A DNA stretch of 64,000 nt from Microbacterium hominis NBRC 15708 (GTDB lineage Bacteria > Actinomycetota > Actinomycetes > Actinomycetales > Microbacteriaceae), in assembly GCF_001592125.1 (NCBI RefSeq), contig NZ_BCWI01000001.1, positions 186,001 through 250,000 of the forward strand. The letters run 5' to 3'. Below the pieces are notes generated by a model. The model did not search any database. It had not been told where the DNA came from and worked only from the letters and a program-made list of their open reading frames with translations. The translations under genes were made by a program, and so were the position numbers. Shown here piece after piece: positions 1-64,000 of the stretch. The stretch's first letter is position 1; each line of letters starts with the position of its first letter.

Positions 1-648
<648 letters not shown>

Positions 649-703
649 GCGGCACGCCCAGGAACGCACGGCGCGCGTTCATGGGAGGTGGCTATCGGTT
701 TGC

Positions 704-709
704 TATCGT
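704..709 (+). promoter_or_regulatory. -10 box of leaderless MurE-like gene
   Basis: TATCGT with six bases before the GTG at 716, so the predicted transcription start is the start codon itself. No Shine-Dalgarno sequence precedes this GTG. Confidence 0.6.
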
Positions 710-715
710 CACCGA

Positions 716-2326
716 GTGAGTATCGAGCAGTCCTGCGCGCCGGAACCCTCGGACGCGGGAACGAGCAGTACGGCGGGGGCCGTCGCGGCCGTCGTCAACC
801 GACCCGACCACGTGACGCCGCGCACCCTGGATGAGGTTGCGGCCCGGCTTCCGAGCGCACGTGTGACGGGGTCGGCGACCGTGACGGGGATCTCGCTGAC
901 GACCGCGTCGACCCGCGCGGGCGACCTCTTCCTCGCCCAGCCGGGAGCGCGCACCCACGGCGCACGCTTCGTGGCGGACGCGGTCGCCGCCGGCGCCGCC
1001 GCGGTGCTCACGGATGCCGAGGGAGCCGCGATCATCGCGGAGACACCCGGCCTGGACCAGCTCGCCCGCATCGTCGTCGACGAGCACCCGCGCCGGTTCC
1101 TCGGTGCGCTCGCCGCCTGGTTCTATGGGTATCCCGCGCAGGCGCTGAAGACCATCGGCGTCACCGGCACTCAGGGGAAGACTTCGACGACCTATCTCGT
1201 GGACGCCGCGCGCGGCTCGATCCGCAGCGGCGTGATCGGTTCGATGGGGACCCGCATCGACGGCGTCGCGGTGCCCTCCACGCTGACGACCCCGGAAGCT
1301 CCGCAGATGCAGGCCCTCTTGGCTCTCATGCGCGAGCGCGGGGTCGAGGTGGTGTCGTCGGAGGTGTCCAGCCACGCGATCACGATGAATCGGGTCGCCG
1401 GGCTCCACTTCGACGTCGGCGTGTTCCTCAACCTCGGTCACGACCACCGCGACTTCCACGGCACGCAGGAGGCCTACCTCCTGGCCAAGCGCGAGCTGCT
1501 GACGAGCGCGATGTCGGGTGTCGGCCTGGTGAACGTCGACGACCGTGCCGGCCGTCGCCTGCACGCCGATCCCGAGCTGCACACGCAGTCGTATTCGGTC
1601 ACGGGCCGAGAGGCGGACTGGCGGGCGGTCGACGTCGAGCTCGGCCTGCACGGATCCTCCTTCACGGTCGTGGGGCCCGAGGGGCAGTCGGCCCGCTTCA
1701 CGACGCCGATGGTCGGCGAGTTCAGCGTCAGCAACATCGTCGCCGCCGTGGCGGCGCTCGACATCGTCGGGCATCCGCTGTCGGCGTCGGTCGCGGGCAT
1801 CGCGACGTTCACCGGCGTCGAGGGCCGCGTGCAGTTCGTGCCGGTCGACGCGCCCTTCCAGGTCGTCATCGACGCCGGTCACAAGCCCGAGGCGATCAAC
1901 GCCCTCCTGCGCGCCATGCGCCCGCTCACTCCGGCGCGGATCATCACGGTGATCGGCTCCAACGGCAACCGCGACATGCACAAGCGGCCTCTCATGGGCC
2001 GGTTCGCGGCGATGGCCTCGGACATCGTGATCGTCACCGACGACAACCCGGCCGACGAGGATCCCGCGACGATCCGCCGCGCGGTGGTCGCGGGCACCCG
2101 GGGCTCGCGCGCACAGGTCTTCGACGTCGCGGGACGCGCCGAGGCGATCCACAAGGCGGTCGAGCTGGCGGAGGAGGGGGACCTGATCGCGATCGTCGGC
2201 AAGGGCGACGAGCGTCACCAGATCATGCGCGACGGCGTGATCGTCCCGCACAGCGACCCCGACGAGGTCGAGTGGGCCCTGCAGCGGCGGCGTGCCGCCG
2301 CGGCGGCCGCGGCATCCGAGGGCTGA
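716..2326 (+). CDS. MurE-family Mur ligase (paralogue outside the dcw cluster)
   Basis: This 536-residue protein has the full three-domain Mur ligase architecture and is closest to MurE, which adds the third residue to UDP-MurNAc-L-Ala-D-Glu. Seen are the ATP loop TGTQGKTSTT (~residue 150), EVSSHA, a GHDHRDFHG stretch matching the MurE DHLDYH region, GVEGR, RDMHKRP, and DNPADEDP (~442) where MurE carries its amino-acid selector DNPR or DNPAN. The selector lacks the Arg of diaminopimelate enzymes, which fits a Lys/Orn-type cell wall. The usual VDYAHTPD box reads VIDAGHKPEA, an unusual change. It sits between DNA repair genes, so it may be a second Mur ligase rather than the housekeeping MurE. 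The GTG start is set by the leaderless -10 box. Confidence 0.8.
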   Translation: MSIEQSCAPEPSDAGTSSTAGAVAAVVNRPDHVTPRTLDEVAARLPSARVTGSATVTGISLTTASTRAGDLFLAQPGARTHGARFVADAVAAGAAAVLTDAEGAAIIAETPGLDQLARIVVDEHPRRFLGALAAWFYGYPAQALKTIGVTGTQGKTSTTYLVDAARGSIRSGVIGSMGTRIDGVAVPSTLTTPEAPQMQALLALMRERGVEVVSSEVSSHAITMNRVAGLHFDVGVFLNLGHDHRDFHGTQEAYLLAKRELLTSAMSGVGLVNVDDRAGRRLHADPELHTQSYSVTGREADWRAVDVELGLHGSSFTVVGPEGQSARFTTPMVGEFSVSNIVAAVAALDIVGHPLSASVAGIATFTGVEGRVQFVPVDAPFQVVIDAGHKPEAINALLRAMRPLTPARIITVIGSNGNRDMHKRPLMGRFAAMASDIVIVTDDNPADEDPATIRRAVVAGTRGSRAQVFDVAGRAEAIHKAVELAEEGDLIAIVGKGDERHQIMRDGVIVPHSDPDEVEWALQRRRAAAAAAASEG

Positions 2327-2360
2327 CCGTCCGGCGGTCGTCCGGCGTCGGGGGAGTGCC

Positions 2361-2597
2361 TCAGGGGCAGTGCATGAGGGGCTTCGGGCCGCTGCGGTCG
2401 AACGTGTGCTGCGACATCGGCGCTCCGCACAGCGGGCACGCGCGCTCGGCGCGGGCGGGCTCCGGCTCGACGTCGTAGGGGCCCACCGAGGCCGGTCCCG
2501 CGAAACGGATCAGGCGCGTGTTGAGGTACGTGTACCAGCCGCCGGCCTCGCGGACCCGCTCGCGCAGCGGAGGGCGATCCGGATCGTTTCGTGTCAT
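2361..2597 (-). CDS. Small zinc-ribbon-like protein, divergent from OhrR-type regulator
   Basis: A 78-residue protein of unknown function. It has a CPLC pair (Cys54/Cys57) followed by His64 and a C-terminal His76-Cys77, which looks like one small zinc-binding site. The N-terminal half (GGWYTYLNTRLIRFAG) is amphipathic with several aromatics. The ATG at 2597 is preferred over longer readings because a TACACT -10 box ends seven bases upstream and because a longer protein would run through the promoter of the divergent regulator. The shared 38-base gap holds a likely operator, so expression is probably controlled by the OhrR-like protein. It is not Ohr, the usual partner. Confidence 0.65.
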   Translation of the reverse strand: MTRNDPDRPPLRERVREAGGWYTYLNTRLIRFAGPASVGPYDVEPEPARAERACPLCGAPMSQHTFDRSGPKPLMHCP

Positions 2598-2602
2598 GAA
2601 GA

Positions 2603-2614
2603 TTAGTGTACTAA
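2603..2614. promoter_or_regulatory. Candidate OhrR-type operator
   Basis: TTAG and CTAA arms separated by four bases, in an AT-rich patch. The site covers the TACACT -10 box (2605-2610, minus strand) of the small zinc-ribbon gene and the -35 position of the regulator gene, so one bound dimer could silence both. Assignment to the regulator is by position. Confidence 0.45.
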
Positions 2615-2623
2615 CGATTCGAC

Positions 2624-2629
2624 TAGACT
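2624..2629 (+). promoter_or_regulatory. -10 box of leaderless ohrR-like gene
   Basis: TAGACT with six bases before the GTG at 2636, a leaderless arrangement identical to that of uvrA. Confidence 0.6.
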
Positions 2630-2635
2630 GGCGGC

Positions 2636-3073
2636 GTGGATTCTCGCGACGACCTCCTGAAGCTGGAGAACCAGCTCTGCTTCGCGCTCGTGACGGCGGC
2701 CCGCAACGTCGTCTCGATCTATCGGCCCGTGCTCGAGCCCCTCGGCCTGACGCATCCCCAGTACCTCGTGATGCTCGCGCTGTGGGAGAGCTCACCGCGC
2801 TCGCTGAGCGCGCTGGCCGACGAGCTCGCGATGGAGCCCGCGACGCTCTCGCCGCTCGTCAAGCGTCTGGAGGCGCAGGGCAGGGTCTCGCGCACGCGCC
2901 GGGCGGATGACGAGCGCGTCCTCGAGATCGCGCTCACGGCCGAGGGGCGTGCCCTGCGCACCGAGGCCCTCGACGTTCCCGGGCAGATCATGGCACGGGT
3001 GGGGGTCGACGCCACCGAGCTCGCGGCGCTCCGCGACGGTCTCGCGCCGTTCGCGGGGCGTCGGGTCGACTGA
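2636..3073 (+). CDS. MarR-family regulator of the OhrR type
   Basis: A 145-residue winged-helix repressor. The N-terminus (LENQLCFAL, then YRPVLEPLGLTHPQYLVMLALWE) matches OhrR closely, including Cys15, the residue oxidised by organic peroxides in Bacillus OhrR, and Tyr29; the second tyrosine partner of Bacillus OhrR (Tyr40) is His40 here. The recognition helix and wing lie at ~60-95 (TLSPLVKRLEAQG, RRADDERVLEI). It is transcribed divergently from the small zinc-ribbon gene and not from an ohr peroxidase gene, which is the expected neighbour. Peroxide sensing is inferred from family and Cys15. Confidence 0.8.
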   Translation: MDSRDDLLKLENQLCFALVTAARNVVSIYRPVLEPLGLTHPQYLVMLALWESSPRSLSALADELAMEPATLSPLVKRLEAQGRVSRTRRADDERVLEIALTAEGRALRTEALDVPGQIMARVGVDATELAALRDGLAPFAGRRVD

Positions 3074-3122
3074 GCCGGCTACGCCGACAGCGCACGTCGG
3101 ATCCGGTGTCGGAGGCCCCACC

Positions 3123-3128
3123 TAGACT
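3123..3128 (+). promoter_or_regulatory. -10 box of leaderless uvrA
   Basis: TAGACT with exactly six bases before the GTG at 3135. No ribosome binding site is present. Confidence 0.65.
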
Positions 3129-3134
3129 TGTGCG

Positions 3135-6053
3135 GTGCCCATCGTCCCTGTCGCCTCGTCGAAACTCAGCGTCCGCGGAGCCCGCGTCCACAACCTCAAG
3201 AACGTCGATCTGGACATCCCTCGGGACGCCCTCGTCGTCTTCACCGGGCTGTCGGGTTCGGGCAAATCGAGCCTCGCGTTCGACACGATCTTCGCGGAGG
3301 GTCAGCGCCGCTACGTCGAGTCGCTCAGCGCATACGCGCGTCAGTTCCTCGGCCAGGTCGACCGTCCCGACGTCGATTTCATCGAGGGCTTGAGCCCCGC
3401 CGTCTCCATCGACCAGAAGTCGACCAACCGCAACCCCCGCTCCACCGTGGGCACGATCACGGAGATCCACGACTACATGCGCCTGCTCTGGGCGCGCATC
3501 GGCATCCCGCACTGTCCCGAGTGCGGCGCGCAGATCCAGCGGCAGACGGTGCAGCAGATCGCCGATCAGCTGATGGAGCTGCCGGAGCGCACGCGCTACC
3601 AGATCGTGGCGCCCGTCGTCTCGCAGAAGAAGGGCGAGTTCGTCGACCTCTTCAAGGAGCTGTCGGCCAAGGGCTACGCGCGCGCCGTCGTCGACGGCGA
3701 CCTCATCCAGCTCGCCGAGCCGCCCACCCTCAAGAAGAGCTACAAGCACGACATCGCGGTCGTCGTCGACCGCCTCGTCGCGAGCCCCGACATCCTGGGC
3801 CGCATCACCGACTCGGTCGAGACGGCCCTCGGGCTGGCCGGCGGCATCGTCCAGGTCAACTTCGTCGACGAGGAGGGCGATGACGCCTGGGTGAGCTTCA
3901 GCGAGAAGCTCGCCTGTCCGAACGGCCACCCCCTGCAGCTCACGGAGATCGAACCGCGCACGTTCTCCTTCAACGCGCCCTTCGGCGCCTGCCCGGCGTG
4001 CTCCGGGCTCGGCACCCGGATGTCGGTCGACGTCGAGCTCATGCTCGGTGACGAGGACCTCTCGATCAACGAGGGCGTCATCATCCCGTGGACCACGCAG
4101 GGCAAGGGCCTCTACCAGTACTACGAGCGACTGCTCGTGGGTCTCGCCGACGACCTCGACTTCTCCCTCGACACCCCCTGGCGCGACCTCTCCACCGACG
4201 TGCAGGACGCGATCCTGCGCGGCGAGAACTACAAGGTCACCGTGAAGTGGCGCAACCGCTACGGCCGCGAGATGCGCTACTCCTCGGGCTTCGAGGGCGT
4301 GGTGCCGTACATCGAGCGGCAGTACACCCAGGCCGAGACCGACACGCAGCGTCAGCGATGGGCGGAGTACCTGCGCGAGGTGCCCTGCCCCGTCTGCCAC
4401 GGCGACCGGCTCAAGCCCGAGGTGCTCGCCGTGCTCGTGCACGACCGCTCGATCGCCGACGCCTCGCGGATGAGCCTCGCGGAGGCGCAGGACTACTTCG
4501 CGCAGCTCGAGCTGACCGATCGTGAGGCCAAGATCGCCGCGGCCGTGCTGCGGGAGATCCGCGCCCGGCTGGACTTCCTGGTCCAGGTCGGACTGAACTA
4601 CCTGAGCCTGGGCCGATCGGCCGGGTCGCTGTCGGGCGGCGAGGCGCAGCGCATCCGTCTCGCCACCCAGATCGGGTCGGGGCTGACCGGCGTCCTGTAC
4701 GTCCTCGACGAGCCGTCGATCGGTCTGCACCAGCGCGACAACCGGCGCCTGATCGAGACCCTGGTCCGCCTGAAAGACCTGGGCAACACGCTGATCGTCG
4801 TCGAGCACGACGAGGAGACGGTCCACGCCTCGGACTGGGTCGTCGACATCGGACCGCGCGCCGGTGTGGACGGCGGCGAGGTCGTGCACTCCGGCCCCCT
4901 GGCCTCCCTGCTCGAGGAGGAACGATCCCTCACCGGCGCCTACCTGAGCGGCCGTCGGGCGATCGCGACCCCCAAGAAGCGCCGCAAGATCGACAAGAAG
5001 CGGATGCTGACCGTCGTCGGCGCGCGCGAGAACAACCTCCAGAACGTGACCGCGGAGTTCCCGCTCGGCGTCCTCACGGCGGTCACGGGCGTCAGCGGCT
5101 CCGGCAAGTCGACGCTGGTCAACGGCATCCTCTACGAGGTGCTCGCCACCAAGCTCAACGGCGCGCGTCGCGTGGCGGGCAAGCACACCCGCGTGACCGG
5201 GCTCGACAACCTCGACAAGGTCGTGCACGTCGACCAGGCGCCGATCGGCCGCACCCCGCGCTCGAACCCGGCGACCTACACGGGCGTCTTCGACCGCATC
5301 CGGACGCTGTTCAGCGAGACCCCCGAGGCGAAGGCCCGGGGCTACCAGCCGGGCCGGTTCAGCTTCAACGTCAAGGGCGGACGCTGCGAGGCGTGCTCCG
5401 GCGACGGCACGATCAAGATCGAGATGAACTTCCTGCCCGACGTCTACGTCGACTGCGAGGTCTGCCACGGCAAGCGGTACAACCGCGACACGCTCGCGGT
5501 GCACTACAAGGGCAAGAACATCGCCGAGGTGCTGGAGATGCCCATCTCCGAGGCCGCGGAGTTCTTCGAACCCATCCAGGCCATCCACCGCTTCCTGAAG
5601 ACTCTCGTCGACGTCGGCCTCGGATACGTACGGCTGGGGCAGTCGGCCACCACCCTCTCCGGCGGTGAGGCGCAGCGGGTCAAGCTCGCCACCGAGCTCC
5701 AGCGGCGCTCGAACGGCCGCAGCATCTACGTGCTCGACGAGCCCACGACCGGACTGCACTTCGAGGACGTGTCGCGCCTGCTGCAGGTGCTCGGCGGGCT
5801 CGTCGACAAGGGCAACACGGTCGTCGTCATCGAGCACAACCTCGACGTGATCAAGTCGGCCGACTGGATCATCGACCTGGGGCCCGAGGGCGGATCGGGC
5901 GGCGGTCGCATCGTCGCCACGGGCACGCCCGAGCAGGTGGCCGACGTCGAGGAGAGTCACACCGGCGCCTTCCTCGCGGAGATCCTGGCATCCGAGCGCG
6001 AGCGGTCCGGCGCCGCAGCGAAGGCTCGGGGGCCGGTGCGGAAGGCGGGCTGA
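3135..6053 (+). CDS. uvrA: UvrABC system protein A (excinuclease ATPase)
   Basis: A 972-residue damage-recognition ATPase that scans DNA as a dimer and loads UvrB. It has two ABC modules: Walker [10 protein letters not shown] near residue 40 with signature [12 protein letters not shown] near 500, and GVSGSGKST near 655 with [12 protein letters not shown] near 845. The C-terminal zinc module ([17 protein letters not shown]) is complete. The first zinc module reads CPNGH...CPAC, so one Cys is replaced. Start is the GTG fixed by the leaderless -10 box. It ends one base before uvrC, so the two are co-transcribed. Length is normal for the family. Confidence 0.97.
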
Positions 6054-6054
6054 G

Positions 6055-7974
6055 GTGGCGTCCGACCTGCCGTACAAGCCGCGGCCGGGAGAGATCCCGA
6101 CCCAGCCCGGCGTGTACCGGTTCCGCGACGCCGACGGCCGCGTGCTGTACGTCGGCAAGGCGAAGAACCTCCGGGCGCGGCTGTCGAACTACTTCGCCCC
6201 GCTGCACACCCTCCACGAGCGCACGCGCCGGATGGTGCTGACCGCGGCATCCGTGGAGTGGACCGTCGTCGCCAGCGACGTCGAGTCGTTGCAGCTCGAG
6301 TACATGTGGATCCAGGAGTTCTCGCCTCCGTTCAACGTGCGCTACAAGGACGACAAGTCCTACCCGTACATGGCGATCACGCTGGCCGACGAGGCGCCCC
6401 GCGTCATCGTGACCCGCAATCGGCGCATCCCCGGAGCGCGCTACTTCGGGCCGTATCCGAAGGTGTGGGCGGTGCACGACACCATCGATCTGATGATCAA
6501 GGTGTTCCCGATCCGCACCTGCTCCGACGCCTCGTACAAGAAGGCGATGGCCACCGGGCGGCCGTGCTTCCCCGGGCAGATCGGTCGGTGCGGGGGCCCC
6601 TGCTCGATGAAGGTGACGATCGAGGAGCACCGGGCGATCGTCGACGACTTCGTCGCGTTCATGTCCGGCGGAGACCAGCGGTTCGCGCGCGAGCTGACCG
6701 CCCGCATGCGCGAGGCCTCGGCGGAGATGGACTACGAGTCCGCGGCGCTCTACCGCGATCGTCTCCAGGCGATCGACGCCGTCCTCAGCCGCAGCTCGCT
6801 CGTGCTCGCGGAGGACACGGACGCCGACCTGTTCGGCATCGCCGAAGACGAGTTGTCGGCCGCCGTGCAGCACTTCGTCGTGCGCGGCGGCCGGGTGCGG
6901 GGTGTGCGCGCCACGACGATCGACAAGGAGCTCGACATCTCGGGCGCCGACCTCGTCGACCAGGTGGTGCAGCGCACCTACGGCTCCGCGACGGCGGCGG
7001 ACATCCCGCGGCAGGTGCTGGTGCCGACGCTGCCCGACGACGCCGCCGACCTCGAGCAGTGGCTGCAGGAGCGTCGGGGCAAGCGGGTCACGCTCCAGGT
7101 CGCGCAGCGCGGTCGCAAGGCCGATCTCATGCGCACGGCGACGCTCAACGCGCAGCAGGCGCTCCTGCTGCACAAGACCCGCCGCACGTCCGACTACACG
7201 GCGCGCACGAAGGCCCTCACCGATCTGCAGATCGCGCTCGGGATGGACGAGGCGCCGCTGCGCATCGAGTGCTACGACGTGTCGCACCTGTCCGGCACGA
7301 ACGTGGTCGCCTCCATGGTCGTCTTCGAGGACGGTCTGCCGAGGAAGGACCAGTACCGATCGTTCGGCGTTCCCGAGACCACGGACGACACCGACTCGCT
7401 CTACCAGGTGCTGACCCGTCGGCTCGCCCACATCGACCGCGACGAGGCGCTGCCGGATGCCGCCACGGTCGCCGTGGAGGGCGACCCGGACGCCGATCCG
7501 GACGCCCCCGTCGTCACGGAGCGCAAGCGTCCGCGCTTCGCCTACCGCCCGCAGCTGCTCGTGGTCGACGGCGGCGCGCCGCAGGTCGCGGCGGCGGCGC
7601 GGGCGCTCGAGGATGCCGGGCACACCGAGATCGCCCTGTGCGGCATCGCGAAGCGGCTCGAGGAGATCTGGCTGCCGGGGGAGGACTACCCCGTGATCCT
7701 GCCGCGCACCTCCGAGGCGCTCTACCTCCTGCAGCGCCTGCGAGACGAGGCCCATCGCTTCGCGATCACGCACCAGCGCAAGCGTCGCAAGCGCGACATC
7801 TCGACCGTGCTCGGTGAGGTGCCGGGACTCGGTGACGCGCGCATCAAGGCCCTGCTGCGTCACTTCGGCTCCGTCACCGCGCTGAGCGCCGCGACGGCCG
7901 ACGAGATGACCGCCCTACCCGGCATCGGGCCGAAGCTCGCGGCGGCGATCGAGCAGCGCCTCGCGAATCGATAG
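6055..7974 (+). CDS. uvrC: UvrABC system protein C (excinuclease nuclease subunit)
   Basis: A 639-residue nuclease that makes both incisions around the lesion. Domains in order are the GIY-YIG nuclease (~15-95, [20 protein letters not shown]), the Cys-rich linker ([17 protein letters not shown]), a UVR motif that pairs with UvrB (~205-240), the RNase H-like 5' nuclease (~360-550, [10 protein letters not shown] and VVDGGAPQV) and C-terminal helix-hairpin-helix motifs ([27 protein letters not shown]). The GTG start follows the uvrA stop by one base. Its TAG stop is part of the TAGGCT -10 box of rapZ. Confidence 0.97.
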
Positions 7975-7977
7975 GCT
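7972..7977 (+). promoter_or_regulatory. -10 box of rapZ inside the uvrC stop codon
   Basis: TAGGCT begins with the uvrC TAG stop. Predicted transcription start is near 7984, giving a leader of about 37 bases before rapZ. Confidence 0.5.
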
Positions 7978-8020
7978 GTTCGTATCCGGATCGGCATGCG
8001 ATCAGTCCTGGGGAGTGCAC

Positions 8021-8896
8021 GTGGCAGATGACCAGCCCGCCGGCGAGGTGCTGATCGTCACGGGCATGTCCGGTGCCGGTCGCACGACCGCGGCCAACGC
8101 CCTCGAAGACCTCGACTGGTACGTCGTCGACAACCTCCCGCCCCAGATGCTGGGGCCGCTGCTCGAACTCACCGAGATGGCCGGCGGGGCGCTGCCGAAG
8201 CTCGCGGCGGTCGTCGATGTGCGCGGCCGCGACCTCTTCCAGGCGTTGCCGGCGGTCACCAGCGCCCTGCGCGCGGGTCGTCAGCTGCGCGTGCTGTTCC
8301 TCGACGCGGGCGACGACGTGCTCGTGCGCCGATTCGAGTCGGTCCGGCGCCCGCATCCGCTGCAGGGCGACGGCACGATCCTCGACGGCATCCAGCGCGA
8401 GCGCGAGCGGCTGGCGGTCATCCGCGAGAGCGCCGACGTCATCATCGACACGAGCGCGATGAACATCCACCAGCTGGCGAACCGCGTCGTCGACCTCTTC
8501 AGCGAGGAGGGCGCGGCGCGGCACACGATCACCGTCATGAGCTTCGGTTTCAAGTACGGCCTCCCCACCGACGTCGACCTCGTCGCCGACATGCGTTTTC
8601 TGCCGAACCCGTTCTGGATCCCGGAGCTGAAGGGGCACACCGGCGAGGAGGAGCCCGTGCGCGACTACGTGCTCGCGCAGGAGGGCGCGCGCGAGTTCAT
8701 CGACGCGTACGCGACGGCCCTGCGCCCCGTCCTCGCGGGCTACCAGCGCGAGAACAAGCGCCACTCCGTTCTCGCCGTCGGGTGCACGGGCGGCAAGCAC
8801 CGCTCGGTCGTGACGGCGATCGAGCTGGCCGACCGCCTGTCGCAGGTGCCGGGTGTGGCCGTACGGGTGAAGCATCGCGACCTCGGTCGCGAGTAG
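8021..8896 (+). CDS. rapZ: RapZ / YvcJ-family nucleotide-binding protein
   Basis: A 291-residue P-loop protein. In proteobacteria RapZ is an RNA-binding adaptor controlling amino-sugar synthesis; in Gram-positives the role is less clear. Seen are the Walker [17 protein letters not shown] at ~11-26, [14 protein letters not shown], and the conserved C-terminal stretch [21 protein letters not shown] with IGCTGG-type [11 protein letters not shown] near the end. The GTG at 8021 is chosen over GTG 8015 because GGGGAG lies five bases upstream. It sits upstream of whiA as in most actinobacteria, but the yvcK/cuvA gene that usually lies between them is absent. Confidence 0.93.
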
Positions 8897-8899
8897 GCT
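8894..8899 (+). promoter_or_regulatory. -10 box of whiA inside the rapZ stop codon
   Basis: TAGGCT begins with the rapZ TAG stop; predicted start of transcription is near 8906, 30 bases before the whiA GTG. Same design as the uvrC/rapZ junction. Confidence 0.5.
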
Positions 8900-8935
8900 G
8901 GATGTTTGTCCCCGCCCCCCGAACGAAGGATCGCC

Positions 8936-9913
8936 GTGTCGCCGACCGTTGACGTGAAGTCCGAGCTGGCCGCGGTCCGCGACCCTCGTCCCACGGCGCG
9001 GGTGGCCGAACTCACCGCGATCCTGCGCTTCTCCGGCGGCCTGCACTCGATCGCGGGACGCGTGGCCGTGGAGGCCGAGCTCGAGACGGATCCGCTCGCC
9101 CGACGCGTCGCGCGAGACATCATGGAGCTGTACGGCGTGCGCCCCGAGCTGCACCGCGTGCAGGCCTCAGGCGGACGCGCCGGCGGGCACTTCGCCGTGC
9201 GCGTCATCGAGGGCGGCGAGACCCTCGCCCGACAGACGGGACTGCTCGACGCGCGCCGTCGCCCGGTGCGCGGCCTGCCCAACAAGCTCACCACGGGGGC
9301 GCGCCACGACCTCGCGGCGGTCTGGCGCGGCGCGTTCCTGGCCAGCGGCACCCTCTCCGACCCCGGACGCTCGGCGGCGCTCGAGATCGCCTGCCCTTCG
9401 GGCGAGGCGGCCATGGCGCTCGTCGGCGCCGGCCATCGCATCGGGATCGCGGCGAAGGCCCGTGAGGTCCGCGGCGTTCCCCGGGTCGTCGTCCGCGACG
9501 GCGAGGCGATCCGTATCGCCCTGGCCGAGATGGGTGCCGTGCGCACCGCCCAGGCCTGGGAGGAGATGCGTCAGCGCCGCGAGGTGCGCGCCGGCGTCAA
9601 CCGTCTGGTCAACTTCGACGATGCCAACCTGCGTCGGTCCGCACAGGCGGCCGTCGCCGCCTGTGCCCGCGTCGAGCGCGCACTGGAGATCCTGGGAGAC
9701 GACGTCCCCGAGCATCTGCGCGAGGCGGGGGAGCTGCGGCTGTCCCACCGCGACGCGAGCCTCGACGAGCTCGGCCACCACGCCGACCCCCCGCTGACGA
9801 AGGATGCCGTCGCCGGCCGGATCCGGCGTCTGCTCGCGATGGCCGACAAGAAGGCCGTGAGCACCGGCATCCCCGGTACGGACTCCGCCGTGCCCGAGGG
9901 TCTCGAGGACTGA
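8936..9913 (+). CDS. whiA: Sporulation/division regulator WhiA
   Basis: A 325-residue DNA-binding protein with an N-terminal LAGLIDADG-like homing-endonuclease fold that has lost nuclease function and a C-terminal helix-turn-helix. The N-terminus [10 protein letters not shown] fits the family pattern, as do [18 protein letters not shown] (~220) and the C-terminal [34 protein letters not shown] (~280-310). The GTG start has GAAGGA five bases upstream. In non-sporulating actinobacteria WhiA contributes to division control. Confidence 0.95.
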
Positions 9914-9995
9914 CCCCCGCGTCACGGGGCGCGTGCGCGGCGGTACACGTCGGTCGCGGTGGGAACAACCCCCTGCCGGCAGCGTTGCACCTCAA

Positions 9996-10001
9996 TAGGA
10001 T
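9996..10001 (+). promoter_or_regulatory. -10 box of sodA
   Basis: TAGGAT with predicted transcription start near 10008, leaving a leader of about 50 bases before the sodA ATG. No clear -35 box is seen at the expected distance. Confidence 0.4.
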
Positions 10002-10057
10002 GGCAATGTCCCATCGCCGCAGCGCAGTTGCGGCGCCGACGACAGGAAGAAGAGAAC

Positions 10058-10687
10058 ATGGCGATCTACACGCTGCCCGACCTCCCCTACGACTTCGCAG
10101 CCCTCGAACCGCACATCAGCGGCAAGATCATGCAGCTCCACCACGACAAGCACCACCAGGCGTACGTCACGGGAGCCAACACGGCGCTCGAGCAGCTGGC
10201 GGAGGCCCGCGAGAGCGGCAACCTGGCCAACGTGAACAAGCTCGAGAAGGACCTCGCGTTCAACCTCGGCGGCCACGTCAACCACTCGATCTTCTGGACC
10301 AACCTGGCGCCCGCGAACGACGGCGGCGGCGGACAGCCGGAGGGCGAGCTGAAGGCCGCGATCGAGGAGTTCTTCGGTGGCTTCGAGAAGTTCCAGGCGC
10401 ACTTCACGGCCGCCGCGACCGGCATCCAGGGCTCCGGCTGGGCGGTGCTGAGCTGGGACCCGATCGGCGAGCAGCTGATCATCCAGCAGCTCTTCGACCA
10501 GCAGTCCAACACGGCGCAGGGCACCGTCCCGATCTTCCAGCTCGACATGTGGGAGCACGCCTTCTACCTCGACTACCTCAACGTCAAGGCGGACTACGTC
10601 AAGGCCGTGTGGAACATCGCGAACTGGGGCAACGTCGCAGAGCGCTTTTCGACGGCGCGCGAGAAGACGGCCGGACTGCTCAAGTAG
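10058..10687 (+). CDS. sodA: Superoxide dismutase, Mn/Fe family
   Basis: A 209-residue cytosolic enzyme converting superoxide to peroxide and oxygen. Metal ligands are His28 (LHHDKHHQAYV), the His in GGHVNHSIFW, and Asp and His in DMWEHAFYLDY. The GSGWAVLSWDP segment and overall length fit the family; manganese is likely by taxonomy but metal choice cannot be proved from sequence. The ATG is preceded by a purine-rich GGAAGAAGAGAA stretch. A strong terminator follows 18 bases after the stop. Confidence 0.95.
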   Translation: MAIYTLPDLPYDFAALEPHISGKIMQLHHDKHHQAYVTGANTALEQLAEARESGNLANVNKLEKDLAFNLGGHVNHSIFWTNLAPANDGGGGQPEGELKAAIEEFFGGFEKFQAHFTAAATGIQGSGWAVLSWDPIGEQLIIQQLFDQQSNTAQGTVPIFQLDMWEHAFYLDYLNVKADYVKAVWNIANWGNVAERFSTAREKTAGLLK

Positions 10688-10705
10688 TAGTCTCATGACC
10701 AGGTG

Positions 10706-11837
<1,132 letters not shown>

Positions 11838-11846
11838 GGCTTCGCC

Positions 11847-13064
11847 ATGGCTTTGCGCACCCTTGCATCCCTCGGGTCGCTGGCCGGTAAGCGCGTCATC
11901 GTCCGTGTTGACTTCAACGTCCCTCTGAAGGACGGCGTCATCACGGACGATGGCCGTATCCGGGCGGCTCTTCCGACCCTCAACGAGCTCATCAACCAGG
12001 GCGCGCGGGTCATCGCGTGCTCCCACCTCGGACGCCCCGACGGCGCGCCCGACGCCAAGTACAGCCTCGAGCCGGTCGCCCAGCGCCTGTCGGAGCTGCT
12101 CGGAAAGCCGGTCGTGTTCGCGCGCGACACGGTGGGCACCTCCGCACAGGAGGCCGTCGCGGCCCTCGAGGACGGCGATGTCACCGTCATCGAGAACCTG
12201 CGGTTCAACCCGGGGGAGACGGCGAAGGACGACGCCGAGCGTCGTGCGTTCGCGGAGGAGCTCGCCGCTCTGGGCGACGCCCTCGTCTCCGACGGCTTCG
12301 GAGTCGTCCACCGCAAGCAGGCGTCGGTCTACGACCTCGCCGAGCTGCTGCCCTCCGCGGCCGGGTACCTCATCGAGAAGGAGGTCGACGTCCTCGACCG
12401 CCTGACCGAGAACCCCGAGCGTCCCTACGCCGTCGTGCTCGGCGGCTCCAAGGTGAGCGACAAGCTGGGTGTCATCGCGCACCTCCTCCCGCGCGCGGAC
12501 AAGATCCTCGTCGGCGGCGGCATGCTCTTCACCTTCCTCGCGGCCCAGGGTCACAAGGTCGGCAAGAGCCTGCTCGAGACCGACCAGATCGAGACCGTGA
12601 AGGGCTACATCGCGGATGCCGCCGCGCGCGGCGTGGAGCTGATCCTCCCGGTCGACGCGGTCATGGCCTCGGGCTTCGCGGCCGACGCCGACCACGTGGT
12701 CGCTGCCGCCGACGCGCTGGAGGACACCCCCTTCGGCGCCGACGGCATGGGCCTGGACATCGGTCCGCGCACGGCGGAGATCTTCGCCGACGCGATCCGC
12801 AGCGCGAAGACCGTGTTCTGGAACGGCCCAATGGGCGTGTTCGAGATGCCGGCGTTCGCTGCCGGTACCAAGACGGTCGCCCAGGCGCTCACCGAGGTCG
12901 ACGGCCTGTCCGTCGTCGGCGGTGGCGACTCGGCCGCGGCCGTGCGTCAGCTCGGTTTCGCGGACGACCAGTTCGGTCACATCTCGACCGGCGGCGGCGC
13001 GAGCCTGGAGTTCCTGGAGGGCAAGAAGCTCCCCGGGCTGGAGATCCTCGGATGGGAGAGCTGA
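11847..13064 (+). CDS. pgk: Phosphoglycerate kinase
   Basis: A 405-residue glycolytic kinase making ATP from 1,3-bisphosphoglycerate. The N-terminal substrate motif [33 protein letters not shown], the GGGMLFTFL segment and the C-terminal nucleotide loop [13 protein letters not shown] are all present. One oddity is that the [14 protein letters not shown] stretch has Val where most family members have Ala-His. The stop overlaps the tpiA start by one base (TGATG). Confidence 0.97.
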
Positions 13065-13846
13065 TGGCGCGCACACCGCTCATCGCCGGCAACTGGAAGA
13101 TGAACCTCGACCACCTGCAGGCGGTCGCGTTCGTGCAGAAGCTGCACTGGACGTTGAAGGACGCCGGGCACGAGGACGGCTCGGTGGAGGTCGCGGTCTT
13201 CCCGCCCTTCACCGACATCCGCACCGTGCAGACGCTGCTGGACGCCGACAAGATCCCCTTCGCGCTCGGCGCGCAGGACCTGTCGACGCACGACTCCGGC
13301 GCCTACACCGGAGAGGTGTCCGGCGCGTTCCTGAGCAAGCTGGCCTGCCGCTACGTCATCATCGGGCACTCCGAGCGTCGCGAGTACCACCACGAGAGCG
13401 ACGCCATCGTCGCCGCCAAGGTGCAGGCTGCGCTCAAGCACGGTCTGGTCCCCGTCATCTGCGTGGGCGAGACGCTCGAGCAGCGCGAGGAGTCGGGGCC
13501 GACGGCCGTGTCCGTCGCTCAGCTGCGGGCCGCGCTGGAAGGCGTGCCGGCCGATGCCGACATCGTCGTGGCGTACGAGCCCGTGTGGGCCATCGGCACC
13601 GGACAGGTGGCGTCTCCCGAGCAGGCTCAGGAGGTGTGCGTCGCGCTGCGCGGCGTGCTCGCCGAGGTGCTCGGCGCGGATGCCGCCGCTCGCACCCGCG
13701 TGCTGTACGGCGGGTCGGTGAAGTCGGGCAACATCGCCAGCTTCATGCGCGAGCCGGACGTCGACGGCGCGCTGGTGGGTGGTGCGAGCCTCGTCGCGGA
13801 CGAGTTCGCGGCCATCATCCGCTACCAGAAGCACGTCGGCGTCTGA
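13064..13846 (+). CDS. tpiA: Triosephosphate isomerase
   Basis: A 260-residue TIM-barrel enzyme interconverting glyceraldehyde-3-phosphate and dihydroxyacetone phosphate. Active-site residues are Lys12 in AGNWKMN, the electrophilic His in IIGHSERR (~100) and the base Glu in [11 protein letters not shown] (~172); the phosphate loop YGGSVKSGN is intact. The ATG overlaps the pgk stop by one base, showing translational coupling. A repeat element with a strong hairpin follows immediately. Confidence 0.97.
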
Positions 13847-13858
13847 CGCCGTCCGACG

Positions 13859-13999
13859 CGCTTCGCTCTGCGTTTCGACTCGCTTCGCTCTGCGTTTCGA
13901 CTCGCTGCGCTCTGCGTTTCGACTCGCTTCGCTCGCTCAACGACCGGGGGAGAGGCTCCGGTCGTTGAGCGAGCACCGCAGGCGCGAGCCGAAACGCAG
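13859..13999. repeat. Intergenic repeat: 22-bp tandem units plus 17-bp hairpin
   Basis: Three near-identical 22-bp units (13859-13880, 13881-13902, 13903-13924, one mismatch in the third) and a partial fourth lead into a perfect 17-bp inverted repeat (13931-13947 with 13958-13974, 10-base loop). Beyond the hairpin, 13990-13999 is the reverse complement of the unit core CTGCGTTTCG, so the element is symmetrical overall. The hairpin has no T-tract but is strong enough to act as a terminator between tpiA and secG. A decayed copy lies at 41986-42014. Confidence 0.85.
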
Positions 14000-14000
14000 G

Positions 14001-14006
14001 TATACT
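14001..14006 (+). promoter_or_regulatory. -10 box for secG-rbpA
   Basis: TATACT, a near-consensus -10, just after the repeat element; predicted start near 14013, about 44 bases before the secG GTG. Confidence 0.5.
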
Positions 14007-14056
14007 CGACCCTTGTGCGCCCGACGACGCGGGCGCCGCGAAAGGCTTCATCGACT

Positions 14057-14305
14057 GTGGACATCCTCGAGTTCGTGCTGCAGGTGCTGCTGGGCATCAC
14101 CAGCCTCCTGCTGACCCTCCTGATCCTGCTGCACAAGGGGCGCGGCGGCGGTCTGTCGGACATGTTCGGCGGCGGCATGAGCTCTGCTCTCGGGTCGTCC
14201 GGTCTCGCTGAGCGCAACCTGAACCGCTTCACGGTCGTGCTCGCACTCGTCTGGTTCGTCGCGATCGTCGCGCTCGGACTCATCACCAAGTTCCAGGGGC
14301 TCTGA
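14057..14305 (+). CDS. secG: Protein translocase subunit SecG
   Basis: An 82-residue inner-membrane subunit of the SecYEG channel. It has two transmembrane helices (about 3-23 and 57-78) separated by the conserved loop HKGRGGGLSDMFGGGMSS. The GTG at 14057 gives the usual length and N-terminal helix (MDILEFVLQVLLGITSLLL). It follows tpiA, a common actinobacterial order, and its stop overlaps the rbpA ATG by one base. Confidence 0.92.
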   Translation: MDILEFVLQVLLGITSLLLTLLILLHKGRGGGLSDMFGGGMSSALGSSGLAERNLNRFTVVLALVWFVAIVALGLITKFQGL

Positions 14306-14661
14306 TGGCAACGGGCGGAAACGCTATTCGCGGCACTCGTGTGGGTGCCGGTCCGATGGGTGAGCAGGACCACGGTCACCACGCCGACCGTATCGCCGTG
14401 TCGTATTGGGACGCGCTCGGCAACGAGACCGTGCGCTATTTCGCCGCGGGCATCGCCGAGGAGGAGATCCCCGAGGTCATCGACTCCCCGCACTCCGGGC
14501 TTCCCGCGGGCCGCGACAAGGAGAATCCTCCGGCGCTCGCGAAGACCGAGCCCTACAAGACGCATCTCGCGTACGTGAAGGAGCGTCGCACCGAGGAAGA
14601 GGCCGACGCCCTCCTCGACGACGCCCTCCAGCAGCTGCGCGAGCGCCGCGGCCAGGCCTGA
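14305..14661 (+). CDS. rbpA: RNA polymerase-binding protein RbpA
   Basis: A 118-residue actinobacterial transcription activator that binds the sigma factor and stabilises open complexes. The N-terminal tail (AIRGTRVGAGPM), the central barrel with VSYWDALGNETVRYFA, and the C-terminal sigma-interaction helix (THLAYVKERRTEEEADALLDDALQQLRERR) line up with RbpA. The zinc-binding Cys found in some members are absent, as is common. It is translationally coupled to secG and converges on pgl. Confidence 0.9.
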   Translation: MATGGNAIRGTRVGAGPMGEQDHGHHADRIAVSYWDALGNETVRYFAAGIAEEEIPEVIDSPHSGLPAGRDKENPPALAKTEPYKTHLAYVKERRTEEEADALLDDALQQLRERRGQA

Positions 14662-14707
14662 TCGCGGCGGCTGCCGCCGCCGACGCGTCCGCGAGGACGG
14701 CGTCCGC

Positions 14708-15487
14708 TCAGAAGTCCTGGTCGATCAGTTCGGCGGGCACGTTCGCAGCGGCGGCGTCGTCGACGAAGAACACCGTCTTCTTGCGCCCCTTCGCCCCGGC
14801 GGCGGGCACCGTCTCGTAGCTGGCGCCGGCGAGGGCGAGGCCCAGGGCCGCCGCCTTGTCGGTGCCCGAGACGACCAGCCACACGCAGCGTGCCGAGTTG
14901 ATCACCGGTCGCGTCATCGTGACACGCACCGCCGGCGGCTTCGGCGCGTCGCGTACGGCGACCGCGGTGCGGTCGGTCACCTGGATCTCGCCGCGGTCGG
15001 GGAACAGCGAGGCGATGTGACCGTCGGAGCCGACCCCGAGGAAGCACACATAGAACTCGGGCCACGCGTGCTCGTCGGTGCCGAAGCGCGCGAGCTCGTC
15101 GGCGTACGCGGATGCCGCGGCATCCGCGTCGGGAGCGTCGCCGCTCGCCGCGATCGCGTGGACGTTCGCCGCGGGGACGTCGATGCGCGCGAGGAGCGCC
15201 TCCCGCGCCGCGCGCTCGTGGCGCTCGGGATCGTCGGCCGCCGCGAAGACCTCATCGCCCCACCAGACGTGCACGTGCGACCAGTCCACGTCCGCCCGTC
15301 GGGGGCTCGCGCCGGCCGCGCGCAGCACGGCCGTGCCGATCTGACCGCCGGCGAGGGCGATGTGGGTGGTCTTGCCGGCCGCCGAGCGGCGCGCCAGGCG
15401 CGCCAGCAGGCGGTCGGCGACGGCGGCGGCGAGCGTCGGAGCGTCCGGACTGATCACGACCCGTTTCTCGGTCCACATCTGCGCCAT
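14708..15487 (-). CDS. pgl: 6-phosphogluconolactonase
   Basis: A 259-residue enzyme hydrolysing 6-phosphogluconolactone to 6-phosphogluconate, the second step of the oxidative pentose phosphate pathway. Seen are IALAGGQIGTAVL, the WWGDEVF segment and FLGVGSDGHIASLFP, the family's conserved active-site loop. The ATG at 15487 has AGGAG five bases upstream. It is the last gene of a six-gene operon and starts eight bases after opcA. Confidence 0.94.
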   Translation of the reverse strand: MAQMWTEKRVVISPDAPTLAAAVADRLLARLARRSAAGKTTHIALAGGQIGTAVLRAAGASPRRADVDWSHVHVWWGDEVFAAADDPERHERAAREALLARIDVPAANVHAIAASGDAPDADAAASAYADELARFGTDEHAWPEFYVCFLGVGSDGHIASLFPDRGEIQVTDRTAVAVRDAPKPPAVRVTMTRPVINSARCVWLVVSGTDKAAALGLALAGASYETVPAAGAKGRKKTVFFVDDAAAANVPAELIDQDF

Positions 15488-15495
15488 CGGAACTC

Positions 15496-16437
15496 CTAGG
15501 ACTCGGTCGTGGTCGGGGGCCCCAGCAGCTCCCAGCCCTCCGTGATCACTCGACCATACAGGAGGTCGGGATCGAGCCGACGCAGCTCCTCGGCGAGGCA
15601 TTCGCGGAGCGTGCGGCGCGGCAGGACGATGTCGTGCGAGGGCTGTCCGGGTTGCGTCAGCGTCGCGTCGATGTCGTTCGTCCGCTCGAGGACGATGTCT
15701 CCCGTCGCGCGCACGAGACGCACCTTCTGGATGCCGTGCTCCCACTCCTCGGGGGCCGAATAACGCCACTGCACGGGGACGTCGAGCTTCAGCCGCAGCC
15801 ACGCGGCGAGCAGCCCCGTCGAGGGCGAGCTGCCGGCGCCGACGACCTCCACGGCCGTCACCGGCTCGTAGGGCGGCTGATCGAGCACGGCGGCGAGCTG
15901 CTCGCGCCAGTGCGTGAGCCGGGTCCAGGCGAGGTCCGTGTCTCCGGGCGCGTACGAGGGCCCGAGACGCGAGAGACGATCCTTCGCGTAGGGCTTGGTC
16001 GACGCATCCGTGATGCGCCGCTGCGCCATCCGGCCGATGTCGGACGCCGCAGGCTCGGCGGGCGGGAAGTCGGGCCACCAGGCGACGACCGGGGCGTCGG
16101 GCAGCAGCAGACCCGTGACGAGTCCCTCCTGGTTGGTCGCGACGTCGCCGCGGGCGCGCAGCACGACCACCTCGCTGGCCCCGGCATCCCCGCCGACGCG
16201 GATCTGCGCGTCGAGCTTGGCATCGCCTTCGGGGTCGGCGATGAGCACGATGACGCGCATCGGGTGCTCACGGGAGGCGTCGTTCGCGGCCTCGATGGCC
16301 TCCTCGTGCAGGCCGTGGGTCGTCACGATCACGAGCGTCAGCACGCGGCCGAGCGCGACCGCGCCACCCTCCTCCCGCACGCTCACGAGCGAGCGGGCGA
16401 TCTTCGACACGGTGGTGTCGGGCAGGTCGACGATCAC
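15496..16437 (-). CDS. opcA: Glucose-6-phosphate dehydrogenase assembly protein OpcA
   Basis: A 313-residue protein needed for full glucose-6-phosphate dehydrogenase activity in cyanobacteria and actinobacteria. The N-terminus (MIVDLPDTTVSKIARSL) and the LPDAPVVAWWPDFPP and WTRLTHWREQLA stretches are typical. Its GTG overlaps the zwf stop by four bases (GTGA), consistent with co-translation of the pair. Confidence 0.92.
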   Translation of the reverse strand: MIVDLPDTTVSKIARSLVSVREEGGAVALGRVLTLVIVTTHGLHEEAIEAANDASREHPMRVIVLIADPEGDAKLDAQIRVGGDAGASEVVVLRARGDVATNQEGLVTGLLLPDAPVVAWWPDFPPAEPAASDIGRMAQRRITDASTKPYAKDRLSRLGPSYAPGDTDLAWTRLTHWREQLAAVLDQPPYEPVTAVEVVGAGSSPSTGLLAAWLRLKLDVPVQWRYSAPEEWEHGIQKVRLVRATGDIVLERTNDIDATLTQPGQPSHDIVLPRRTLRECLAEELRRLDPDLLYGRVITEGWELLGPPTTTES

Positions 16438-17984
16438 GGGCGCCTCCAGACGCGGCCATCACGGGCCAGGAGTTCATCGGCGGACGGGGGCCCCCACGAA
16501 CCGGGGGAGTACTGCTCGAGAGGTCCGCCCTGCTGGGTCCAGTACTCCTCGACCGGGTCGAGGATCTTCCAGGAGAGCTCGACCTCCTCGTGGCGCGGGA
16601 ACAGCGGCGGGTCGCCGAGCAGGACGTCGAGGATGAGGCGCTCGTACGCCTCCGGGCTCGACTCGGTGAACGCGTGGCCGTAGCCGAAGTCCATCGTGAC
16701 GTCGCGCACCTCGTTGCCCGCGCCCGGCACCTTCGATCCGAACCGGATCGTCACGCCCTCGTCGGGCTGCACCCGGATGACGAGCGCGTTCTGGCCGAGC
16801 TCGAGCGTCTGGTTGCGCTGGAAGAGCAGCTGCGGAGCGCGCTTGAAGACGACGGCGATCTCCGTGACGCGGCGCCCGAGGCGCTTGCCCGTGCGCAGGT
16901 AGAACGGCACTCCCGCCCAGCGGCGCGTGCCGATCTCGAGCTTGATGGCGGCGTACGTCTCGGTGGTCGAGGCGGGGTTCATGCCGTCCTCCTCGAGGAA
17001 GGCGGTGACCTTCTCGCCGCCCTGCCAGCCGCCGCCGTACTGCCCGCGGGCGGTGGCGGTCGACAGGTCCTCCGGCAGCCGGACGGCGGCCAGCACCTTC
17101 TCCTTCTCGGCGCGCAGGTCCTTCGCGTCCATGGAGATCGGCTCCTCCATGGCGGTCAGCGCCAGCAGCTGCAGGAGGTGGTTCTGGATGACGTCGCGTG
17201 CCGCGCCGATGCCGTCGTAGTAGCCCGCACGGCCGCCCACGCCGATGTCCTCGGCCATCGTGATCTGCACGTGGTCGACGTAGTTGGCGTTCCAGATCGG
17301 CTCGTACAGCTCGTTGGCGAAGCGCAGCGCGAGGATGTTCTGCACCGTCTCCTTGCCGAGGTAGTGGTCGATGCGGAAGATCGAGTCGGCCGGGAAGGCG
17401 ACCTCGAGCGCGGCGTTCAGCTCACGCGCCGTCTGCAGGTCACTGCCGAACGGCTTCTCGATGACGACGCGACGCCACGCGTCGGGGTTGTTGGACCGGT
17501 CGTCGACCAGTCCGGAGTCCTTCAGCTGCTTCGCGACGATGGGGAAGTCGCGCGGCGGGATCGAGAGGTAGAACGCGTGGTTGCCCATGGTGCCGCGTTC
17601 GACGTCGAGCTTCTCGACCGTCTCGCGCAGCCGGCGGAACGCGTCGTCGTCGCCGAACTCGCCGGAGACGAAGCGGATGCCCTGCAGCAGCTGCTTCCAC
17701 GTCTCCTCACGGAACGGCGTGCGCGCGTGCTGGCGGACGGCGTCGTGGACGACGTTCGCGAAGTCCTGGTCCTCCCAGTCGCGGCGCGCGAAGCCGACGA
17801 GGGCGAACCCCGGCGGCAGGAGCCCGCGATTGGCGAGGTCGTAGACGGCGGGCATGAGCTTCTTGCGCGACAGGTCGCCCGTCACGCCGAAGATCACGAG
17901 CGCGCTCGGTCCGGCGATGCGATTCAGGCGTCGGTCATCGGGGTCGCGGAGCGGGTTGTGCTCGCGCGAGATCTCGGCAGTCAT
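16434..17984 (-). CDS. zwf: Glucose-6-phosphate dehydrogenase
   Basis: A 516-residue NADP-dependent enzyme, first step of the oxidative pentose phosphate pathway. The nucleotide loop FGVTGDLSRKKLMPA sits at ~32-46, the substrate and active-site motif RIDHYLGKE at ~200, and EKPFG and GYGHAF are present. The ATG is preceded by AGGAGGAG about ten bases upstream. It lies 27 bases after pgi and overlaps opcA by four. Confidence 0.97.
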   Translation of the reverse strand: MTAEISREHNPLRDPDDRRLNRIAGPSALVIFGVTGDLSRKKLMPAVYDLANRGLLPPGFALVGFARRDWEDQDFANVVHDAVRQHARTPFREETWKQLLQGIRFVSGEFGDDDAFRRLRETVEKLDVERGTMGNHAFYLSIPPRDFPIVAKQLKDSGLVDDRSNNPDAWRRVVIEKPFGSDLQTARELNAALEVAFPADSIFRIDHYLGKETVQNILALRFANELYEPIWNANYVDHVQITMAEDIGVGGRAGYYDGIGAARDVIQNHLLQLLALTAMEEPISMDAKDLRAEKEKVLAAVRLPEDLSTATARGQYGGGWQGGEKVTAFLEEDGMNPASTTETYAAIKLEIGTRRWAGVPFYLRTGKRLGRRVTEIAVVFKRAPQLLFQRNQTLELGQNALVIRVQPDEGVTIRFGSKVPGAGNEVRDVTMDFGYGHAFTESSPEAYERLILDVLLGDPPLFPRHEEVELSWKILDPVEEYWTQQGGPLEQYSPGSWGPPSADELLARDGRVWRRP

Positions 17985-18011
17985 CGGGAAAAGACTCCTC
18001 CTGGGCCGCGG

Positions 18012-19631
18012 CTACTGCGCGGCCTCGAACAGCGAAAGCACCTCGACCTGCGGGTCGGTCAGGGTGAGGGTGACCACCGGTCGTCCGTGCGCGACGAGCA
18101 CGTCGGCGTCGCCGGCCGCCTGAGCGGCGATCAACTGACCGAACGTGAAGGGGCGGCCCGGTATTTCCAGATCCACCTCTCCGGCGCCGATGATCTGCAG
18201 GAACACGCCGTTCGCCGGCCCGCCCTTGTGATACTGACCCGTGGAGTGCAGGAACCGGGGACCCCAGCCGAAGGTCGTCGGACGCCCGCTGTCGGCGGCG
18301 ATGAGCTCGCGGATGCCGGCGAGCTGCGGAACCGCGGTGCGGTCCGCGTACGCCTGGATCGCGACATAGCCGTCGGCGCCGAGCCGCGCCCACAGCGCGT
18401 CGAGGACGCCGGCGAGCGTGCCGGAGGCGGCGAGGGCGGGGTCGGACACGCGCACCTCGACGCCGTCGACGGTGAACGCGGGTGCGCCGATGTCGGGCCG
18501 CGTCTCGAGCAGACCGCGCGCGGCCGCCTTCGCCGACTCGACATCGGGCTGATCGAACGGATCGATGCCCAGCATGCGGCCCGCGATCGCGGTCGCGTAC
18601 TCCCAGACGACGAACTGCGCGCCGAGCGAACCGCTGACGAGCACCTCGTCGGGGTGCTGCTCGATGAGGCGGAAGTGCACCGCGTCGTCGACGAGGCGCA
18701 CGATCTGCAGATCGGCGGGCGTGCGGTCGACCTCGGGCGACACCGGCAGCAGGACGACCGGCAGGATGCCGGTTCCGTTCTTGCCGGTGGACTCGGCGAC
18801 GAGCTGCTCGATCCAGTCGGGCAGACCCACGATGTGCGTGCCGTCGCTGACGAGCCCCATCTTGTCGCGGCGCGGATCGCCGCCGGCGATCGCCGCGGCG
18901 AGGGTGAGCGCCGGGTTGCGCGGGTCGTCGATGGCGACCTCGAGCAGGGTGGCCTCGGCCTCGTCGAGCAGTTCGGCGATGTCGGCGCCGGCCAGTCCCG
19001 ACGGCACGAGGCCGAACGCGGTGAGGGCGGAGTACCGCCCGCCCACGTTCGGGTCGGCCGTGAACACGCGGTAGCCCGATGTGCGCGCGGACTGCTCGAG
19101 CGGGGAACCCGGGTCCGTGACGACGACGATCCGCGCGGCGGGGTCGATCCCGAGATCGGACCAGGCGGCCTCGAACGCGCGTCGCGCCGAGTCGGTCTCG
19201 ATCGTGGAACCCGACTTGGAGGCCACGACCAGCACGGTCCGCTCCAGGCCGCCGCTCTCGGCATCGCCGTCGATCGCGGCGAGCACCTGGGCGGGATCGG
19301 TCGAATCGAGGATCACGAGGGGCACACCGGCCGTCCGCGTGATGACCTCGGGGGCCAGCGAGGATCCGCCCATCCCGGCGAGGACGATGCGCGTGAGCCC
19401 GCGGGCGACGAAGTCCTCCCGCAGGGCGGCGATCTCGGGCAGCAGCGGCCGCGAGACGCTCACGGCCTCGACCCAGCCGAGACGCACGGCGGCTTCGGCT
19501 GCGGCATCCGGACCCCAGAGATCGGGGTCCCCCGCGGTGATCCCGCTCGCGACCAGGCTGTCGACCAGACCCGGCAGCGTCTGCGCGACGACGTCCTTGA
19601 CGTGTCCCGAGACGTGGATCTCGAAACTCAC
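18012..19631 (-). CDS. pgi: Glucose-6-phosphate isomerase
   Basis: A 539-residue SIS-fold enzyme interconverting glucose-6-phosphate and fructose-6-phosphate. Seen are [13 protein letters not shown] (~80), the sugar-phosphate loop [11 protein letters not shown] and [15 protein letters not shown]. It belongs to the actinobacterial/cyanobacterial form often fused to or next to transaldolase. The GTG at 19631 overlaps the tal stop (GTGA), which fixes the start. Its presence lets products of the non-oxidative branch re-enter the cycle. Confidence 0.94.
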
Positions 19632-20754
19632 CGGCTGGTCTCCGGGGCCTCGGCCAGCGCCTCGGCGACCGTCTTCTTCAGGTCCTGCCACGAGGCGATG
19701 AACTTGGCGACGCCCTCGTCCTCGAGCGTCTGGGTGACATCGGTGATGTCGACGCCGAGGTCGGCCAGCTGCGCGAAGACGAGATGCGCGTCCTCGTAGG
19801 CGCCCGTGACGGTGTCGCCCGTGACGACGCCGTGGTCGAAGGTCGCCTCGAGGGTCTTCTCCGGCATCGTGTTGACGGTGCCCGGGGCCACGAGCTCCGT
19901 GACGTAGAGCGTGTCGGGCAGCGCCGGGTCCTTGACGCCCGTCGAGGCCCACAGCGGGCGCTGGACGGTGGCGCCGGCGGAGACCAGCTCCTGCGCGCGC
20001 GGCGCGGAGAACTTCTTCTCGAACAGCTCGTAGGCGAGGCGGGCGTTGGCCAGGCCGGCGCGGCTCTTGAGCGCCTCGGCGTCTTCGCTCTCGAACGCAG
20101 ACAGGCGCTTGTCGACCTCGGTGTCCACGCGGGACACGAAGAAGGAGGCGACCGAGTGGATGCCGGACAGGTCGTGACCGTTCGCCGCGGCCTGCTCCAG
20201 GCCGGCCAGGTAGGCATCGATGACCTCTTCGTACCGCTCGAGCGAGAAGATCAGCGTCACGTTGACGGAGATGCCCTCGGCGATCACCGCGGTGATGGCG
20301 GGCAGGCCCGCCTTCGTCGCGGGGATCTTGATGAGCGCGTTGGGTCGATCGACCTTGGCCCAGAGCTTCTTGGCCTCCGCGATCGTGCCGTCGGTGTCGT
20401 GGGCGAGATCGGGGGAGACCTCGATCGACACGCGCCCGTCGACGCCGCCCGTGGCGTCGTAGACACCGCGGAAGATGTCGGCCGCGTCGCGGACGTCGGT
20501 CGTGGTCAGCTCGAAGATCGCGGTGTCCACGTCGGCTCCCGAGGAGGCGAGCGCGGCCAGCGGGGCGTCGTACGAGTCGTCGTCCTGGTTGCCGATGGCC
20601 GCCTGGAAGATCGAGGGGTTCGTCGTCACGCCGGAGACGTTGCGCGTGTCGATCAGCTGGGCGAGGTTGCCCGAGTCGATGCGCGTGCGGGAGAGGTCGT
20701 CGAGCCAGATGCTGACGCCGGCGTCGACGAGCTGCTGGGTCGGGGTCGGGGTGC

Positions 20755-20758
<4 letters not shown>
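19628..20758 (-). CDS. tal: Transaldolase
   Basis: A 376-residue enzyme moving a three-carbon unit between sugar phosphates. The N-terminal [10 protein letters not shown] and [10 protein letters not shown] motifs and the Schiff-base Lys in [12 protein letters not shown] (~145) mark it as the actinobacterial-length transaldolase. The ATG overlaps the tkt stop by four bases (ATGA) and the gene's own stop overlaps the pgi start. Confidence 0.96.
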
Positions 20759-22833
<2,075 letters not shown>

Positions 22834-23059
22834 GTGGTGCCCTTTCGAAAAGAGGGGGAGTGCGTCCGACACTCGAACCGGCCTCGGCGACGTCGGTCGC
22901 ACCCTGCCGGCGCTCGGCGACGCCTGTGATTTCAGCTTAGCGAAGAGGCATGGGCCCGAAGCCCCGTATGTCATCCGTGACAATCCCGACCTGACCTCCT
23001 TGTTCAACATAGTGAATCATGTCCAGTGGAGTGGATGCAAGGGTGGGGAGAGCGTGACC

Positions 23060-23065
23060 TAGACT
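23060..23065 (+). promoter_or_regulatory. -10 box of ctaB
   Basis: TAGACT, giving a transcription start near 23072 and a leader of about 23 bases that carries an AAAGGGGA ribosome site. Confidence 0.5.
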
Positions 23066-23094
23066 GGGTTCTGCCGAGAAAGGGGATCCGGGGC

Positions 23095-24021
23095 ATGGTG
23101 CAGTCGAGCGTGTCCGCCGTGAGCGACCCCATCGCGCGGCAGGCCGTCGGTCGGAAGATCCGCGCCTACGTCACGCTCACGAAGCCTCGCGTGCTCGAGC
23201 TGCTGCTCGTGACGACCGTGCCGGTCATGATCCTCGCCCAGGGCGGGATGCCGGACCTCTGGCTCGTCCTCGCCACCGTCGTCGGCGGCGCGATGAGCGC
23301 GGGGTCGGCGGCGACCTTCAACATGTACCTGGATCGCGACATCGACGCCCACATGCGACGCACCGAGAACCGACCGCTCGTCACCGGTGAGGTGTCTCCG
23401 CGCGGAGCGCTGATCTTCGCCTGGACGCTGGCCGTCGCCTCCACGGTGTGGCTGCTGGTCACGACGAACGCGCTCGCGGCCGCGCTCAGCGCCGTCGCCA
23501 TCTTCTTCTACGTGGTGATCTACACGATCCTGCTCAAGCGGCGCACCGAGCAGAACATCGTCTGGGGCGGGATCGCGGGCTGCTTCCCGGTGCTCATCGG
23601 ATGGTCGGCCGTCACGGGCTCGCTGACCTGGACGCCCTTCATCCTCTTCCTGCTGGTGTTCCTGTGGACGCCTCCGCACTACTGGCCGCTCTCGATGAAG
23701 TACAAGGGCGACTACCAGGAGGCGGACGTGCCGATGCTGGGCGCGACCCGCGACGGCCTCCAGGTGGGCCTGCAGGTCATTCTCTATGCCTGGGCGACGG
23801 TGGCCTCCTCGCTGCTGCTCATCCCCGTCGCGGGGATGGGACTCGTCTACACGGCGTCCGCGCTCGTGTTCGGCGGCTGGTTCATCGTCGAGTCCCACGT
23901 GCTGTACAACCGTGCCGTCCGGGGCGAGCAGATCCGTCCGATGCGCGTCTTCCACGCGTCGATCACGTATCTCACGCTGCTGTTCGTAGCGATCGCGATC
24001 GATCCGCTGCTGCCGTTCTGA
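23095..24021 (+). CDS. ctaB: Protohaem IX farnesyltransferase (haem O synthase)
   Basis: A 308-residue integral membrane prenyltransferase making haem O for cytochrome oxidase. The prenyl-diphosphate motif [20 protein letters not shown] (~78) and the second loop [13 protein letters not shown] (~205) are intact, with seven to nine hydrophobic segments. The ATG at 23095 is placed eight bases after AAAGGGGA. It is divergent from tkt; ctaA, the next enzyme of the pathway, lies 0.6 kb on, on the opposite strand. Confidence 0.95.
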
Positions 24022-24065
24022 TCCCCGAGGGCGCGGGCGGCGCCGGCACGTGTGCGTGCACACGC

Positions 24066-24104
24066 GAGAAGGCGCCGGCCCCCGTGGGGTACCGGCGCCT
24101 TCTC
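24066..24104. terminator. Bidirectional terminator hairpin between ctaB and a convergent gene
   Basis: Perfect 13-bp inverted repeat (24066-24078 with 24092-24104) around a 13-base loop, located between two convergent stops. It has no long T-tract, so termination is inferred from position and stem strength. Confidence 0.75.
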
Positions 24105-24124
24105 GATGACGCGGTGCGGGCGGA

Positions 24125-24523
24125 TCAGACCGCGGGGCGGTCGGTACCGGCGTCGACGGTCTCGACGGGCGCGGACGCGACCGTCTCCGTCGCGGGGACG
24201 GACTCGACGACCTCGACGACCTCGATCTCCTCGGCGGCGACGACGGGCTCGATCTCGGTGCGACGCACGAGAGCGCCCAGCGTGCCGAGCGTGAGGGCCA
24301 GCGCGAGTCCGATGAGTCCGGCACCGATGAGGATCGCGCCGAGCACGGCCCAGATCTGACCGGCGTAGACCTCGACGCCGGTCGCGGTGCCGTCGGTGAG
24401 GGTGTTCGCCATGATCGTGAGCTTGTCGACGAGCAGGTACACGCCGCCGCCGATGGCGACGACCGAACCGCCCACGAGCACCCAGAACGGGATGCTGCGG
24501 TTCACACGGGCGGTGTTGGGCAT
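24125..24523 (-). CDS. Small two-helix membrane protein of unknown function
   Basis: A 132-residue protein I do not recognise. It has two hydrophobic segments (about 12-32 and 55-80), a short glycine-rich start and a long acidic, Val/Thr/Glu-rich C-terminal tail (VVAAEEIEVVEVVES onward) probably facing the cytoplasm. AAGGAG precedes the ATG at 24523. It lies between ctaB and ctaA; a role linked to haem A or the oxidase is only a guess from position. Confidence 0.7.
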   Translation of the reverse strand: MPNTARVNRSIPFWVLVGGSVVAIGGGVYLLVDKLTIMANTLTDGTATGVEVYAGQIWAVLGAILIGAGLIGLALALTLGTLGALVRRTEIEPVVAAEEIEVVEVVESVPATETVASAPVETVDAGTDRPAV

Positions 24524-24607
24524 GGGAAAGCTCCTTCTGTCACGTCACCGCACGCGCGGCGACAGATCGACTATCTGCGAACCACCAGGGGAGGAGTGAT
24601 GCGCGGG

Positions 24608-25603
24608 CTATGAGGTCGCTGTGGACCGCACGCCGTCAGCCAGCATGGCACGGGGAGCCTTCAGGTGCAGCACCACGGCCGTCATCGCCGCCACGAGGCA
24701 GACGGCGAGCACCATGTGGATGTTGACCAGCACGATCGGCAGACCCGTGCGGGCCTGCCAGAGCCCGATCGCGATCTGCACGAGCTCCACGCCCAGCAGC
24801 AGCCCCGTCCACAGCGGCAGGCGCAGGGCGCCCGGCATCCGGAAGGACCAGGCGAAGAGCACGATCGTCAGGGCGAACAGGGTGTAGGCGGGCCAGCTGT
24901 GCACGTGCTGCCAGAAGATCGGGTCCAGACCGTTGCGGGCGGCCGCGTCGTCGCCCGCGTGCGGTCCCGAGCCGGTCAAGAGGATGCCGATCACGACCGT
25001 GATCAGCACGACCGCGCTGGTGACGTGGGTGAGGATCGCGTAGCCCCGGGCGACTGCGCGCTCCCGCGGCCCGGGTGTCGCGTACACGCGGACCACGTAC
25101 GCGGCCGCGATCGCCACCAGGGCCGCCGACAGCAGGTAGTGCAGGCCCACGATGCTCGGGTGCAGGTGCAGCCACACGGTGATGCCGCCGATGACGGCCT
25201 GCAGGATGATGCCGATGCCGATGGCGAGCGTGAGGCGGGGCAGCTCGGGACGGGTGCGCCACAGGCGCACGACGGAGAGGAAGGCGAGGAGGGCCACGAT
25301 CACCAGCACGCCGGTGAGGGTGCGGTTGCCGAACTCGATGAGGCCGTGGATGCCGAGCTCCTGGGTCGGCACCAGCGACTCGGGGGTGCAGTACGGCCAC
25401 GTCTCGCATCCCATCCCCGAGCCGGTGAGCCGCACGAGGCCACCGGTGCCGACGATGACGACGTTGCTGACGAGGACGAGCCAGGCCAGGACACGGGTGC
25501 TGCGTCCGACACGCGCGGGAAGGCGCGAGGCCAGCGAGCGGCCGGAGCCCGAACCGCTCGCGGTCGTCGGGGCGTCAGGAGCGGAGGTCTGCGGTGCGGA
25601 CAT
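24608..25603 (-). CDS. ctaA: Haem A synthase, COX15/CtaA family
   Basis: A 331-residue membrane enzyme oxidising haem O to haem A. It has eight hydrophobic segments and the Cys pair GCETWPYCTPESL (~75) in the first extracytoplasmic loop, typical of Gram-positive CtaA. The ATG at 25603 is chosen because GGGAGG lies eight bases upstream and the segment before it is not conserved-looking. Its promoter probably faces that of the suf operon, see the 25671-25727 entry. Confidence 0.9.
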   Translation of the reverse strand: MSAPQTSAPDAPTTASGSGSGRSLASRLPARVGRSTRVLAWLVLVSNVVIVGTGGLVRLTGSGMGCETWPYCTPESLVPTQELGIHGLIEFGNRTLTGVLVIVALLAFLSVVRLWRTRPELPRLTLAIGIGIILQAVIGGITVWLHLHPSIVGLHYLLSAALVAIAAAYVVRVYATPGPRERAVARGYAILTHVTSAVVLITVVIGILLTGSGPHAGDDAAARNGLDPIFWQHVHSWPAYTLFALTIVLFAWSFRMPGALRLPLWTGLLLGVELVQIAIGLWQARTGLPIVLVNIHMVLAVCLVAAMTAVVLHLKAPRAMLADGVRSTATS

Positions 25604-25670
25604 GGTGGGGTCGCCTCCCGGATGCGTGCCCGAACGGGCGCCGGCCACGCCCGTGTCGGGGTGTTGCCTG

Positions 25671-25727
25671 TAGACTGAAGGGGTGGGAACAGCGGCGCGC
25701 GAAGCGCGTCACGCCCCCTACAGTCTA
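25671..25727. promoter_or_regulatory. Face-to-face suf and ctaA promoters in an inverted repeat
   Basis: A 13-bp inverted repeat with one mismatch (25671-25683 and 25715-25727) carries TAGACT on the plus strand (25671-25676, toward sufB) and TAGACT on the minus strand (25722-25727, toward ctaA). Predicted transcription starts are near 25683 and 25715, so the two RNAs would overlap by about 33 bases at their 5' ends. A small GC hairpin (CGCGC/GCGCG) sits between. The suf leader is about 210 bases and contains no convincing gene. Confidence 0.5.
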
Positions 25728-25894
25728 GGCGCGCGAGGTGCGGGCCCCGACGCAGACCACGTCGGAGAAAACGACACGAAAACGGCCCTGAAAGCGGCAT
25801 CCGACCTTCGCCCACGACACTCCGATCGTGAGACAGGCGCAGGCGCAGGAATGCCGGAGCGGATGACACCGCCGGGCACGAAGGAGGCAAACCC

Positions 25895-27313
25895 ATGTCG
25901 GATGTGCTCATCGACCGCCCCGAACTCGAGGGGCTCGGCGTCTACGAGTTCGGCTGGCACGACACCGACGCCGCGGGCGCCGTCGCGCAGCGCGGCATCA
26001 ACGAGGACGTGGTCCGGGGGATCTCGGCCCTCAAGGACGAGCCGGAGTGGATGCTGAAGACCCGTCTGAAGGGGTATCAGCTCTTCGGCCGCAAACCGAT
26101 GCCCACCTGGGGCGCCGACCTGTCGGACATCGACTTCGACAACATCAAGTACTTCGTGCGCTCCACCGAGAAGCAGGCGCAGTCCTGGGAAGACCTCCCC
26201 GCGGAGATCCGTGAGACGTACGAGAAGCTCGGCATCCCCGAGGCGGAGCGCCAGCGACTGGTCGCCGGCGTCGCCGCGCAGTACGAGTCCGAGGTCGTGT
26301 ACCACCAGATCCGTGAGGACCTCGAGGCCCAGGGCGTCATCTTCATGGACACCGACACGGCCCTGCGCGAGCACCCGGAGTTCTTCCAGGAGTACTTCGG
26401 CACCGTGATCCCCGCCGGCGACAACAAGTTCGCCGCCCTCAACACGGCCGTCTGGTCGGGGGGATCGTTCGTGTACGTGCCGAAGGGCGTGCACGTGGAG
26501 ATCCCGCTGCAGGCGTACTTCCGCATCAACACCGAGAACATGGGCCAGTTCGAGCGGACGCTCATCATCGCCGACGAGGACAGCTACGTCCACTACATCG
26601 AAGGCTGCACCGCGCCGATCTACAAGAGCGACTCGCTGCACTCGGCGGTCGTCGAGATCATCGTGAAGAAGAATGCGCGCGTTCGCTACACCACGATCCA
26701 GAACTGGTCGAACAACGTCTACAACCTCGTCACCAAGCGGGCCATCGCCCACGAGGGCGCGACGATGGAGTGGATCGACGGCAACATCGGCTCCAAGGTG
26801 ACGATGAAGTATCCGTCGATCTACCTCATGGGCGAGCACGCCAAGGGCGAGACCCTGTCGGTCGCCTTCGCGGGCCCCGGTCAGCACCAGGACGCCGGCG
26901 CCAAGATGATCCACATGGCGCCGTACACGCAGTCCTCGATCGTGTCGAAGTCGATCGCGCGCGGCGGCGGCCGCGCCGGCTACCGCGGCGAGGTGCGGGT
27001 GTCGCCGGAGGCACACCACTCCGCCAACACCGTGCGCTGCGACGCGCTCCTGGTCGACACGATCTCCCGCTCCGACACGTACCCCGCCATCGACATCCGC
27101 GTGGACGACGTCCAGCTCGGTCACGAGGCGACCGTGTCGAAGGTGAGCGAGGAGCAGCTGTTCTACCTGATGAGCCGCGGCATGCCCGAGGACGAGGCGA
27201 TGGCGATGATCGTGCGCGGGTTCATCGAGCCGATCGCGCGTGAGCTGCCCATGGAGTACGCCCTCGAGCTGAACAAGCTCATCGAGATGGGCATGGAAGG
27301 ATCCGTCGGCTGA
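25895..27313 (+). CDS. sufB: Fe-S cluster scaffold subunit SufB
   Basis: A 472-residue scaffold on which Fe-S clusters are built with SufD and SufC. Conserved stretches are [50 protein letters not shown] and the NTVRCDALL segment with the essential Cys (~390). No intein interrupts it, unlike some mycobacterial SufB proteins. AAGGAGG precedes the ATG. It overlaps sufD by one base. No sufR regulator gene precedes it. Confidence 0.97.
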
Positions 27314-28533
27314 TGACGACAGTGACGCAGACCCCCGCCGATGCGAGCACCCGGGCGGAGGGTCACATCGACCCTGCGGCCTCGCTGGTCTCCAAGGTGG
27401 TGCCGGTGCAGACCCGGTCGGAGCGGCCGACCTCGTTCGACCCCGCCGACTTCGGCATGCCGACGGGACGCGAGGTGAACTGGAAGCACACGCCGGTGGC
27501 CCTCCTCGGCGACCTGCTGCGCGACGAGCCCGCCCCGCACGACGTCATCGGCGTCGAGGTGAGCGCGCCCGACGCCGTCCACCAGTCGCGTCTCGCGATC
27601 GGTGAGGCTCCGCGCGGCGAGGTGTTCCGTCCCGAGGATCGCGTGAGCGCGATCGCCTGGACGCAGGAGGCCGACGCGCCTCTCATCCGCATCCCCGCGG
27701 GCGTCGAGCTCGACGAGCCGGTGCTCGTGCGACTCACCGGCCGCGGCGGCGTCGCCCACGCGCACGTCGTCATCGAAGCGCAGGCCCAGTCGCGCGCCAC
27801 CGTCGTGCTGCGTCACGAGGGCAGCGCCCAGCAGGCCCAGAACGTCGAGATCATCGTCCGCGACGGCGCCGCGCTGACCGTCGTGTCCGTGCAGCGCTGG
27901 GACGACGATGCGATCCATCTCGCGTCGCACCAGGCGCGCGTCGACCGCGACGCCACGCTCACGCACGTCGTGGTGAGCCTCGGCGGACGCGTGGTCCGCG
28001 TGAACCCCTCGGTCGAGCTCGCGGGTGCGGGCGCCGAGGGCAAGCTGTACGGCCTCGCGTTCTCCGACGCGGGCCAGCACCTCGAGAGCCAGGTCTACCT
28101 GCACCACAAGGGCGCGCAGACCGTGGGCGACGTGCTGTACAAGGGTGCACTGCAGGGCGAGTCCGCGCGCAGCGTCTGGATCGGCGACGTGCTCATCGGG
28201 CCGGATGCCGTGGGCACCGACTCCTACGAGGCGAACCGCAACCTCGTGCTCACCGACGGGGCGCGCGCCGACTCGATCCCGAACCTCGAGATCGAGACGG
28301 GCGACATCCGCGGCGCCGGTCACGCGAGCGCCACCGGGCGGTTCGACGACGAGCAGCTGTTCTACCTGCAGGCCCGCGGCATCGCCGAGGAGGAGGCGCG
28401 GCGTCTGGTCGTGCTCGGCTTCCTCGCCGAGATCGTCCAGAAGATCGACGTCGCCGACCTGCAGGACGAGCTGATCGCCGCCATCGAGGACGAGCTCGCC
28501 CTCGCGTCGGACGCCGAGGGAGCGGCCGAGTGA
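27313..28533 (+). CDS. sufD: Fe-S cluster assembly protein SufD
   Basis: A 406-residue partner of SufB in the SufBC2D complex. It has the same right-handed beta-helix type repeats and the C-terminal signature GHASATGRFDDEQLFYLQARGI shared with SufB. Start and stop both overlap neighbours (TGATG with sufB, GTGA with the Rieske gene), showing one tightly coupled operon. Confidence 0.95.
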   Translation: MTTVTQTPADASTRAEGHIDPAASLVSKVVPVQTRSERPTSFDPADFGMPTGREVNWKHTPVALLGDLLRDEPAPHDVIGVEVSAPDAVHQSRLAIGEAPRGEVFRPEDRVSAIAWTQEADAPLIRIPAGVELDEPVLVRLTGRGGVAHAHVVIEAQAQSRATVVLRHEGSAQQAQNVEIIVRDGAALTVVSVQRWDDDAIHLASHQARVDRDATLTHVVVSLGGRVVRVNPSVELAGAGAEGKLYGLAFSDAGQHLESQVYLHHKGAQTVGDVLYKGALQGESARSVWIGDVLIGPDAVGTDSYEANRNLVLTDGARADSIPNLEIETGDIRGAGHASATGRFDDEQLFYLQARGIAEEEARRLVVLGFLAEIVQKIDVADLQDELIAAIEDELALASDAEGAAE

Positions 28534-28859
28534 CCGCGCAGAAAGTGCTGAACCTGAGCGACCTCGAGCAGGACACGGCCGTGCGCGTCGAGATCGACGG
28601 TGTGCCGATGGCGGTCGTCCTCGACTCCAACGGCGAGGTGCACGCCATCGGCGACACCTGCACGCACGGCGACATCTCGCTGTCGGACGGCTTCGTCGAG
28701 GGCGACACGCTCGAGTGCTGGGCCCACGGCTCGGCGTTCTCGCTGCGCACCGGCCGGCCCCTGAACCTCCCGGCCTACGAGCCGGTGCCCGTCTATGCGG
28801 TCACGATCGACGGGGACGACGTCCTCATCGATCCCACCGTCCTCAAAGAAGTGAACTGA
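28530..28859 (+). CDS. Rieske-type ferredoxin in the suf operon
   Basis: A 109-residue soluble Rieske [2Fe-2S] protein. Ligands are Cys44-x-His46 (CTHGD) and Cys63-x2-His66 (CWAHGS). A Rieske gene between sufD and sufC is a standard actinobacterial arrangement and suggests electron supply for cluster assembly, though the exact role is not established. The GTG overlaps the sufD stop by four bases. Confidence 0.93.
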   Translation: MTAQKVLNLSDLEQDTAVRVEIDGVPMAVVLDSNGEVHAIGDTCTHGDISLSDGFVEGDTLECWAHGSAFSLRTGRPLNLPAYEPVPVYAVTIDGDDVLIDPTVLKEVN

Positions 28860-28873
28860 AGAAGGTAATTGAC

Positions 28874-29644
28874 ATGGCTGTTCTCGAGATCCGCGACCTC
28901 CACGTGACGGTCGAGACCGACGCGGGCCAGACCCCGATCCTCAACGGCGTCGACCTCACCGTCCGCACCGGCGAGACCCACGCGATCATGGGCCCCAACG
29001 GCTCGGGCAAGTCGACGCTGGCGTACACGATCGCCGGGCACCCGAAGTACACCGTCACGCAGGGCACGATCACCCTCGACGGCGAAGACGTCCTCGCGAT
29101 GTCGGTCGACGAGCGCGCGCGTGCCGGCCTCTTCCTGGCGATGCAGTACCCGGTCGAGATCCCGGGCGTCACCGTCACGAACTTCCTGCGCACCGCCAAG
29201 ACCGCGATCGACGGCGAGGCCCCGGCGATCCGCACGTGGACCAAGGACGTCAAGGCGGCCATGAAGAACCTCCGCATGGACCCGAAGTTCGCGGCGCGCA
29301 ACGTCAACGAGGGCTTCTCGGGCGGCGAGAAGAAGCGTCACGAGATCCTCCAGCTCGAGCTGCTCAAGCCCGCCATCGCGGTGCTCGACGAGACCGACTC
29401 GGGCCTCGACGTCGACGCGCTCAAGATCGTCTCGGAGGGCGTGAACCGCGCCAAGGAGGCGACCGACCTGGGCGTTCTGCTGATCACGCACTACACCCGC
29501 ATCCTCCGCTACATCACGCCGGACTACGTGCACGTGCTCGTCAAGGGCCGCGTCGCGGAGGAGGGCGGCCCCGAGCTCGCCGAGCGTCTCGAGGAGGAGG
29601 GCTACGACCGCTACCTCGAGCCCTCCGACGTCGTCGAGGCCTAG
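28874..29644 (+). CDS. sufC: Fe-S assembly ATPase SufC
   Basis: A 256-residue ABC ATPase that drives conformational change in SufB-SufD. Walker A is GPNGSGKST at ~40, the signature is FSGGEKKRHEILQ, and Walker B reads AVLDETDSGLDVDAL, the SufC-specific form. The ATG is preceded by AAGAAGG. Its TAG stop is part of a TAGGAT box that may give sufT an extra start. Confidence 0.97.
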   Translation: MAVLEIRDLHVTVETDAGQTPILNGVDLTVRTGETHAIMGPNGSGKSTLAYTIAGHPKYTVTQGTITLDGEDVLAMSVDERARAGLFLAMQYPVEIPGVTVTNFLRTAKTAIDGEAPAIRTWTKDVKAAMKNLRMDPKFAARNVNEGFSGGEKKRHEILQLELLKPAIAVLDETDSGLDVDALKIVSEGVNRAKEATDLGVLLITHYTRILRYITPDYVHVLVKGRVAEEGGPELAERLEEEGYDRYLEPSDVVEA

Positions 29645-29647
29645 GAT
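29642..29647 (+). promoter_or_regulatory. Possible internal -10 box of sufT in the sufC stop codon
   Basis: TAGGAT begins with the sufC TAG stop and ends seven bases before the sufT ATG, so it could yield a leaderless sufT mRNA. Confidence 0.35.
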
Positions 29648-29654
29648 CGAAGGC

Positions 29655-29984
29655 ATGACCGCGACGCTCAACCCCGAGAAGTACGACGAGGTCACCGAGG
29701 CCCTCAAGGACGTGATGGATCCCGAGCTCGGGATCAACGTCGTCGACCTCGGACTCATCTACGACCTCAGCTGGGACGAGGAGAACGACGCGCTCGTCAT
29801 CCACATGACGCTGACCTCGGCCGGCTGCCCGCTCACCGACGTGCTCGAGGAGCAGACCGCGCAGGCCCTGGACGAGGTCGTCGAACGGTTCCGCATCAAC
29901 TGGGTGTGGATGCCGCCGTGGGGCCCCGAGCGGATCACGGACGACGGCCGCGACATGATGCGGGCCCTCGGCTTCGCGATCTGA
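29655..29984 (+). CDS. sufT: SufT / MIP18-family Fe-S maturation factor
   Basis: A 109-residue DUF59 protein helping deliver Fe-S clusters. The family core DVMDPELGINVVDLGLIYDL, the TLTSAGCPLTDVLEEQ segment with its Cys, and WVWMPPWGPERITDDGR are all clear. It closes the suf operon; neither cysteine desulfurase SufS nor SufU is encoded in it or elsewhere in the window. Confidence 0.93.
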   Translation: MTATLNPEKYDEVTEALKDVMDPELGINVVDLGLIYDLSWDEENDALVIHMTLTSAGCPLTDVLEEQTAQALDEVVERFRINWVWMPPWGPERITDDGRDMMRALGFAI

Positions 29985-30030
29985 GCGTCATGTCGTGACG
30001 TCGGGCACCGGCCGCGGCGCCGCGCCTCGA

Positions 30031-30036
30031 TAGGCT
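30031..30036 (+). promoter_or_regulatory. -10 box of leaderless C-S lyase gene
   Basis: TAGGCT with exactly six bases before the GTG at 30043. Confidence 0.6.
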
Positions 30037-30042
30037 CGACGG

Positions 30043-31203
30043 GTGAGCACCCTTCCCCTCGAGGCCCTGCCGTTGGAGACGTTGCGACGCCGGTCCAGCA
30101 CGAAATGGCGCACCTTCGGCGCCGATGTGCTGCCGCTCTTCGTCGCGGAGACGGACTTCCCGCTCGCCGCCCCGATCACGCGGGCCCTGGCGACGGCCGT
30201 GGAACTCGGCGACACCGGGTACACGCCGCCCGACCTCGGTCTGCGCGACGCGTTCGCGGCGTTCGCGCGGCGGCGGTTCGGCTGGGACGTGGACCCCGCC
30301 CGCGTGCGCTCCACCGGCGACGTCATGATGGGCGTGGTCGAGATCATCCGCGCCGTCACGTCTCCGGACGATGCGGTGGTGATCACGCCGCCGGTCTACC
30401 CGCCGTTCGCGATGTGCGTCGAAGAGGCCGGATGCCGCGTCGAGGCGGTGCCGCTGACCGACACGGGGGCCGGGTGGGAGCTCGACCTCGACGGGATCGA
30501 GGCGGCCCTCGCCGCCGGTGCCCGCGCCGTGCTGCTGTGCAACCCGCACAATCCGACGGGGACCGTTCACCGCGCCGCCGACCTCGCGGCGCTCGCGGAG
30601 GTCGTCGCCCGTCACGACGCCGTGGTGATCAGCGACGAGATCCACGCGCCGCTGACCTACGACGAGGTGCCCTACACGCCGTTCCTCGCCGCGTCGGAGA
30701 CGGCGGCGGCGGTCGGCTACACGGTCACGAGCTCGTCCAAGGCGTTCAACCTCGCCGGCCTCAAGTGCGCACTGATGATCACGGCGGACGCGCGGACCGC
30801 GGCCGTGGTCGCCGGCCTGCCCGCCGAGGTCGAGTGGCGCACGGGCCTGTTCGGCGCGATCGCGAGCATCGCCGCGTTCGACGCGGCATCCGACGGCTGG
30901 CTGGACGGCCTGCGCACGCGGCTGGACCTCAACCGCCGCCTTCTCGCCGACCTGCTGGCCCAGCAGCTGCCGGCCGCGCGCTACCGGGTGCCGGAGGCGG
31001 GATACCTCGCGTGGGTCGATCTCGGCGCCTACGGGTGGGGCGAGGATCCCGCGGCGCGCATCTTGGCGGAGGCGCGAGTCGCGCTCCATCACGGCCCGCA
31101 GTTCGGGCGCCAGGGGGACGGGTGGGTGCGCATCAACTTCGGCTGCGCGCCCGAGGTGCTCACCGCCGCCGTCGAGCGGATCGGTGCCCTGACGACGCGC
31201 TGA
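30043..31203 (+). CDS. PatB/MalY-type PLP C-S lyase
   Basis: A 386-residue fold-type I PLP enzyme of the cystathionine beta-lyase/aminotransferase group. The PLP Lys is in SSSKAFNLAGLK (~236); NPHNPTG and SDEIHAPLTY fit PatB/MalY, which cleave cystathionine or cysteine conjugates to pyruvate, ammonia and a thiol. It follows sufT by 58 bases but has its own leaderless promoter, and its sequence is not that of a cysteine desulfurase. Substrate is not proved by sequence. Confidence 0.85.
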   Translation: MSTLPLEALPLETLRRRSSTKWRTFGADVLPLFVAETDFPLAAPITRALATAVELGDTGYTPPDLGLRDAFAAFARRRFGWDVDPARVRSTGDVMMGVVEIIRAVTSPDDAVVITPPVYPPFAMCVEEAGCRVEAVPLTDTGAGWELDLDGIEAALAAGARAVLLCNPHNPTGTVHRAADLAALAEVVARHDAVVISDEIHAPLTYDEVPYTPFLAASETAAAVGYTVTSSSKAFNLAGLKCALMITADARTAAVVAGLPAEVEWRTGLFGAIASIAAFDAASDGWLDGLRTRLDLNRRLLADLLAQQLPAARYRVPEAGYLAWVDLGAYGWGEDPAARILAEARVALHHGPQFGRQGDGWVRINFGCAPEVLTAAVERIGALTTR

Positions 31204-31226
31204 CCCGGGCCGGTGTGACAACGCCG

Positions 31227-31245
31227 GAAGGTAAGGCTACCCTTA
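31227..31245 (+). promoter_or_regulatory. DtxR/IdeR-like iron box over the siderophore operon promoter
   Basis: The 19 bases match the DtxR consensus core (AGGTAAGGCTACCCT), an imperfect palindrome. Inside it, TACCCT at 31238-31243 ends six bases before the GTG at 31250, so the -10 box is buried in the repressor site and the transcript would be leaderless. Confidence 0.75.
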
Positions 31246-31249
31246 GAGG

Positions 31250-32191
31250 GTGTCTGCCGCCCCGACCGCCGTCCGCCCTGCGTACCGCCCGTATTCCGTC
31301 CGCGTGCAGGCCGTCCGCAGACTCGCCCCGCACTACGTGCGCGTGACGTTCACGAGTCCGCAGCTGGAATGGTTCGGCACCGCCGGACTCGACCAGCGCA
31401 TCAAGATCGTGCTGCCGCTCCCCGGCATCCCGGGTGGTTTCGCCGACCTGGGCCAGGACGAGGAGGCGGGGGACTGGTACGACCGGTGGCGCGCGCTGCC
31501 CGCCGATCAGCGCAATCCGTTCCGTACCTACACCGTGCGCCGGGTGGATGCCGCGGCGCGGGAGCTGGACGTCGACTTCGTCATCCACCACGATGCCGGC
31601 CCGGCCGGGGCCTGGGCGGACGGCGCTCGCATCGGCGACGAGCTGATCATCGTCGGTCCGGACGAGCGCAGTCCCCAGTCACGGGTCGGCATCGACTGGC
31701 ACCCCGGATCGGCGCGCCGGCTCCTTCTCGCCGGCGACGAGACCGCGGCGCCGGCCATCTGCGGCATCCTGGAGTCGCTCGACCCGCGCTGCGAGGTCGA
31801 CGCGTTCATCGAGGTGCCCACGGCGGAGGACGCCCTGCGCCCCGCGCTGCCCGCGACCTCCGCGACGCGGCTGAGCTGGATCGCCCGCGGCGATCGCGCC
31901 CACGGTCTCGCGCTCATCGATGCGATCATGACCTGGACCGCCGCGCACGGCGACGTGCTGGCGCGCGCCGCCTCGCCGCGGCCGCAGGTGCTCGACGACA
32001 TCGATGTGGATCGCGATCTGCTCTGGGACAGCCCGGAAGACGGCGACGGCGAGTTCTACTCCTGGATCGCGGGCGAGGCGGGCACGGTCAAGACGCTGCG
32101 CCGGCTGCTCGTCTCCGGCTGCGGCGTCGACCGCAAGCGGGTCGCCTTCATGGGCTACTGGCGCCTCGGCCAGGCCGAGCGCGTCGAATGA
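31250..32191 (+). CDS. Siderophore-interacting FAD protein (ferric-siderophore reductase)
   Basis: A 313-residue cytosolic flavoprotein that reduces and releases iron from imported siderophores. Typical segments are RLAPHYVRVTF, FRTYTVRRVD (FAD-binding), DFVIHHDAGPAGAWA, AGDETAAPAICGIL and the C-terminal VAFMGYWRLGQAE. It is the first gene of the iron operon, with the permease ATG overlapping its stop by four bases (ATGA). Regulation by iron is inferred from the box directly upstream. Confidence 0.93.
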   Translation: MSAAPTAVRPAYRPYSVRVQAVRRLAPHYVRVTFTSPQLEWFGTAGLDQRIKIVLPLPGIPGGFADLGQDEEAGDWYDRWRALPADQRNPFRTYTVRRVDAAARELDVDFVIHHDAGPAGAWADGARIGDELIIVGPDERSPQSRVGIDWHPGSARRLLLAGDETAAPAICGILESLDPRCEVDAFIEVPTAEDALRPALPATSATRLSWIARGDRAHGLALIDAIMTWTAAHGDVLARAASPRPQVLDDIDVDRDLLWDSPEDGDGEFYSWIAGEAGTVKTLRRLLVSGCGVDRKRVAFMGYWRLGQAERVE

Positions 32192-33201
32192 CCGCGCCGC
32201 GACGACCGCGACGCACCCTCGTCGTCGCGGTGATCGGTGCCGCCCTGCTGGCCGTGCTCGTGATCCTCTCATTGACGGTGGGCGCCCGTCCGATCGCGCC
32301 TGCCGCGGTGTGGCAGGCCCTCGTCGGGGGAGGCACCGCCGACGCCGATCAGGTCGTGGTCCTCACGCAGCGGGTCCCGCGCACGATCATCGGCGTCTGC
32401 GCCGGCGCCGCGCTGGCGCTCGCGGGCACCGTGATGCAGGGGCTCACCCGCAACCCCTTCGCCGACCCCGGTCTGCTCGGCATCAACGCCGGGGCCTCGG
32501 TCGCGGTCCTCGGTGCGATCACGCTGTTCGGGCTGTCGCGTCCGGACGGGTTCGTCTGGTTCGCGTTCGTCGGGGCCGCTCTGGCCGCCCTGGTGGTCAC
32601 CGCGATCGGCGGCCGCGGGCCGGATGCGTCGAGTCCGGCGAGGCTCGCGCTGACCGGCGCCGCCGTCACGGCCGGACTCACCGCCGTGACCTTCCTCATC
32701 CTCAACACGAACGTCTACGCGCTCGACGTCTACCGCTACTGGTCGGTGGGTGGTCTGACCGCCCGCGGGCTCGACGCCGTGCTCCTGGTCCTCCCGGCGA
32801 TCCTGGTCGGGGCCGTCCTCGCCCTCGCTGCGGCGCGCGGCCTCGACCTCATCGCTCTCGGCCCGGAAGCGGCGGCGGGCCTCGGACACGACGTCACCCG
32901 CAGCCGTGCCCTCGGCATCCTGGCGACCGTGCTGCTGTGCGGGGGAGCGACCGCCATCGCCGGTCCGATCGTGTTCCTCGGGCTGCTCGTCCCGCATGCG
33001 CTGCGCCCGCTCGTCGGCGGCAGCTACGGCCGCCTGCTCGCCCTCGCGATCCCGTACGGCGCGGCCATCCTGCTCCTGGCCGACATCGTCGGACGCGTCG
33101 TCGCGCTGCCGGGCGAGGTGCAAGCCGGCATCGTGGTGGCCGTCATCGGCGCTCCGCTGCTCATCGCACTCGTCCTCCAGCCCCGCCGGAGCGCCCTGTG
33201 A
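32188..33201 (+). CDS. FecCD-family iron-siderophore ABC permease, first subunit
   Basis: A 337-residue membrane permease with about ten hydrophobic helices. The family signature RVPRTIIGVCAGAALALAGT, QGLTRNPFADPGLLGINAGA and the coupling segment GPIVFLGLLVPHALRPLVG are clear. The ATG overlaps the reductase stop. It should pair with the next permease to form the channel for ferric siderophore taken from the lipoprotein receptor. Confidence 0.94.
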   Translation: MTAPRRPRRTLVVAVIGAALLAVLVILSLTVGARPIAPAAVWQALVGGGTADADQVVVLTQRVPRTIIGVCAGAALALAGTVMQGLTRNPFADPGLLGINAGASVAVLGAITLFGLSRPDGFVWFAFVGAALAALVVTAIGGRGPDASSPARLALTGAAVTAGLTAVTFLILNTNVYALDVYRYWSVGGLTARGLDAVLLVLPAILVGAVLALAAARGLDLIALGPEAAAGLGHDVTRSRALGILATVLLCGGATAIAGPIVFLGLLVPHALRPLVGGSYGRLLALAIPYGAAILLLADIVGRVVALPGEVQAGIVVAVIGAPLLIALVLQPRRSAL

Positions 33202-34214
33202 GCGCGTCGCTCGCCGTGCGCCGCACCGTCGCCCGACGGCGGATGCGGGTCGTCGGTGTCCTCGCGCTCGTCGCGGTCGTCGTCATCGCCGTCGCCCTGT
33301 CGGTGGGCGACTACCCGCTGGCCCCCGACCGGCTGTGGCAGACGCTGACCGGCTCCGGAACGCGCATCGAGCAGTACGTCGTGTTCCAGGTGCGCGCGCC
33401 GCGCGCCGCCATGGCGGTCGTCGCCGGCGCGGCGCTCGGGGTCGCGGGGGCCCTCCTGCAGACCTACCTCGGCAATCCGCTCGCCAGCCCTGACCTGCTC
33501 GGCATCTCCGGCGGCAGCGGCGTGGCCGCGGTCACCGCGATCCTCGTCTTCGGCACCACCGGTCCCGTGCTGGTCGCGTTCGCGTTCGCGGGCGGGATCG
33601 CGGTCGCCGCGCTCCTCCTCGTCGCGGGACGCACCCTCCGCGACGGAGGATTCCGCCTGATCCTGGCCGGTATCGGCATCTCGTTCCTCTCGGCCGCCCT
33701 CATCAACCTGATGATGGTGCGCGCGAAGGTCGAGGAGGCGCGGCTCGCCCTGCTGTGGCTGACCGGCACCCTGGCCTCCACGCCCTGGTGGCAGGTGGCG
33801 ACGGTGGGCGCCATCCTGATCCTGCTCGTCCCCGCGCTCGTGGTCGCGGGCCGGTGGCTTCCGATCACGCAGCTCGGACACGAGACCGCGAACGGCCTCG
33901 GCGTCCCCAGCGGGGCCGTCCGCATCGTCGTGGTGGCTGCAGCGGTGCTGCTGACGGCCGCGACCTCCGCCTTCGTCGGTCCGATCTCGTTCATCGCGCT
34001 GTGCGCCCCGGCGATCGCGCGCGCCCTGTTGCGTCACGGCGCGGTCGGCTTGGTCACCAGCGGTGTGGTCGGCGCCGTGCTGCTGCTGGCGGCGGACCTC
34101 GTCGCGCAGTTCGCGATCCCCGGCATGTCGCTCCCCGTCGGCATCGTGACCGGTGCGGTCGGCGCCCTCTTCCTCCTCTGGCTCCTCGCCACCTCGAAAG
34201 GACGGCAGCTGTGA
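33198..34214 (+). CDS. FecCD-family iron-siderophore ABC permease, second subunit
   Basis: A 338-residue partner permease. It shows RAPRAAMAVVAGAALGVAGA, TYLGNPLASPDLLGISGGSG, WLTGTLASTPWW and GPISFIALCAPAIARALL. The GTG overlaps the stop of the first permease (GTGA), and its stop overlaps the ATPase start in the same way, so the four proteins are translationally coupled. Confidence 0.94.
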   Translation: MSASLAVRRTVARRRMRVVGVLALVAVVVIAVALSVGDYPLAPDRLWQTLTGSGTRIEQYVVFQVRAPRAAMAVVAGAALGVAGALLQTYLGNPLASPDLLGISGGSGVAAVTAILVFGTTGPVLVAFAFAGGIAVAALLLVAGRTLRDGGFRLILAGIGISFLSAALINLMMVRAKVEEARLALLWLTGTLASTPWWQVATVGAILILLVPALVVAGRWLPITQLGHETANGLGVPSGAVRIVVVAAAVLLTAATSAFVGPISFIALCAPAIARALLRHGAVGLVTSGVVGAVLLLAADLVAQFAIPGMSLPVGIVTGAVGALFLLWLLATSKGRQL

Positions 34215-35056
34215 TCCCGGCATCCGCCTCTCCCCGCCTCGCCGCTCGCGGCCTCGCCGCCGGATACCCCGGTCGGCGCGTGATCGACGGCCTCGACCTC
34301 GAGATCGCTCCCGGTCGGATCACGATGATCATCGGGGCGAACGCGTCGGGCAAGTCGACCCTCCTGGGAACCCTGGCCCGTCTCCACACGCCGCTCGCCG
34401 GTCGGGTCGAGGTGGACGACGTCGACGTGCGCTCCGTGCCTCGTCGCCGGTTCGCGCAGACGGTCGGACTCCTTCCGCAGCATCCGACCGCTCCGGACGG
34501 TGTGACGGTGTCGGAGCTCGTCGGTCGCGGACGCCACCCGCATCGCGGACTGCTCGCGCGGTGGAGCGCCGAGGACTCCGCCCGCGTCGACGAGGCGATG
34601 GCGTGGACGGGGGTGACCGACCTCGCGGCGCGACCCGTCGGAGACCTCTCCGGCGGTCAGCGCCAGCGTGTGTGGATCGCGATGGCGCTCGCGCAGGACC
34701 CCCGCATCCTCCTCCTGGACGAGCCGACCACGTTCCTCGACCTCAGCCACCAGCTCGACGTGCTCGACCTGCTGCGCGAGCTCAACCGCAGCCGCGGCAC
34801 GACCGTCCTGGCCGTCCTGCACGATCTCAACCTCGCCGCACGCTACGCCGACGAGCTCGTCGTGATGCACGACGGCGCGGTGGTCGCGCACGGCACCCCC
34901 GCGGACGTGCTGACCGCGGAGGTCGTGCAGACCGCCTTCGGCCTGCGCGCGCTCGTGATGCCCGACCCGCTCACCGCCACCCCGCTCATCATCCCCGTCC
35001 CCGCGGCCTCCGGCGCACCCGTCGCCGCGGATGCCGCACCGTCAGAACGTCCCTGA
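34211..35056 (+). CDS. Iron-siderophore ABC transporter ATPase
   Basis: A 281-residue FepC/FecE-type ATPase. Walker A is GANASGKST (~43, with Ala-Asn-Ala in place of the commoner Pro-Asn-Gly), Q-loop LLPQHPTAPDG, signature LSGGQRQRVWIA, Walker B ILLLDEPTTFLDL and the switch His in VLHDLN. The last ~25 residues form a low-complexity Ala/Pro tail. GTG start overlaps the permease stop. Confidence 0.95.
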   Translation: MIPASASPRLAARGLAAGYPGRRVIDGLDLEIAPGRITMIIGANASGKSTLLGTLARLHTPLAGRVEVDDVDVRSVPRRRFAQTVGLLPQHPTAPDGVTVSELVGRGRHPHRGLLARWSAEDSARVDEAMAWTGVTDLAARPVGDLSGGQRQRVWIAMALAQDPRILLLDEPTTFLDLSHQLDVLDLLRELNRSRGTTVLAVLHDLNLAARYADELVVMHDGAVVAHGTPADVLTAEVVQTAFGLRALVMPDPLTATPLIIPVPAASGAPVAADAAPSERP

Positions 35057-35069
35057 GAGAGGAACCCCC

Positions 35070-36095
35070 ATGATAAGACTGCGCACGGCCCTCGGCCTTG
35101 CCACGATCGTCACCGCGACAGCGCTCCTGCTGTCGGGCTGCGCCGCCGGAACGGCGAGCGCTCCGACAGACTCCGCCGCCGCGACCGACGGATTCCCCGT
35201 CACCATCGACTCCGCGCTGGGATCCACGACGATCGAGAAGAAGCCGGAACGCATCGCGACGTGGGGATGGGGTGCCACCGACGCGGTGCTCGCCCTCGGC
35301 ATCCAGCCGGTCGCGATCCCGGCGGACACCTACTCCGGCGGCGACGACAAGATGCCGCCGTGGATCGCCGAGGCCGTCGACAAGCTCGGCGGCACCAAGC
35401 CCGAGATCCTCGACGCGAGCGCGAACGAGATCCCGGTCGAGGCGCTCCTGAAGACGAACCCCGACGTCCTGCTCGCCCCGTACTCCGGGCTCACGCAGAA
35501 GGAGTACGACGCCGTGACGGCCGCCGGCATCCCCGTCGTCGCCTATCCGGACGCGCCGTGGACCACCCCCTGGCGCGATGTCGTCACGATCACGGGCAAG
35601 GCCCTCGGGATGAGCACCGAGGCGAGCGCGCTGCTGGCGAGCCTCGATGCCCAGGTCGCGGATGCCGCGGCGGCCCACCCCGAGTTCGCGGGCACGACCA
35701 TCGCCTACGTGGACGACGACGTCGACACGTTCTACCTCTATCTGCCCTCCGACCCGCGAGTGGAGATCCTCGAGGACCTCGGCTTCGTCTCGCCGCCCAA
35801 CGTGTCGGCTCTCGACACGGGCGAGGGCACGTTCTACACGACCGTGAGCCAGGAGAACCTCGACAAGATCGACTCCCAGGTGCTGTTCACCCAGGCCGAG
35901 GACCAGGCCACTCTCGACGAGTTCCTCGGCTCGTCGCGGGCGTCGCTCATTCCGGCGGTGCAGAAGGGCGCCGTCGCGGCGATGGTGGGCGCGGAGAACG
36001 TCGCAGCTGTGTCGCCGACCGCGCTGACCCTGCCCTGGGCGCTGCCGACGCTGACCGAGAAGCTCGCCGCGGCCGTCGCCACGGCCAAGGGCTGA
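35070..36095 (+). CDS. Iron-siderophore-binding lipoprotein
   Basis: A 341-residue extracytoplasmic receptor of the FepB/FhuD class. The signal peptide ends in the lipobox LLLSGC, giving a lipid-anchored Cys24. The mature part has the two-lobe fold (ERIATWGWGATDAVLALGIQPVAI near the start, DVLLAPYSGLTQKEYDAVT in the middle). The ATG follows a GAGAGGAA ribosome site 13 bases after the ATPase stop. Last gene of the iron operon, followed by a strong terminator. Confidence 0.94.
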   Translation: MIRLRTALGLATIVTATALLLSGCAAGTASAPTDSAAATDGFPVTIDSALGSTTIEKKPERIATWGWGATDAVLALGIQPVAIPADTYSGGDDKMPPWIAEAVDKLGGTKPEILDASANEIPVEALLKTNPDVLLAPYSGLTQKEYDAVTAAGIPVVAYPDAPWTTPWRDVVTITGKALGMSTEASALLASLDAQVADAAAAHPEFAGTTIAYVDDDVDTFYLYLPSDPRVEILEDLGFVSPPNVSALDTGEGTFYTTVSQENLDKIDSQVLFTQAEDQATLDEFLGSSRASLIPAVQKGAVAAMVGAENVAAVSPTALTLPWALPTLTEKLAAAVATAKG

Positions 36096-36112
36096 GCTCG
36101 TCGCCTGAAAGA

Positions 36113-36149
36113 GAGGAAGGCCCCGACCAGCATGGTCGGGGCCTTCCTC
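36113..36149. terminator. Bidirectional terminator between the iron operon and bioY
   Basis: Perfect 16-bp inverted repeat (36113-36128 with 36134-36149) with a five-base loop, sited between convergent stops. A short run of A on the left side and T on the right fits use from both directions. Confidence 0.85.
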
Positions 36150-36162
36150 GTTCGCGCGGGTG

Positions 36163-36795
36163 TCAGCGTCGCGCGTTGCGCTCGATCGCTCGCACGCCGG
36201 CCCAGGCGGCGGGGATCAGGAGGGCGGCGAGCGCGGCTTTGACGATGCCGCCGACGATGAACGGCGTGACGCCGGCCGCAAGGATCTCCTGCACGCCGAG
36301 GTCCATCCCGAGCACCGTGTTCAGGATGAACGCCATGTACGGCACGCCGAACAGGAAGGGGACGATGCTGGCGGCGACGAAGCCGACGAAAGCGAGCACG
36401 GGCTTGCGGTCCCACGCGCGCTCGGCGAACCAGCCCGCGACGTAGGCGGCGAACACGAAGCCGATGATGAAGCCGAAGCTCGGCTTGGCGACGGCGGCGA
36501 TCGTCCCCGTGAAGCCGGCGAAGACGGGGAGGCCGGCCAGTCCCGCCACCAGGTAGGTCGCGAGGGCGGCGGCGCCGCGGCGTGCGCCCAGTGCGGCGCC
36601 GACGACGACCACGGCGAGGGTCTGACCGGTGATCGGCACGGGCCAGAGCGGAACCTCGACCTGCGCCAGGATCGCGACGAAGGCCGCGCCGGCGAGCACG
36701 AGGGCGGCGTCGAGGGCGACGACGCGCGCGCGATCGGTCGGGCGTGCGATGAGGTCGGCGAGGACGGGGCGGCGGCCGGCGGCGGCGAGGGACAT
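36163..36795 (-). CDS. bioY: Biotin transporter substrate-binding subunit BioY
   Basis: A 210-residue membrane protein with about six helices that captures biotin. Conserved pieces are EVPLWPVPITGQTLAVVVVG, GAALATYLVAGLAGLPVFAG, KPSFGFIIGF and GVPYMAFIL. The ATG at 36795 is placed by AAGGAG upstream, not the GTG/ATG further out. No bioM/bioN lies next to it, so it either acts alone or uses shared ECF modules elsewhere. A TAGGCT -10 box is at 36831-36836. Confidence 0.92.
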   Translation of the reverse strand: MSLAAAGRRPVLADLIARPTDRARVVALDAALVLAGAAFVAILAQVEVPLWPVPITGQTLAVVVVGAALGARRGAAALATYLVAGLAGLPVFAGFTGTIAAVAKPSFGFIIGFVFAAYVAGWFAERAWDRKPVLAFVGFVAASIVPFLFGVPYMAFILNTVLGMDLGVQEILAAGVTPFIVGGIVKAALAALLIPAAWAGVRAIERNARR

Positions 36796-36830
36796 GCGGT
36801 CTCCTTCGAGAGGCGGACGGGTCACGGCTC

Positions 36831-36836
36831 AGCCTA
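36831..36836 (-). promoter_or_regulatory. -10 box of bioY
   Basis: TAGGCT on the minus strand, predicted start near 36824, about 30 bases before the bioY ATG. No BioQ-like palindrome is seen. Confidence 0.45.
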
Positions 36837-36923
36837 GGGCGTCACCATCACCGGCACCTGGCCGACATCGATGGAAGAGGCGCGGTTTCGTTGTCGCTGA
36901 GGGACAACAGCAGGCGAGCCGAG

Positions 36924-37284
36924 TCAGCCACCACCGCCGGCGGGAGGAATCTCCACCAACCGGAACCATCGTCCGGCCGGAGCGAGCCGGGCCCACACGG
37001 GGAGGAAGTGCGGGTCGGTGACGTGTCCGTCGAACGTGACGAGATCGATGCCGCGACCCGCGAGGACGTCCAGCGAGCGTCGGACGCTCGCTTCGACCAG
37101 CCTCTCGCCGTCCGACGCGGCCCGGGACGTCGTCTCCGCGGTGAGGATCGCCGCCTACGGGCCGTCCGTCGATCTCCAGCACTGCCGAGCGCGCGTGTGC
37201 GTCGCGCCAGCGATCGGCGCGGAAAGGGATCGTGCCGAGGAAGGGCAGCGACAGGTCGTCATCGGCGAACGGGCGCACACGCAT
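36924..37284 (-). pseudogene. Frameshifted hypothetical protein gene
   Basis: Two reading frames join into one plausible protein of about 120 residues. The first runs from the ATG at 37284 (MRVRPFADDDLSLPFLGTIP to EIDGRPV); the second continues as AAILTAETTSRAASDGERLV to VWARLAPAGRWFRLVEIPP, stopping at 36924. The switch lies near 37150-37160, where one extra base breaks the frame; read without the shift the protein becomes Arg/Gly-rich nonsense. The second half has no start of its own. I do not recognise the family. It is either a recent pseudogene or a sequencing error. Confidence 0.6.
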
Positions 37285-37363
37285 GCGATCGAGTCTGGCA
37301 CCGTACCGGCTCGTCGGAGACGGGATGGAGACACCGCCGGGCGGACCGTACCCGTCGCGACGG

Positions 37364-37369
37364 TAGACT
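37364..37369 (+). promoter_or_regulatory. -10 box of the ABC-F gene
   Basis: TAGACT, with transcription predicted near 37376 and a leader of about 49 bases. Confidence 0.5.
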
Positions 37370-37424
37370 GGGAGGCTGGCCCGCCTCCGGGTCGCTCTCC
37401 CTCACTGAAGAATGGACGTCTGCT

Positions 37425-39023
<1,599 letters not shown>

Positions 39024-39045
39024 CGCCAGCCGCGCGCGGGACGCG

Positions 39046-40005
39046 TCAGCGGGAGGTGAGCTCGTCGAGGAGGGCGTCCTCTTCCTGCATGTCGCGGTCG
39101 CGCGGACGCTGCTCCCGGCGCCGCCGACGGCGTGCCGCAGCGGAATCCGCGGGCGCGGGGGCGCGAGGCGCGTCCGGCCCGTCGGGGCCACCGCTCCCAT
39201 CCGCCCCACCGCTCCCACCGGCGCCGTTCGCCTCGTCGGCCGCGGCATCCTCGGCGTCCTCACGACGGTGGCGGATCTCGGTGCGGATCATGTACCAGAT
39301 GAACACGAAGCCCATCACGGCGAAGAGGATCCACTGGATCGCGTACGACAGGTAGGGTCCGGGATCGTCGGAGGGCGATTCGAGCGCGTTGGGCACGTCG
39401 GCGACGGAAGGCTCTTCGGACACGAGGAGGCCGTACGCGCTCGTGATCAGTCCCGCCTGCCCCGTCGTCTCGGCCACCAGCGGCAGGTTGATCGTCGGCA
39501 CCTGGCCGTCCGGGGCCGACCGTCCCGAGTTCGGCAGCGCTTCGCCCGGCTTGAGGCGCACGACCACCTCCACCTGACCGGACGGCGGTGCGGGGATGGC
39601 GTCGGGCTCCGGCTGCGCGGATCCCGGGGCCAGCCAGCCGCGATCGACGAGGAAGACGTCGCCGTCGACGGTGCGGAAGGGCACGAGCACCTCGAACGCG
39701 CTCGTACCGCCGTGCGCCCGGTTGCGGGCCAGCAGCGTCTGGTCGGTGAGGTATTCGCCGGTGAGCGACACCGGATGCCATTGGTCGTCCGGATCGAACG
39801 CGCCGTCGGGGCCGATGAGTTCGCGCAACGGCACCGGGGCGGCGTCGTAGTTCGCGGCGACGAGCGCGAGCTGGCGGCTGCGGTCGGCGTTGCGCGTGAA
39901 CTGCCAGTTCGACAGGAAGGCGCACACGATCGCGAACACCATCGCGATCGCGACGTAGCCTGCCCAGCGCAGCGCGGTGGACTGTCGGGCGGTGCGCGGG
40001 CTCAT
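39046..40005 (-). CDS. SURF1 family cytochrome oxidase biogenesis protein
   Basis: A 319-residue membrane protein aiding insertion of haem A into cytochrome c oxidase. One helix lies at ~14-32 and another at ~222-242, enclosing the external domain with NWQFTRNADRSRQ, FEVLVPFRTVDGDVFLVDRGWL and the C-terminal YLSYAIQWILFAVMGFVF. A long charged, Gly/Asp/Arg-rich tail follows. It is the third gene of a minus-strand group and its ATG overlaps the upstream stop (ATGA). It complements ctaA/ctaB elsewhere in the window. Confidence 0.92.
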   Translation of the reverse strand: MSPRTARQSTALRWAGYVAIAMVFAIVCAFLSNWQFTRNADRSRQLALVAANYDAAPVPLRELIGPDGAFDPDDQWHPVSLTGEYLTDQTLLARNRAHGGTSAFEVLVPFRTVDGDVFLVDRGWLAPGSAQPEPDAIPAPPSGQVEVVVRLKPGEALPNSGRSAPDGQVPTINLPLVAETTGQAGLITSAYGLLVSEEPSVADVPNALESPSDDPGPYLSYAIQWILFAVMGFVFIWYMIRTEIRHRREDAEDAAADEANGAGGSGGADGSGGPDGPDAPRAPAPADSAAARRRRRREQRPRDRDMQEEDALLDELTSR

Positions 40006-40205
40006 GCGGTGGTCTCCGTCTCCCAGGCGATCACGTCAACGGGGAAGTCGCGGGCGGCGAGGTAGTCGCGCAGGTAGGTGACGTGCTCGTCGCACGCGGC
40101 CCACGTCTTGCGCCGGTCGGCGGTGTGGATGCGGGGATTGCGCCACACCACCTGCCAGCGGGCGTCGGAGCGGCAGCCCGCGCGCGAGCAGATCGCGGCG
40201 CTCAC
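40002..40205 (-). CDS. Small Cys/His protein of the SURF1-DUF3099 cluster
   Basis: A 67-residue protein with Cys6, Cys11, Cys38 and His41 (ICSRAGC, WAACDEH), likely one zinc site. Start and stop overlap both neighbours by four bases. Similar short actinobacterial proteins are, as I recall, sometimes labelled acetone carboxylase in databases, which the size makes untenable. Function unknown; the conserved position next to SURF1 hints at oxidase assembly, but that is inference. Confidence 0.75.
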   Translation of the reverse strand: MSAAICSRAGCRSDARWQVVWRNPRIHTADRRKTWAACDEHVTYLRDYLAARDFPVDVIAWETETTA

Positions 40206-40573
40206 GTCGGATCCGTCGATGTCGTCGGAGGTGCGTGCGACTCGGTGATGCGGATGACGGTCGGCGCGGCCGGAGATGTCGGCTGCGCCGAGGCGGGCGG
40301 CGGGGCGGGCGGCTCGATCGCGCGCTCGGGCGGGATCGCCCGCTCGGCGGGACCGGCGGCCACGTTCGCGATCACGACGGCGAAGTAGGGCAGGAACATC
40401 GCGCCCGCGCCGAAGAGCCAGGTGTACCACCCGTAGGGGGTGACGGCGACCATCAGCACGAAGCACGCGACGCGGATCACCATCATCGTGAAGTACTTCG
40501 TCATCCGCGCGCTCGCGTCGTCGCGCGGAGCGCGCGGCAACGAGGTGGCGGACTGGGGACGAGAGCTTTTCAC
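40202..40573 (-). CDS. DUF3099 domain membrane protein
   Basis: A 123-residue protein with two adjacent hydrophobic helices (~28-45 and 50-72; RMTKYFTMMVIRVACFVLMV, then WLFGAGAMFLPYFAVVIANV) matching the actinobacterial DUF3099 family, followed by a Pro/Ala-rich tail. A TAGGCT -10 box (40583-40588) ends nine bases before the GTG, so the leader is only a few bases. It heads the group with the Cys/His protein and SURF1. Function unknown. Confidence 0.85.
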   Translation of the reverse strand: MKSSRPQSATSLPRAPRDDASARMTKYFTMMVIRVACFVLMVAVTPYGWYTWLFGAGAMFLPYFAVVIANVAAGPAERAIPPERAIEPPAPPPASAQPTSPAAPTVIRITESHAPPTTSTDPT

Positions 40574-40582
40574 GGTCCCCTC

Positions 40583-40588
40583 AGCCTA
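40583..40588 (-). promoter_or_regulatory. -10 box of the DUF3099-SURF1 operon
   Basis: TAGGCT on the minus strand nine bases before the GTG at 40573. Confidence 0.45.
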
Positions 40589-40614
40589 CGCCGATCGGCG
40601 GCGCGCGGACCTCG

Positions 40615-41163
40615 TCAGTACGAGCTGTAGCGCGTGCCCGCGGTCGCCCCGAGGATCACGAAGAAGAGGAAGAAGGCGATGCCGATGACGGCGATCGCCA
40701 CCCCGATCCACCCCACGATCACGCCGGCCAGGGCCATGCCGCGGCCGCCCTCGCCCGTCTTCTTGATCTGGTTGAGGGAGATGTGCCCCATGATGGCGCC
40801 GCCGAGGGAGCCGATGAAGGGCAGGATCCAGACGAAGCCGAGGATCGCGGCGATCATCGAGATGATCGCGAGCACGTTGGTCTTCGGTGCGGGGGCGCCG
40901 TAGTAGGGCGCGGCGGCGCCGTAGACGGGCGGGGCGCCGGGAGCCGGCTGCATCGGAGCGCCGGTGGTCGCGCCGTAGGCGGGCGGTGCGGCCGGGTAGG
41001 TCGGGGGCTGGTAGGCGGGCGGCTGATAGCTCGGCGCCGGAGCCGCCGCGGGCGGAGGCGTGTACGGGGCCGCCGGCTGCGCGGAGGCGGGAGCGGGCGT
41101 GGGCGGCGTCACCGGCGGGGTGGCCGCGGCATCCGGGGACTGAGGGTTCGTCGCATCGGTCAT
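40615..41163 (-). CDS. DUF4190 membrane protein with Pro/Ala/Tyr-rich N-terminus
   Basis: A 182-residue protein. The first ~95 residues are a low-complexity Pro/Ala/Tyr tail (repeats such as YQPPAYQPPTYPAAPPAYG), followed by two transmembrane helices (~100-120 and 142-170) with the DUF4190 loop GAIMGHISLNQIKKTGEGGRGMAL. CAGGAGAG precedes the ATG and a TAGGCT -10 box is at 41187-41192. Function unknown; common in actinobacteria. Confidence 0.82.
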   Translation of the reverse strand: MTDATNPQSPDAAATPPVTPPTPAPASAQPAAPYTPPPAAAPAPSYQPPAYQPPTYPAAPPAYGATTGAPMQPAPGAPPVYGAAAPYYGAPAPKTNVLAIISMIAAILGFVWILPFIGSLGGAIMGHISLNQIKKTGEGGRGMALAGVIVGWIGVAIAVIGIAFFLFFVILGATAGTRYSSY

Positions 41164-41186
41164 GATCTCTCCTGTCTCGCGATGTC

Positions 41187-41240
41187 AGCCTATCGGGAGC
41201 CGTCGCCGCGGGGGAGGAGCGGGCGTGCGCCGACTAGGCT
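41187..41240. promoter_or_regulatory. Divergent -10 boxes of the DUF4190 gene and fabG
   Basis: TAGGCT on the minus strand (41187-41192) serves the DUF4190 gene and TAGGCT on the plus strand (41235-41240) serves fabG. Each gene then has a normal ribosome site. Confidence 0.45.
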
Positions 41241-41273
41241 GAGGCGGTCACATCCCCAGCGAACGGAGCCCCC

Positions 41274-41984
41274 ATGTCGCACGACCGCGTCGTCCTCGTC
41301 ACCGGTGGAAACCGCGGCATCGGCCGCGCGATCGCCGCCCGCTTCGTCGCCGAGGGCTACCGCACGGCGGTCACGGCGCGCTCCGGGGAAGGCCCCGAGG
41401 GCACGCTGACGGTGCGCGCCGACGTCACCGACGCCGCCTCCCTCGACGCCGCCTTCGCGGAGGTCGAGCGGGAGCTGGGCCCGGTGGAGATCGTCGTCGC
41501 GAACGCGGGCATCACCAAGGACACCCTCCTGCTGCGCATGACCGAGGACGACTTCGACTCGGTCGTCGCGACCAACCTGGGCGGCACCTTCCGCGTCGTC
41601 AAGCGCGCCTCCAAGGGGATGCTGCGGGCCAAGTGGGGACGCGTCATCCTCATCTCCAGCGTCGTGGGGCTCTACGGCTCGCCCGGACAGATCAACTACT
41701 CGTCGTCGAAGGCGGCGCTGGTCGGCTTCGCGCGCTCGCTGACGCGCGAGCTCGGCGGCCGCGGCATCACGGCCAACGTGGTCGCCCCGGGCTTCATCGA
41801 GACCGACATGACCGCCGAACTGTCCGAAGACACGCAGGCCGAGTACAAGCGGAACATCCCCGCGGGCCGGTTCGCGACGCCGGAGGAGGTCGCCGGTGTG
41901 GTGACGTGGCTCGCCTCGGAGGATGCCGGCTACATCTCCGGTGCGGTGATCCCCGTCGACGGCGGCCTGGGCATGGGCCACTGA
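41274..41984 (+). CDS. fabG: 3-oxoacyl-ACP reductase, FabG/MabA type
   Basis: A 236-residue short-chain dehydrogenase reducing 3-oxoacyl-ACP in fatty acid synthesis. Seen are the cofactor loop TGGNRGIGRAIA, NAGI, the catalytic Ser in LISSVVG and Tyr-x3-Lys in YSSSK, and a C-terminal SGAVIPVDGGLGMGH typical of FabG. The ATG has GGAG nearby. It stands alone; no other fab genes are adjacent, so the exact in vivo substrate is inferred. Confidence 0.85.
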   Translation: MSHDRVVLVTGGNRGIGRAIAARFVAEGYRTAVTARSGEGPEGTLTVRADVTDAASLDAAFAEVERELGPVEIVVANAGITKDTLLLRMTEDDFDSVVATNLGGTFRVVKRASKGMLRAKWGRVILISSVVGLYGSPGQINYSSSKAALVGFARSLTRELGGRGITANVVAPGFIETDMTAELSEDTQAEYKRNIPAGRFATPEEVAGVVTWLASEDAGYISGAVIPVDGGLGMGH

Positions 41985-41985
41985 C

Positions 41986-42014
41986 CGGGAGCGCGTTTTG
42001 ACTCGCGGGAGCGC
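41986..42014. repeat. Decayed copy of the intergenic repeat
   Basis: Bases 41993-42006 match 13 of 14 bases of the unit core of the 13.9-kb element (GCGTTTCGACTCGC), and CGGGAGCGC occurs twice (41986-41994, 42006-42014). It lies just after the fabG stop between convergent genes. Confidence 0.45.
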
Positions 42015-42039
42015 CGTCCGCTCGAGGGTCGGTGGAACC

Positions 42040-42735
42040 TCAGCGCGAGATGGCGGCGACGATCGCCTCGCCGAGGTGCTGCGGCTGGGAGAACTGGGGC
42101 CAGTGACCACTGCCCAGGCGCACGATCTCGGTGTCGTCGATGGCCGAGAACTCGTCGGCGTACCGGCCCCACTGCGCCAGAAAACCGCGGAACTCCTCGT
42201 CGCCGAGTGAACCGGACAGCACGGTGACGGGGACGCGGTAGCGGCGTTCGTCGTGCAGCGCGATGGCGTCGGTGGGAACCCGCGCCGGCACGTCGTGGGT
42301 GAGGGGAGCGGTCCGCGCCCGCGTCTGCTCATCGAGATCGGCGACGTCGTCGGCGTCGAAGAAGTCCCAGCCGGGGAACGGCACGACGCCGTCGACGAGG
42401 TCGAACTCGGAGATCATGCCCCCGTCGTAGGGCACCGCGGTGTCGACCAGCACGACGCGCGCCACCCGGTCGGGACGCGCGTCGGCCGCGCCCCACGCGA
42501 CGTTGCCGCCGCCGCTGTGGCCGACCACGACGACGGGCCCCTCGGCCGCGTCGATCGCCTCGACGGTCGCGGCCACCCAGTCGGCGATGCCGATGTCGGC
42601 GCTCTCGGCGGCGGGGGCTCCGAGTCCGGGCATGGTCAGGGGTCGTGGGGTCAGCCCCGCGGCGCGCAGCGGCGGCAGCACGTCGTCCCACGACGACGCG
42701 TCGAGCCAGAGACCGGGAATCATGATGACGTCCAT
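42040..42735 (-). CDS. Alpha/beta hydrolase
   Basis: A 231-residue alpha/beta-hydrolase. The nucleophile elbow is GHSGGG (~93), the N-terminal strand reads MIPGLWLDASSWDDVLPPL with the oxyanion region, and the terminal His is in GSGHWPQFSQP. The family covers esterases and related enzymes; the substrate is not predictable. TAGCGT at 42742-42747 ends six bases before the ATG, indicating a leaderless mRNA. Confidence 0.82.
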   Translation of the reverse strand: MDVIMIPGLWLDASSWDDVLPPLRAAGLTPRPLTMPGLGAPAAESADIGIADWVAATVEAIDAAEGPVVVVGHSGGGNVAWGAADARPDRVARVVLVDTAVPYDGGMISEFDLVDGVVPFPGWDFFDADDVADLDEQTRARTAPLTHDVPARVPTDAIALHDERRYRVPVTVLSGSLGDEEFRGFLAQWGRYADEFSAIDDTEIVRLGSGHWPQFSQPQHLGEAIVAAISR

Positions 42736-42741
42736 GCGGTC

Positions 42742-42747
42742 ACGCTA
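42742..42747 (-). promoter_or_regulatory. -10 box of leaderless hydrolase gene
   Basis: TAGCGT on the minus strand with exactly six bases before the ATG at 42735. Confidence 0.55.
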
Positions 42748-42794
42748 CGCCCGGTCCCCGACATCCGTGCGGGCGTGGCCGACGCCGCGGTGCG

Positions 42795-43430
42795 TCAGGG
42801 CAGCAGGGGGATGAGCTCGCGCAGATCGACGGGCCCGACGACGAGGTCGGCCTGCCGCCGCACGGCGGGCTTCGCGTTGAACGCGACGCCGAGCCCCGCC
42901 GCCGCCATCATCTGCAGGTCGTTCGCGCCGTCGCCGACGGCGATCGTTCGGCGGAGGGCGACACCGGATGCCGCGGCCCACTCGCGCAGCGCGGACGCCT
43001 TGCCGGCGGCATCCACGATCTCGCCGTCGACCAGCCCGGAAAGGGCCCCGTCGTCGACCGCGAGGCGATTGGCGCGCCAGACGTCGATCCCCAACGCCGG
43101 GGCGACGGTGTCGAGGATCTCGTGGAATCCGCCGGACACGACCGCGGCCCGCCCGCCGCGCCGGTGGATCGCCGTGACCAGCTCGGCGGCCCCCGCCGTC
43201 GGCTCGACCCGGGCCCGCACCCGATCGAAGGCGCTCAGCGGCACGCCGCGCAACGCCTGCACACGCGAGCGCAGGCTCGTCGCGAAGTCGACCTCGCCGC
43301 GCATCGCCGCCTCGGTCGCGGCAGCCACCTCGGCGCCGCGGCCCGCCTCGTCGGCGATGAGCTCGATGACCTCGTTGCGCAGCAGGGTGGAATCGGCGTC
43401 GAACACGACGAGGAAACGGGCGTCAGGCAC
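42795..43430 (-). CDS. serB: Phosphoserine phosphatase (HAD family)
   Basis: A 211-residue HAD phosphatase, final step of serine synthesis. Motif I is FDADSTLL (~9-16), motif II VVSGGFHEIL with the SerB-like cap before it, and motif IV VGDGANDLQMMAAAGLGVAFNAKP. It lacks the N-terminal ACT domain of longer SerB forms. The GTG is fixed by the leaderless TAGGTT box placed just after the glgC stop. Confidence 0.9.
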   Translation of the reverse strand: MPDARFLVVFDADSTLLRNEVIELIADEAGRGAEVAAATEAAMRGEVDFATSLRSRVQALRGVPLSAFDRVRARVEPTAGAAELVTAIHRRGGRAAVVSGGFHEILDTVAPALGIDVWRANRLAVDDGALSGLVDGEIVDAAGKASALREWAAASGVALRRTIAVGDGANDLQMMAAAGLGVAFNAKPAVRRQADLVVGPVDLRELIPLLP

Positions 43431-43436
43431 CCGTCC

Positions 43437-43442
43437 AACCTA
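43437..43442 (-). promoter_or_regulatory. -10 box of leaderless serB
   Basis: TAGGTT on the minus strand with six bases before the GTG at 43430; it fits in the 20-base gap between glgC and serB. Confidence 0.55.
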
Positions 43443-43450
43443 GCGGTCCG

Positions 43451-44695
43451 TCAGCGGGCGACGTACGCGTTCTTGCCCACCACCGTGATGCCGCTGTCGG
43501 TCACCGTGAAGCCGCGCGAGAGGTCGAACGCACGGTCGACACCGACCGTCGCGCCCGGCTCGAGCACGACGTTCTTGTCGAGGATCGCGCGATGCACGCG
43601 CGCCCCGGCGCCGACCTGGACGTGATCGAACAGCACCGAGTCGGTGATGGTCGATCCCCCTCCCGACAGCGTCCACGGGCCTACGACGGAGCGTTCCAGG
43701 TGCGTCCCCGAGAGCACGGAGCCGAGCGAGACGATCGAGTCGATCGCGTTGCCCATGCGGCCGACGCCGTCGCGGACGAACTTGGCGGGCGGGGAGTTCA
43801 CCGACTGCGAGTGGATCGGCCAGTCGACGTTGTAGAGGTTGAAGATCGGCAGCGTCGAGATGAGATCCATGTGCGCATCGAAGAACGAGTCGATCGTGCC
43901 CACGTCGCGCCAGTAGTCGCGATCGCGATCGGTCGAGCCGGGGACGTCGTTGCGCTTGAAGTCGTACACGGCGGCCTCACCGCGCCCCACGAAGTAGGGG
44001 ATGATGTCGCCGCCCATGTCGTGGTTCGACCCGGGCAGCTCGCCGTCCGCCTCGACGGCCGCGATGAGCGCGTCGGCGTCGAAGATGTAGTTGCCCATCG
44101 ACGCGAGCACCTCGTGGGGGGCGTCGGAGAGCCCCGTGGGGTTCTGGGGCTTCTCCAGGAAGTCACGGATCGTGATGTTGTCCGTCGGGTCGAGGTCGAT
44201 GACGCCGAACTGGTTGGCGAGCCCGATCGGCTGACGGATGCCGGCGACCGTCGCCTTGGCGCCGGACTCGATGTGGGCCGCGAGCATCTGCTCGAAATCC
44301 ATCCGGTACACGTGGTCGGCGCCGATGACCACGACGATGTCGGGCTTCTCGTCGTGGATGAGGTTCAGCGACTGCAGGATGGCGTCGGCCGAGCCGGAGA
44401 ACCAGCGTTTGCCGAGGCGCTGCTGGGCCGGCACCGAAGCCACGTACGAGTTGAGCAGCGCCGACATGCGCCAGGTCTGGGAGACGTGGCGGTCGAGGCT
44501 GTGCGACTTGTACTGCGTGAGCACCACGATCTGGCGCAGACCCGAGTTGATGAGGTTCGAGATGGCGAAGTCGATCAGGCGGTACTGACCGCCGAAGGGC
44601 ACCGCGGGTTTGGCTCTGTCCTCCGTCAGAGGCATGAGGCGCTTTCCCTCGCCCCCGGCGAGGATGATTCCGAAGACCTTCGGCGCTGCAGGCAT
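43451..44695 (-). CDS. glgC: Glucose-1-phosphate adenylyltransferase (ADP-glucose pyrophosphorylase)
   Basis: A 414-residue enzyme making ADP-glucose for glycogen or maltose-1-phosphate synthesis. The N-terminal nucleotide loop [35 protein letters not shown], and the C-terminal left-handed beta-helix repeats are all present. It is transcribed divergently from glgA with only 46 bases between the starts, and both genes appear leaderless. Confidence 0.96.
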
Positions 44696-44701
44696 GCCAC
44701 C

Positions 44702-44734
44702 ACACTAGGCCCCCGTTCGCCCTTGTACTAGCGT
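44702..44734. promoter_or_regulatory. Divergent leaderless glgC and glgA promoters
   Basis: TAGTGT on the minus strand (44702-44707) ends six bases before the glgC ATG. TAGCGT on the plus strand (44729-44734) ends seven bases before the glgA ATG. The two promoters are almost back to back, so a single regulator could control both. Confidence 0.55.
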
Positions 44735-44741
44735 TCGTGAC

Positions 44742-45935
44742 ATGCGCGTCGACATCGTCACCAAGGAGTACCCGCCGGAGATCTACGGGGGAGCCGGGGT
44801 CCACGTCACCGAGCTGGTCAAGGCCCTGCGCGTGGGGGTCGAGGTGCAGGTGCGGGCGTTCGGCGCCGACCGCGACGAAGCGGACACGACGGCCTACGGC
44901 GTGCCCGCCGAGCTGGCCGCGGCCAACCCCGCGGTGCAGACGCTCGGAACCGACCTGGAGATCGTCGGCGACGTCGCCGGGGCGGACGTCGTCCACTCCC
45001 ACACCTGGTACGCCAACTTCGCGGGACACATCGCCTCGCTGCTGCACGGCATCCCGCACGTCATCACGGCGCACTCCCTCGAGCCGCTGCGTCCCTGGAA
45101 GGCGGAGCAGCTGGGCGGGGGCTATGCGGTGTCGAGCTACGTCGAGAAGACCGCCTACGAGAACGCCGCCGCCGTGGTCGCCGTCAGCGACGGCATGCGT
45201 CGCGACATCCTGCGCAGCTACCCGGCGCTGGACCCCGCCAAGGTGCGCGTCATCTACAACGGCATCGACGTGGAGGCCTGGCATCCACAGCAGGACGACG
45301 CCCTCCTCGAGCGCTACGGCATCGACCCGAACCGGCCCTCGGTCGTGTTCGTCGGCCGCATCACGCGCCAGAAGGGCCTGCCGTACTTCCTGCGCGCCGC
45401 CACGCGCCTGCCCGCCGACGTGCAGATCGTCCTCTGCGCGGGAGCGCCCGACACCCCCCAGATCATGGCCGAGGTCGAGGGCCTCGTCCGCGAGCTGCAG
45501 GCCCAGCGCGACGGCGTCGTGTGGATCGACGAGTTCCTGCAGCGCGATCAGCTCTGCGCGATCCTCACGTCGGCCACGACCTTCGTCTGCCCGAGCGTGT
45601 ACGAGCCGCTGGGCATCGTCAATCTGGAGGCGATGGCGTGCGGAGCCGCCGTGGTCGGCACCGCGACCGGCGGCATCCCGGAGGTCGTGGTGGACGGTGT
45701 CACGGGCCGTCTCGTGCCGATCGAGCAGGTGCAGGACGGGACGGGCACACCGGTGGATCCCGAGCGCTTCGTGGCCGACCTCGCGGACGTGCTCACCGAG
45801 GTCGTCTCGGACCCCGAGCGTGCCCGCGCGTACGGGGCGGCCGGGCGGGAGCGTGCCGCGAGCGCCTTCAGCTGGCAGGCGATCGCCGAGGCGACCGAGG
45901 CCCTGTACCGGGAGGTGTCGGGGCGCGTCGGCTGA
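44742..45935 (+). CDS. glgA: Actinobacterial-type glycogen synthase / GlgM-like glycosyltransferase
   Basis: A 397-residue GT-B glycosyltransferase (GT4 type). Seen are KEYPPEIYGGAGVHVTELVKAL, HSHTWYANFAGH, VIYNGIDVEAWHP, VFVGRITRQKGL and the donor-site VYEPLGIVNLEAMACG. This short actinobacterial form differs from the E. coli GT5 enzyme; its mycobacterial relative (GlgM) uses ADP-glucose from GlgC to make maltose-1-phosphate. Which product forms here cannot be decided from sequence. Divergent from glgC. Confidence 0.9.
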   Translation: MRVDIVTKEYPPEIYGGAGVHVTELVKALRVGVEVQVRAFGADRDEADTTAYGVPAELAAANPAVQTLGTDLEIVGDVAGADVVHSHTWYANFAGHIASLLHGIPHVITAHSLEPLRPWKAEQLGGGYAVSSYVEKTAYENAAAVVAVSDGMRRDILRSYPALDPAKVRVIYNGIDVEAWHPQQDDALLERYGIDPNRPSVVFVGRITRQKGLPYFLRAATRLPADVQIVLCAGAPDTPQIMAEVEGLVRELQAQRDGVVWIDEFLQRDQLCAILTSATTFVCPSVYEPLGIVNLEAMACGAAVVGTATGGIPEVVVDGVTGRLVPIEQVQDGTGTPVDPERFVADLADVLTEVVSDPERARAYGAAGRERAASAFSWQAIAEATEALYREVSGRVG

Positions 45936-45980
45936 GGCGAAGACCCGGCGCGTGCCGCCGGCGGGCGAGGGCACTCCCGA

Positions 45981-45986
45981 TAGGCT
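45981..45986 (+). promoter_or_regulatory. -10 box of leaderless ABC ATPase gene
   Basis: TAGGCT with exactly six bases before the ATG at 45993. Confidence 0.6.
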
Positions 45987-45992
45987 GGGAGC

Positions 45993-46784
45993 ATGCCCCA
46001 GGTGCTCGAGTTCCTCGATGTCGTCGTCCGCCGCAACGCCCGCAACATCATCGATCACATCGACTGGGCGGTCTCGGACGACCAGCGCTGGGTGGTGCTC
46101 GGGCCCAACGGAGCCGGCAAGACGACCATCCTGCAGCTCGCGGCGACGCTGATCCACCCCACCTCGGGCGAGGTGACCATCCTCGACGAGCGCCTGGGCC
46201 GCACCGATGTGTTCGACCTGCGCCCGCGCATCGGCTTCGCCTCGTCGGCGATGGCGCGTCGCGTGCCGCCCGAGGAGACCGTGCTGGATGTCGTGCTGAC
46301 CGCGGCGTTCTCGGTGCTGGGCCGCTGGAACGAGACGTACGAGACCATCGACGAGCGCCGCGCGCGTCGCGTGCTGGCGGAGTGGAAGCTCGAGCATCTC
46401 GCCGAGCGCACGTTCGGCACGCTCTCCGACGGAGAGCAGAAGCGCGTGCAGATCGCCCGCGCGGTCATGACCGATCCGGAGCTGCTGCTGCTCGACGAGC
46501 CGACGGCGAGCCTCGATCTCGGGGCCCGGGAGGAGCTGCTCGGGCTGCTCAGCGGCTACGCCCTGGCGCCCACGACGCCCGCGATGGTCATGGTCACCCA
46601 CCACGTCGAGGAGATCCCCGTCGGGTTCACGCACGTGCTGCTGCTGCGCGAGGGGACCGCGGTCGCCGCCGGCCCGCTGGCGGAGACGCTCACCGAGGAG
46701 AACCTGTCGGCGACCTTCGGCATGCCGATCGCCCTCACGTCGGAGGCCGGACGCTTCGCCGCGCGGGCCACGGGCGGCGCCTGA
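45993..46784 (+). CDS. ABC ATPase of unknown partner (YlmA-like)
   Basis: A 263-residue ATPase with Walker [10 protein letters not shown] (~42), signature [14 protein letters not shown], Walker [15 protein letters not shown] and switch His in VTHHVEEIP. The signature form and the absence of an adjacent permease resemble YlmA/ModF-type orphan ATPases. The transported substrate, if any, is unknown. It has its own leaderless promoter downstream of glgA. Confidence 0.85.
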
Positions 46785-46818
46785 GACATCCCCGTTCCCG
46801 CCGGGTGCGGGCTGCTGG

Positions 46819-46824
46819 TATGAT
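46819..46824 (+). promoter_or_regulatory. -10 box of rpmE2
   Basis: TATGAT, the strongest -10 box in the window; predicted start near 46831, giving a leader of about 66 bases. Confidence 0.6.
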
Positions 46825-46830
46825 CGATCC

Positions 46831-46896
46831 TTGGTGCATTCGCACCGCAGACTTCCCTCGCCCTGGCAAAATCCAGGGCACCACGTAAGGAAACCC
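46831..46896 (+). promoter_or_regulatory. Structured leader of rpmE2 (candidate L31 leader RNA)
   Basis: Two hairpins lie in the leader: GGTGC/GCACC (46833-46837 with 46842-46846) and a perfect 7-bp GCCCTGG/CCAGGGC stem (46860-46866 with 46873-46879, loop CAAAAT). The ribosome site TAAGGAA follows. Actinobacterial L31 leader RNAs bound by the protein product are described; this sequence is a candidate member by position and structure. Confidence 0.5.
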
Positions 46897-47154
46897 ATGA
46901 AGACTGACATCCACCCCGAGTACAAGGCGGTCGTTTTCCGCGACCTCGGCTCCGGCGAGACCTTCCTCACCCGTTCGACGGTGTCGAGCGACAAGACGAT
47001 CGAGCTCGACGGCGAGACCTATCCCGTCATCGACGTCGAGATCTCCTCCGCCTCGCACCCGTTCTACACGGGCAAGCAGCGCATCATGGACTCGGCCGGT
47101 CGCGTCGAGAAGTTCAACCAGCGCTTCAAGAACTTCGGCGGCTCGAGCAAGTAA
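46897..47154 (+). CDS. rpmE2: 50S ribosomal protein L31 type B
   Basis: An 85-residue ribosomal protein ([40 protein letters not shown]). It lacks the CxxC zinc pair of type A L31, the mark of type B forms that replace L31 when zinc is scarce. The ATG has TAAGGAA six bases upstream. A structured leader precedes it and a strong terminator follows. No Zur-like palindrome is evident at the promoter. Confidence 0.95.
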
Positions 47155-47168
47155 GCCCGGTCCCGCGA

Positions 47169-47204
47169 GACAGCCCCGCTTCGGCGGGGCTGTCGTCGTT
47201 TCGG
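47169..47204 (+). terminator. Terminator after rpmE2
   Basis: Perfect 11-bp stem (47169-47179 with 47184-47194) closed by a TTCG tetraloop, followed by a short T-rich stretch. The convergent exonuclease gene may use it from the other side. Confidence 0.85.
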
Positions 47205-47223
47205 GGCGACCTCGCCTCCGCCG

Positions 47224-47979
47224 TCAGCGGATCGGCCAGCTGCCGTCGACGCGGTCCTCGGGGTCGAGCCGTCCGATGCGGATGAAGTACTCCGTGAGGC
47301 TGTCGGCCTGAGCGCGTGCCCACCCGATCTGTCGGGTGTGAAGCTCGTCGAGCGCGGCGTCGATCGCATAGCGCCGCGCGAGCGCCTGAGCGACCCGCCC
47401 GGCGGCGATCGCGTCTGCGGACGCGTCGTGGGCGCCGACCAGGGGAACCGCGTAGTGCGCCGCGACGGCCTCGAGCGTGCGCTTGCCCTTGCGGAAGCGA
47501 TCGTGCGCTTTGTCGAGCACGAGCGGATCGATCACGGGCGAGGGGTCGAGGATGGGCGGGATGCCGTGGCGCAGCGCCTCGTACTTCAGCAGCGAGAAGT
47601 CGAACGGCGCGTTGTAGGCCACGACCGGGATGCCCGCGTCCAGCAGTTCCCGCAGCGCGGCGACGACCGCGGCGACGACCTGCGCCGCCGGAGCACCGTG
47701 CTCCCGGGCGTGCGCGGTCGTGATGCCGTGCACCGCCGTCGCCCCATCGGGGATCGGCACTCCCGGATCGGCCAGCCACGACTGCGCCCGGACCGCCGCG
47801 CCGTCGGCGTCGAGCAGGCCGACGTGGGCCGTGACGATGCGGTCGGTCGTGACGTCGATGCCGGTCGTCTCCAGATCGAACACGCCGACGGCATCCACCC
47901 ATCTCGGCGGTCGCACGGGGGTGGTCTCGACGGTGGAGACGTCGTCCTCCCAGAGCGGGACGGCCTGCCACTGTTCCAT
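47224..47979 (-). CDS. DnaQ-like 3'-5' exonuclease (DEDDh)
   Basis: A 251-residue exonuclease of the DNA polymerase III epsilon family. Exo I is FDLETTGID (~33), Exo II AYNAPFDFSLLKYEAL and Exo III GAHDASADA, giving the DEDDh set. Unlike DnaQ it stands alone. The ATG at 47979 is preferred to the GTG at 48009 because a TACCGT -10 box (47987-47992) ends seven bases before it. A repair or RNA-processing role is possible. Confidence 0.85.
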   Translation of the reverse strand: MEQWQAVPLWEDDVSTVETTPVRPPRWVDAVGVFDLETTGIDVTTDRIVTAHVGLLDADGAAVRAQSWLADPGVPIPDGATAVHGITTAHAREHGAPAAQVVAAVVAALRELLDAGIPVVAYNAPFDFSLLKYEALRHGIPPILDPSPVIDPLVLDKAHDRFRKGKRTLEAVAAHYAVPLVGAHDASADAIAAGRVAQALARRYAIDAALDELHTRQIGWARAQADSLTEYFIRIGRLDPEDRVDGSWPIR

Positions 47980-48066
47980 GCCTCCGACGGTATGCGCCGG
48001 TTCCGACACCGACGCGCAGGCACGCGGAGGAGGACGGTCGCGGCGTCGGTCGCGAGTCGCCCCTCC

Positions 48067-48072
48067 TAGACT
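48067..48072 (+). promoter_or_regulatory. -10 box of leaderless alpha/beta hydrolase gene
   Basis: TAGACT with exactly six bases before the GTG at 48079. Confidence 0.6.
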
Positions 48073-48078
48073 TCAAGG

Positions 48079-48978
48079 GTGACCGTCGACTCTCCCTACG
48101 CCGAGGCTCTCGCCGCCGTGCCCGTGTCGCGGCGCGAGATCGAGATCGACGGCGCCGTGACCGCGTACTGGGAGTACGGGCCCGCCGACGCCCCGGTCAC
48201 GATGGTGGCCGTCCACGGCTACCGCGGCGACCATCACGGCCTGGAGCCCGTCGTCGCCTTCCTCCCGGGCGTCCGGGTAATCTCTCCCGACCTTCCGGGG
48301 TTCGGGGAGAGCGTGCCGGTCCCCGGTGCGGTGCACACCCTCGACACGTATGCCCGGTGGCTGTGCGCGTTCGTCGCCGCGGTGGCGCCCGGGGCCGTGA
48401 TCCTCGGGCACTCGTTCGGTTCCATCGTCGTGGCCGCCGCCGTGGCGGCAGGGCTCCCGACGCCGCGCGTGATCCTGGTCAACCCGATCGGCGCGCCCGC
48501 GCTGGAGGGCCCCCGCGGCATCCTCACCCGCCTGGCGGTGTTCTACTACTGGGCCGGGGCCCGCCTGCCGAAGCGTCTCGGCGACGCACTGCTGCGCAAC
48601 CGCGTCATCGTGCGGGTCATGAGCGTGTCGATGGCGAAGACGCGTGAGCCCGCGCTGCGACGCTTCATCCACGACCAGCACGACACGTACTTCTCGCTCT
48701 TCCACGACCGCGACGTGCTGCACGACGGCTTCGTCGCGTCGGTGTCCAACGACGTGCGTCGTTTCGCACCGGCCATCGCGCAACCCACGCTCCTGATCGC
48801 GGCGGAGAAGGACGACATCACGCCCATCGAGGCGGAACGCCACCTGCAGACGCTCTTCCCGGATGCCCGGCTCGTGGAGATCCCCGCCGTCGGCCACCTC
48901 ATCCACTACGAGACGCCGCGCGAGGCGGCGGCGGCGATCACGCGCTTTCTCGGGCCTTCCGGCGACGGTACGCGTTGA
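48079..48978 (+). CDS. Alpha/beta hydrolase
   Basis: A 299-residue alpha/beta-hydrolase. It shows the oxyanion strand VAVHGYRGDHHGLEPVV, PDLPGFGES, the nucleophile elbow GHSFGS (~111) and a terminal His in AVGHLIHYETPREAA. Substrate unknown; the sequence resembles the epoxide hydrolase/haloperoxidase branch. Its last 41 bases overlap the 3' end of the convergent CGNR gene. Confidence 0.85.
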   Translation: MTVDSPYAEALAAVPVSRREIEIDGAVTAYWEYGPADAPVTMVAVHGYRGDHHGLEPVVAFLPGVRVISPDLPGFGESVPVPGAVHTLDTYARWLCAFVAAVAPGAVILGHSFGSIVVAAAVAAGLPTPRVILVNPIGAPALEGPRGILTRLAVFYYWAGARLPKRLGDALLRNRVIVRVMSVSMAKTREPALRRFIHDQHDTYFSLFHDRDVLHDGFVASVSNDVRRFAPAIAQPTLLIAAEKDDITPIEAERHLQTLFPDARLVEIPAVGHLIHYETPREAAAAITRFLGPSGDGTR

Positions 48979-49498
48979 CGTTCATGCGGTTCCCGCAGTT
49001 GCCGGTGTCGCAGTAGAGCTTGGAGCCGTTTTTCGAGAAGTCGACGTAGACCGAGTCGCAGTCGTCCGCCGCGCACACCCGCACCCGCTTCCACTCGTCC
49101 GAGCGGATGACGTCGACGAACGCCATCGCCGACTCGACCAGCATGCGCATCGCCAGGGGGGCGTCGGGCTCGGTGGCGTGGATGTGCCAGTCGAACTCGT
49201 CGTGGATCACGAGCTGCGGAAGCGCCCGCCCGTCGCGGAGCATCGCGTTGACGAGGGGCACCGCGCCGTCGCGGTCGGTGGCCCAGAGCGCGCGCAGACG
49301 CCGCCGGTTCGCGCGCACGGCGTCGAGCTCGGCGTCGTCGCGTCGGAAGCTGCCCGTGTAGGAGAACTCCGACAGGTAGGCGTCGAGATCCTCCTGCGTC
49401 CGCAGGCGGTCGAGGCCTGCACCGTCGGTTTCGGGGAGGGTGTTGACGAGGGCCGCCGCGGCGCGCAGCGACATCTCGGTGTCATGGATGAAAACCAC
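48938..49498 (-). CDS. CGNR zinc-finger protein
   Basis: A 186-residue protein with an N-terminal ABATE-type stress-antibiotic domain and the C-terminal zinc finger VCAADDCDSVYVDFSKNG...YCDTGNCGNRMNV, which contains the CGNR motif. Members are thought to be transcription regulators in stress or antibiotic responses. The GTG at 49498 has AGGAG five bases upstream. The gene overlaps the convergent hydrolase by 41 bases and is divergent from the EamA transporter. Confidence 0.9.
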   Translation of the reverse strand: MVFIHDTEMSLRAAAALVNTLPETDGAGLDRLRTQEDLDAYLSEFSYTGSFRRDDAELDAVRANRRRLRALWATDRDGAVPLVNAMLRDGRALPQLVIHDEFDWHIHATEPDAPLAMRMLVESAMAFVDVIRSDEWKRVRVCAADDCDSVYVDFSKNGSKLYCDTGNCGNRMNVNAYRRRKARESA

Positions 49499-49588
49499 GT
49501 TGACTCCTGACCTCGGCGGGCGCTAGTGTCACCAGTGTAATTGCTGTTGAGTCCTGACAGTCCTCCTGCTCGATCCGAAGGAACGCCG

Positions 49589-50680
49589 GTGTCACGCACC
49601 GCTCCACCCGCCCGCACCGCGGGCATCGTCATGGCCGTCTTCTCCGCGCTGGCGTTCTCGTCGAGCGGCCCTCTGGTCAAGCCGCTCCTCGAGGCGGGCT
49701 GGTCGCTGTCGGCGGCGCTCATCGTGCGCATGGGGCTCGCCGGCCTCATCCTGTCGCCCGCGCTCGTGCGCGCGATGCGCCGCGAGCGCGGCTTCGTCCG
49801 CCGCCACGGGCTCTCCCTCCTGGCGTTCGGCCTGATCCCGGTGCTGGGCTGCCAGCTGCTGTTCTTCTCGGCGATGCAGCGGATGCCGGTGGCCGTCGCG
49901 CTGCTGATCCAATACCTCGCACCCGTTCTGCTCGTCGGCTTCGTGTGGCTGCGCACGCGCCGGGCCCCCTCGCGGCTCGTCATGATCGGTTCGGTGGTCG
50001 CGATCGTCGGTCTCGTGCTCGTGGTCGACATCGCCGGCGCGCGTTTCGACCTGCTCGGCACGCTCCTCGCGCTCGGAGCGGCGGTGTGCGTGTGCGTGTA
50101 CTTCGTCATGAGCGAGCGCACCGGCGACGGCCTGCCGCCGCTGGCCCTCGCCGCCGGAGGGCTGCTCGTCGGCGCTGTGGTGATGGCGCTGCTGGGCGCC
50201 ACGGGGGCCATGCCGTTCGCCGCGCCGCCGGTGTCGGTGACCTTCCGCGGCGTCGAGGTGCCCGGCATCCTGGCCCTGCTGTGGGTCGGGGCGGTGGGGA
50301 CGACGCTCGGCTACGCGCTGGGCGTCATGGCGGTGCCGCGCGTGGGCTCGCGGCTGGCCTCGTTCATCGGTCTCAGCGAAGTGCTCTTCGCGCTCGGCTT
50401 CGCCTGGCTCCTGCTCGGGGAGGCTCCCTCCGCGGTGCAGATCTTCGGCGGTGCGCTGCTGCTGGCGGGAGTCGTCCTGGTGCGGATGGATGCGCGCGAG
50501 GCCGATGCCGTCGGCGTCGCCGCCGACGCCGTGCTGCCCGTGCCCGTGGTGCCGCTGCCGGCGGACGCCCTCCGTCCCGACGTCGTGCCGGTGGACGCGT
50601 CGCCGGTGGACGCGAGCGCGCTCAGCGCGTCGCGTCGTCGCGAGCCGATTCCAGGAGCGGCCGGATCCGATAGCCGATGA
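49589..50680 (+). CDS. EamA/DMT-family transporter
   Basis: A 363-residue permease with ten predicted helices in two EamA repeats (about 10-145 and 160-300; SGPLVKPLLEAGWS, LIQYLAPVLLVGFVWLRTRR, FIGLSEVLFALGFAWLLLGE), and a hydrophilic C-terminal tail rich in Val/Pro/Ala. The GTG at 49589 follows GAAGGAA by five bases. Probably exports amino acids or related metabolites. It is divergent from the CGNR gene, which could regulate it, and overlaps lrp by 59 bases at the 3' end. Confidence 0.88.
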   Translation: MSRTAPPARTAGIVMAVFSALAFSSSGPLVKPLLEAGWSLSAALIVRMGLAGLILSPALVRAMRRERGFVRRHGLSLLAFGLIPVLGCQLLFFSAMQRMPVAVALLIQYLAPVLLVGFVWLRTRRAPSRLVMIGSVVAIVGLVLVVDIAGARFDLLGTLLALGAAVCVCVYFVMSERTGDGLPPLALAAGGLLVGAVVMALLGATGAMPFAAPPVSVTFRGVEVPGILALLWVGAVGTTLGYALGVMAVPRVGSRLASFIGLSEVLFALGFAWLLLGEAPSAVQIFGGALLLAGVVLVRMDAREADAVGVAADAVLPVPVVPLPADALRPDVVPVDASPVDASALSASRRREPIPGAAGSDSR

Positions 50681-51101
50681 CCTCGCCCATGACGAGGGAG
50701 GTCTCGGTGCGCTCCACCCCGTCGATCTCGAGGATGCGCGCGTCGACGTCGAACAGGTGCTGGGTGTCGCGCGCCGCGACCCGCACGAGCAGATCGACCT
50801 GACCGCTCATGCCATAGGCCTGCACGACCTCCGGGATGCTCGCGATCGCATGGGTGATCCGCGGCAGTTCCGCCTGCCGCACGGTGACGCTCACCATGGC
50901 CTCGATGGGCAGGCCCAGGGCGACCGGGGGGATCGCACGTTCGAAGGACTGGAAGACGCCGCCGCGCTCCAGGCGGGCCAAGCGCGCCTGGACGGTGTTG
51001 CGGGACAGACCCAGGCGTTCGGCGAGGGCCACCACGGTGGCGCGATGGTCATCGGCGAGCGCATTCAGGAGGTCGAGGTCCACGCGGTCCAGAGGTCCCA
51101 T
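50622..51101 (-). CDS. Lrp/AsnC-family transcription regulator
   Basis: A 159-residue feast/famine regulator. The N-terminal helix-turn-helix is at ~5-50 (LDRVDLDLLNALADD, LGLSRNTVQARLARLE) and the C-terminal RAM ligand domain at ~70-150 (VVQAYGMSGQVDLLVRV). It is divergent from the branched-chain oxoacid dehydrogenase operon, the usual place for its regulator (BkdR type). A TAGAGT box (51110-51115) ends eight bases before the ATG. The 3' end overlaps the transporter gene. Confidence 0.92.
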   Translation of the reverse strand: MGPLDRVDLDLLNALADDHRATVVALAERLGLSRNTVQARLARLERGGVFQSFERAIPPVALGLPIEAMVSVTVRQAELPRITHAIASIPEVVQAYGMSGQVDLLVRVAARDTQHLFDVDARILEIDGVERTETSLVMGEVIGYRIRPLLESARDDATR

Positions 51102-51167
51102 AGTGCCCAACTCTACCAGGGACCTTCGGGTCGGTCTGCGCAACATGCTCAGGCCACGGGTGAATGC

Positions 51168-51253
51168 TTGAGCTAGGTGCCAGACGGACGTAGCCTTCCA
51201 GGCAACCGGCGACGAGGCCGGCCCGGGCGGCGGTCGCTCTCCACGAGAGAGCG
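51168..51253 (+). promoter_or_regulatory. Promoter and leader of the 2-oxoacid dehydrogenase operon
   Basis: TTGAGC (51168-51173) and TAGCCT (51191-51196) are separated by 17 bases, the only clear -35/-10 pair in the window. The leader holds a 7-bp hairpin (51235-51241 with 51247-51253, loop CACGA) just before the ribosome site. The divergent Lrp regulator is the likely controller. Confidence 0.6.
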
Positions 51254-51278
51254 GCACGGCCAGAGAGGGATGACGACG

Positions 51279-52403
51279 ATGTACACCCTGACCACAGACG
51301 AAGCGATGACGGCGCTGGACGACACGGCGCGACTGCTCACCCCCGAGGGGCGACGCGTCGCCGACCCCCGCCTCGACCCGTGGGTGCAAGATCTGGACGC
51401 CGCGGCGCTGCGCGCCCTGTACCGCGACATGGCGATCGTCCGTCGGATGGATGCCGAAGGCGTCGCCCTCCAGCGCCAGGGTCATCTGGGACTCTGGGCT
51501 CCGGCACAGGGCCAGGAGGCGATCCAGGTCGGCACGGCACGCGCCTGCCGGGAGGACGACTTCCTGTTCCCGAGCTACCGCGAGGTGGGCGTGACGATCG
51601 TGCGCGGCGGCGCACCGGCCGATCTCGTGCTCGCGTGGCGCGGTGAGGTGCATTCGACCTACGACCCCTTCGAGCTGAACCTCGCGACGCCGCAGATCAT
51701 CATCGGCGCGCAGACCCTGCACGCCGTCGGGTACGCCATGGGCGTGCAGCGCGACGGCGGCGACCAGGTCGCCGTGGCCTATTTCGGCGACGGTGCGACC
51801 AGCCAGGGCGATGTGAACGAGGCGATGGTCTTCGCATCGTCCTTCGGCGCGCCGGTCGTGTTCGTCTGCTCGAACAACCAGTGGGCGATCTCCGAGCCGG
51901 TGACGGTGCAGTCGCGGTTCCCGATCGCCGGTCGCGCACCCGGCTTCGGCATCCCGAGCATGCGGGTCGACGGCAACGACGTGATCGCGTGCACGGCCGC
52001 CATGCGGTGGGCCCTCGACCACGCCCGCCGGGGGGAGGGCCCGGTGTTCCTGGAGGCCGTGACCTACCGGATGGGTCCCCACACGACCTCGGACGACCCG
52101 ACCCGCTACCGCGAACGCGACGAGGTGGAGCGGTGGCGCGCCCGTGATCCGCTGACCCGGTTGGAAGCGCTGCTGCGCAGCACCGGCGACCTCGACGACG
52201 CGGCGCTCGCCGCGATCTCGCAGGAGGCGGACGCGCTGACGGGAGCCATGCGGGAGGCCGTGCTGACGGCGGTCACCCGCCCGCCGCTGGCCGTCCTCGA
52301 CGACGTCTACGCGGAACCGCACAGCGGGCTGTCACGTCAGCGCCAGCGCTTCGCGGCTTACCTCGACTCGTTCGCCGACGGCGATGCGGAGGTGTCCCGA
52401 TGA
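51279..52403 (+). CDS. bkdA: Branched-chain 2-oxoacid dehydrogenase E1 alpha subunit
   Basis: A 374-residue TPP-dependent subunit that decarboxylates branched-chain 2-oxoacids. The TPP motif runs from YFGDGATSQGDVNEAM to VFVCSNNQWA (~165-200); FPSYREVGV and YRMGPHTTSDDPTRYR are typical of the E1 alpha group. The ATG at 51279 is chosen over 51270 because GAGAGGGA then has normal spacing. Branched-chain rather than pyruvate use is inferred from the Lrp regulator and neighbouring acyl-CoA dehydrogenase; sequence alone does not settle it. Confidence 0.88.
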   Translation: MYTLTTDEAMTALDDTARLLTPEGRRVADPRLDPWVQDLDAAALRALYRDMAIVRRMDAEGVALQRQGHLGLWAPAQGQEAIQVGTARACREDDFLFPSYREVGVTIVRGGAPADLVLAWRGEVHSTYDPFELNLATPQIIIGAQTLHAVGYAMGVQRDGGDQVAVAYFGDGATSQGDVNEAMVFASSFGAPVVFVCSNNQWAISEPVTVQSRFPIAGRAPGFGIPSMRVDGNDVIACTAAMRWALDHARRGEGPVFLEAVTYRMGPHTTSDDPTRYRERDEVERWRARDPLTRLEALLRSTGDLDDAALAAISQEADALTGAMREAVLTAVTRPPLAVLDDVYAEPHSGLSRQRQRFAAYLDSFADGDAEVSR

Positions 52404-53410
52404 CGCAGCTGACGATGGGCAAGGCGCTGACCGCGGGGCTGCACCGCGCCATGACGGACGATGACCGTGTGATCGTGATGGGGGAGGACATCGGTCGCCT
52501 CGGCGGCGTGTTCCGCATCACCGACGGCCTCCTCGGCGAGTTCGGGCCGAAGCGCGTGATCGACACCCCGCTCGCCGAGTCCGGGATCGTCGGCACTGCC
52601 GTCGGCCTGGCCATGCGCGGTTTCCGCCCGGTCGTGGAGATCCAATTCGACGGCTTCGTCTACCCCGCGTTCGACCAGATCGTGTGCCAGGTCGCGAAGC
52701 TGCACTACCGCACGCGCGGCCGCGTGAAGATGCCCCTCACGATCCGCATCCCCTGGGCGGGCGGTGTCGGTGCGGCGGAGCACCACTCCGAGTCGCCCGA
52801 GGCGTACTTCGTCCACACGGCGGGCCTCCGCGTCGTGGCCGTCTCGAATCCGCAGGACGCGTACACCGTCCTGCAGCAGGCCATCGCGTGCGACGATCCG
52901 GTCGTCTTCTTCGAGCCCAAGCGCCTCTACCACTCCAAGGGCGAGGTCGACCTGGACGCCGACGTCGCCGACGCGGCGCCGATGGGGCTGGCCCGCGTCG
53001 TCCGCGACGGCACCGACGTCACGATCGTGACCTACGGGGCGCAGGTCGCCACGGCGATGGATGCCGCCGTCGCGGCCGAGGACGAGGGCATCTCGATCGA
53101 GGTGATCGATCTGCGGTCGCTGTCGCCGGTCGACTACCGCACGGTGGGAGCGTCGGTGCGCAAGACGGGACGGCTCGTCGTGACCCACGAGGCCGGCGGG
53201 GAGGCCGGGGTGGGCGCCGAGATCGTGGCGAGCGTCACGGAGCAGTGCTTCCACTACCTGGAGGCTCCGCCGCAGCGGGTGACGGGTCACGACATCCCGT
53301 ATCCGCCCGCGAAGCTGGAGAAGCATCACATCCCCGACCTCGACCGCATCCTCGATGCCGTCGACCGCGTCCTCGACCGCCCCCACAGCCTGACGGGGGT
53401 GGAGCTGTGA
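52400..53410 (+). CDS. bkdB: Branched-chain 2-oxoacid dehydrogenase E1 beta subunit
   Basis: A 336-residue partner of E1 alpha. Conserved pieces include MGEDIGRLGGVFRITDGLL, RVIDTPLAESGIVGTAVGLAM, FDGFVYPAFDQIV and RIPWAGGVGAAEHHSESPE. The ATG overlaps the E1 alpha stop by four bases and its own stop overlaps the E2 start, so the three are translationally coupled. Confidence 0.92.
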   Translation: MTQLTMGKALTAGLHRAMTDDDRVIVMGEDIGRLGGVFRITDGLLGEFGPKRVIDTPLAESGIVGTAVGLAMRGFRPVVEIQFDGFVYPAFDQIVCQVAKLHYRTRGRVKMPLTIRIPWAGGVGAAEHHSESPEAYFVHTAGLRVVAVSNPQDAYTVLQQAIACDDPVVFFEPKRLYHSKGEVDLDADVADAAPMGLARVVRDGTDVTIVTYGAQVATAMDAAVAAEDEGISIEVIDLRSLSPVDYRTVGASVRKTGRLVVTHEAGGEAGVGAEIVASVTEQCFHYLEAPPQRVTGHDIPYPPAKLEKHHIPDLDRILDAVDRVLDRPHSLTGVEL

Positions 53411-54828
53411 TCGCGGAGTTCCGTCTGCCCGACCTCGGGGAAGGGCTTCCCGAGGCGGAGATCGTGCAGTGGCTCGTCGCTCAGGGCGACGAGGTGGCGC
53501 TCAACCAGCCGATCGCCGAGGTCGAGACCGCGAAGGCCATCGTCGAGCTGCCGTCGCCGTTCGCGGGCACGGTCAGCACCCTCCATGCCGAAGCGGGAGA
53601 CGTCGTCGAGGTCGGAGCGCCGCTGATCGCCTTCCAGGTGGCGGGGGCGGAATCCTCGGAGGATGCTGCCGCCAGCGCCGCACCCGCCGCACCCGCCGCA
53701 CCCGGCGGGACGTCCGCGGCCGCCGGCGCGCAGGACCCGGCCGAGGCCGCCGTGCCGAACCTCGTGGGCTACGGCGCAGCGCCCCGGGGTACCGCGCGCC
53801 CGCAACGCCGCCGGCGCATCGGCGGCGGTGCGCCCTCGAGCGCCCGCTCGACCGCCGCGACGGCGGCCGAGCGCGTCCTCACGGATGCCCCGCACGATGT
53901 CGTCGCCCCTGCGGCGCAGGAGCTGCGGCCGGAACGACCGCGCTCGACGCCCCCGGTGCGCGCGTATGCGCGAGAGCTCGGCATCGACCTCGCCCTCGTC
54001 GAGGCCTCCGGCGTCACCGACATCATCCGCCGCGAGGACGTCGACAGATTCGCCGCGACGCTGGACGATCGCGCACCCGGTGCGCACGAGGCTCCGGCCG
54101 ACACCGCCGCGGCGAGCGGCGACGCCCCGCGGGAGACGCGCATCCCCATCCGCGGGGTGCGCAAGCACACGGCGGCCGCGATGGTGCGCAGCGCCTTCAC
54201 CGCTCCGCACGTGACGACCTTCCTGGAGGTCGACGTCACGCAGACCACCCTGTTCGTGCAGAGCCTCCGGTCCGATCGCCGTCTGGAGGGTCACCGCATC
54301 GGGATCATGGCGGTGGCGGCGAAGGCCGTGTGCCTCGCACTGCGCGCCGAGCCGACGCTCAACTCGTCGTGGGACGAGGCCGCCGGGGAGATCGTCCAGT
54401 ACGGCTACGTCCACCTGGGGATCGCCGCGGCGACCGAGCGCGGCCTCGTCGTGCCGCACGTGCCCGACGCGGACCGGCTCTCGCTCGTCGACCTCGCGGA
54501 CGAGATCGGCCGCCTCGCCGAGACCGCGCGCGCCGGCCGGACGACACCGGCCGCGCTGAGCGGCGGGACGTTCTCGATCACGAACTTCGGCGTCTTCGGT
54601 ATCGATGCGGGCACACCGATCCTCAATCCCGGTGAGGCGGGCATCCTGGGGCTCGGTTCGGTGCGGCGGCGACCGTGGGAGCACGAGGGGGCGATCGTGC
54701 TGCGCGACCTCATGACCCTGAGCCTGTCGTTCGATCACCGGTTGGTCGACGGCGAGCAGGCCTCGCGGTTCCTGACGATCGTCGGCGACGTCCTCCGCGA
54801 GCCCGCCCGCGCCATGCTGCTGGGCTGA
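53407..54828 (+). CDS. bkdC: 2-oxoacid dehydrogenase E2 (lipoyl acyltransferase)
   Basis: A 473-residue core protein. Domains in order: one lipoyl domain (~1-75, lipoyl Lys in EVETAKAIVELPS), an Ala/Pro linker, the E1/E3-binding domain (~178-215, TPPVRAYARELGIDLA), a second linker, and the catalytic domain (~245-473) with the active-site HRLVDG. A single lipoyl domain fits the branched-chain complex. No E3 dihydrolipoamide dehydrogenase lies nearby, so it is shared from elsewhere. GTG start overlaps the E1 beta stop. Confidence 0.93.
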   Translation: MIAEFRLPDLGEGLPEAEIVQWLVAQGDEVALNQPIAEVETAKAIVELPSPFAGTVSTLHAEAGDVVEVGAPLIAFQVAGAESSEDAAASAAPAAPAAPGGTSAAAGAQDPAEAAVPNLVGYGAAPRGTARPQRRRRIGGGAPSSARSTAATAAERVLTDAPHDVVAPAAQELRPERPRSTPPVRAYARELGIDLALVEASGVTDIIRREDVDRFAATLDDRAPGAHEAPADTAAASGDAPRETRIPIRGVRKHTAAAMVRSAFTAPHVTTFLEVDVTQTTLFVQSLRSDRRLEGHRIGIMAVAAKAVCLALRAEPTLNSSWDEAAGEIVQYGYVHLGIAAATERGLVVPHVPDADRLSLVDLADEIGRLAETARAGRTTPAALSGGTFSITNFGVFGIDAGTPILNPGEAGILGLGSVRRRPWEHEGAIVLRDLMTLSLSFDHRLVDGEQASRFLTIVGDVLREPARAMLLG

Positions 54829-54841
54829 CGCGGGGGAGAGG

Positions 54842-55465
54842 TCACCGGGCGGCGAGTGCGGCGTAGGCCATGTCGGCCAGCACGTCGCGCAGCATCCCGT
54901 CGTCGCCGGCATCCACCGCCGCGTCGCGCCGGGTGCGTACGGCGTACGGCGTCGAGTTGATGAGACCGAACCCCGCGTGCGCGCGGACGCGGAGCTCCGG
55001 TTCGGTGAGGTCGGGGTGGACGGCGTGCAGCACGCCGACCCACAGCTCGACGTAGTCTCGCTGGAGCCGGCGCACCTCGTGACGGTCCTCCTCGCTGAGG
55101 CGGGCGAGATCGCGGTCGTGCACGCGGATGACGTCGGCGCCGCGGACGGCGAACTGGACATGGAAGTCGACGAGGTCGCGCAGTGACCGGTCCGGTCCGT
55201 GTCCGGCGTCGATGACGCGGCGTCCGCCCGTGAGCAGATCGTCGCTGGCGCGCAGGAGGATGGCGCCGAGCAGGGCGCGCTTGCTGTCGAAGTGGCGGTA
55301 GACGGCGGGACCGGTGATGCCGACGGCGGTGCCGAGGTCTTCCAGGCTCACACCGTCGAAACCGTGCTCGGCGAAGAGGCGGGCGGCGGCTTGCAGCAGG
55401 GAGTCGGCGCGCTGGGCCTTGGCTCGCTCACGCGAGGTGCGCGATGCCGCAGAACGCGTTGTCAT
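54842..55465 (-). CDS. TetR-family repressor
   Basis: A 207-residue repressor. The helix-turn-helix is at ~25-65 (ARLFAEHGFDGVSLEDLGTA, GITGPAVYRHFDSKRALL) and the rest is the helical ligand domain (TetR_C type). It is divergent from the acyl-CoA dehydrogenase gene, and a large perfect palindrome lies between them. A role in sensing an acyl-CoA from amino- or fatty-acid breakdown is inferred from this pairing. Confidence 0.9.
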   Translation of the reverse strand: MTTRSAASRTSRERAKAQRADSLLQAAARLFAEHGFDGVSLEDLGTAVGITGPAVYRHFDSKRALLGAILLRASDDLLTGGRRVIDAGHGPDRSLRDLVDFHVQFAVRGADVIRVHDRDLARLSEEDRHEVRRLQRDYVELWVGVLHAVHPDLTEPELRVRAHAGFGLINSTPYAVRTRRDAAVDAGDDGMLRDVLADMAYAALAAR

Positions 55466-55493
55466 TCCAGTTAATCCTCGCTAACCTGGACCT

Positions 55494-55517
55494 GTGGGTT
55501 AGTGCACACTAACCCAC
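55494..55517. promoter_or_regulatory. TetR operator between regulator and acyl-CoA dehydrogenase
   Basis: Perfect inverted repeat with 11-bp arms (GTGGGTTAGTG and its complement) around a CA spacer. A half-site CTAACC lies nearer the regulator at 55481-55486, suggesting autorepression. No similar site occurs at other genes in the window. Confidence 0.8.
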
Positions 55518-55582
55518 CCGCTCGCCCGCGCGCCACGAGATTGCGGGAGGCGTTATGCGACCGCGACATCGAAGGGGATGCC

Positions 55583-56782
55583 ATGGCGATTCTGGATCCG
55601 TACGACCACGGACTGACCGACGAGGAGCGCGAGCTCGCGCGGATGGTGCGCGCCTTCGCCGATGAACGGGTCGCCCCGCAGGCCTACGAGGCCGACCGCA
55701 CCAAGACCCTCCCGCTCGGGATCGTCGCCGAGATGGGGGAGATGGGACTGTTCGGTCTGCCGTTTCCGGAAGAGGTCGGCGGTCAGGGCGGCACCTACCT
55801 CGCGCTGGGGCTCGCGATCGAGGCGCTGGGGCGGGTGGACCAGTCGATCGCCATCACGCTCGAGGCCGGCGTGAGCCTCGGCGCGATGCCGATCCACCGC
55901 TTCGGCACCGACGCCCAGCGCGCCGAACTGCTTCCCGACCTGCTCGCCGGTCGCGCGCTGGCGGGGTTCGGCCTGACCGAGCCCGAGGCGGGATCGGATG
56001 CCGGGGCCACCCGCACGACGGCGCGGCGCGACGGTGACGAATGGGTCATCGACGGGGCGAAGCAGTTCATCACGAACTCGGGCACCGCGATCACCCGCTT
56101 CGTCACGGTCACCGCCGTCACAGGCGTCGAGGACGGGCGCAAGGAGATCTCGACGATCATCGTCCCCTCCGGCACGCCCGGCTTCGCCGTGGGTCCCGCC
56201 TACGACAAGGTCGGGTGGCATGCCTCCGACACCCACCCGCTCAGCTTCGACGGCGCGCGGGTGCCCGCCGAGAACCTCCTCGGCGAGCGGGGACGCGGGT
56301 TCGCGAACTTCCTCAGCATCCTCGACGAGGGCCGGATCGCGATCGCCGCTCTCGCCACCGGAGCCGCGGAAGGATGCCTGGAGGCGGCCCTCGACTACGC
56401 CGGCAGTCGCATCGTGTTCGGCGAACGGCTGGGGACGCGCCAGTCGATCCAGTTCACGCTGGCGAGGATGCAGCAGCGCGTGCACCTGTCGCGGCTGGCC
56501 TGGCTGCACGCCGCACGGCTGCGCGACGCGGGGCGCCCGTTCGCGTCGGCGGCGGCGCTCGCGAAGCTGACCGCCGGCGACGCGGCGATGGACAATGCGC
56601 GCGACGCGACGCAGATCTTCGGCGGCAACGGGTTCATGAACGAGTACCCGGTGGCGCGTCACTACCGCGACGCGAAGATCCTCGAGATCGGGGAGGGGAC
56701 GACGGAGGTGCAGCTGCTCGTGATCGCCCGCGCGCTGGGACTGACCGCGCTGCCGCCGGTCGCGGCCGGCCCGGTAGCGTGA
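55583..56782 (+). CDS. Acyl-CoA dehydrogenase
   Basis: A 399-residue FAD enzyme introducing a 2,3-double bond into an acyl-CoA. It shows LTEPEAGSDAGATRTTA, the FAD-binding segment WVIDGAKQFITNSGTA, GRGFANFLSILDEGRI, and near the end YRDAKILEIGEGTTEVQ with the usual catalytic-Glu environment. Size and features suit short/branched-chain acyl-CoA. The ATG at 55583 has GAAGGGGA before it. It is controlled by the operator in front and followed four bases later by a CitE-like gene. Confidence 0.92.
   Translation: MAILDPYDHGLTDEERELARMVRAFADERVAPQAYEADRTKTLPLGIVAEMGEMGLFGLPFPEEVGGQGGTYLALGLAIEALGRVDQSIAITLEAGVSLGAMPIHRFGTDAQRAELLPDLLAGRALAGFGLTEPEAGSDAGATRTTARRDGDEWVIDGAKQFITNSGTAITRFVTVTAVTGVEDGRKEISTIIVPSGTPGFAVGPAYDKVGWHASDTHPLSFDGARVPAENLLGERGRGFANFLSILDEGRIAIAALATGAAEGCLEAALDYAGSRIVFGERLGTRQSIQFTLARMQQRVHLSRLAWLHAARLRDAGRPFASAAALAKLTAGDAAMDNARDATQIFGGNGFMNEYPVARHYRDAKILEIGEGTTEVQLLVIARALGLTALPPVAAGPVA
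56775..56780 (+). promoter_or_regulatory. -10 box of leaderless CitE-like gene
   Basis: TAGCGT ends on the first base of the acyl-CoA dehydrogenase stop and lies six bases before the ATG at 56787, so this gene could be read on its own mRNA as well as with the preceding gene. Confidence 0.45.
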
Positions 56783-56786
56783 ACGC

Positions 56787-57599
56787 ATGACCGCCGCTTT
56801 CGACCTCGGACCTGCGCTGCTGTTCTGCCCGGCCGACCGCCCGGAGCGCCACGCGAAGGCCCTCGAGCGCGCCGACGCGGTGATCCTCGACCTCGAGGAC
56901 GCCGTGGCTCCGGCGGACAAGGTCGCCGCGCGGGTGGCGCTCATCGACTCGCATCTCGACCCCGACCGCGTCATCGTCCGCGTCAACCCGCTGGACTCGC
57001 GCGAGATCGCCTCCGACCTCGCGACGCTGTCGCAGACCGACTACCGGCGCGTGATGGTCGCAAAGGCGGAGTCCGCCCCCGCGATCGCACGTCTGGATCC
57101 GCGGTTCGAGGTCATCGCCCTGTGCGAGACGGCCCGTGGTGTCGCCGCCGTCGAGCAGATCGCGGCGCAGGACCGGGTCGTCGCGGTGATGTGGGGCGCG
57201 GAGGATCTCGTCGCGTCACTCGGCGGCACGTCCAGTCGCACCCCGAAGGGCAAGTACCGCGACGTCGCCCGCGTCGCTCGGGCACGGGTGCTGCTCGCCG
57301 CCGGCGCGGCCGGCATCGCCGCGATCGACGCGGTGCATCTCGACATCGCCGACGAGAAGGGGCTGTCACGCGAGGCGAGGGATGCCGCGGCCAGCGGGTT
57401 CGCCGCGACGGCGTGCATCCATCCCGCGCAGGTCGAGACGATCCGGGCGGCCTACCGGCCCGACGACGACGCGCTCGCCTGGGCGCGCGGCGTGCTGGCG
57501 GCCGCCGAGGGCGAAGGCGGGGTGTTCCGCTACCGCGGACGCATGATCGATGAGCCCGTGCTCCGCCATGCGCGCACGGTCGTCGCCCGCGGCGCCTGA
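56787..57599 (+). CDS. CitE-like HpcH/HpaI-family CoA-ester lyase
   Basis: A 270-residue TIM-barrel lyase. Family marks are LLFCPADRPERHAKALERADAV, the metal-binding DLEDAV, RVNPLDSRE, ALCETARGV, GAEDLVASLGG and the C-terminal CIHPAQVETI. Members cleave citramalyl- or malyl-type CoA esters. Its place behind an acyl-CoA dehydrogenase suggests a step in acyl-CoA catabolism; the substrate is not fixed by sequence. Confidence 0.88.
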   Translation: MTAAFDLGPALLFCPADRPERHAKALERADAVILDLEDAVAPADKVAARVALIDSHLDPDRVIVRVNPLDSREIASDLATLSQTDYRRVMVAKAESAPAIARLDPRFEVIALCETARGVAAVEQIAAQDRVVAVMWGAEDLVASLGGTSSRTPKGKYRDVARVARARVLLAAGAAGIAAIDAVHLDIADEKGLSREARDAAASGFAATACIHPAQVETIRAAYRPDDDALAWARGVLAAAEGEGGVFRYRGRMIDEPVLRHARTVVARGA

Positions 57600-57614
57600 G
57601 CCCGCGGCATCCGC

Positions 57615-58223
57615 TCAGCCGACCGGGACGGCCGCGTAGGAGCGGACGCTGAGGCGGTCGCGCTCGAGCAGGAACGTGTGCGTCGAGGCGTTGGCCAGAC
57701 GCTCGCCCTCGTGCGGGAAGGCGCCCGCCGACGCGTGACGGATCACCTCGCGGATGAGGGCGCCGTGCGAGACCATGACGAGCGTCGGTCCGAGCGGCGC
57801 GGTCGCCCGGCGGGCGTCGCGGACGGCCCGCTGCAGACCGGCGAGCGCGCGCTGGCGCACCTGGGCCCAACTTTCGGCGTCGGGAACCTCCGCCTGTGCC
57901 CACTCGCCCCAACGCTCACGGAACTCGTCGACGCCCGCACCCTCGGCGACGCCGTACGAGCGCTCGCGGAGCTGCCGGTAGGCGCGCGGTGCGGCGACGC
58001 CGAGCGTCGAGGCGATGATCTGCGCGGTCTCGGCCGCGCGGGACAGATCGCTGGATGCGACCACGACGGGTCCGACGCCCTCGAGCTCCTCTCGCAGCCG
58101 CTCGGCGACCTCGCGCGCCTGGGCGCGTCCCGTGTCGTTGAGCGGGATGTCGGTCGATCCCTGGATGCGGCGCGCCGCGTTCCAGTCGGTCTCGCCGTGG
58201 CGCACGAGGATGAGAGTCGTCAC
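57615..58223 (-). CDS. Histidine phosphatase family protein
   Basis: A 202-residue member of the phosphoglycerate mutase-like branch. The catalytic LVRHGETDWN is at ~5-14 and the second His in VMVSHGALIREVIRH (~150). Many relatives are broad-specificity phosphatases and not mutases. The GTG at 58223 has TAGGCT (58230-58235) six bases upstream, a leaderless start. It converges on the CitE-like gene. Confidence 0.87.
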   Translation of the reverse strand: MTTLILVRHGETDWNAARRIQGSTDIPLNDTGRAQAREVAERLREELEGVGPVVVASSDLSRAAETAQIIASTLGVAAPRAYRQLRERSYGVAEGAGVDEFRERWGEWAQAEVPDAESWAQVRQRALAGLQRAVRDARRATAPLGPTLVMVSHGALIREVIRHASAGAFPHEGERLANASTHTFLLERDRLSVRSYAAVPVG

Positions 58224-58229
58224 CCATCG

Positions 58230-58235
58230 AGCCTA
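58230..58235 (-). promoter_or_regulatory. -10 box of leaderless histidine phosphatase gene
   Basis: TAGGCT on the minus strand with exactly six bases before the GTG at 58223. Confidence 0.6.
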
Positions 58236-58251
58236 TGCGAGCGGGGAAGCC

Positions 58252-59127
58252 TCAGCGCACGTCGGGCAGGGCGTGCGCGAGCGCCCGGAGCACCTCGGAG
58301 GTGCCGGCGTCGATCTTGACGCTCGCGTGCACGTCGCCGCGCGTCTGTCCGCGATTGACGATCACGACGGGGAGCCGCCGGCGCCGGGCGCGCTCCAGTA
58401 GGCGGATGCCGGAGTTGACGACGAGTGACGACCCGGCGACGACGAGTGCCTCGCTGGTCTGGACCAGCTGCTCGGCCTCCGAGAACTTCACGAGCGGGAT
58501 GTACTCGCCGAAGAAGACGACGTCGGGCTTGAGCATGCCCCCGCAGACGCTGCAGTCGGGGACGACGAAGCCATCGCTCGTGGACGGCAGCACGTCGCCG
58601 TCGGGCCCCAGCTCGACCGCGTCGGGAACCGTGATCCACGGGTTGTCCGCCTCGACCCGCGCCGCGAGGTCGCGGCGGTCGAACACCTGACCGCAGTGGG
58701 TGCACAGCACGCGTCGCATCGTCCCGTGCAACTCGACGACCCGGCGGCTGCCGGCGCGCACGTGCAGGCCGTCGACGTTCTGCGTGATGACGCCGTTCGC
58801 GACGCCGCGCTCCTCCAAATCGGCGAGGGCGCGGTGGCCGACATTGGGCTGTGCGGCGGCGAATGCGCGCCACCCGAGGTGACTGCCCACCCAGTACCGG
58901 CGTCGCGACGCGTCGCTCGAGAGGAACTGCTGGGCGGTCATGGGGGTGCGCGTGGGAGCCCCCTTGCCGCGGTAGTCGGGGATGCCCGAATCGGTGGAGA
59001 CCCCGGCGCCGGTGAGCACGGCGATGCGACGGCCGGCCAGCGCGTCCACGGCGCGGCGGACCGCCGCGGTGGTCTCGGGGTCGAGCTCGGGAGCAGCCCC
59101 GGACGTGCGATCGAGAACCGTCGACAT
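58252..59127 (-). CDS. Sir2-family NAD-dependent deacylase
   Basis: A 291-residue sirtuin. It has the NAD pocket GAGVSTDSGIPDYRG (~40-54), TQNVDGLH, the catalytic His in VELHGTM (~138), a four-Cys zinc site (CTHC and CSVC) and VAGSSLVVNSG. GGGAGG precedes the ATG and a TAGGCT -10 box is at 59157-59162. Protein lysine deacylation is expected; the target is unknown. Confidence 0.93.
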   Translation of the reverse strand: MSTVLDRTSGAAPELDPETTAAVRRAVDALAGRRIAVLTGAGVSTDSGIPDYRGKGAPTRTPMTAQQFLSSDASRRRYWVGSHLGWRAFAAAQPNVGHRALADLEERGVANGVITQNVDGLHVRAGSRRVVELHGTMRRVLCTHCGQVFDRRDLAARVEADNPWITVPDAVELGPDGDVLPSTSDGFVVPDCSVCGGMLKPDVVFFGEYIPLVKFSEAEQLVQTSEALVVAGSSLVVNSGIRLLERARRRRLPVVIVNRGQTRGDVHASVKIDAGTSEVLRALAHALPDVR

Positions 59128-59240
59128 GGCGTCCTCCCTCCCTCAGACCTACCCCGAGCCTACGCGCCCCGCTTTTCGCGGAGGTTACAGCGGGGTGGGG
59201 GAGTGCGCGCGGGCGCGGTCGGGCGTGACAGCATGGGCGG

Positions 59241-60047
59241 ATGCCTGTCGTTCGTATCGACGACCCCGCCGATGACCGTCTCGCCGACTACCGCGACCTC
59301 ACGGACGTCGCGCTGCGTCGTGTGCTGGAGCCGGCCGGAGGGCTCTACATCGCCGAGTCGGCGAAGGTGATCGCGCGCGCCGTCGCCGCCGGACATCGTC
59401 CGCGGTCCGTCCTCGTGCAGCAGAAATGGCTCGATGACGCGCTGCCGCTCGCCGGCGACGCCCCCGTGTACCTGGTCGACGACGACGTGGCGGAGCGGCT
59501 GACCGGGTACACGGTGCACCGCGGTGCGCTCGCGGCGATGCACCGGCCCTCGCTGCCGAGCGTGGCCGAGGTGGTCGCCGGCGCGCGCCTCGTGCTGGTG
59601 CTGGAGGACATCGTCGATCACACCAACGTCGGCGCCGCGTTCCGCGCGGCGGCCGGGCTCGGCGCGGATGCCGTGCTGGTGACGCCGCGCTGCGCGGATC
59701 CGCTCTATCGGCGCAGTGTGCGGGTGAGCATGGGCACGGTGTTCCAGGTGCCGTGGACGCGGCTTCCGGACGAGGCGGACGGCGGGTGGACCGCCGGGCG
59801 CGCCCTCCTGCACGACGCCGGACTGCACCTCGCAGCTCTCGCGCTCGCCGACGACGCGGTCGGGCTCGACGCGTTCGTCGCCGCCCGCCCGCCGCAGGTC
59901 GCGCTGCTCATGGGCGCCGAAGGAGACGGCCTGTCGCGGCGTGCGCTCGCCGCGGCCGACACCGTCGTCACGATCCCGATGGCCGGCGGCGTCGACTCGC
60001 TCAATGTCGCATCCGCCGCCGCCGTCGCCCTGTGGGCGCTGCGGTAG
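59241..60047 (+). CDS. TrmH/SpoU-family RNA 2'-O-methyltransferase
   Basis: A 268-residue SPOUT methyltransferase. An N-terminal substrate-binding domain (~10-100) is followed by the knotted domain with LVLEDIVDHTNVGAAFRAAA, MGAEGDGLS and the motif 3 loop IPMAGGVDSLNVASAAAVALW. It probably methylates rRNA or tRNA ribose using S-adenosylmethionine. The ATG has no ribosome site; CAGCAT six bases upstream is a weak leaderless -10. Confidence 0.9.
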   Translation: MPVVRIDDPADDRLADYRDLTDVALRRVLEPAGGLYIAESAKVIARAVAAGHRPRSVLVQQKWLDDALPLAGDAPVYLVDDDVAERLTGYTVHRGALAAMHRPSLPSVAEVVAGARLVLVLEDIVDHTNVGAAFRAAAGLGADAVLVTPRCADPLYRRSVRVSMGTVFQVPWTRLPDEADGGWTAGRALLHDAGLHLAALALADDAVGLDAFVAARPPQVALLMGAEGDGLSRRALAAADTVVTIPMAGGVDSLNVASAAAVALWALR

Positions 60048-60068
60048 AGCGGCGGCGAGCAGCCGCTC
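60047..60068. terminator. Short hairpin between convergent TrmH and SGNH genes
   Basis: A perfect 7-bp stem (60047-60053 with 60062-60068) with an eight-base loop overlaps the TAG stop of the methyltransferase. It has no T-tract, so terminator function is only likely by position. Confidence 0.4.
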
Positions 60069-60071
60069 GGA

Positions 60072-60944
60072 TCAGACCTGCTCGCCCGGTGCCGCGGTGC
60101 GGTCGCGCCCGGGGGCTTCCACGGTCACCGGCAGGGGCTCGGGGCGCTTGGCCGTGATGTTGTCGCCCGACGACTGGTGGCGCAGGCGCCGCAGCACCCA
60201 CGGCACGAAGTGCGTGCGTGCCCAGACGAGGTCGTTCGTCCGGGCGGCGCGCCAGGTCAGACGCGGCAGCGGGTCGGGCTGCATGGGCTGCAGGTCGTTG
60301 GGCACGTTGAGGGCGCGCAGCACCATGCGGGCGATCTCGTGGTGGCCGAGCGCGTTGTAGTGCAGGCGGTCGTCGTCGAAGAAGCGCATGTCCTGCACCT
60401 CTTTGAGCGCCCATTGGTCGGCGACGATGCAGTCGTAGCGGTCGGCGATCGCGCGGATGTTCTCGTTGTAGATCGCCACTCGTCCGCGGATGCCGCGGAA
60501 CACCGGTGTGAACTCCGTGTCGACCCCCGTGAAGACGACGAGCGTCGCGCCCTGCGAGCTCAGGCGCGCCACGGCGTCCTCGAACTGCTGCGCCACGGCA
60601 TCCGGATCGCCGCCGGGGCGGATCACGTCGTTGCCGCCCGCGGAGAACGTGATCAGGTCGGGGCTGAGGGCGAGCGCCGGCTCGACCTGGTCGGCGATGA
60701 TCTGGGCGATCAGCTTGCCCCGCACCGCGAGGTTCGCGTACGCGAAATCGTCGACCTGCGCGGCGAGGACCTCTGCGACCCGGTCGGCCCAGCCGCGGTG
60801 GCCGTCGACCGTGCCCGGGATGGGGTCGCCGATGCCCTCGGTGAACGAGTCGCCGATCGACACCATCCGGCGCCACGGGTGCGCGCTCTCGTTGGGGACG
60901 TACGGTGAGCGGTGGTCGTCGGGGGTGGGCTCGTTCCTGCGCAT
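60072..60944 (-). CDS. SGNH/GDSL hydrolase
   Basis: A 290-residue serine hydrolase. Block I is MVSIGDSFTEGIGDP (~27-41), block III FSAGGNDVI and block V DRLHYNALGHHEIA with the Asp-His pair. No signal peptide is visible, so it is probably cytoplasmic. AGGAGA precedes the ATG. Substrate unknown; lipase or acetyl-esterase activity is typical of the family. Confidence 0.88.
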   Translation of the reverse strand: MRRNEPTPDDHRSPYVPNESAHPWRRMVSIGDSFTEGIGDPIPGTVDGHRGWADRVAEVLAAQVDDFAYANLAVRGKLIAQIIADQVEPALALSPDLITFSAGGNDVIRPGGDPDAVAQQFEDAVARLSSQGATLVVFTGVDTEFTPVFRGIRGRVAIYNENIRAIADRYDCIVADQWALKEVQDMRFFDDDRLHYNALGHHEIARMVLRALNVPNDLQPMQPDPLPRLTWRAARTNDLVWARTHFVPWVLRRLRHQSSGDNITAKRPEPLPVTVEAPGRDRTAAPGEQV

Positions 60945-61039
60945 GACTCTCCTGACTCGTGGTCTTCTCCGAGGCTACCGGGGTCGGAGGTCACTGCCGA
61001 GGGCGGGCGTGGGGGAGGCGTCGTTTAGGGTGGTCAGTC

Positions 61040-62881
61040 GTGGACGGGACGGACGAGCGAGGACAGGAGCACTTCGGCAGCTTTGCCGCAGAGCACCTTT
61101 CGCCCGCCTTCCCCCAGCGTGCCCCGTGGGGGACGGCCCAGAACCTGCGCGCCTGGCAGGCCGAGGCCCTCGAGGCCTATTTCGCTCAGGACGGCCCCGA
61201 CGGCGTGGGCGGTGGACCGCGTGACTTCCTCGCCGCCGCGACGCCCGGCGCCGGAAAGACGACCTTCGCCCTGCGCCTGGCGAGCGAGCTGCTGCGCCGC
61301 GGGATCGTGAACCGCCTGGTCGTCGTCGCGCCCACCGAGCACTTGAAGACGCAGTGGGCGGATGCCGCTGCCCGCGTCGGCATCCGTCTCGATCCCCGCT
61401 TCACCAACCGCCAGAGCGCCCCGGCGCGCCACTACCACGGCGTGGCGGTGACCTACGCGCAGGTCGCCGTCAAGGCGTCGGTGCACCAGCGGCTGACGAT
61501 GGATGCCCGCACCCTCGTGATCCTCGACGAGGTGCACCACGGCGGCGACGCGCTGAGCTGGGGCGACGCGCTTCGCGAGGCGTACGGGCGCGCCACGCGC
61601 CGGCTCCTGCTGTCGGGCACCCCGTTCCGCAGCGACACGGCTCCCATCCCGTTCGTGGAGTATCACCCGAACGAGAAGGGCATCCGCCTCTCCCGCACGG
61701 ACTACAACTACGGCTACGGGCGGGCGCTCGCCGACGGCGTGGTGCGTCCGGTGCTCTTCCACGTCTACGCGGGGCAGATGAAGTGGCGGACGAAGGCGGG
61801 AGACGAGTACGAGGCCCACCTCGGTCAGGACAACACGAAGGACATCAACGCGCAGGCCTGGCGGACGGCGCTCAACCCCGAGGGCGAGTGGATCTCCGCC
61901 GTCCTGCGCTCCGCCGATCGGCGACTCACCGAGGTGCGACAGGACGTGCCGGATGCCGGGGGTCTGGTCATCGCGACCGATCAGACGGCGGCGCGCGCCT
62001 ACGCGGCGATCCTCCGCGACATCACGGGAGAGCCGACGACCGTGGTGCTGTCCGACGACAAGGCGGCGTCGGGCCGGATCGAGACCTTCGCGACCTCGAC
62101 GTCGCGGTGGATGGTGGCCGTCCGCATGGTGTCGGAAGGCGTCGACGTTCCGCGGCTCGCCGTCGGCGTCTACGCGACGAGCGCCTCGACACCGCTCTTC
62201 TTCGCCCAGGCGATCGGTCGTTTCGTGCGCGCCCGCCGGCGGGGTGAAGCGGCATCCGTGTTCTTGCCGAACGTGCCGCCGCTGCTCGCCCTGGCGAACG
62301 AGATGGAGCGGGAGCGTGACCACGCCCTCGACCGCGAGGAATCGGACGACGACGGTCTCGAGGACACGCTGCTCGAGGAGGCCGAACGAGAGGACAAGGC
62401 CTCGGACGCGTTGATCGAGGAGGGCAGCTATCAGGCCCTCGGCTCGGTGGCGCACTTCGATCGGGTGCTCTACGACGGCAAGGAGTTCGGGCAGCTCGCG
62501 GTACCGGGCACCCTCGAGGAGGAGGAGTTCCTGGGCCTTCCGGGCCTGCTCGAACCCGAGCACGTCCACGAGCTGCTGATGCAGCGGCAGTCCCGCCAGA
62601 GTCGTCACCGTCGCGCCCGTGAGGCGAAGGAGGGCGCGGTCGCCACCGACAGCACGGATGCGGGCGAGGCGTCCCTTCCGCCCGCCCTCCACCGCACGCT
62701 GCGCGAACAGCGCCAGCTGCTGAACAGTCTCGTCGGCCTCTACGCCCGCCAGAGCGGCGAGCCGCACGGCGCCGTACACGCCGAGCTGCGACGGGTGTGC
62801 GGGGGACCGGAGGTGGCCCGCGCCACCGTCGCGCAGCTGCAGGCCCGCATCGAGGTCCTCCGCGCCCGCGTCCGATCCTGA
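61040..62881 (+). CDS. SF2 DEAD/DEAH-type helicase
   Basis: A 613-residue superfamily 2 helicase. Motif I is ATPGAGKTTFALRLA (~72), motif II DEVHH (DEVH box, ~165), motif III LLLSGTPFRSD, and the second domain has VRMVSEGVDVPRLAVGV and FFAQAIGRFVRARRRG (motifs V-VI). The last ~200 residues are charged and carry no domain I recognise. The GTG at 61040 is chosen for the MDGTDERGQ start and the TAGGGT box (61026-61031) upstream. DNA or RNA substrate cannot be told. Confidence 0.85.
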   Translation: MDGTDERGQEHFGSFAAEHLSPAFPQRAPWGTAQNLRAWQAEALEAYFAQDGPDGVGGGPRDFLAAATPGAGKTTFALRLASELLRRGIVNRLVVVAPTEHLKTQWADAAARVGIRLDPRFTNRQSAPARHYHGVAVTYAQVAVKASVHQRLTMDARTLVILDEVHHGGDALSWGDALREAYGRATRRLLLSGTPFRSDTAPIPFVEYHPNEKGIRLSRTDYNYGYGRALADGVVRPVLFHVYAGQMKWRTKAGDEYEAHLGQDNTKDINAQAWRTALNPEGEWISAVLRSADRRLTEVRQDVPDAGGLVIATDQTAARAYAAILRDITGEPTTVVLSDDKAASGRIETFATSTSRWMVAVRMVSEGVDVPRLAVGVYATSASTPLFFAQAIGRFVRARRRGEAASVFLPNVPPLLALANEMERERDHALDREESDDDGLEDTLLEEAEREDKASDALIEEGSYQALGSVAHFDRVLYDGKEFGQLAVPGTLEEEEFLGLPGLLEPEHVHELLMQRQSRQSRHRRAREAKEGAVATDSTDAGEASLPPALHRTLREQRQLLNSLVGLYARQSGEPHGAVHAELRRVCGGPEVARATVAQLQARIEVLRARVRS

Positions 62882-62909
62882 CATCGCACAACGCCGACAC
62901 CGGCGCGCG

Positions 62910-62915
62910 TACACT
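62910..62915 (+). promoter_or_regulatory. -10 box of leaderless SRPBCC gene
   Basis: TACACT with seven bases before the ATG at 62923; no ribosome site is present. Confidence 0.5.
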
Positions 62916-62922
62916 CGCGCCC

Positions 62923-63468
62923 ATGCGCCGCGGCTACGACTTCACGTCGCGATGGGTGGTCCCGGCATCCGTCGAGCGGTGCTGGGCGCTGTGCGAGCAG
63001 AGTCTCGTCTCGGGCGAGGTGCCGTGGTGGCCGTCCGTGCGGATCGTGCCCGGGGCGCGCGCTCCCGCCGTCGGAGACGTGCGGCATCTGGAGGTGCGCA
63101 GTCCCTGGGGCTACCGTCTGAGGGTCGCCCTGACGGTCACGGAGGTGCGACCCCCGCACCTGCTGGCCGCGACCAGCACGGGCGATCTGGTCGGCATCGG
63201 GCGGCTCGCCATCGCGGCGCGGCCGGGACCGCCCGCAGACGGCGCCGCGCTCACCTGGATCTGGCGGGTCGAGCTCACGCGGCGATGGATGCGCCTCGCC
63301 GCTCCCGTGCTGCGCCCCGCGTTCGTCGCCGCGCACCGTCTGGTCATGCGCCGCGGTGAGCGGGGGCTGAGGGCTGCGCTCGCCGGTGCTTCGGAGATCC
63401 GAAATCCTGACAATACCGGCGTGAGCGGTCGGCGCCGCCGCCGTCGACGGTACCGTGAAGCCCCGTGA
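62923..63468 (+). CDS. SRPBCC/START-like protein
   Basis: A 181-residue protein resembling the polyketide cyclase/START fold: FTSRWVVPASVERCWALCEQ at the N-terminus, WWPSVRIVPG, and a terminal helix AAPVLRPAFVAAHRLVMRRGERGLRAAL. Such proteins bind hydrophobic ligands. It ends in an Arg-rich tail. Its stop overlaps the start of the following transporter gene by four bases (GTGA), so the two are co-expressed. Confidence 0.78.
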   Translation: MRRGYDFTSRWVVPASVERCWALCEQSLVSGEVPWWPSVRIVPGARAPAVGDVRHLEVRSPWGYRLRVALTVTEVRPPHLLAATSTGDLVGIGRLAIAARPGPPADGAALTWIWRVELTRRWMRLAAPVLRPAFVAAHRLVMRRGERGLRAALAGASEIRNPDNTGVSGRRRRRRRYREAP

Positions 63469-64000
63469 GCCCGACCCCGAAACCCACGCAGAGAGACCGG
63501 CGCCGCTGGGCGCGCTATCTCGCCGACGAGCGTGCCGAGGCGCAGGTCTATCGCGCCTTGGCCGCACGGCGCGAGGGGGAGGAGCGTGAGATCCTGCTCG
63601 CGCTCGCCGAGGCGGAAGGACGCCACGAGGCGCACTGGCTCGAGCTGCTGGGCGGGGAGCCCGTCCGCCTTCCCGCGCCCGGGTTCGGCTCGCGCGTGCT
63701 CGGGTGGATGGCCCGCCGATTCGGGTCGATCTTCGTGCTCGCCCTCGCCCAGAATGCGGAGGGACGATCGCCCTACGACAGCGAGCCGTTCGCCACCGCG
63801 CGGATGGTCGCCGACGAGAAGATCCACCGCGAGGTGGTCCGTGGGCTCGCGGCGCGCGGGCGACGCCGGCTGTCCGGCACCTTCCGCGCCGCCGTCTTCG
63901 GCGCCAACGACGGACTCGTCTCGAACCTCGCCCTCGTGATGGGCATCGGGGCGACCGGCGTCGGCGCGCAGTTCGTGCTGTTCAGCGGGATCGCGGGACT
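63465..64000 (+). CDS. VIT1/CCC1-family metal transporter with ferritin-like N-terminus (partial)
   Basis: The first 178 residues of a protein cut by the window end. Residues ~12-120 form a ferritin/rubrerythrin-like helical domain (LADERAEAQVYRALAARREGEE, AEGRHEAHWLELLGGEP, VADEKIHREVV) with Glu/His pairs suited to metal binding. The VIT1/CCC1 membrane domain begins at ~140 with AAVFGANDGLVSNLALVMG. Such fusions export Fe or Mn from the cytosol. The GTG start overlaps the SRPBCC stop. Confidence 0.88.
   Translation, partial: MSPTPKPTQRDRRRWARYLADERAEAQVYRALAARREGEEREILLALAEAEGRHEAHWLELLGGEPVRLPAPGFGSRVLGWMARRFGSIFVLALAQNAEGRSPYDSEPFATARMVADEKIHREVVRGLAARGRRRLSGTFRAAVFGANDGLVSNLALVMGIGATGVGAQFVLFSGIAG

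Follow-up and report, generated by a model that had tools for sequence, protein, structure and literature searches.

The closest described systems are the OhrR regulators of Bacillus subtilis and Xanthomonas campestris (1z91, 2pfb), which belong to the MarR family. In OhrR structures, Tyr40 contacts the sensing cysteine. The one-Cys OhrR of B. subtilis acts via a mixed thiol disulphide at Cys15, as stated in the accessible parts of two reports (PMC4360819, PMC8282892). In Corynebacterium glutamicum, OhsR is described in the accessible part of PMC6306002 as a thiol-based organic-peroxide regulator, which responds via S-mycothiolation and has very low reported identity to OhrR. The regulator analysed here is likewise actinobacterial and thiol-based by type, as far as its sequence tells; according to the same part of that source, OhsR differs in that it adjoins ohr, senses with Cys125 and is an activator. 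A MarR regulator of Mycobacterium smegmatis differs in having Cys58 and another neighbour (accessible part of PMC5430705). In the literature searched, mostly papers outside subscription, no published description of the pair of regulator and small protein treated below was found.

The window, i.e. the whole 64-kb stretch of Microbacterium DNA that was analysed, has the gene order uvrB, a murE-like ligase gene, a gene for 78 amino acid residues (positions 2361–2597, minus strand), the regulator gene (positions 2636–3073, plus strand), uvrA and uvrC, in which the identities of uvrB and uvrC were assigned by eye. The preliminary description had claimed that an OhrR-like sensor is paired here with a 78-residue CxxC...H...C protein and not with Ohr, and both genes are indeed present and divergently oriented. 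The regulator is a one-Cys, OhrR-like member of the MarR winged-helix family (PF01047, 48.2 bits against a cut-off of 24.6), and its best PDB matches are OhrR structures (1z91 with an E value of 8.1e-29, and 2pfb with 3.5e-34). Its Cys15, stated earlier to be kept along with the N-terminal signature of OhrR, lies in LENQLCF, and as in B. subtilis OhrR this is the only cysteine. Cys15, Tyr29 and His40 each occur in 144 of 144 distinct orthologues. The first two are the residues expected of an OhrR and correspond to positions in the B. subtilis and X. campestris proteins. The third is not, since all 144 have His at the place of Tyr40, where 1z91, 2pex and 2pfb have Tyr. The regulator is also unlike the B. 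subtilis and X. campestris proteins in having no ohr alongside (182/182) and in its candidate operator TTAGTGTACTAA. Moreover, it reaches 135.6 bits with the NCBIfam OhrR model NF052638, below the cut-off of 200; the short name of the model, TransRegOhrRVib, suggests that it is centred on Vibrio. A link to defence systems was rejected, as PADLOC gave only weak matches of CARF models, to the helix-turn-helix region of the regulator.

A second OhrR, which adjoins ohr, is present in the same genome (locus L032, contig C10), so both kinds of OhrR occur in one genome. It is 43% identical to the regulator in the window and shares the Cys sensor and the MarR family with it, but it carries TYPQY and is followed directly by ohr, and a tree branch separates the Tyr40 rows from those with His40. 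In this quick tree, built on 137 columns and with its deeper order not resolved, 59 His40 rows fall on one side of the branch and 40 others on the opposite side, with an SH-aLRT support of 100 (85 with the column masked). The neighbourhoods divide in the same manner. An ohr match within 600 bp was found for none of 182 distinct His40 sequences versus 10 of 15 Tyr40 sequences. When ohr was used as the bait in the family, the best 30 loci, among them that of the ohr in the same genome, showed an OhrR within 1.5 kb in 23 cases, all of the Tyr40 kind, and none in the other seven. Furthermore, 52 loci at class level, 12 fetched by search and 40 picked by hand among the matches it listed, as a rule with one or two for each genus, comprise 38 His40 loci without an ohr match and 14 Tyr40 loci, 11 of them with an ohr match; in this set, the His40 row L278 and the Tyr40 row L289 failed the cysteine pattern. 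The His40 regulators are found class-wide, and sequence comparison indicates that they are a distinct OhrR-like clade. The clade split and the counts of ohr neighbours led us to reject the idea of a canonical OhrR which has merely lost its ohr from the neighbourhood. OhrR-type sensors thus appear to split into two jobs, and the residue (Tyr40 or His40) together with the neighbour (ohr or a small protein) would predict which one. It follows for annotation that regulators of the His40 kind may bear the organic-peroxide label on weak grounds.

This division also bears on the signal. We infer peroxide control of the small protein from the invariant Cys15 and Tyr29, yet Tyr40 is replaced throughout the orthologues, and His40 could alter or abolish peroxide sensing. 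The regulator might then not be a peroxide sensor, and its His40 form might respond to another thiol-reactive compound, such as hypochlorite, an electrophile or a persulphide, or to a bound ligand. This would fit His40 throughout the clade against Tyr in the 23 ohr-adjoining regulators, and also the fact that the same genome already has a canonical Ohr-linked OhrR; the unbroken conservation of Cys15 and Tyr29 is as expected of a cysteine sensor and speaks on the other side, and we consider such a different signal to be on the unlikely side.

With the regulator as the bait in 59 Microbacterium genomes, each of the 54 orthologous regulators is accompanied on the opposite strand by the small gene, no more than 250 bp away, five of these neighbours being diverged copies (in G026, G032, G038, G043 and G057). 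The genus search located the small protein in 56 of the 59 genomes; G003, G016 and G033 hold neither gene, and the small gene is present without the regulator in G030, which is 77% complete, and in G051. Among the best 80 of 221 confirmed stretches with the small protein, nearly all are from Microbacterium. All 144 distinct pairs with both genes, drawn from loci L001–L244, are divergent. In other genera of the family, where the small protein was the bait, the regulator is present in 25 of 28 loci and absent in L052, L055 and L067. Class-wide, with the profile of the zinc-ribbon protein as the bait, the regulator adjoins in 26 of the 30 best loci among the matches listed, 7 of the 30 belonging to this family; the profile itself drew 7 of its 9 rows from loci linked to the regulator. 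A small homologue stands beside 149 of the 182 distinct His40 sequences, a figure that is inflated because the small protein had itself been the bait for many of the loci, and the searches with the regulator (in the genus), the zinc-ribbon profile and ohr as baits are the fairer tests. Several of the genome searches scored the best 10–20 first-look candidates per genome, by which absences in them are soft. The homologues of the small protein thus mostly co-occur with an OhrR-type gene and are not scattered, and the observation from which the analysis set out is confirmed and stronger than first stated.

A palindrome lies between the two divergent genes. The preliminary description had given it as a TTAG-N4-CTAA site; it is better described as TTAGT-N2-ACTAA, and in the window it reads TTAGT-GT-ACTAA, an exact palindrome with 5-bp arms. 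This candidate operator is TTAGTGTACTAA at positions 2603–2614. When one mismatch is allowed, the window has no other match to TTAGTNNACTAA (0.00 expected from 100 shuffles). In the genus, TTAGTNNACTAA was found in 53 of 59 genomes, and 52 of the 55 sites lie between the small gene and the regulator gene. The reversed pattern as a control matched at 12 sites, spread over 7 of the 59 genomes, and since this control is not empty, the three genus sites that lie elsewhere than at the pair may be due to chance. The exact 12-mer is present in 112 of the 144 distinct pairs; 21 differ from it at one position and 11 at two to four. The base-by-base profile was built on the 112 exact sites alone, so its operator columns are perfect by construction. 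The flank of these sites on the side of the small gene is partly kept up to its start codon, with a conserved spacing to the latter, and the other flank is kept for about 5 bases, after which conservation drops. Outside the genus, 14 of 25 genomes chosen for having the regulator hold TTAGTGNACTAA, with 17 of 19 places at the His40 regulator as judged by eye from the coordinates, and the other 11 have no exact TTAGTGNACTAA site; the reversed control of this search matched in 3 of the 25 genomes. As nearly all sites are at the pair, the regulator seems to be dedicated to essentially one predicted operator per genome.

The comparison also bears on the question whether the two genes are neighbours merely by descent and stayed together by chance, without a regulatory link. 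Many Microbacterium pairs sit between uvr genes, and this by itself could hold them together. Outside Microbacterium, though, the pair is kept in other surroundings, with no match to uvrA, uvrB or murE within about 1.5 kb (28 family loci, 25 of them with the regulator), and in 133 of the 144 distinct pairs the 12-base palindrome recurs with no more than one mismatch, which makes such an origin extremely improbable. A chance neighbourhood was likewise rejected in view of the complete pairing in the genus, the persistence of the pair in other contexts and the conservation of the operator across distinct pairs.

The position of the site would suit control of both genes. On the minus strand, TACACT (positions 2605–2610) lies within the operator, 7 nt ahead of the ATG of the small gene at 2597, and is by this leaderless spacing its probable −10 box. 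On the plus strand, TAGACT (positions 2624–2629), with leaderless spacing to the GTG at 2636, is the probable −10 box of the regulator gene (ohrR), which puts the −35 region of this gene over the left edge of the operator. Both promoters were assigned by eye, by reference to the consensus, and agree with the earlier proposal that the site covers the −10 box of one gene and the −35 region of the other. A simple sigma-70 scan found no promoter and gave no support to TAGACT as the −10 box of ohrR.

Two further observations concern such sites elsewhere. A second exact TTAGTGTACTAA is present in the same genome outside the window (G000:C1:270598-270609, i.e. L220:5599-5610), upstream of a gene that looks by eye like that of a deoC-like aldolase; none of the other 58 genus genomes searched has a second TTAGTGTACTAA of this kind, and the site is possibly there by chance. 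And in L251, L252 and L259, two operator-like palindromes stand 15 bp apart before His40 regulators, which suggests cooperative binding there.

The small gene shows the marks of a real coding sequence under constraint, as codon positions 1, 2 and 3 differ by 0.17, 0.14 and 0.47, respectively, in 136 pairs from 17 gap-free Microbacterium orthologues. Its product consists of an N-terminal helix leading to a GPASVGPYD box, and then a CPLCG-x5-H...HCP ribbon. Among the residues invariant in 27 genus rows are G34, P35, A36, V38, G39, P40, Y41, C54, P55, C57, H64, D67, R68, G70, C77 and P78. The 36 Microbacteriaceae rows, one of which ends early, show no variation at G34, G39, C54, P55, C57, G58 and H64, with C77 present in at least 90%. 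Nine diverse zinc-ribbon members still have C54, C57, H64 and C77 invariant, together with G34, P35 and G39, and these Cys and His residues make up the four ligands in two knuckles by which a zinc ribbon is recognised; zinc would presumably be bound there. The AlphaFold model, of moderate confidence, has helices at residues 11–18 and 21–33 and a short hairpin at 65–67/74–76 (pLDDT 79.9, pTM 0.34). A Foldseek search of the PDB with this model reached an E value of 4.8 at best. A profile search of the PDB yielded nothing beyond generic CxxC knuckles (lowest E value 0.031, rubredoxins from 0.042), no family of Pfam or NCBIfam was over its cut-off (the Pfam matches fall below it), and PADLOC and PHROGs yielded no family for the small protein. 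The only plasmid record that contains the protein labels the product 'hypothetical protein'. For the helix that precedes the GP box, an amphipathic character is not clear, as the hydrophobic-moment test was weak, with 4 of 14 below 0.05 against shuffles.

In other families, the partner of the His40 regulator is often of another kind. By reading the 38 His40 loci at class level, the zinc-ribbon protein was found in 5; a small protein that has no cysteine but carries a GP[APS] box and a mostly charged tail in 11 (in L263 it is downstream on the same strand); a membrane protein of about 60 amino acid residues with a single helix in 8, of which 7 have HGPAK; a DUF5313-type membrane protein in 4, not all divergent; and in the remaining 10 the partner is another one, or there is no clear partner, and none of the kinds just named. 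With the ribbon in 5 of 38 loci and other small proteins elsewhere, the zinc ribbon is a lineage-specific part. The profiles of the cysteine-free and the zinc-ribbon proteins align weakly and over the GP box only (24 columns, E value 0.00064, hhalign probability 28%), and this suggests, at the level of sequence, that these two kinds of partner share descent. The likeness of the membrane partners to the zinc-ribbon proteins was judged by eye. As cysteine-free and membrane partners are under the same clade, cysteines are not the common denominator. The DUF5313 proteins (PF17240) also adjoin the His40 regulator in some other families, but they are membrane proteins without the zinc-ribbon residues; the assignment is by Pfam in L257 and L277 and by eye in L262 and L265. 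Their place next to the regulator hints at a role for this family.

The preliminary description had taken the small protein for a thiol-rich component in redox or metal handling under peroxide control. Its linkage to the regulator is upheld, and the emphasis on thiols is too narrow, as clade partners elsewhere lack cysteines. Such a reading would have the small protein itself do redox or zinc work, as a thiol switch, a zinc store or a small chaperone. It can draw on the invariance of C54, C57, H64 and C77 in diverse members and of Cys15 in the regulator; a set of metal ligands by itself, however, does not show redox work, and the partners in other families are without these residues. Zinc ribbons are usually structural. 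We find direct redox or zinc work doubtful.

We rather assume, at about even chances, that the two genes form a self-contained thiol-switch circuit with one target, whose sole output is the small protein, an adaptor or effector. The reduced His40-type OhrR would bind TTAGTGTACTAA over the −10 box of the small gene and its own −35 region and so repress both genes. Oxidation of Cys15, the sole cysteine, probably followed by a mixed disulphide with mycothiol, would release the regulator from DNA, and upon release the small protein and the regulator would be made together. The ancestral working part would be the N-terminal helix with the GP[AP] box, possibly present also on membrane-anchored proteins elsewhere, and the Cys3His zinc ribbon would be a module which this lineage added; we assign what the partners would do in common to the helix with the GP[AP] box because cysteine-free partners replace the ribbon protein in other families. 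The small protein may be pictured as an adaptor or effector whose site of action is the membrane surface or a further protein. Somewhat more tentatively, and just short of an even chance, we extend this to a redox circuit found throughout the actinobacteria, in which the His40 clade gave up Ohr and the sole output is a set of modular helix-GP[AP] small proteins with an exchangeable C-terminus (zinc ribbon, basic tail or membrane helix). If this is true, the GP[AP] box would represent a functional element of a new sort, which might dock to the membrane or to the regulator. That the two genes recur together in many related bacteria, with the DNA switch between them, points to a stress circuit, and because there is essentially one operator, and the regulator, the promoter and the probable signal are within 700 bases, the function of the small-protein family can be tested directly.

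The main rival to the adaptor or effector would have the small protein bind the regulator next to it as a ligand, i.e. as an antirepressor or corepressor which would act on the MarR dimer in feedback on the switch. The pairing with one target and the co-variation of regulator clade and small partner would agree with this, and there is a precedent in MexR, a MarR regulator that has a very small protein, the 53-residue ArmR, as its antirepressor, to which our pair is likened by description and not by sequence (accessible part of PMC4737184). Against such feedback, small proteins exist without an adjoining regulator, and the partners of the clade are structurally diverse and include membrane proteins, which is odd for one binding surface; we deem a feedback ligand improbable and keep to the adaptor or effector.

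Zinc-ribbon homologues also occur away from the regulator. In five zinc-ribbon loci of other families of the order (L091, L092 and L094–L096, one of them at a contig edge), no regulator was found within about 1.5 kb, and the second zinc-ribbon paralogues in L097–L099 are also without an adjoining regulator, which indicates that it can function apart from the circuit. Further cases were observed in addition. Diverged orphan small genes lie between uvrA and uvrB in two genus genomes (L208:5967-6185 in G032 and L227:2305-2478 in G038), without an adjoining regulator or an exact operator, and the full pair is elsewhere in both genomes. The lone small gene of G051 (L211:5637-5885), whose product is 72% identical, lies directly behind a gene which by eye is likely to encode an NAD(P)H flavin reductase; a search of this genome gave no His40 regulator. 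In L195 and L219 (G258 and G276, from another family of the order), a zinc-ribbon homologue without the regulator stands between genes which look by eye like priA and def/fmt. A second family of paralogues, with the pattern CPxCGxPMxEH...HCP, is present in Microbacteriaceae (L204, L205, L210, L217 and L218), with no His40 regulator called alongside. As judged by eye, those in L204, L205, L210 and L218 adjoin genes for dihydroxyacetone kinase and glycerol facilitator, and the one in L217 adjoins genes for trigger factor and clpP.
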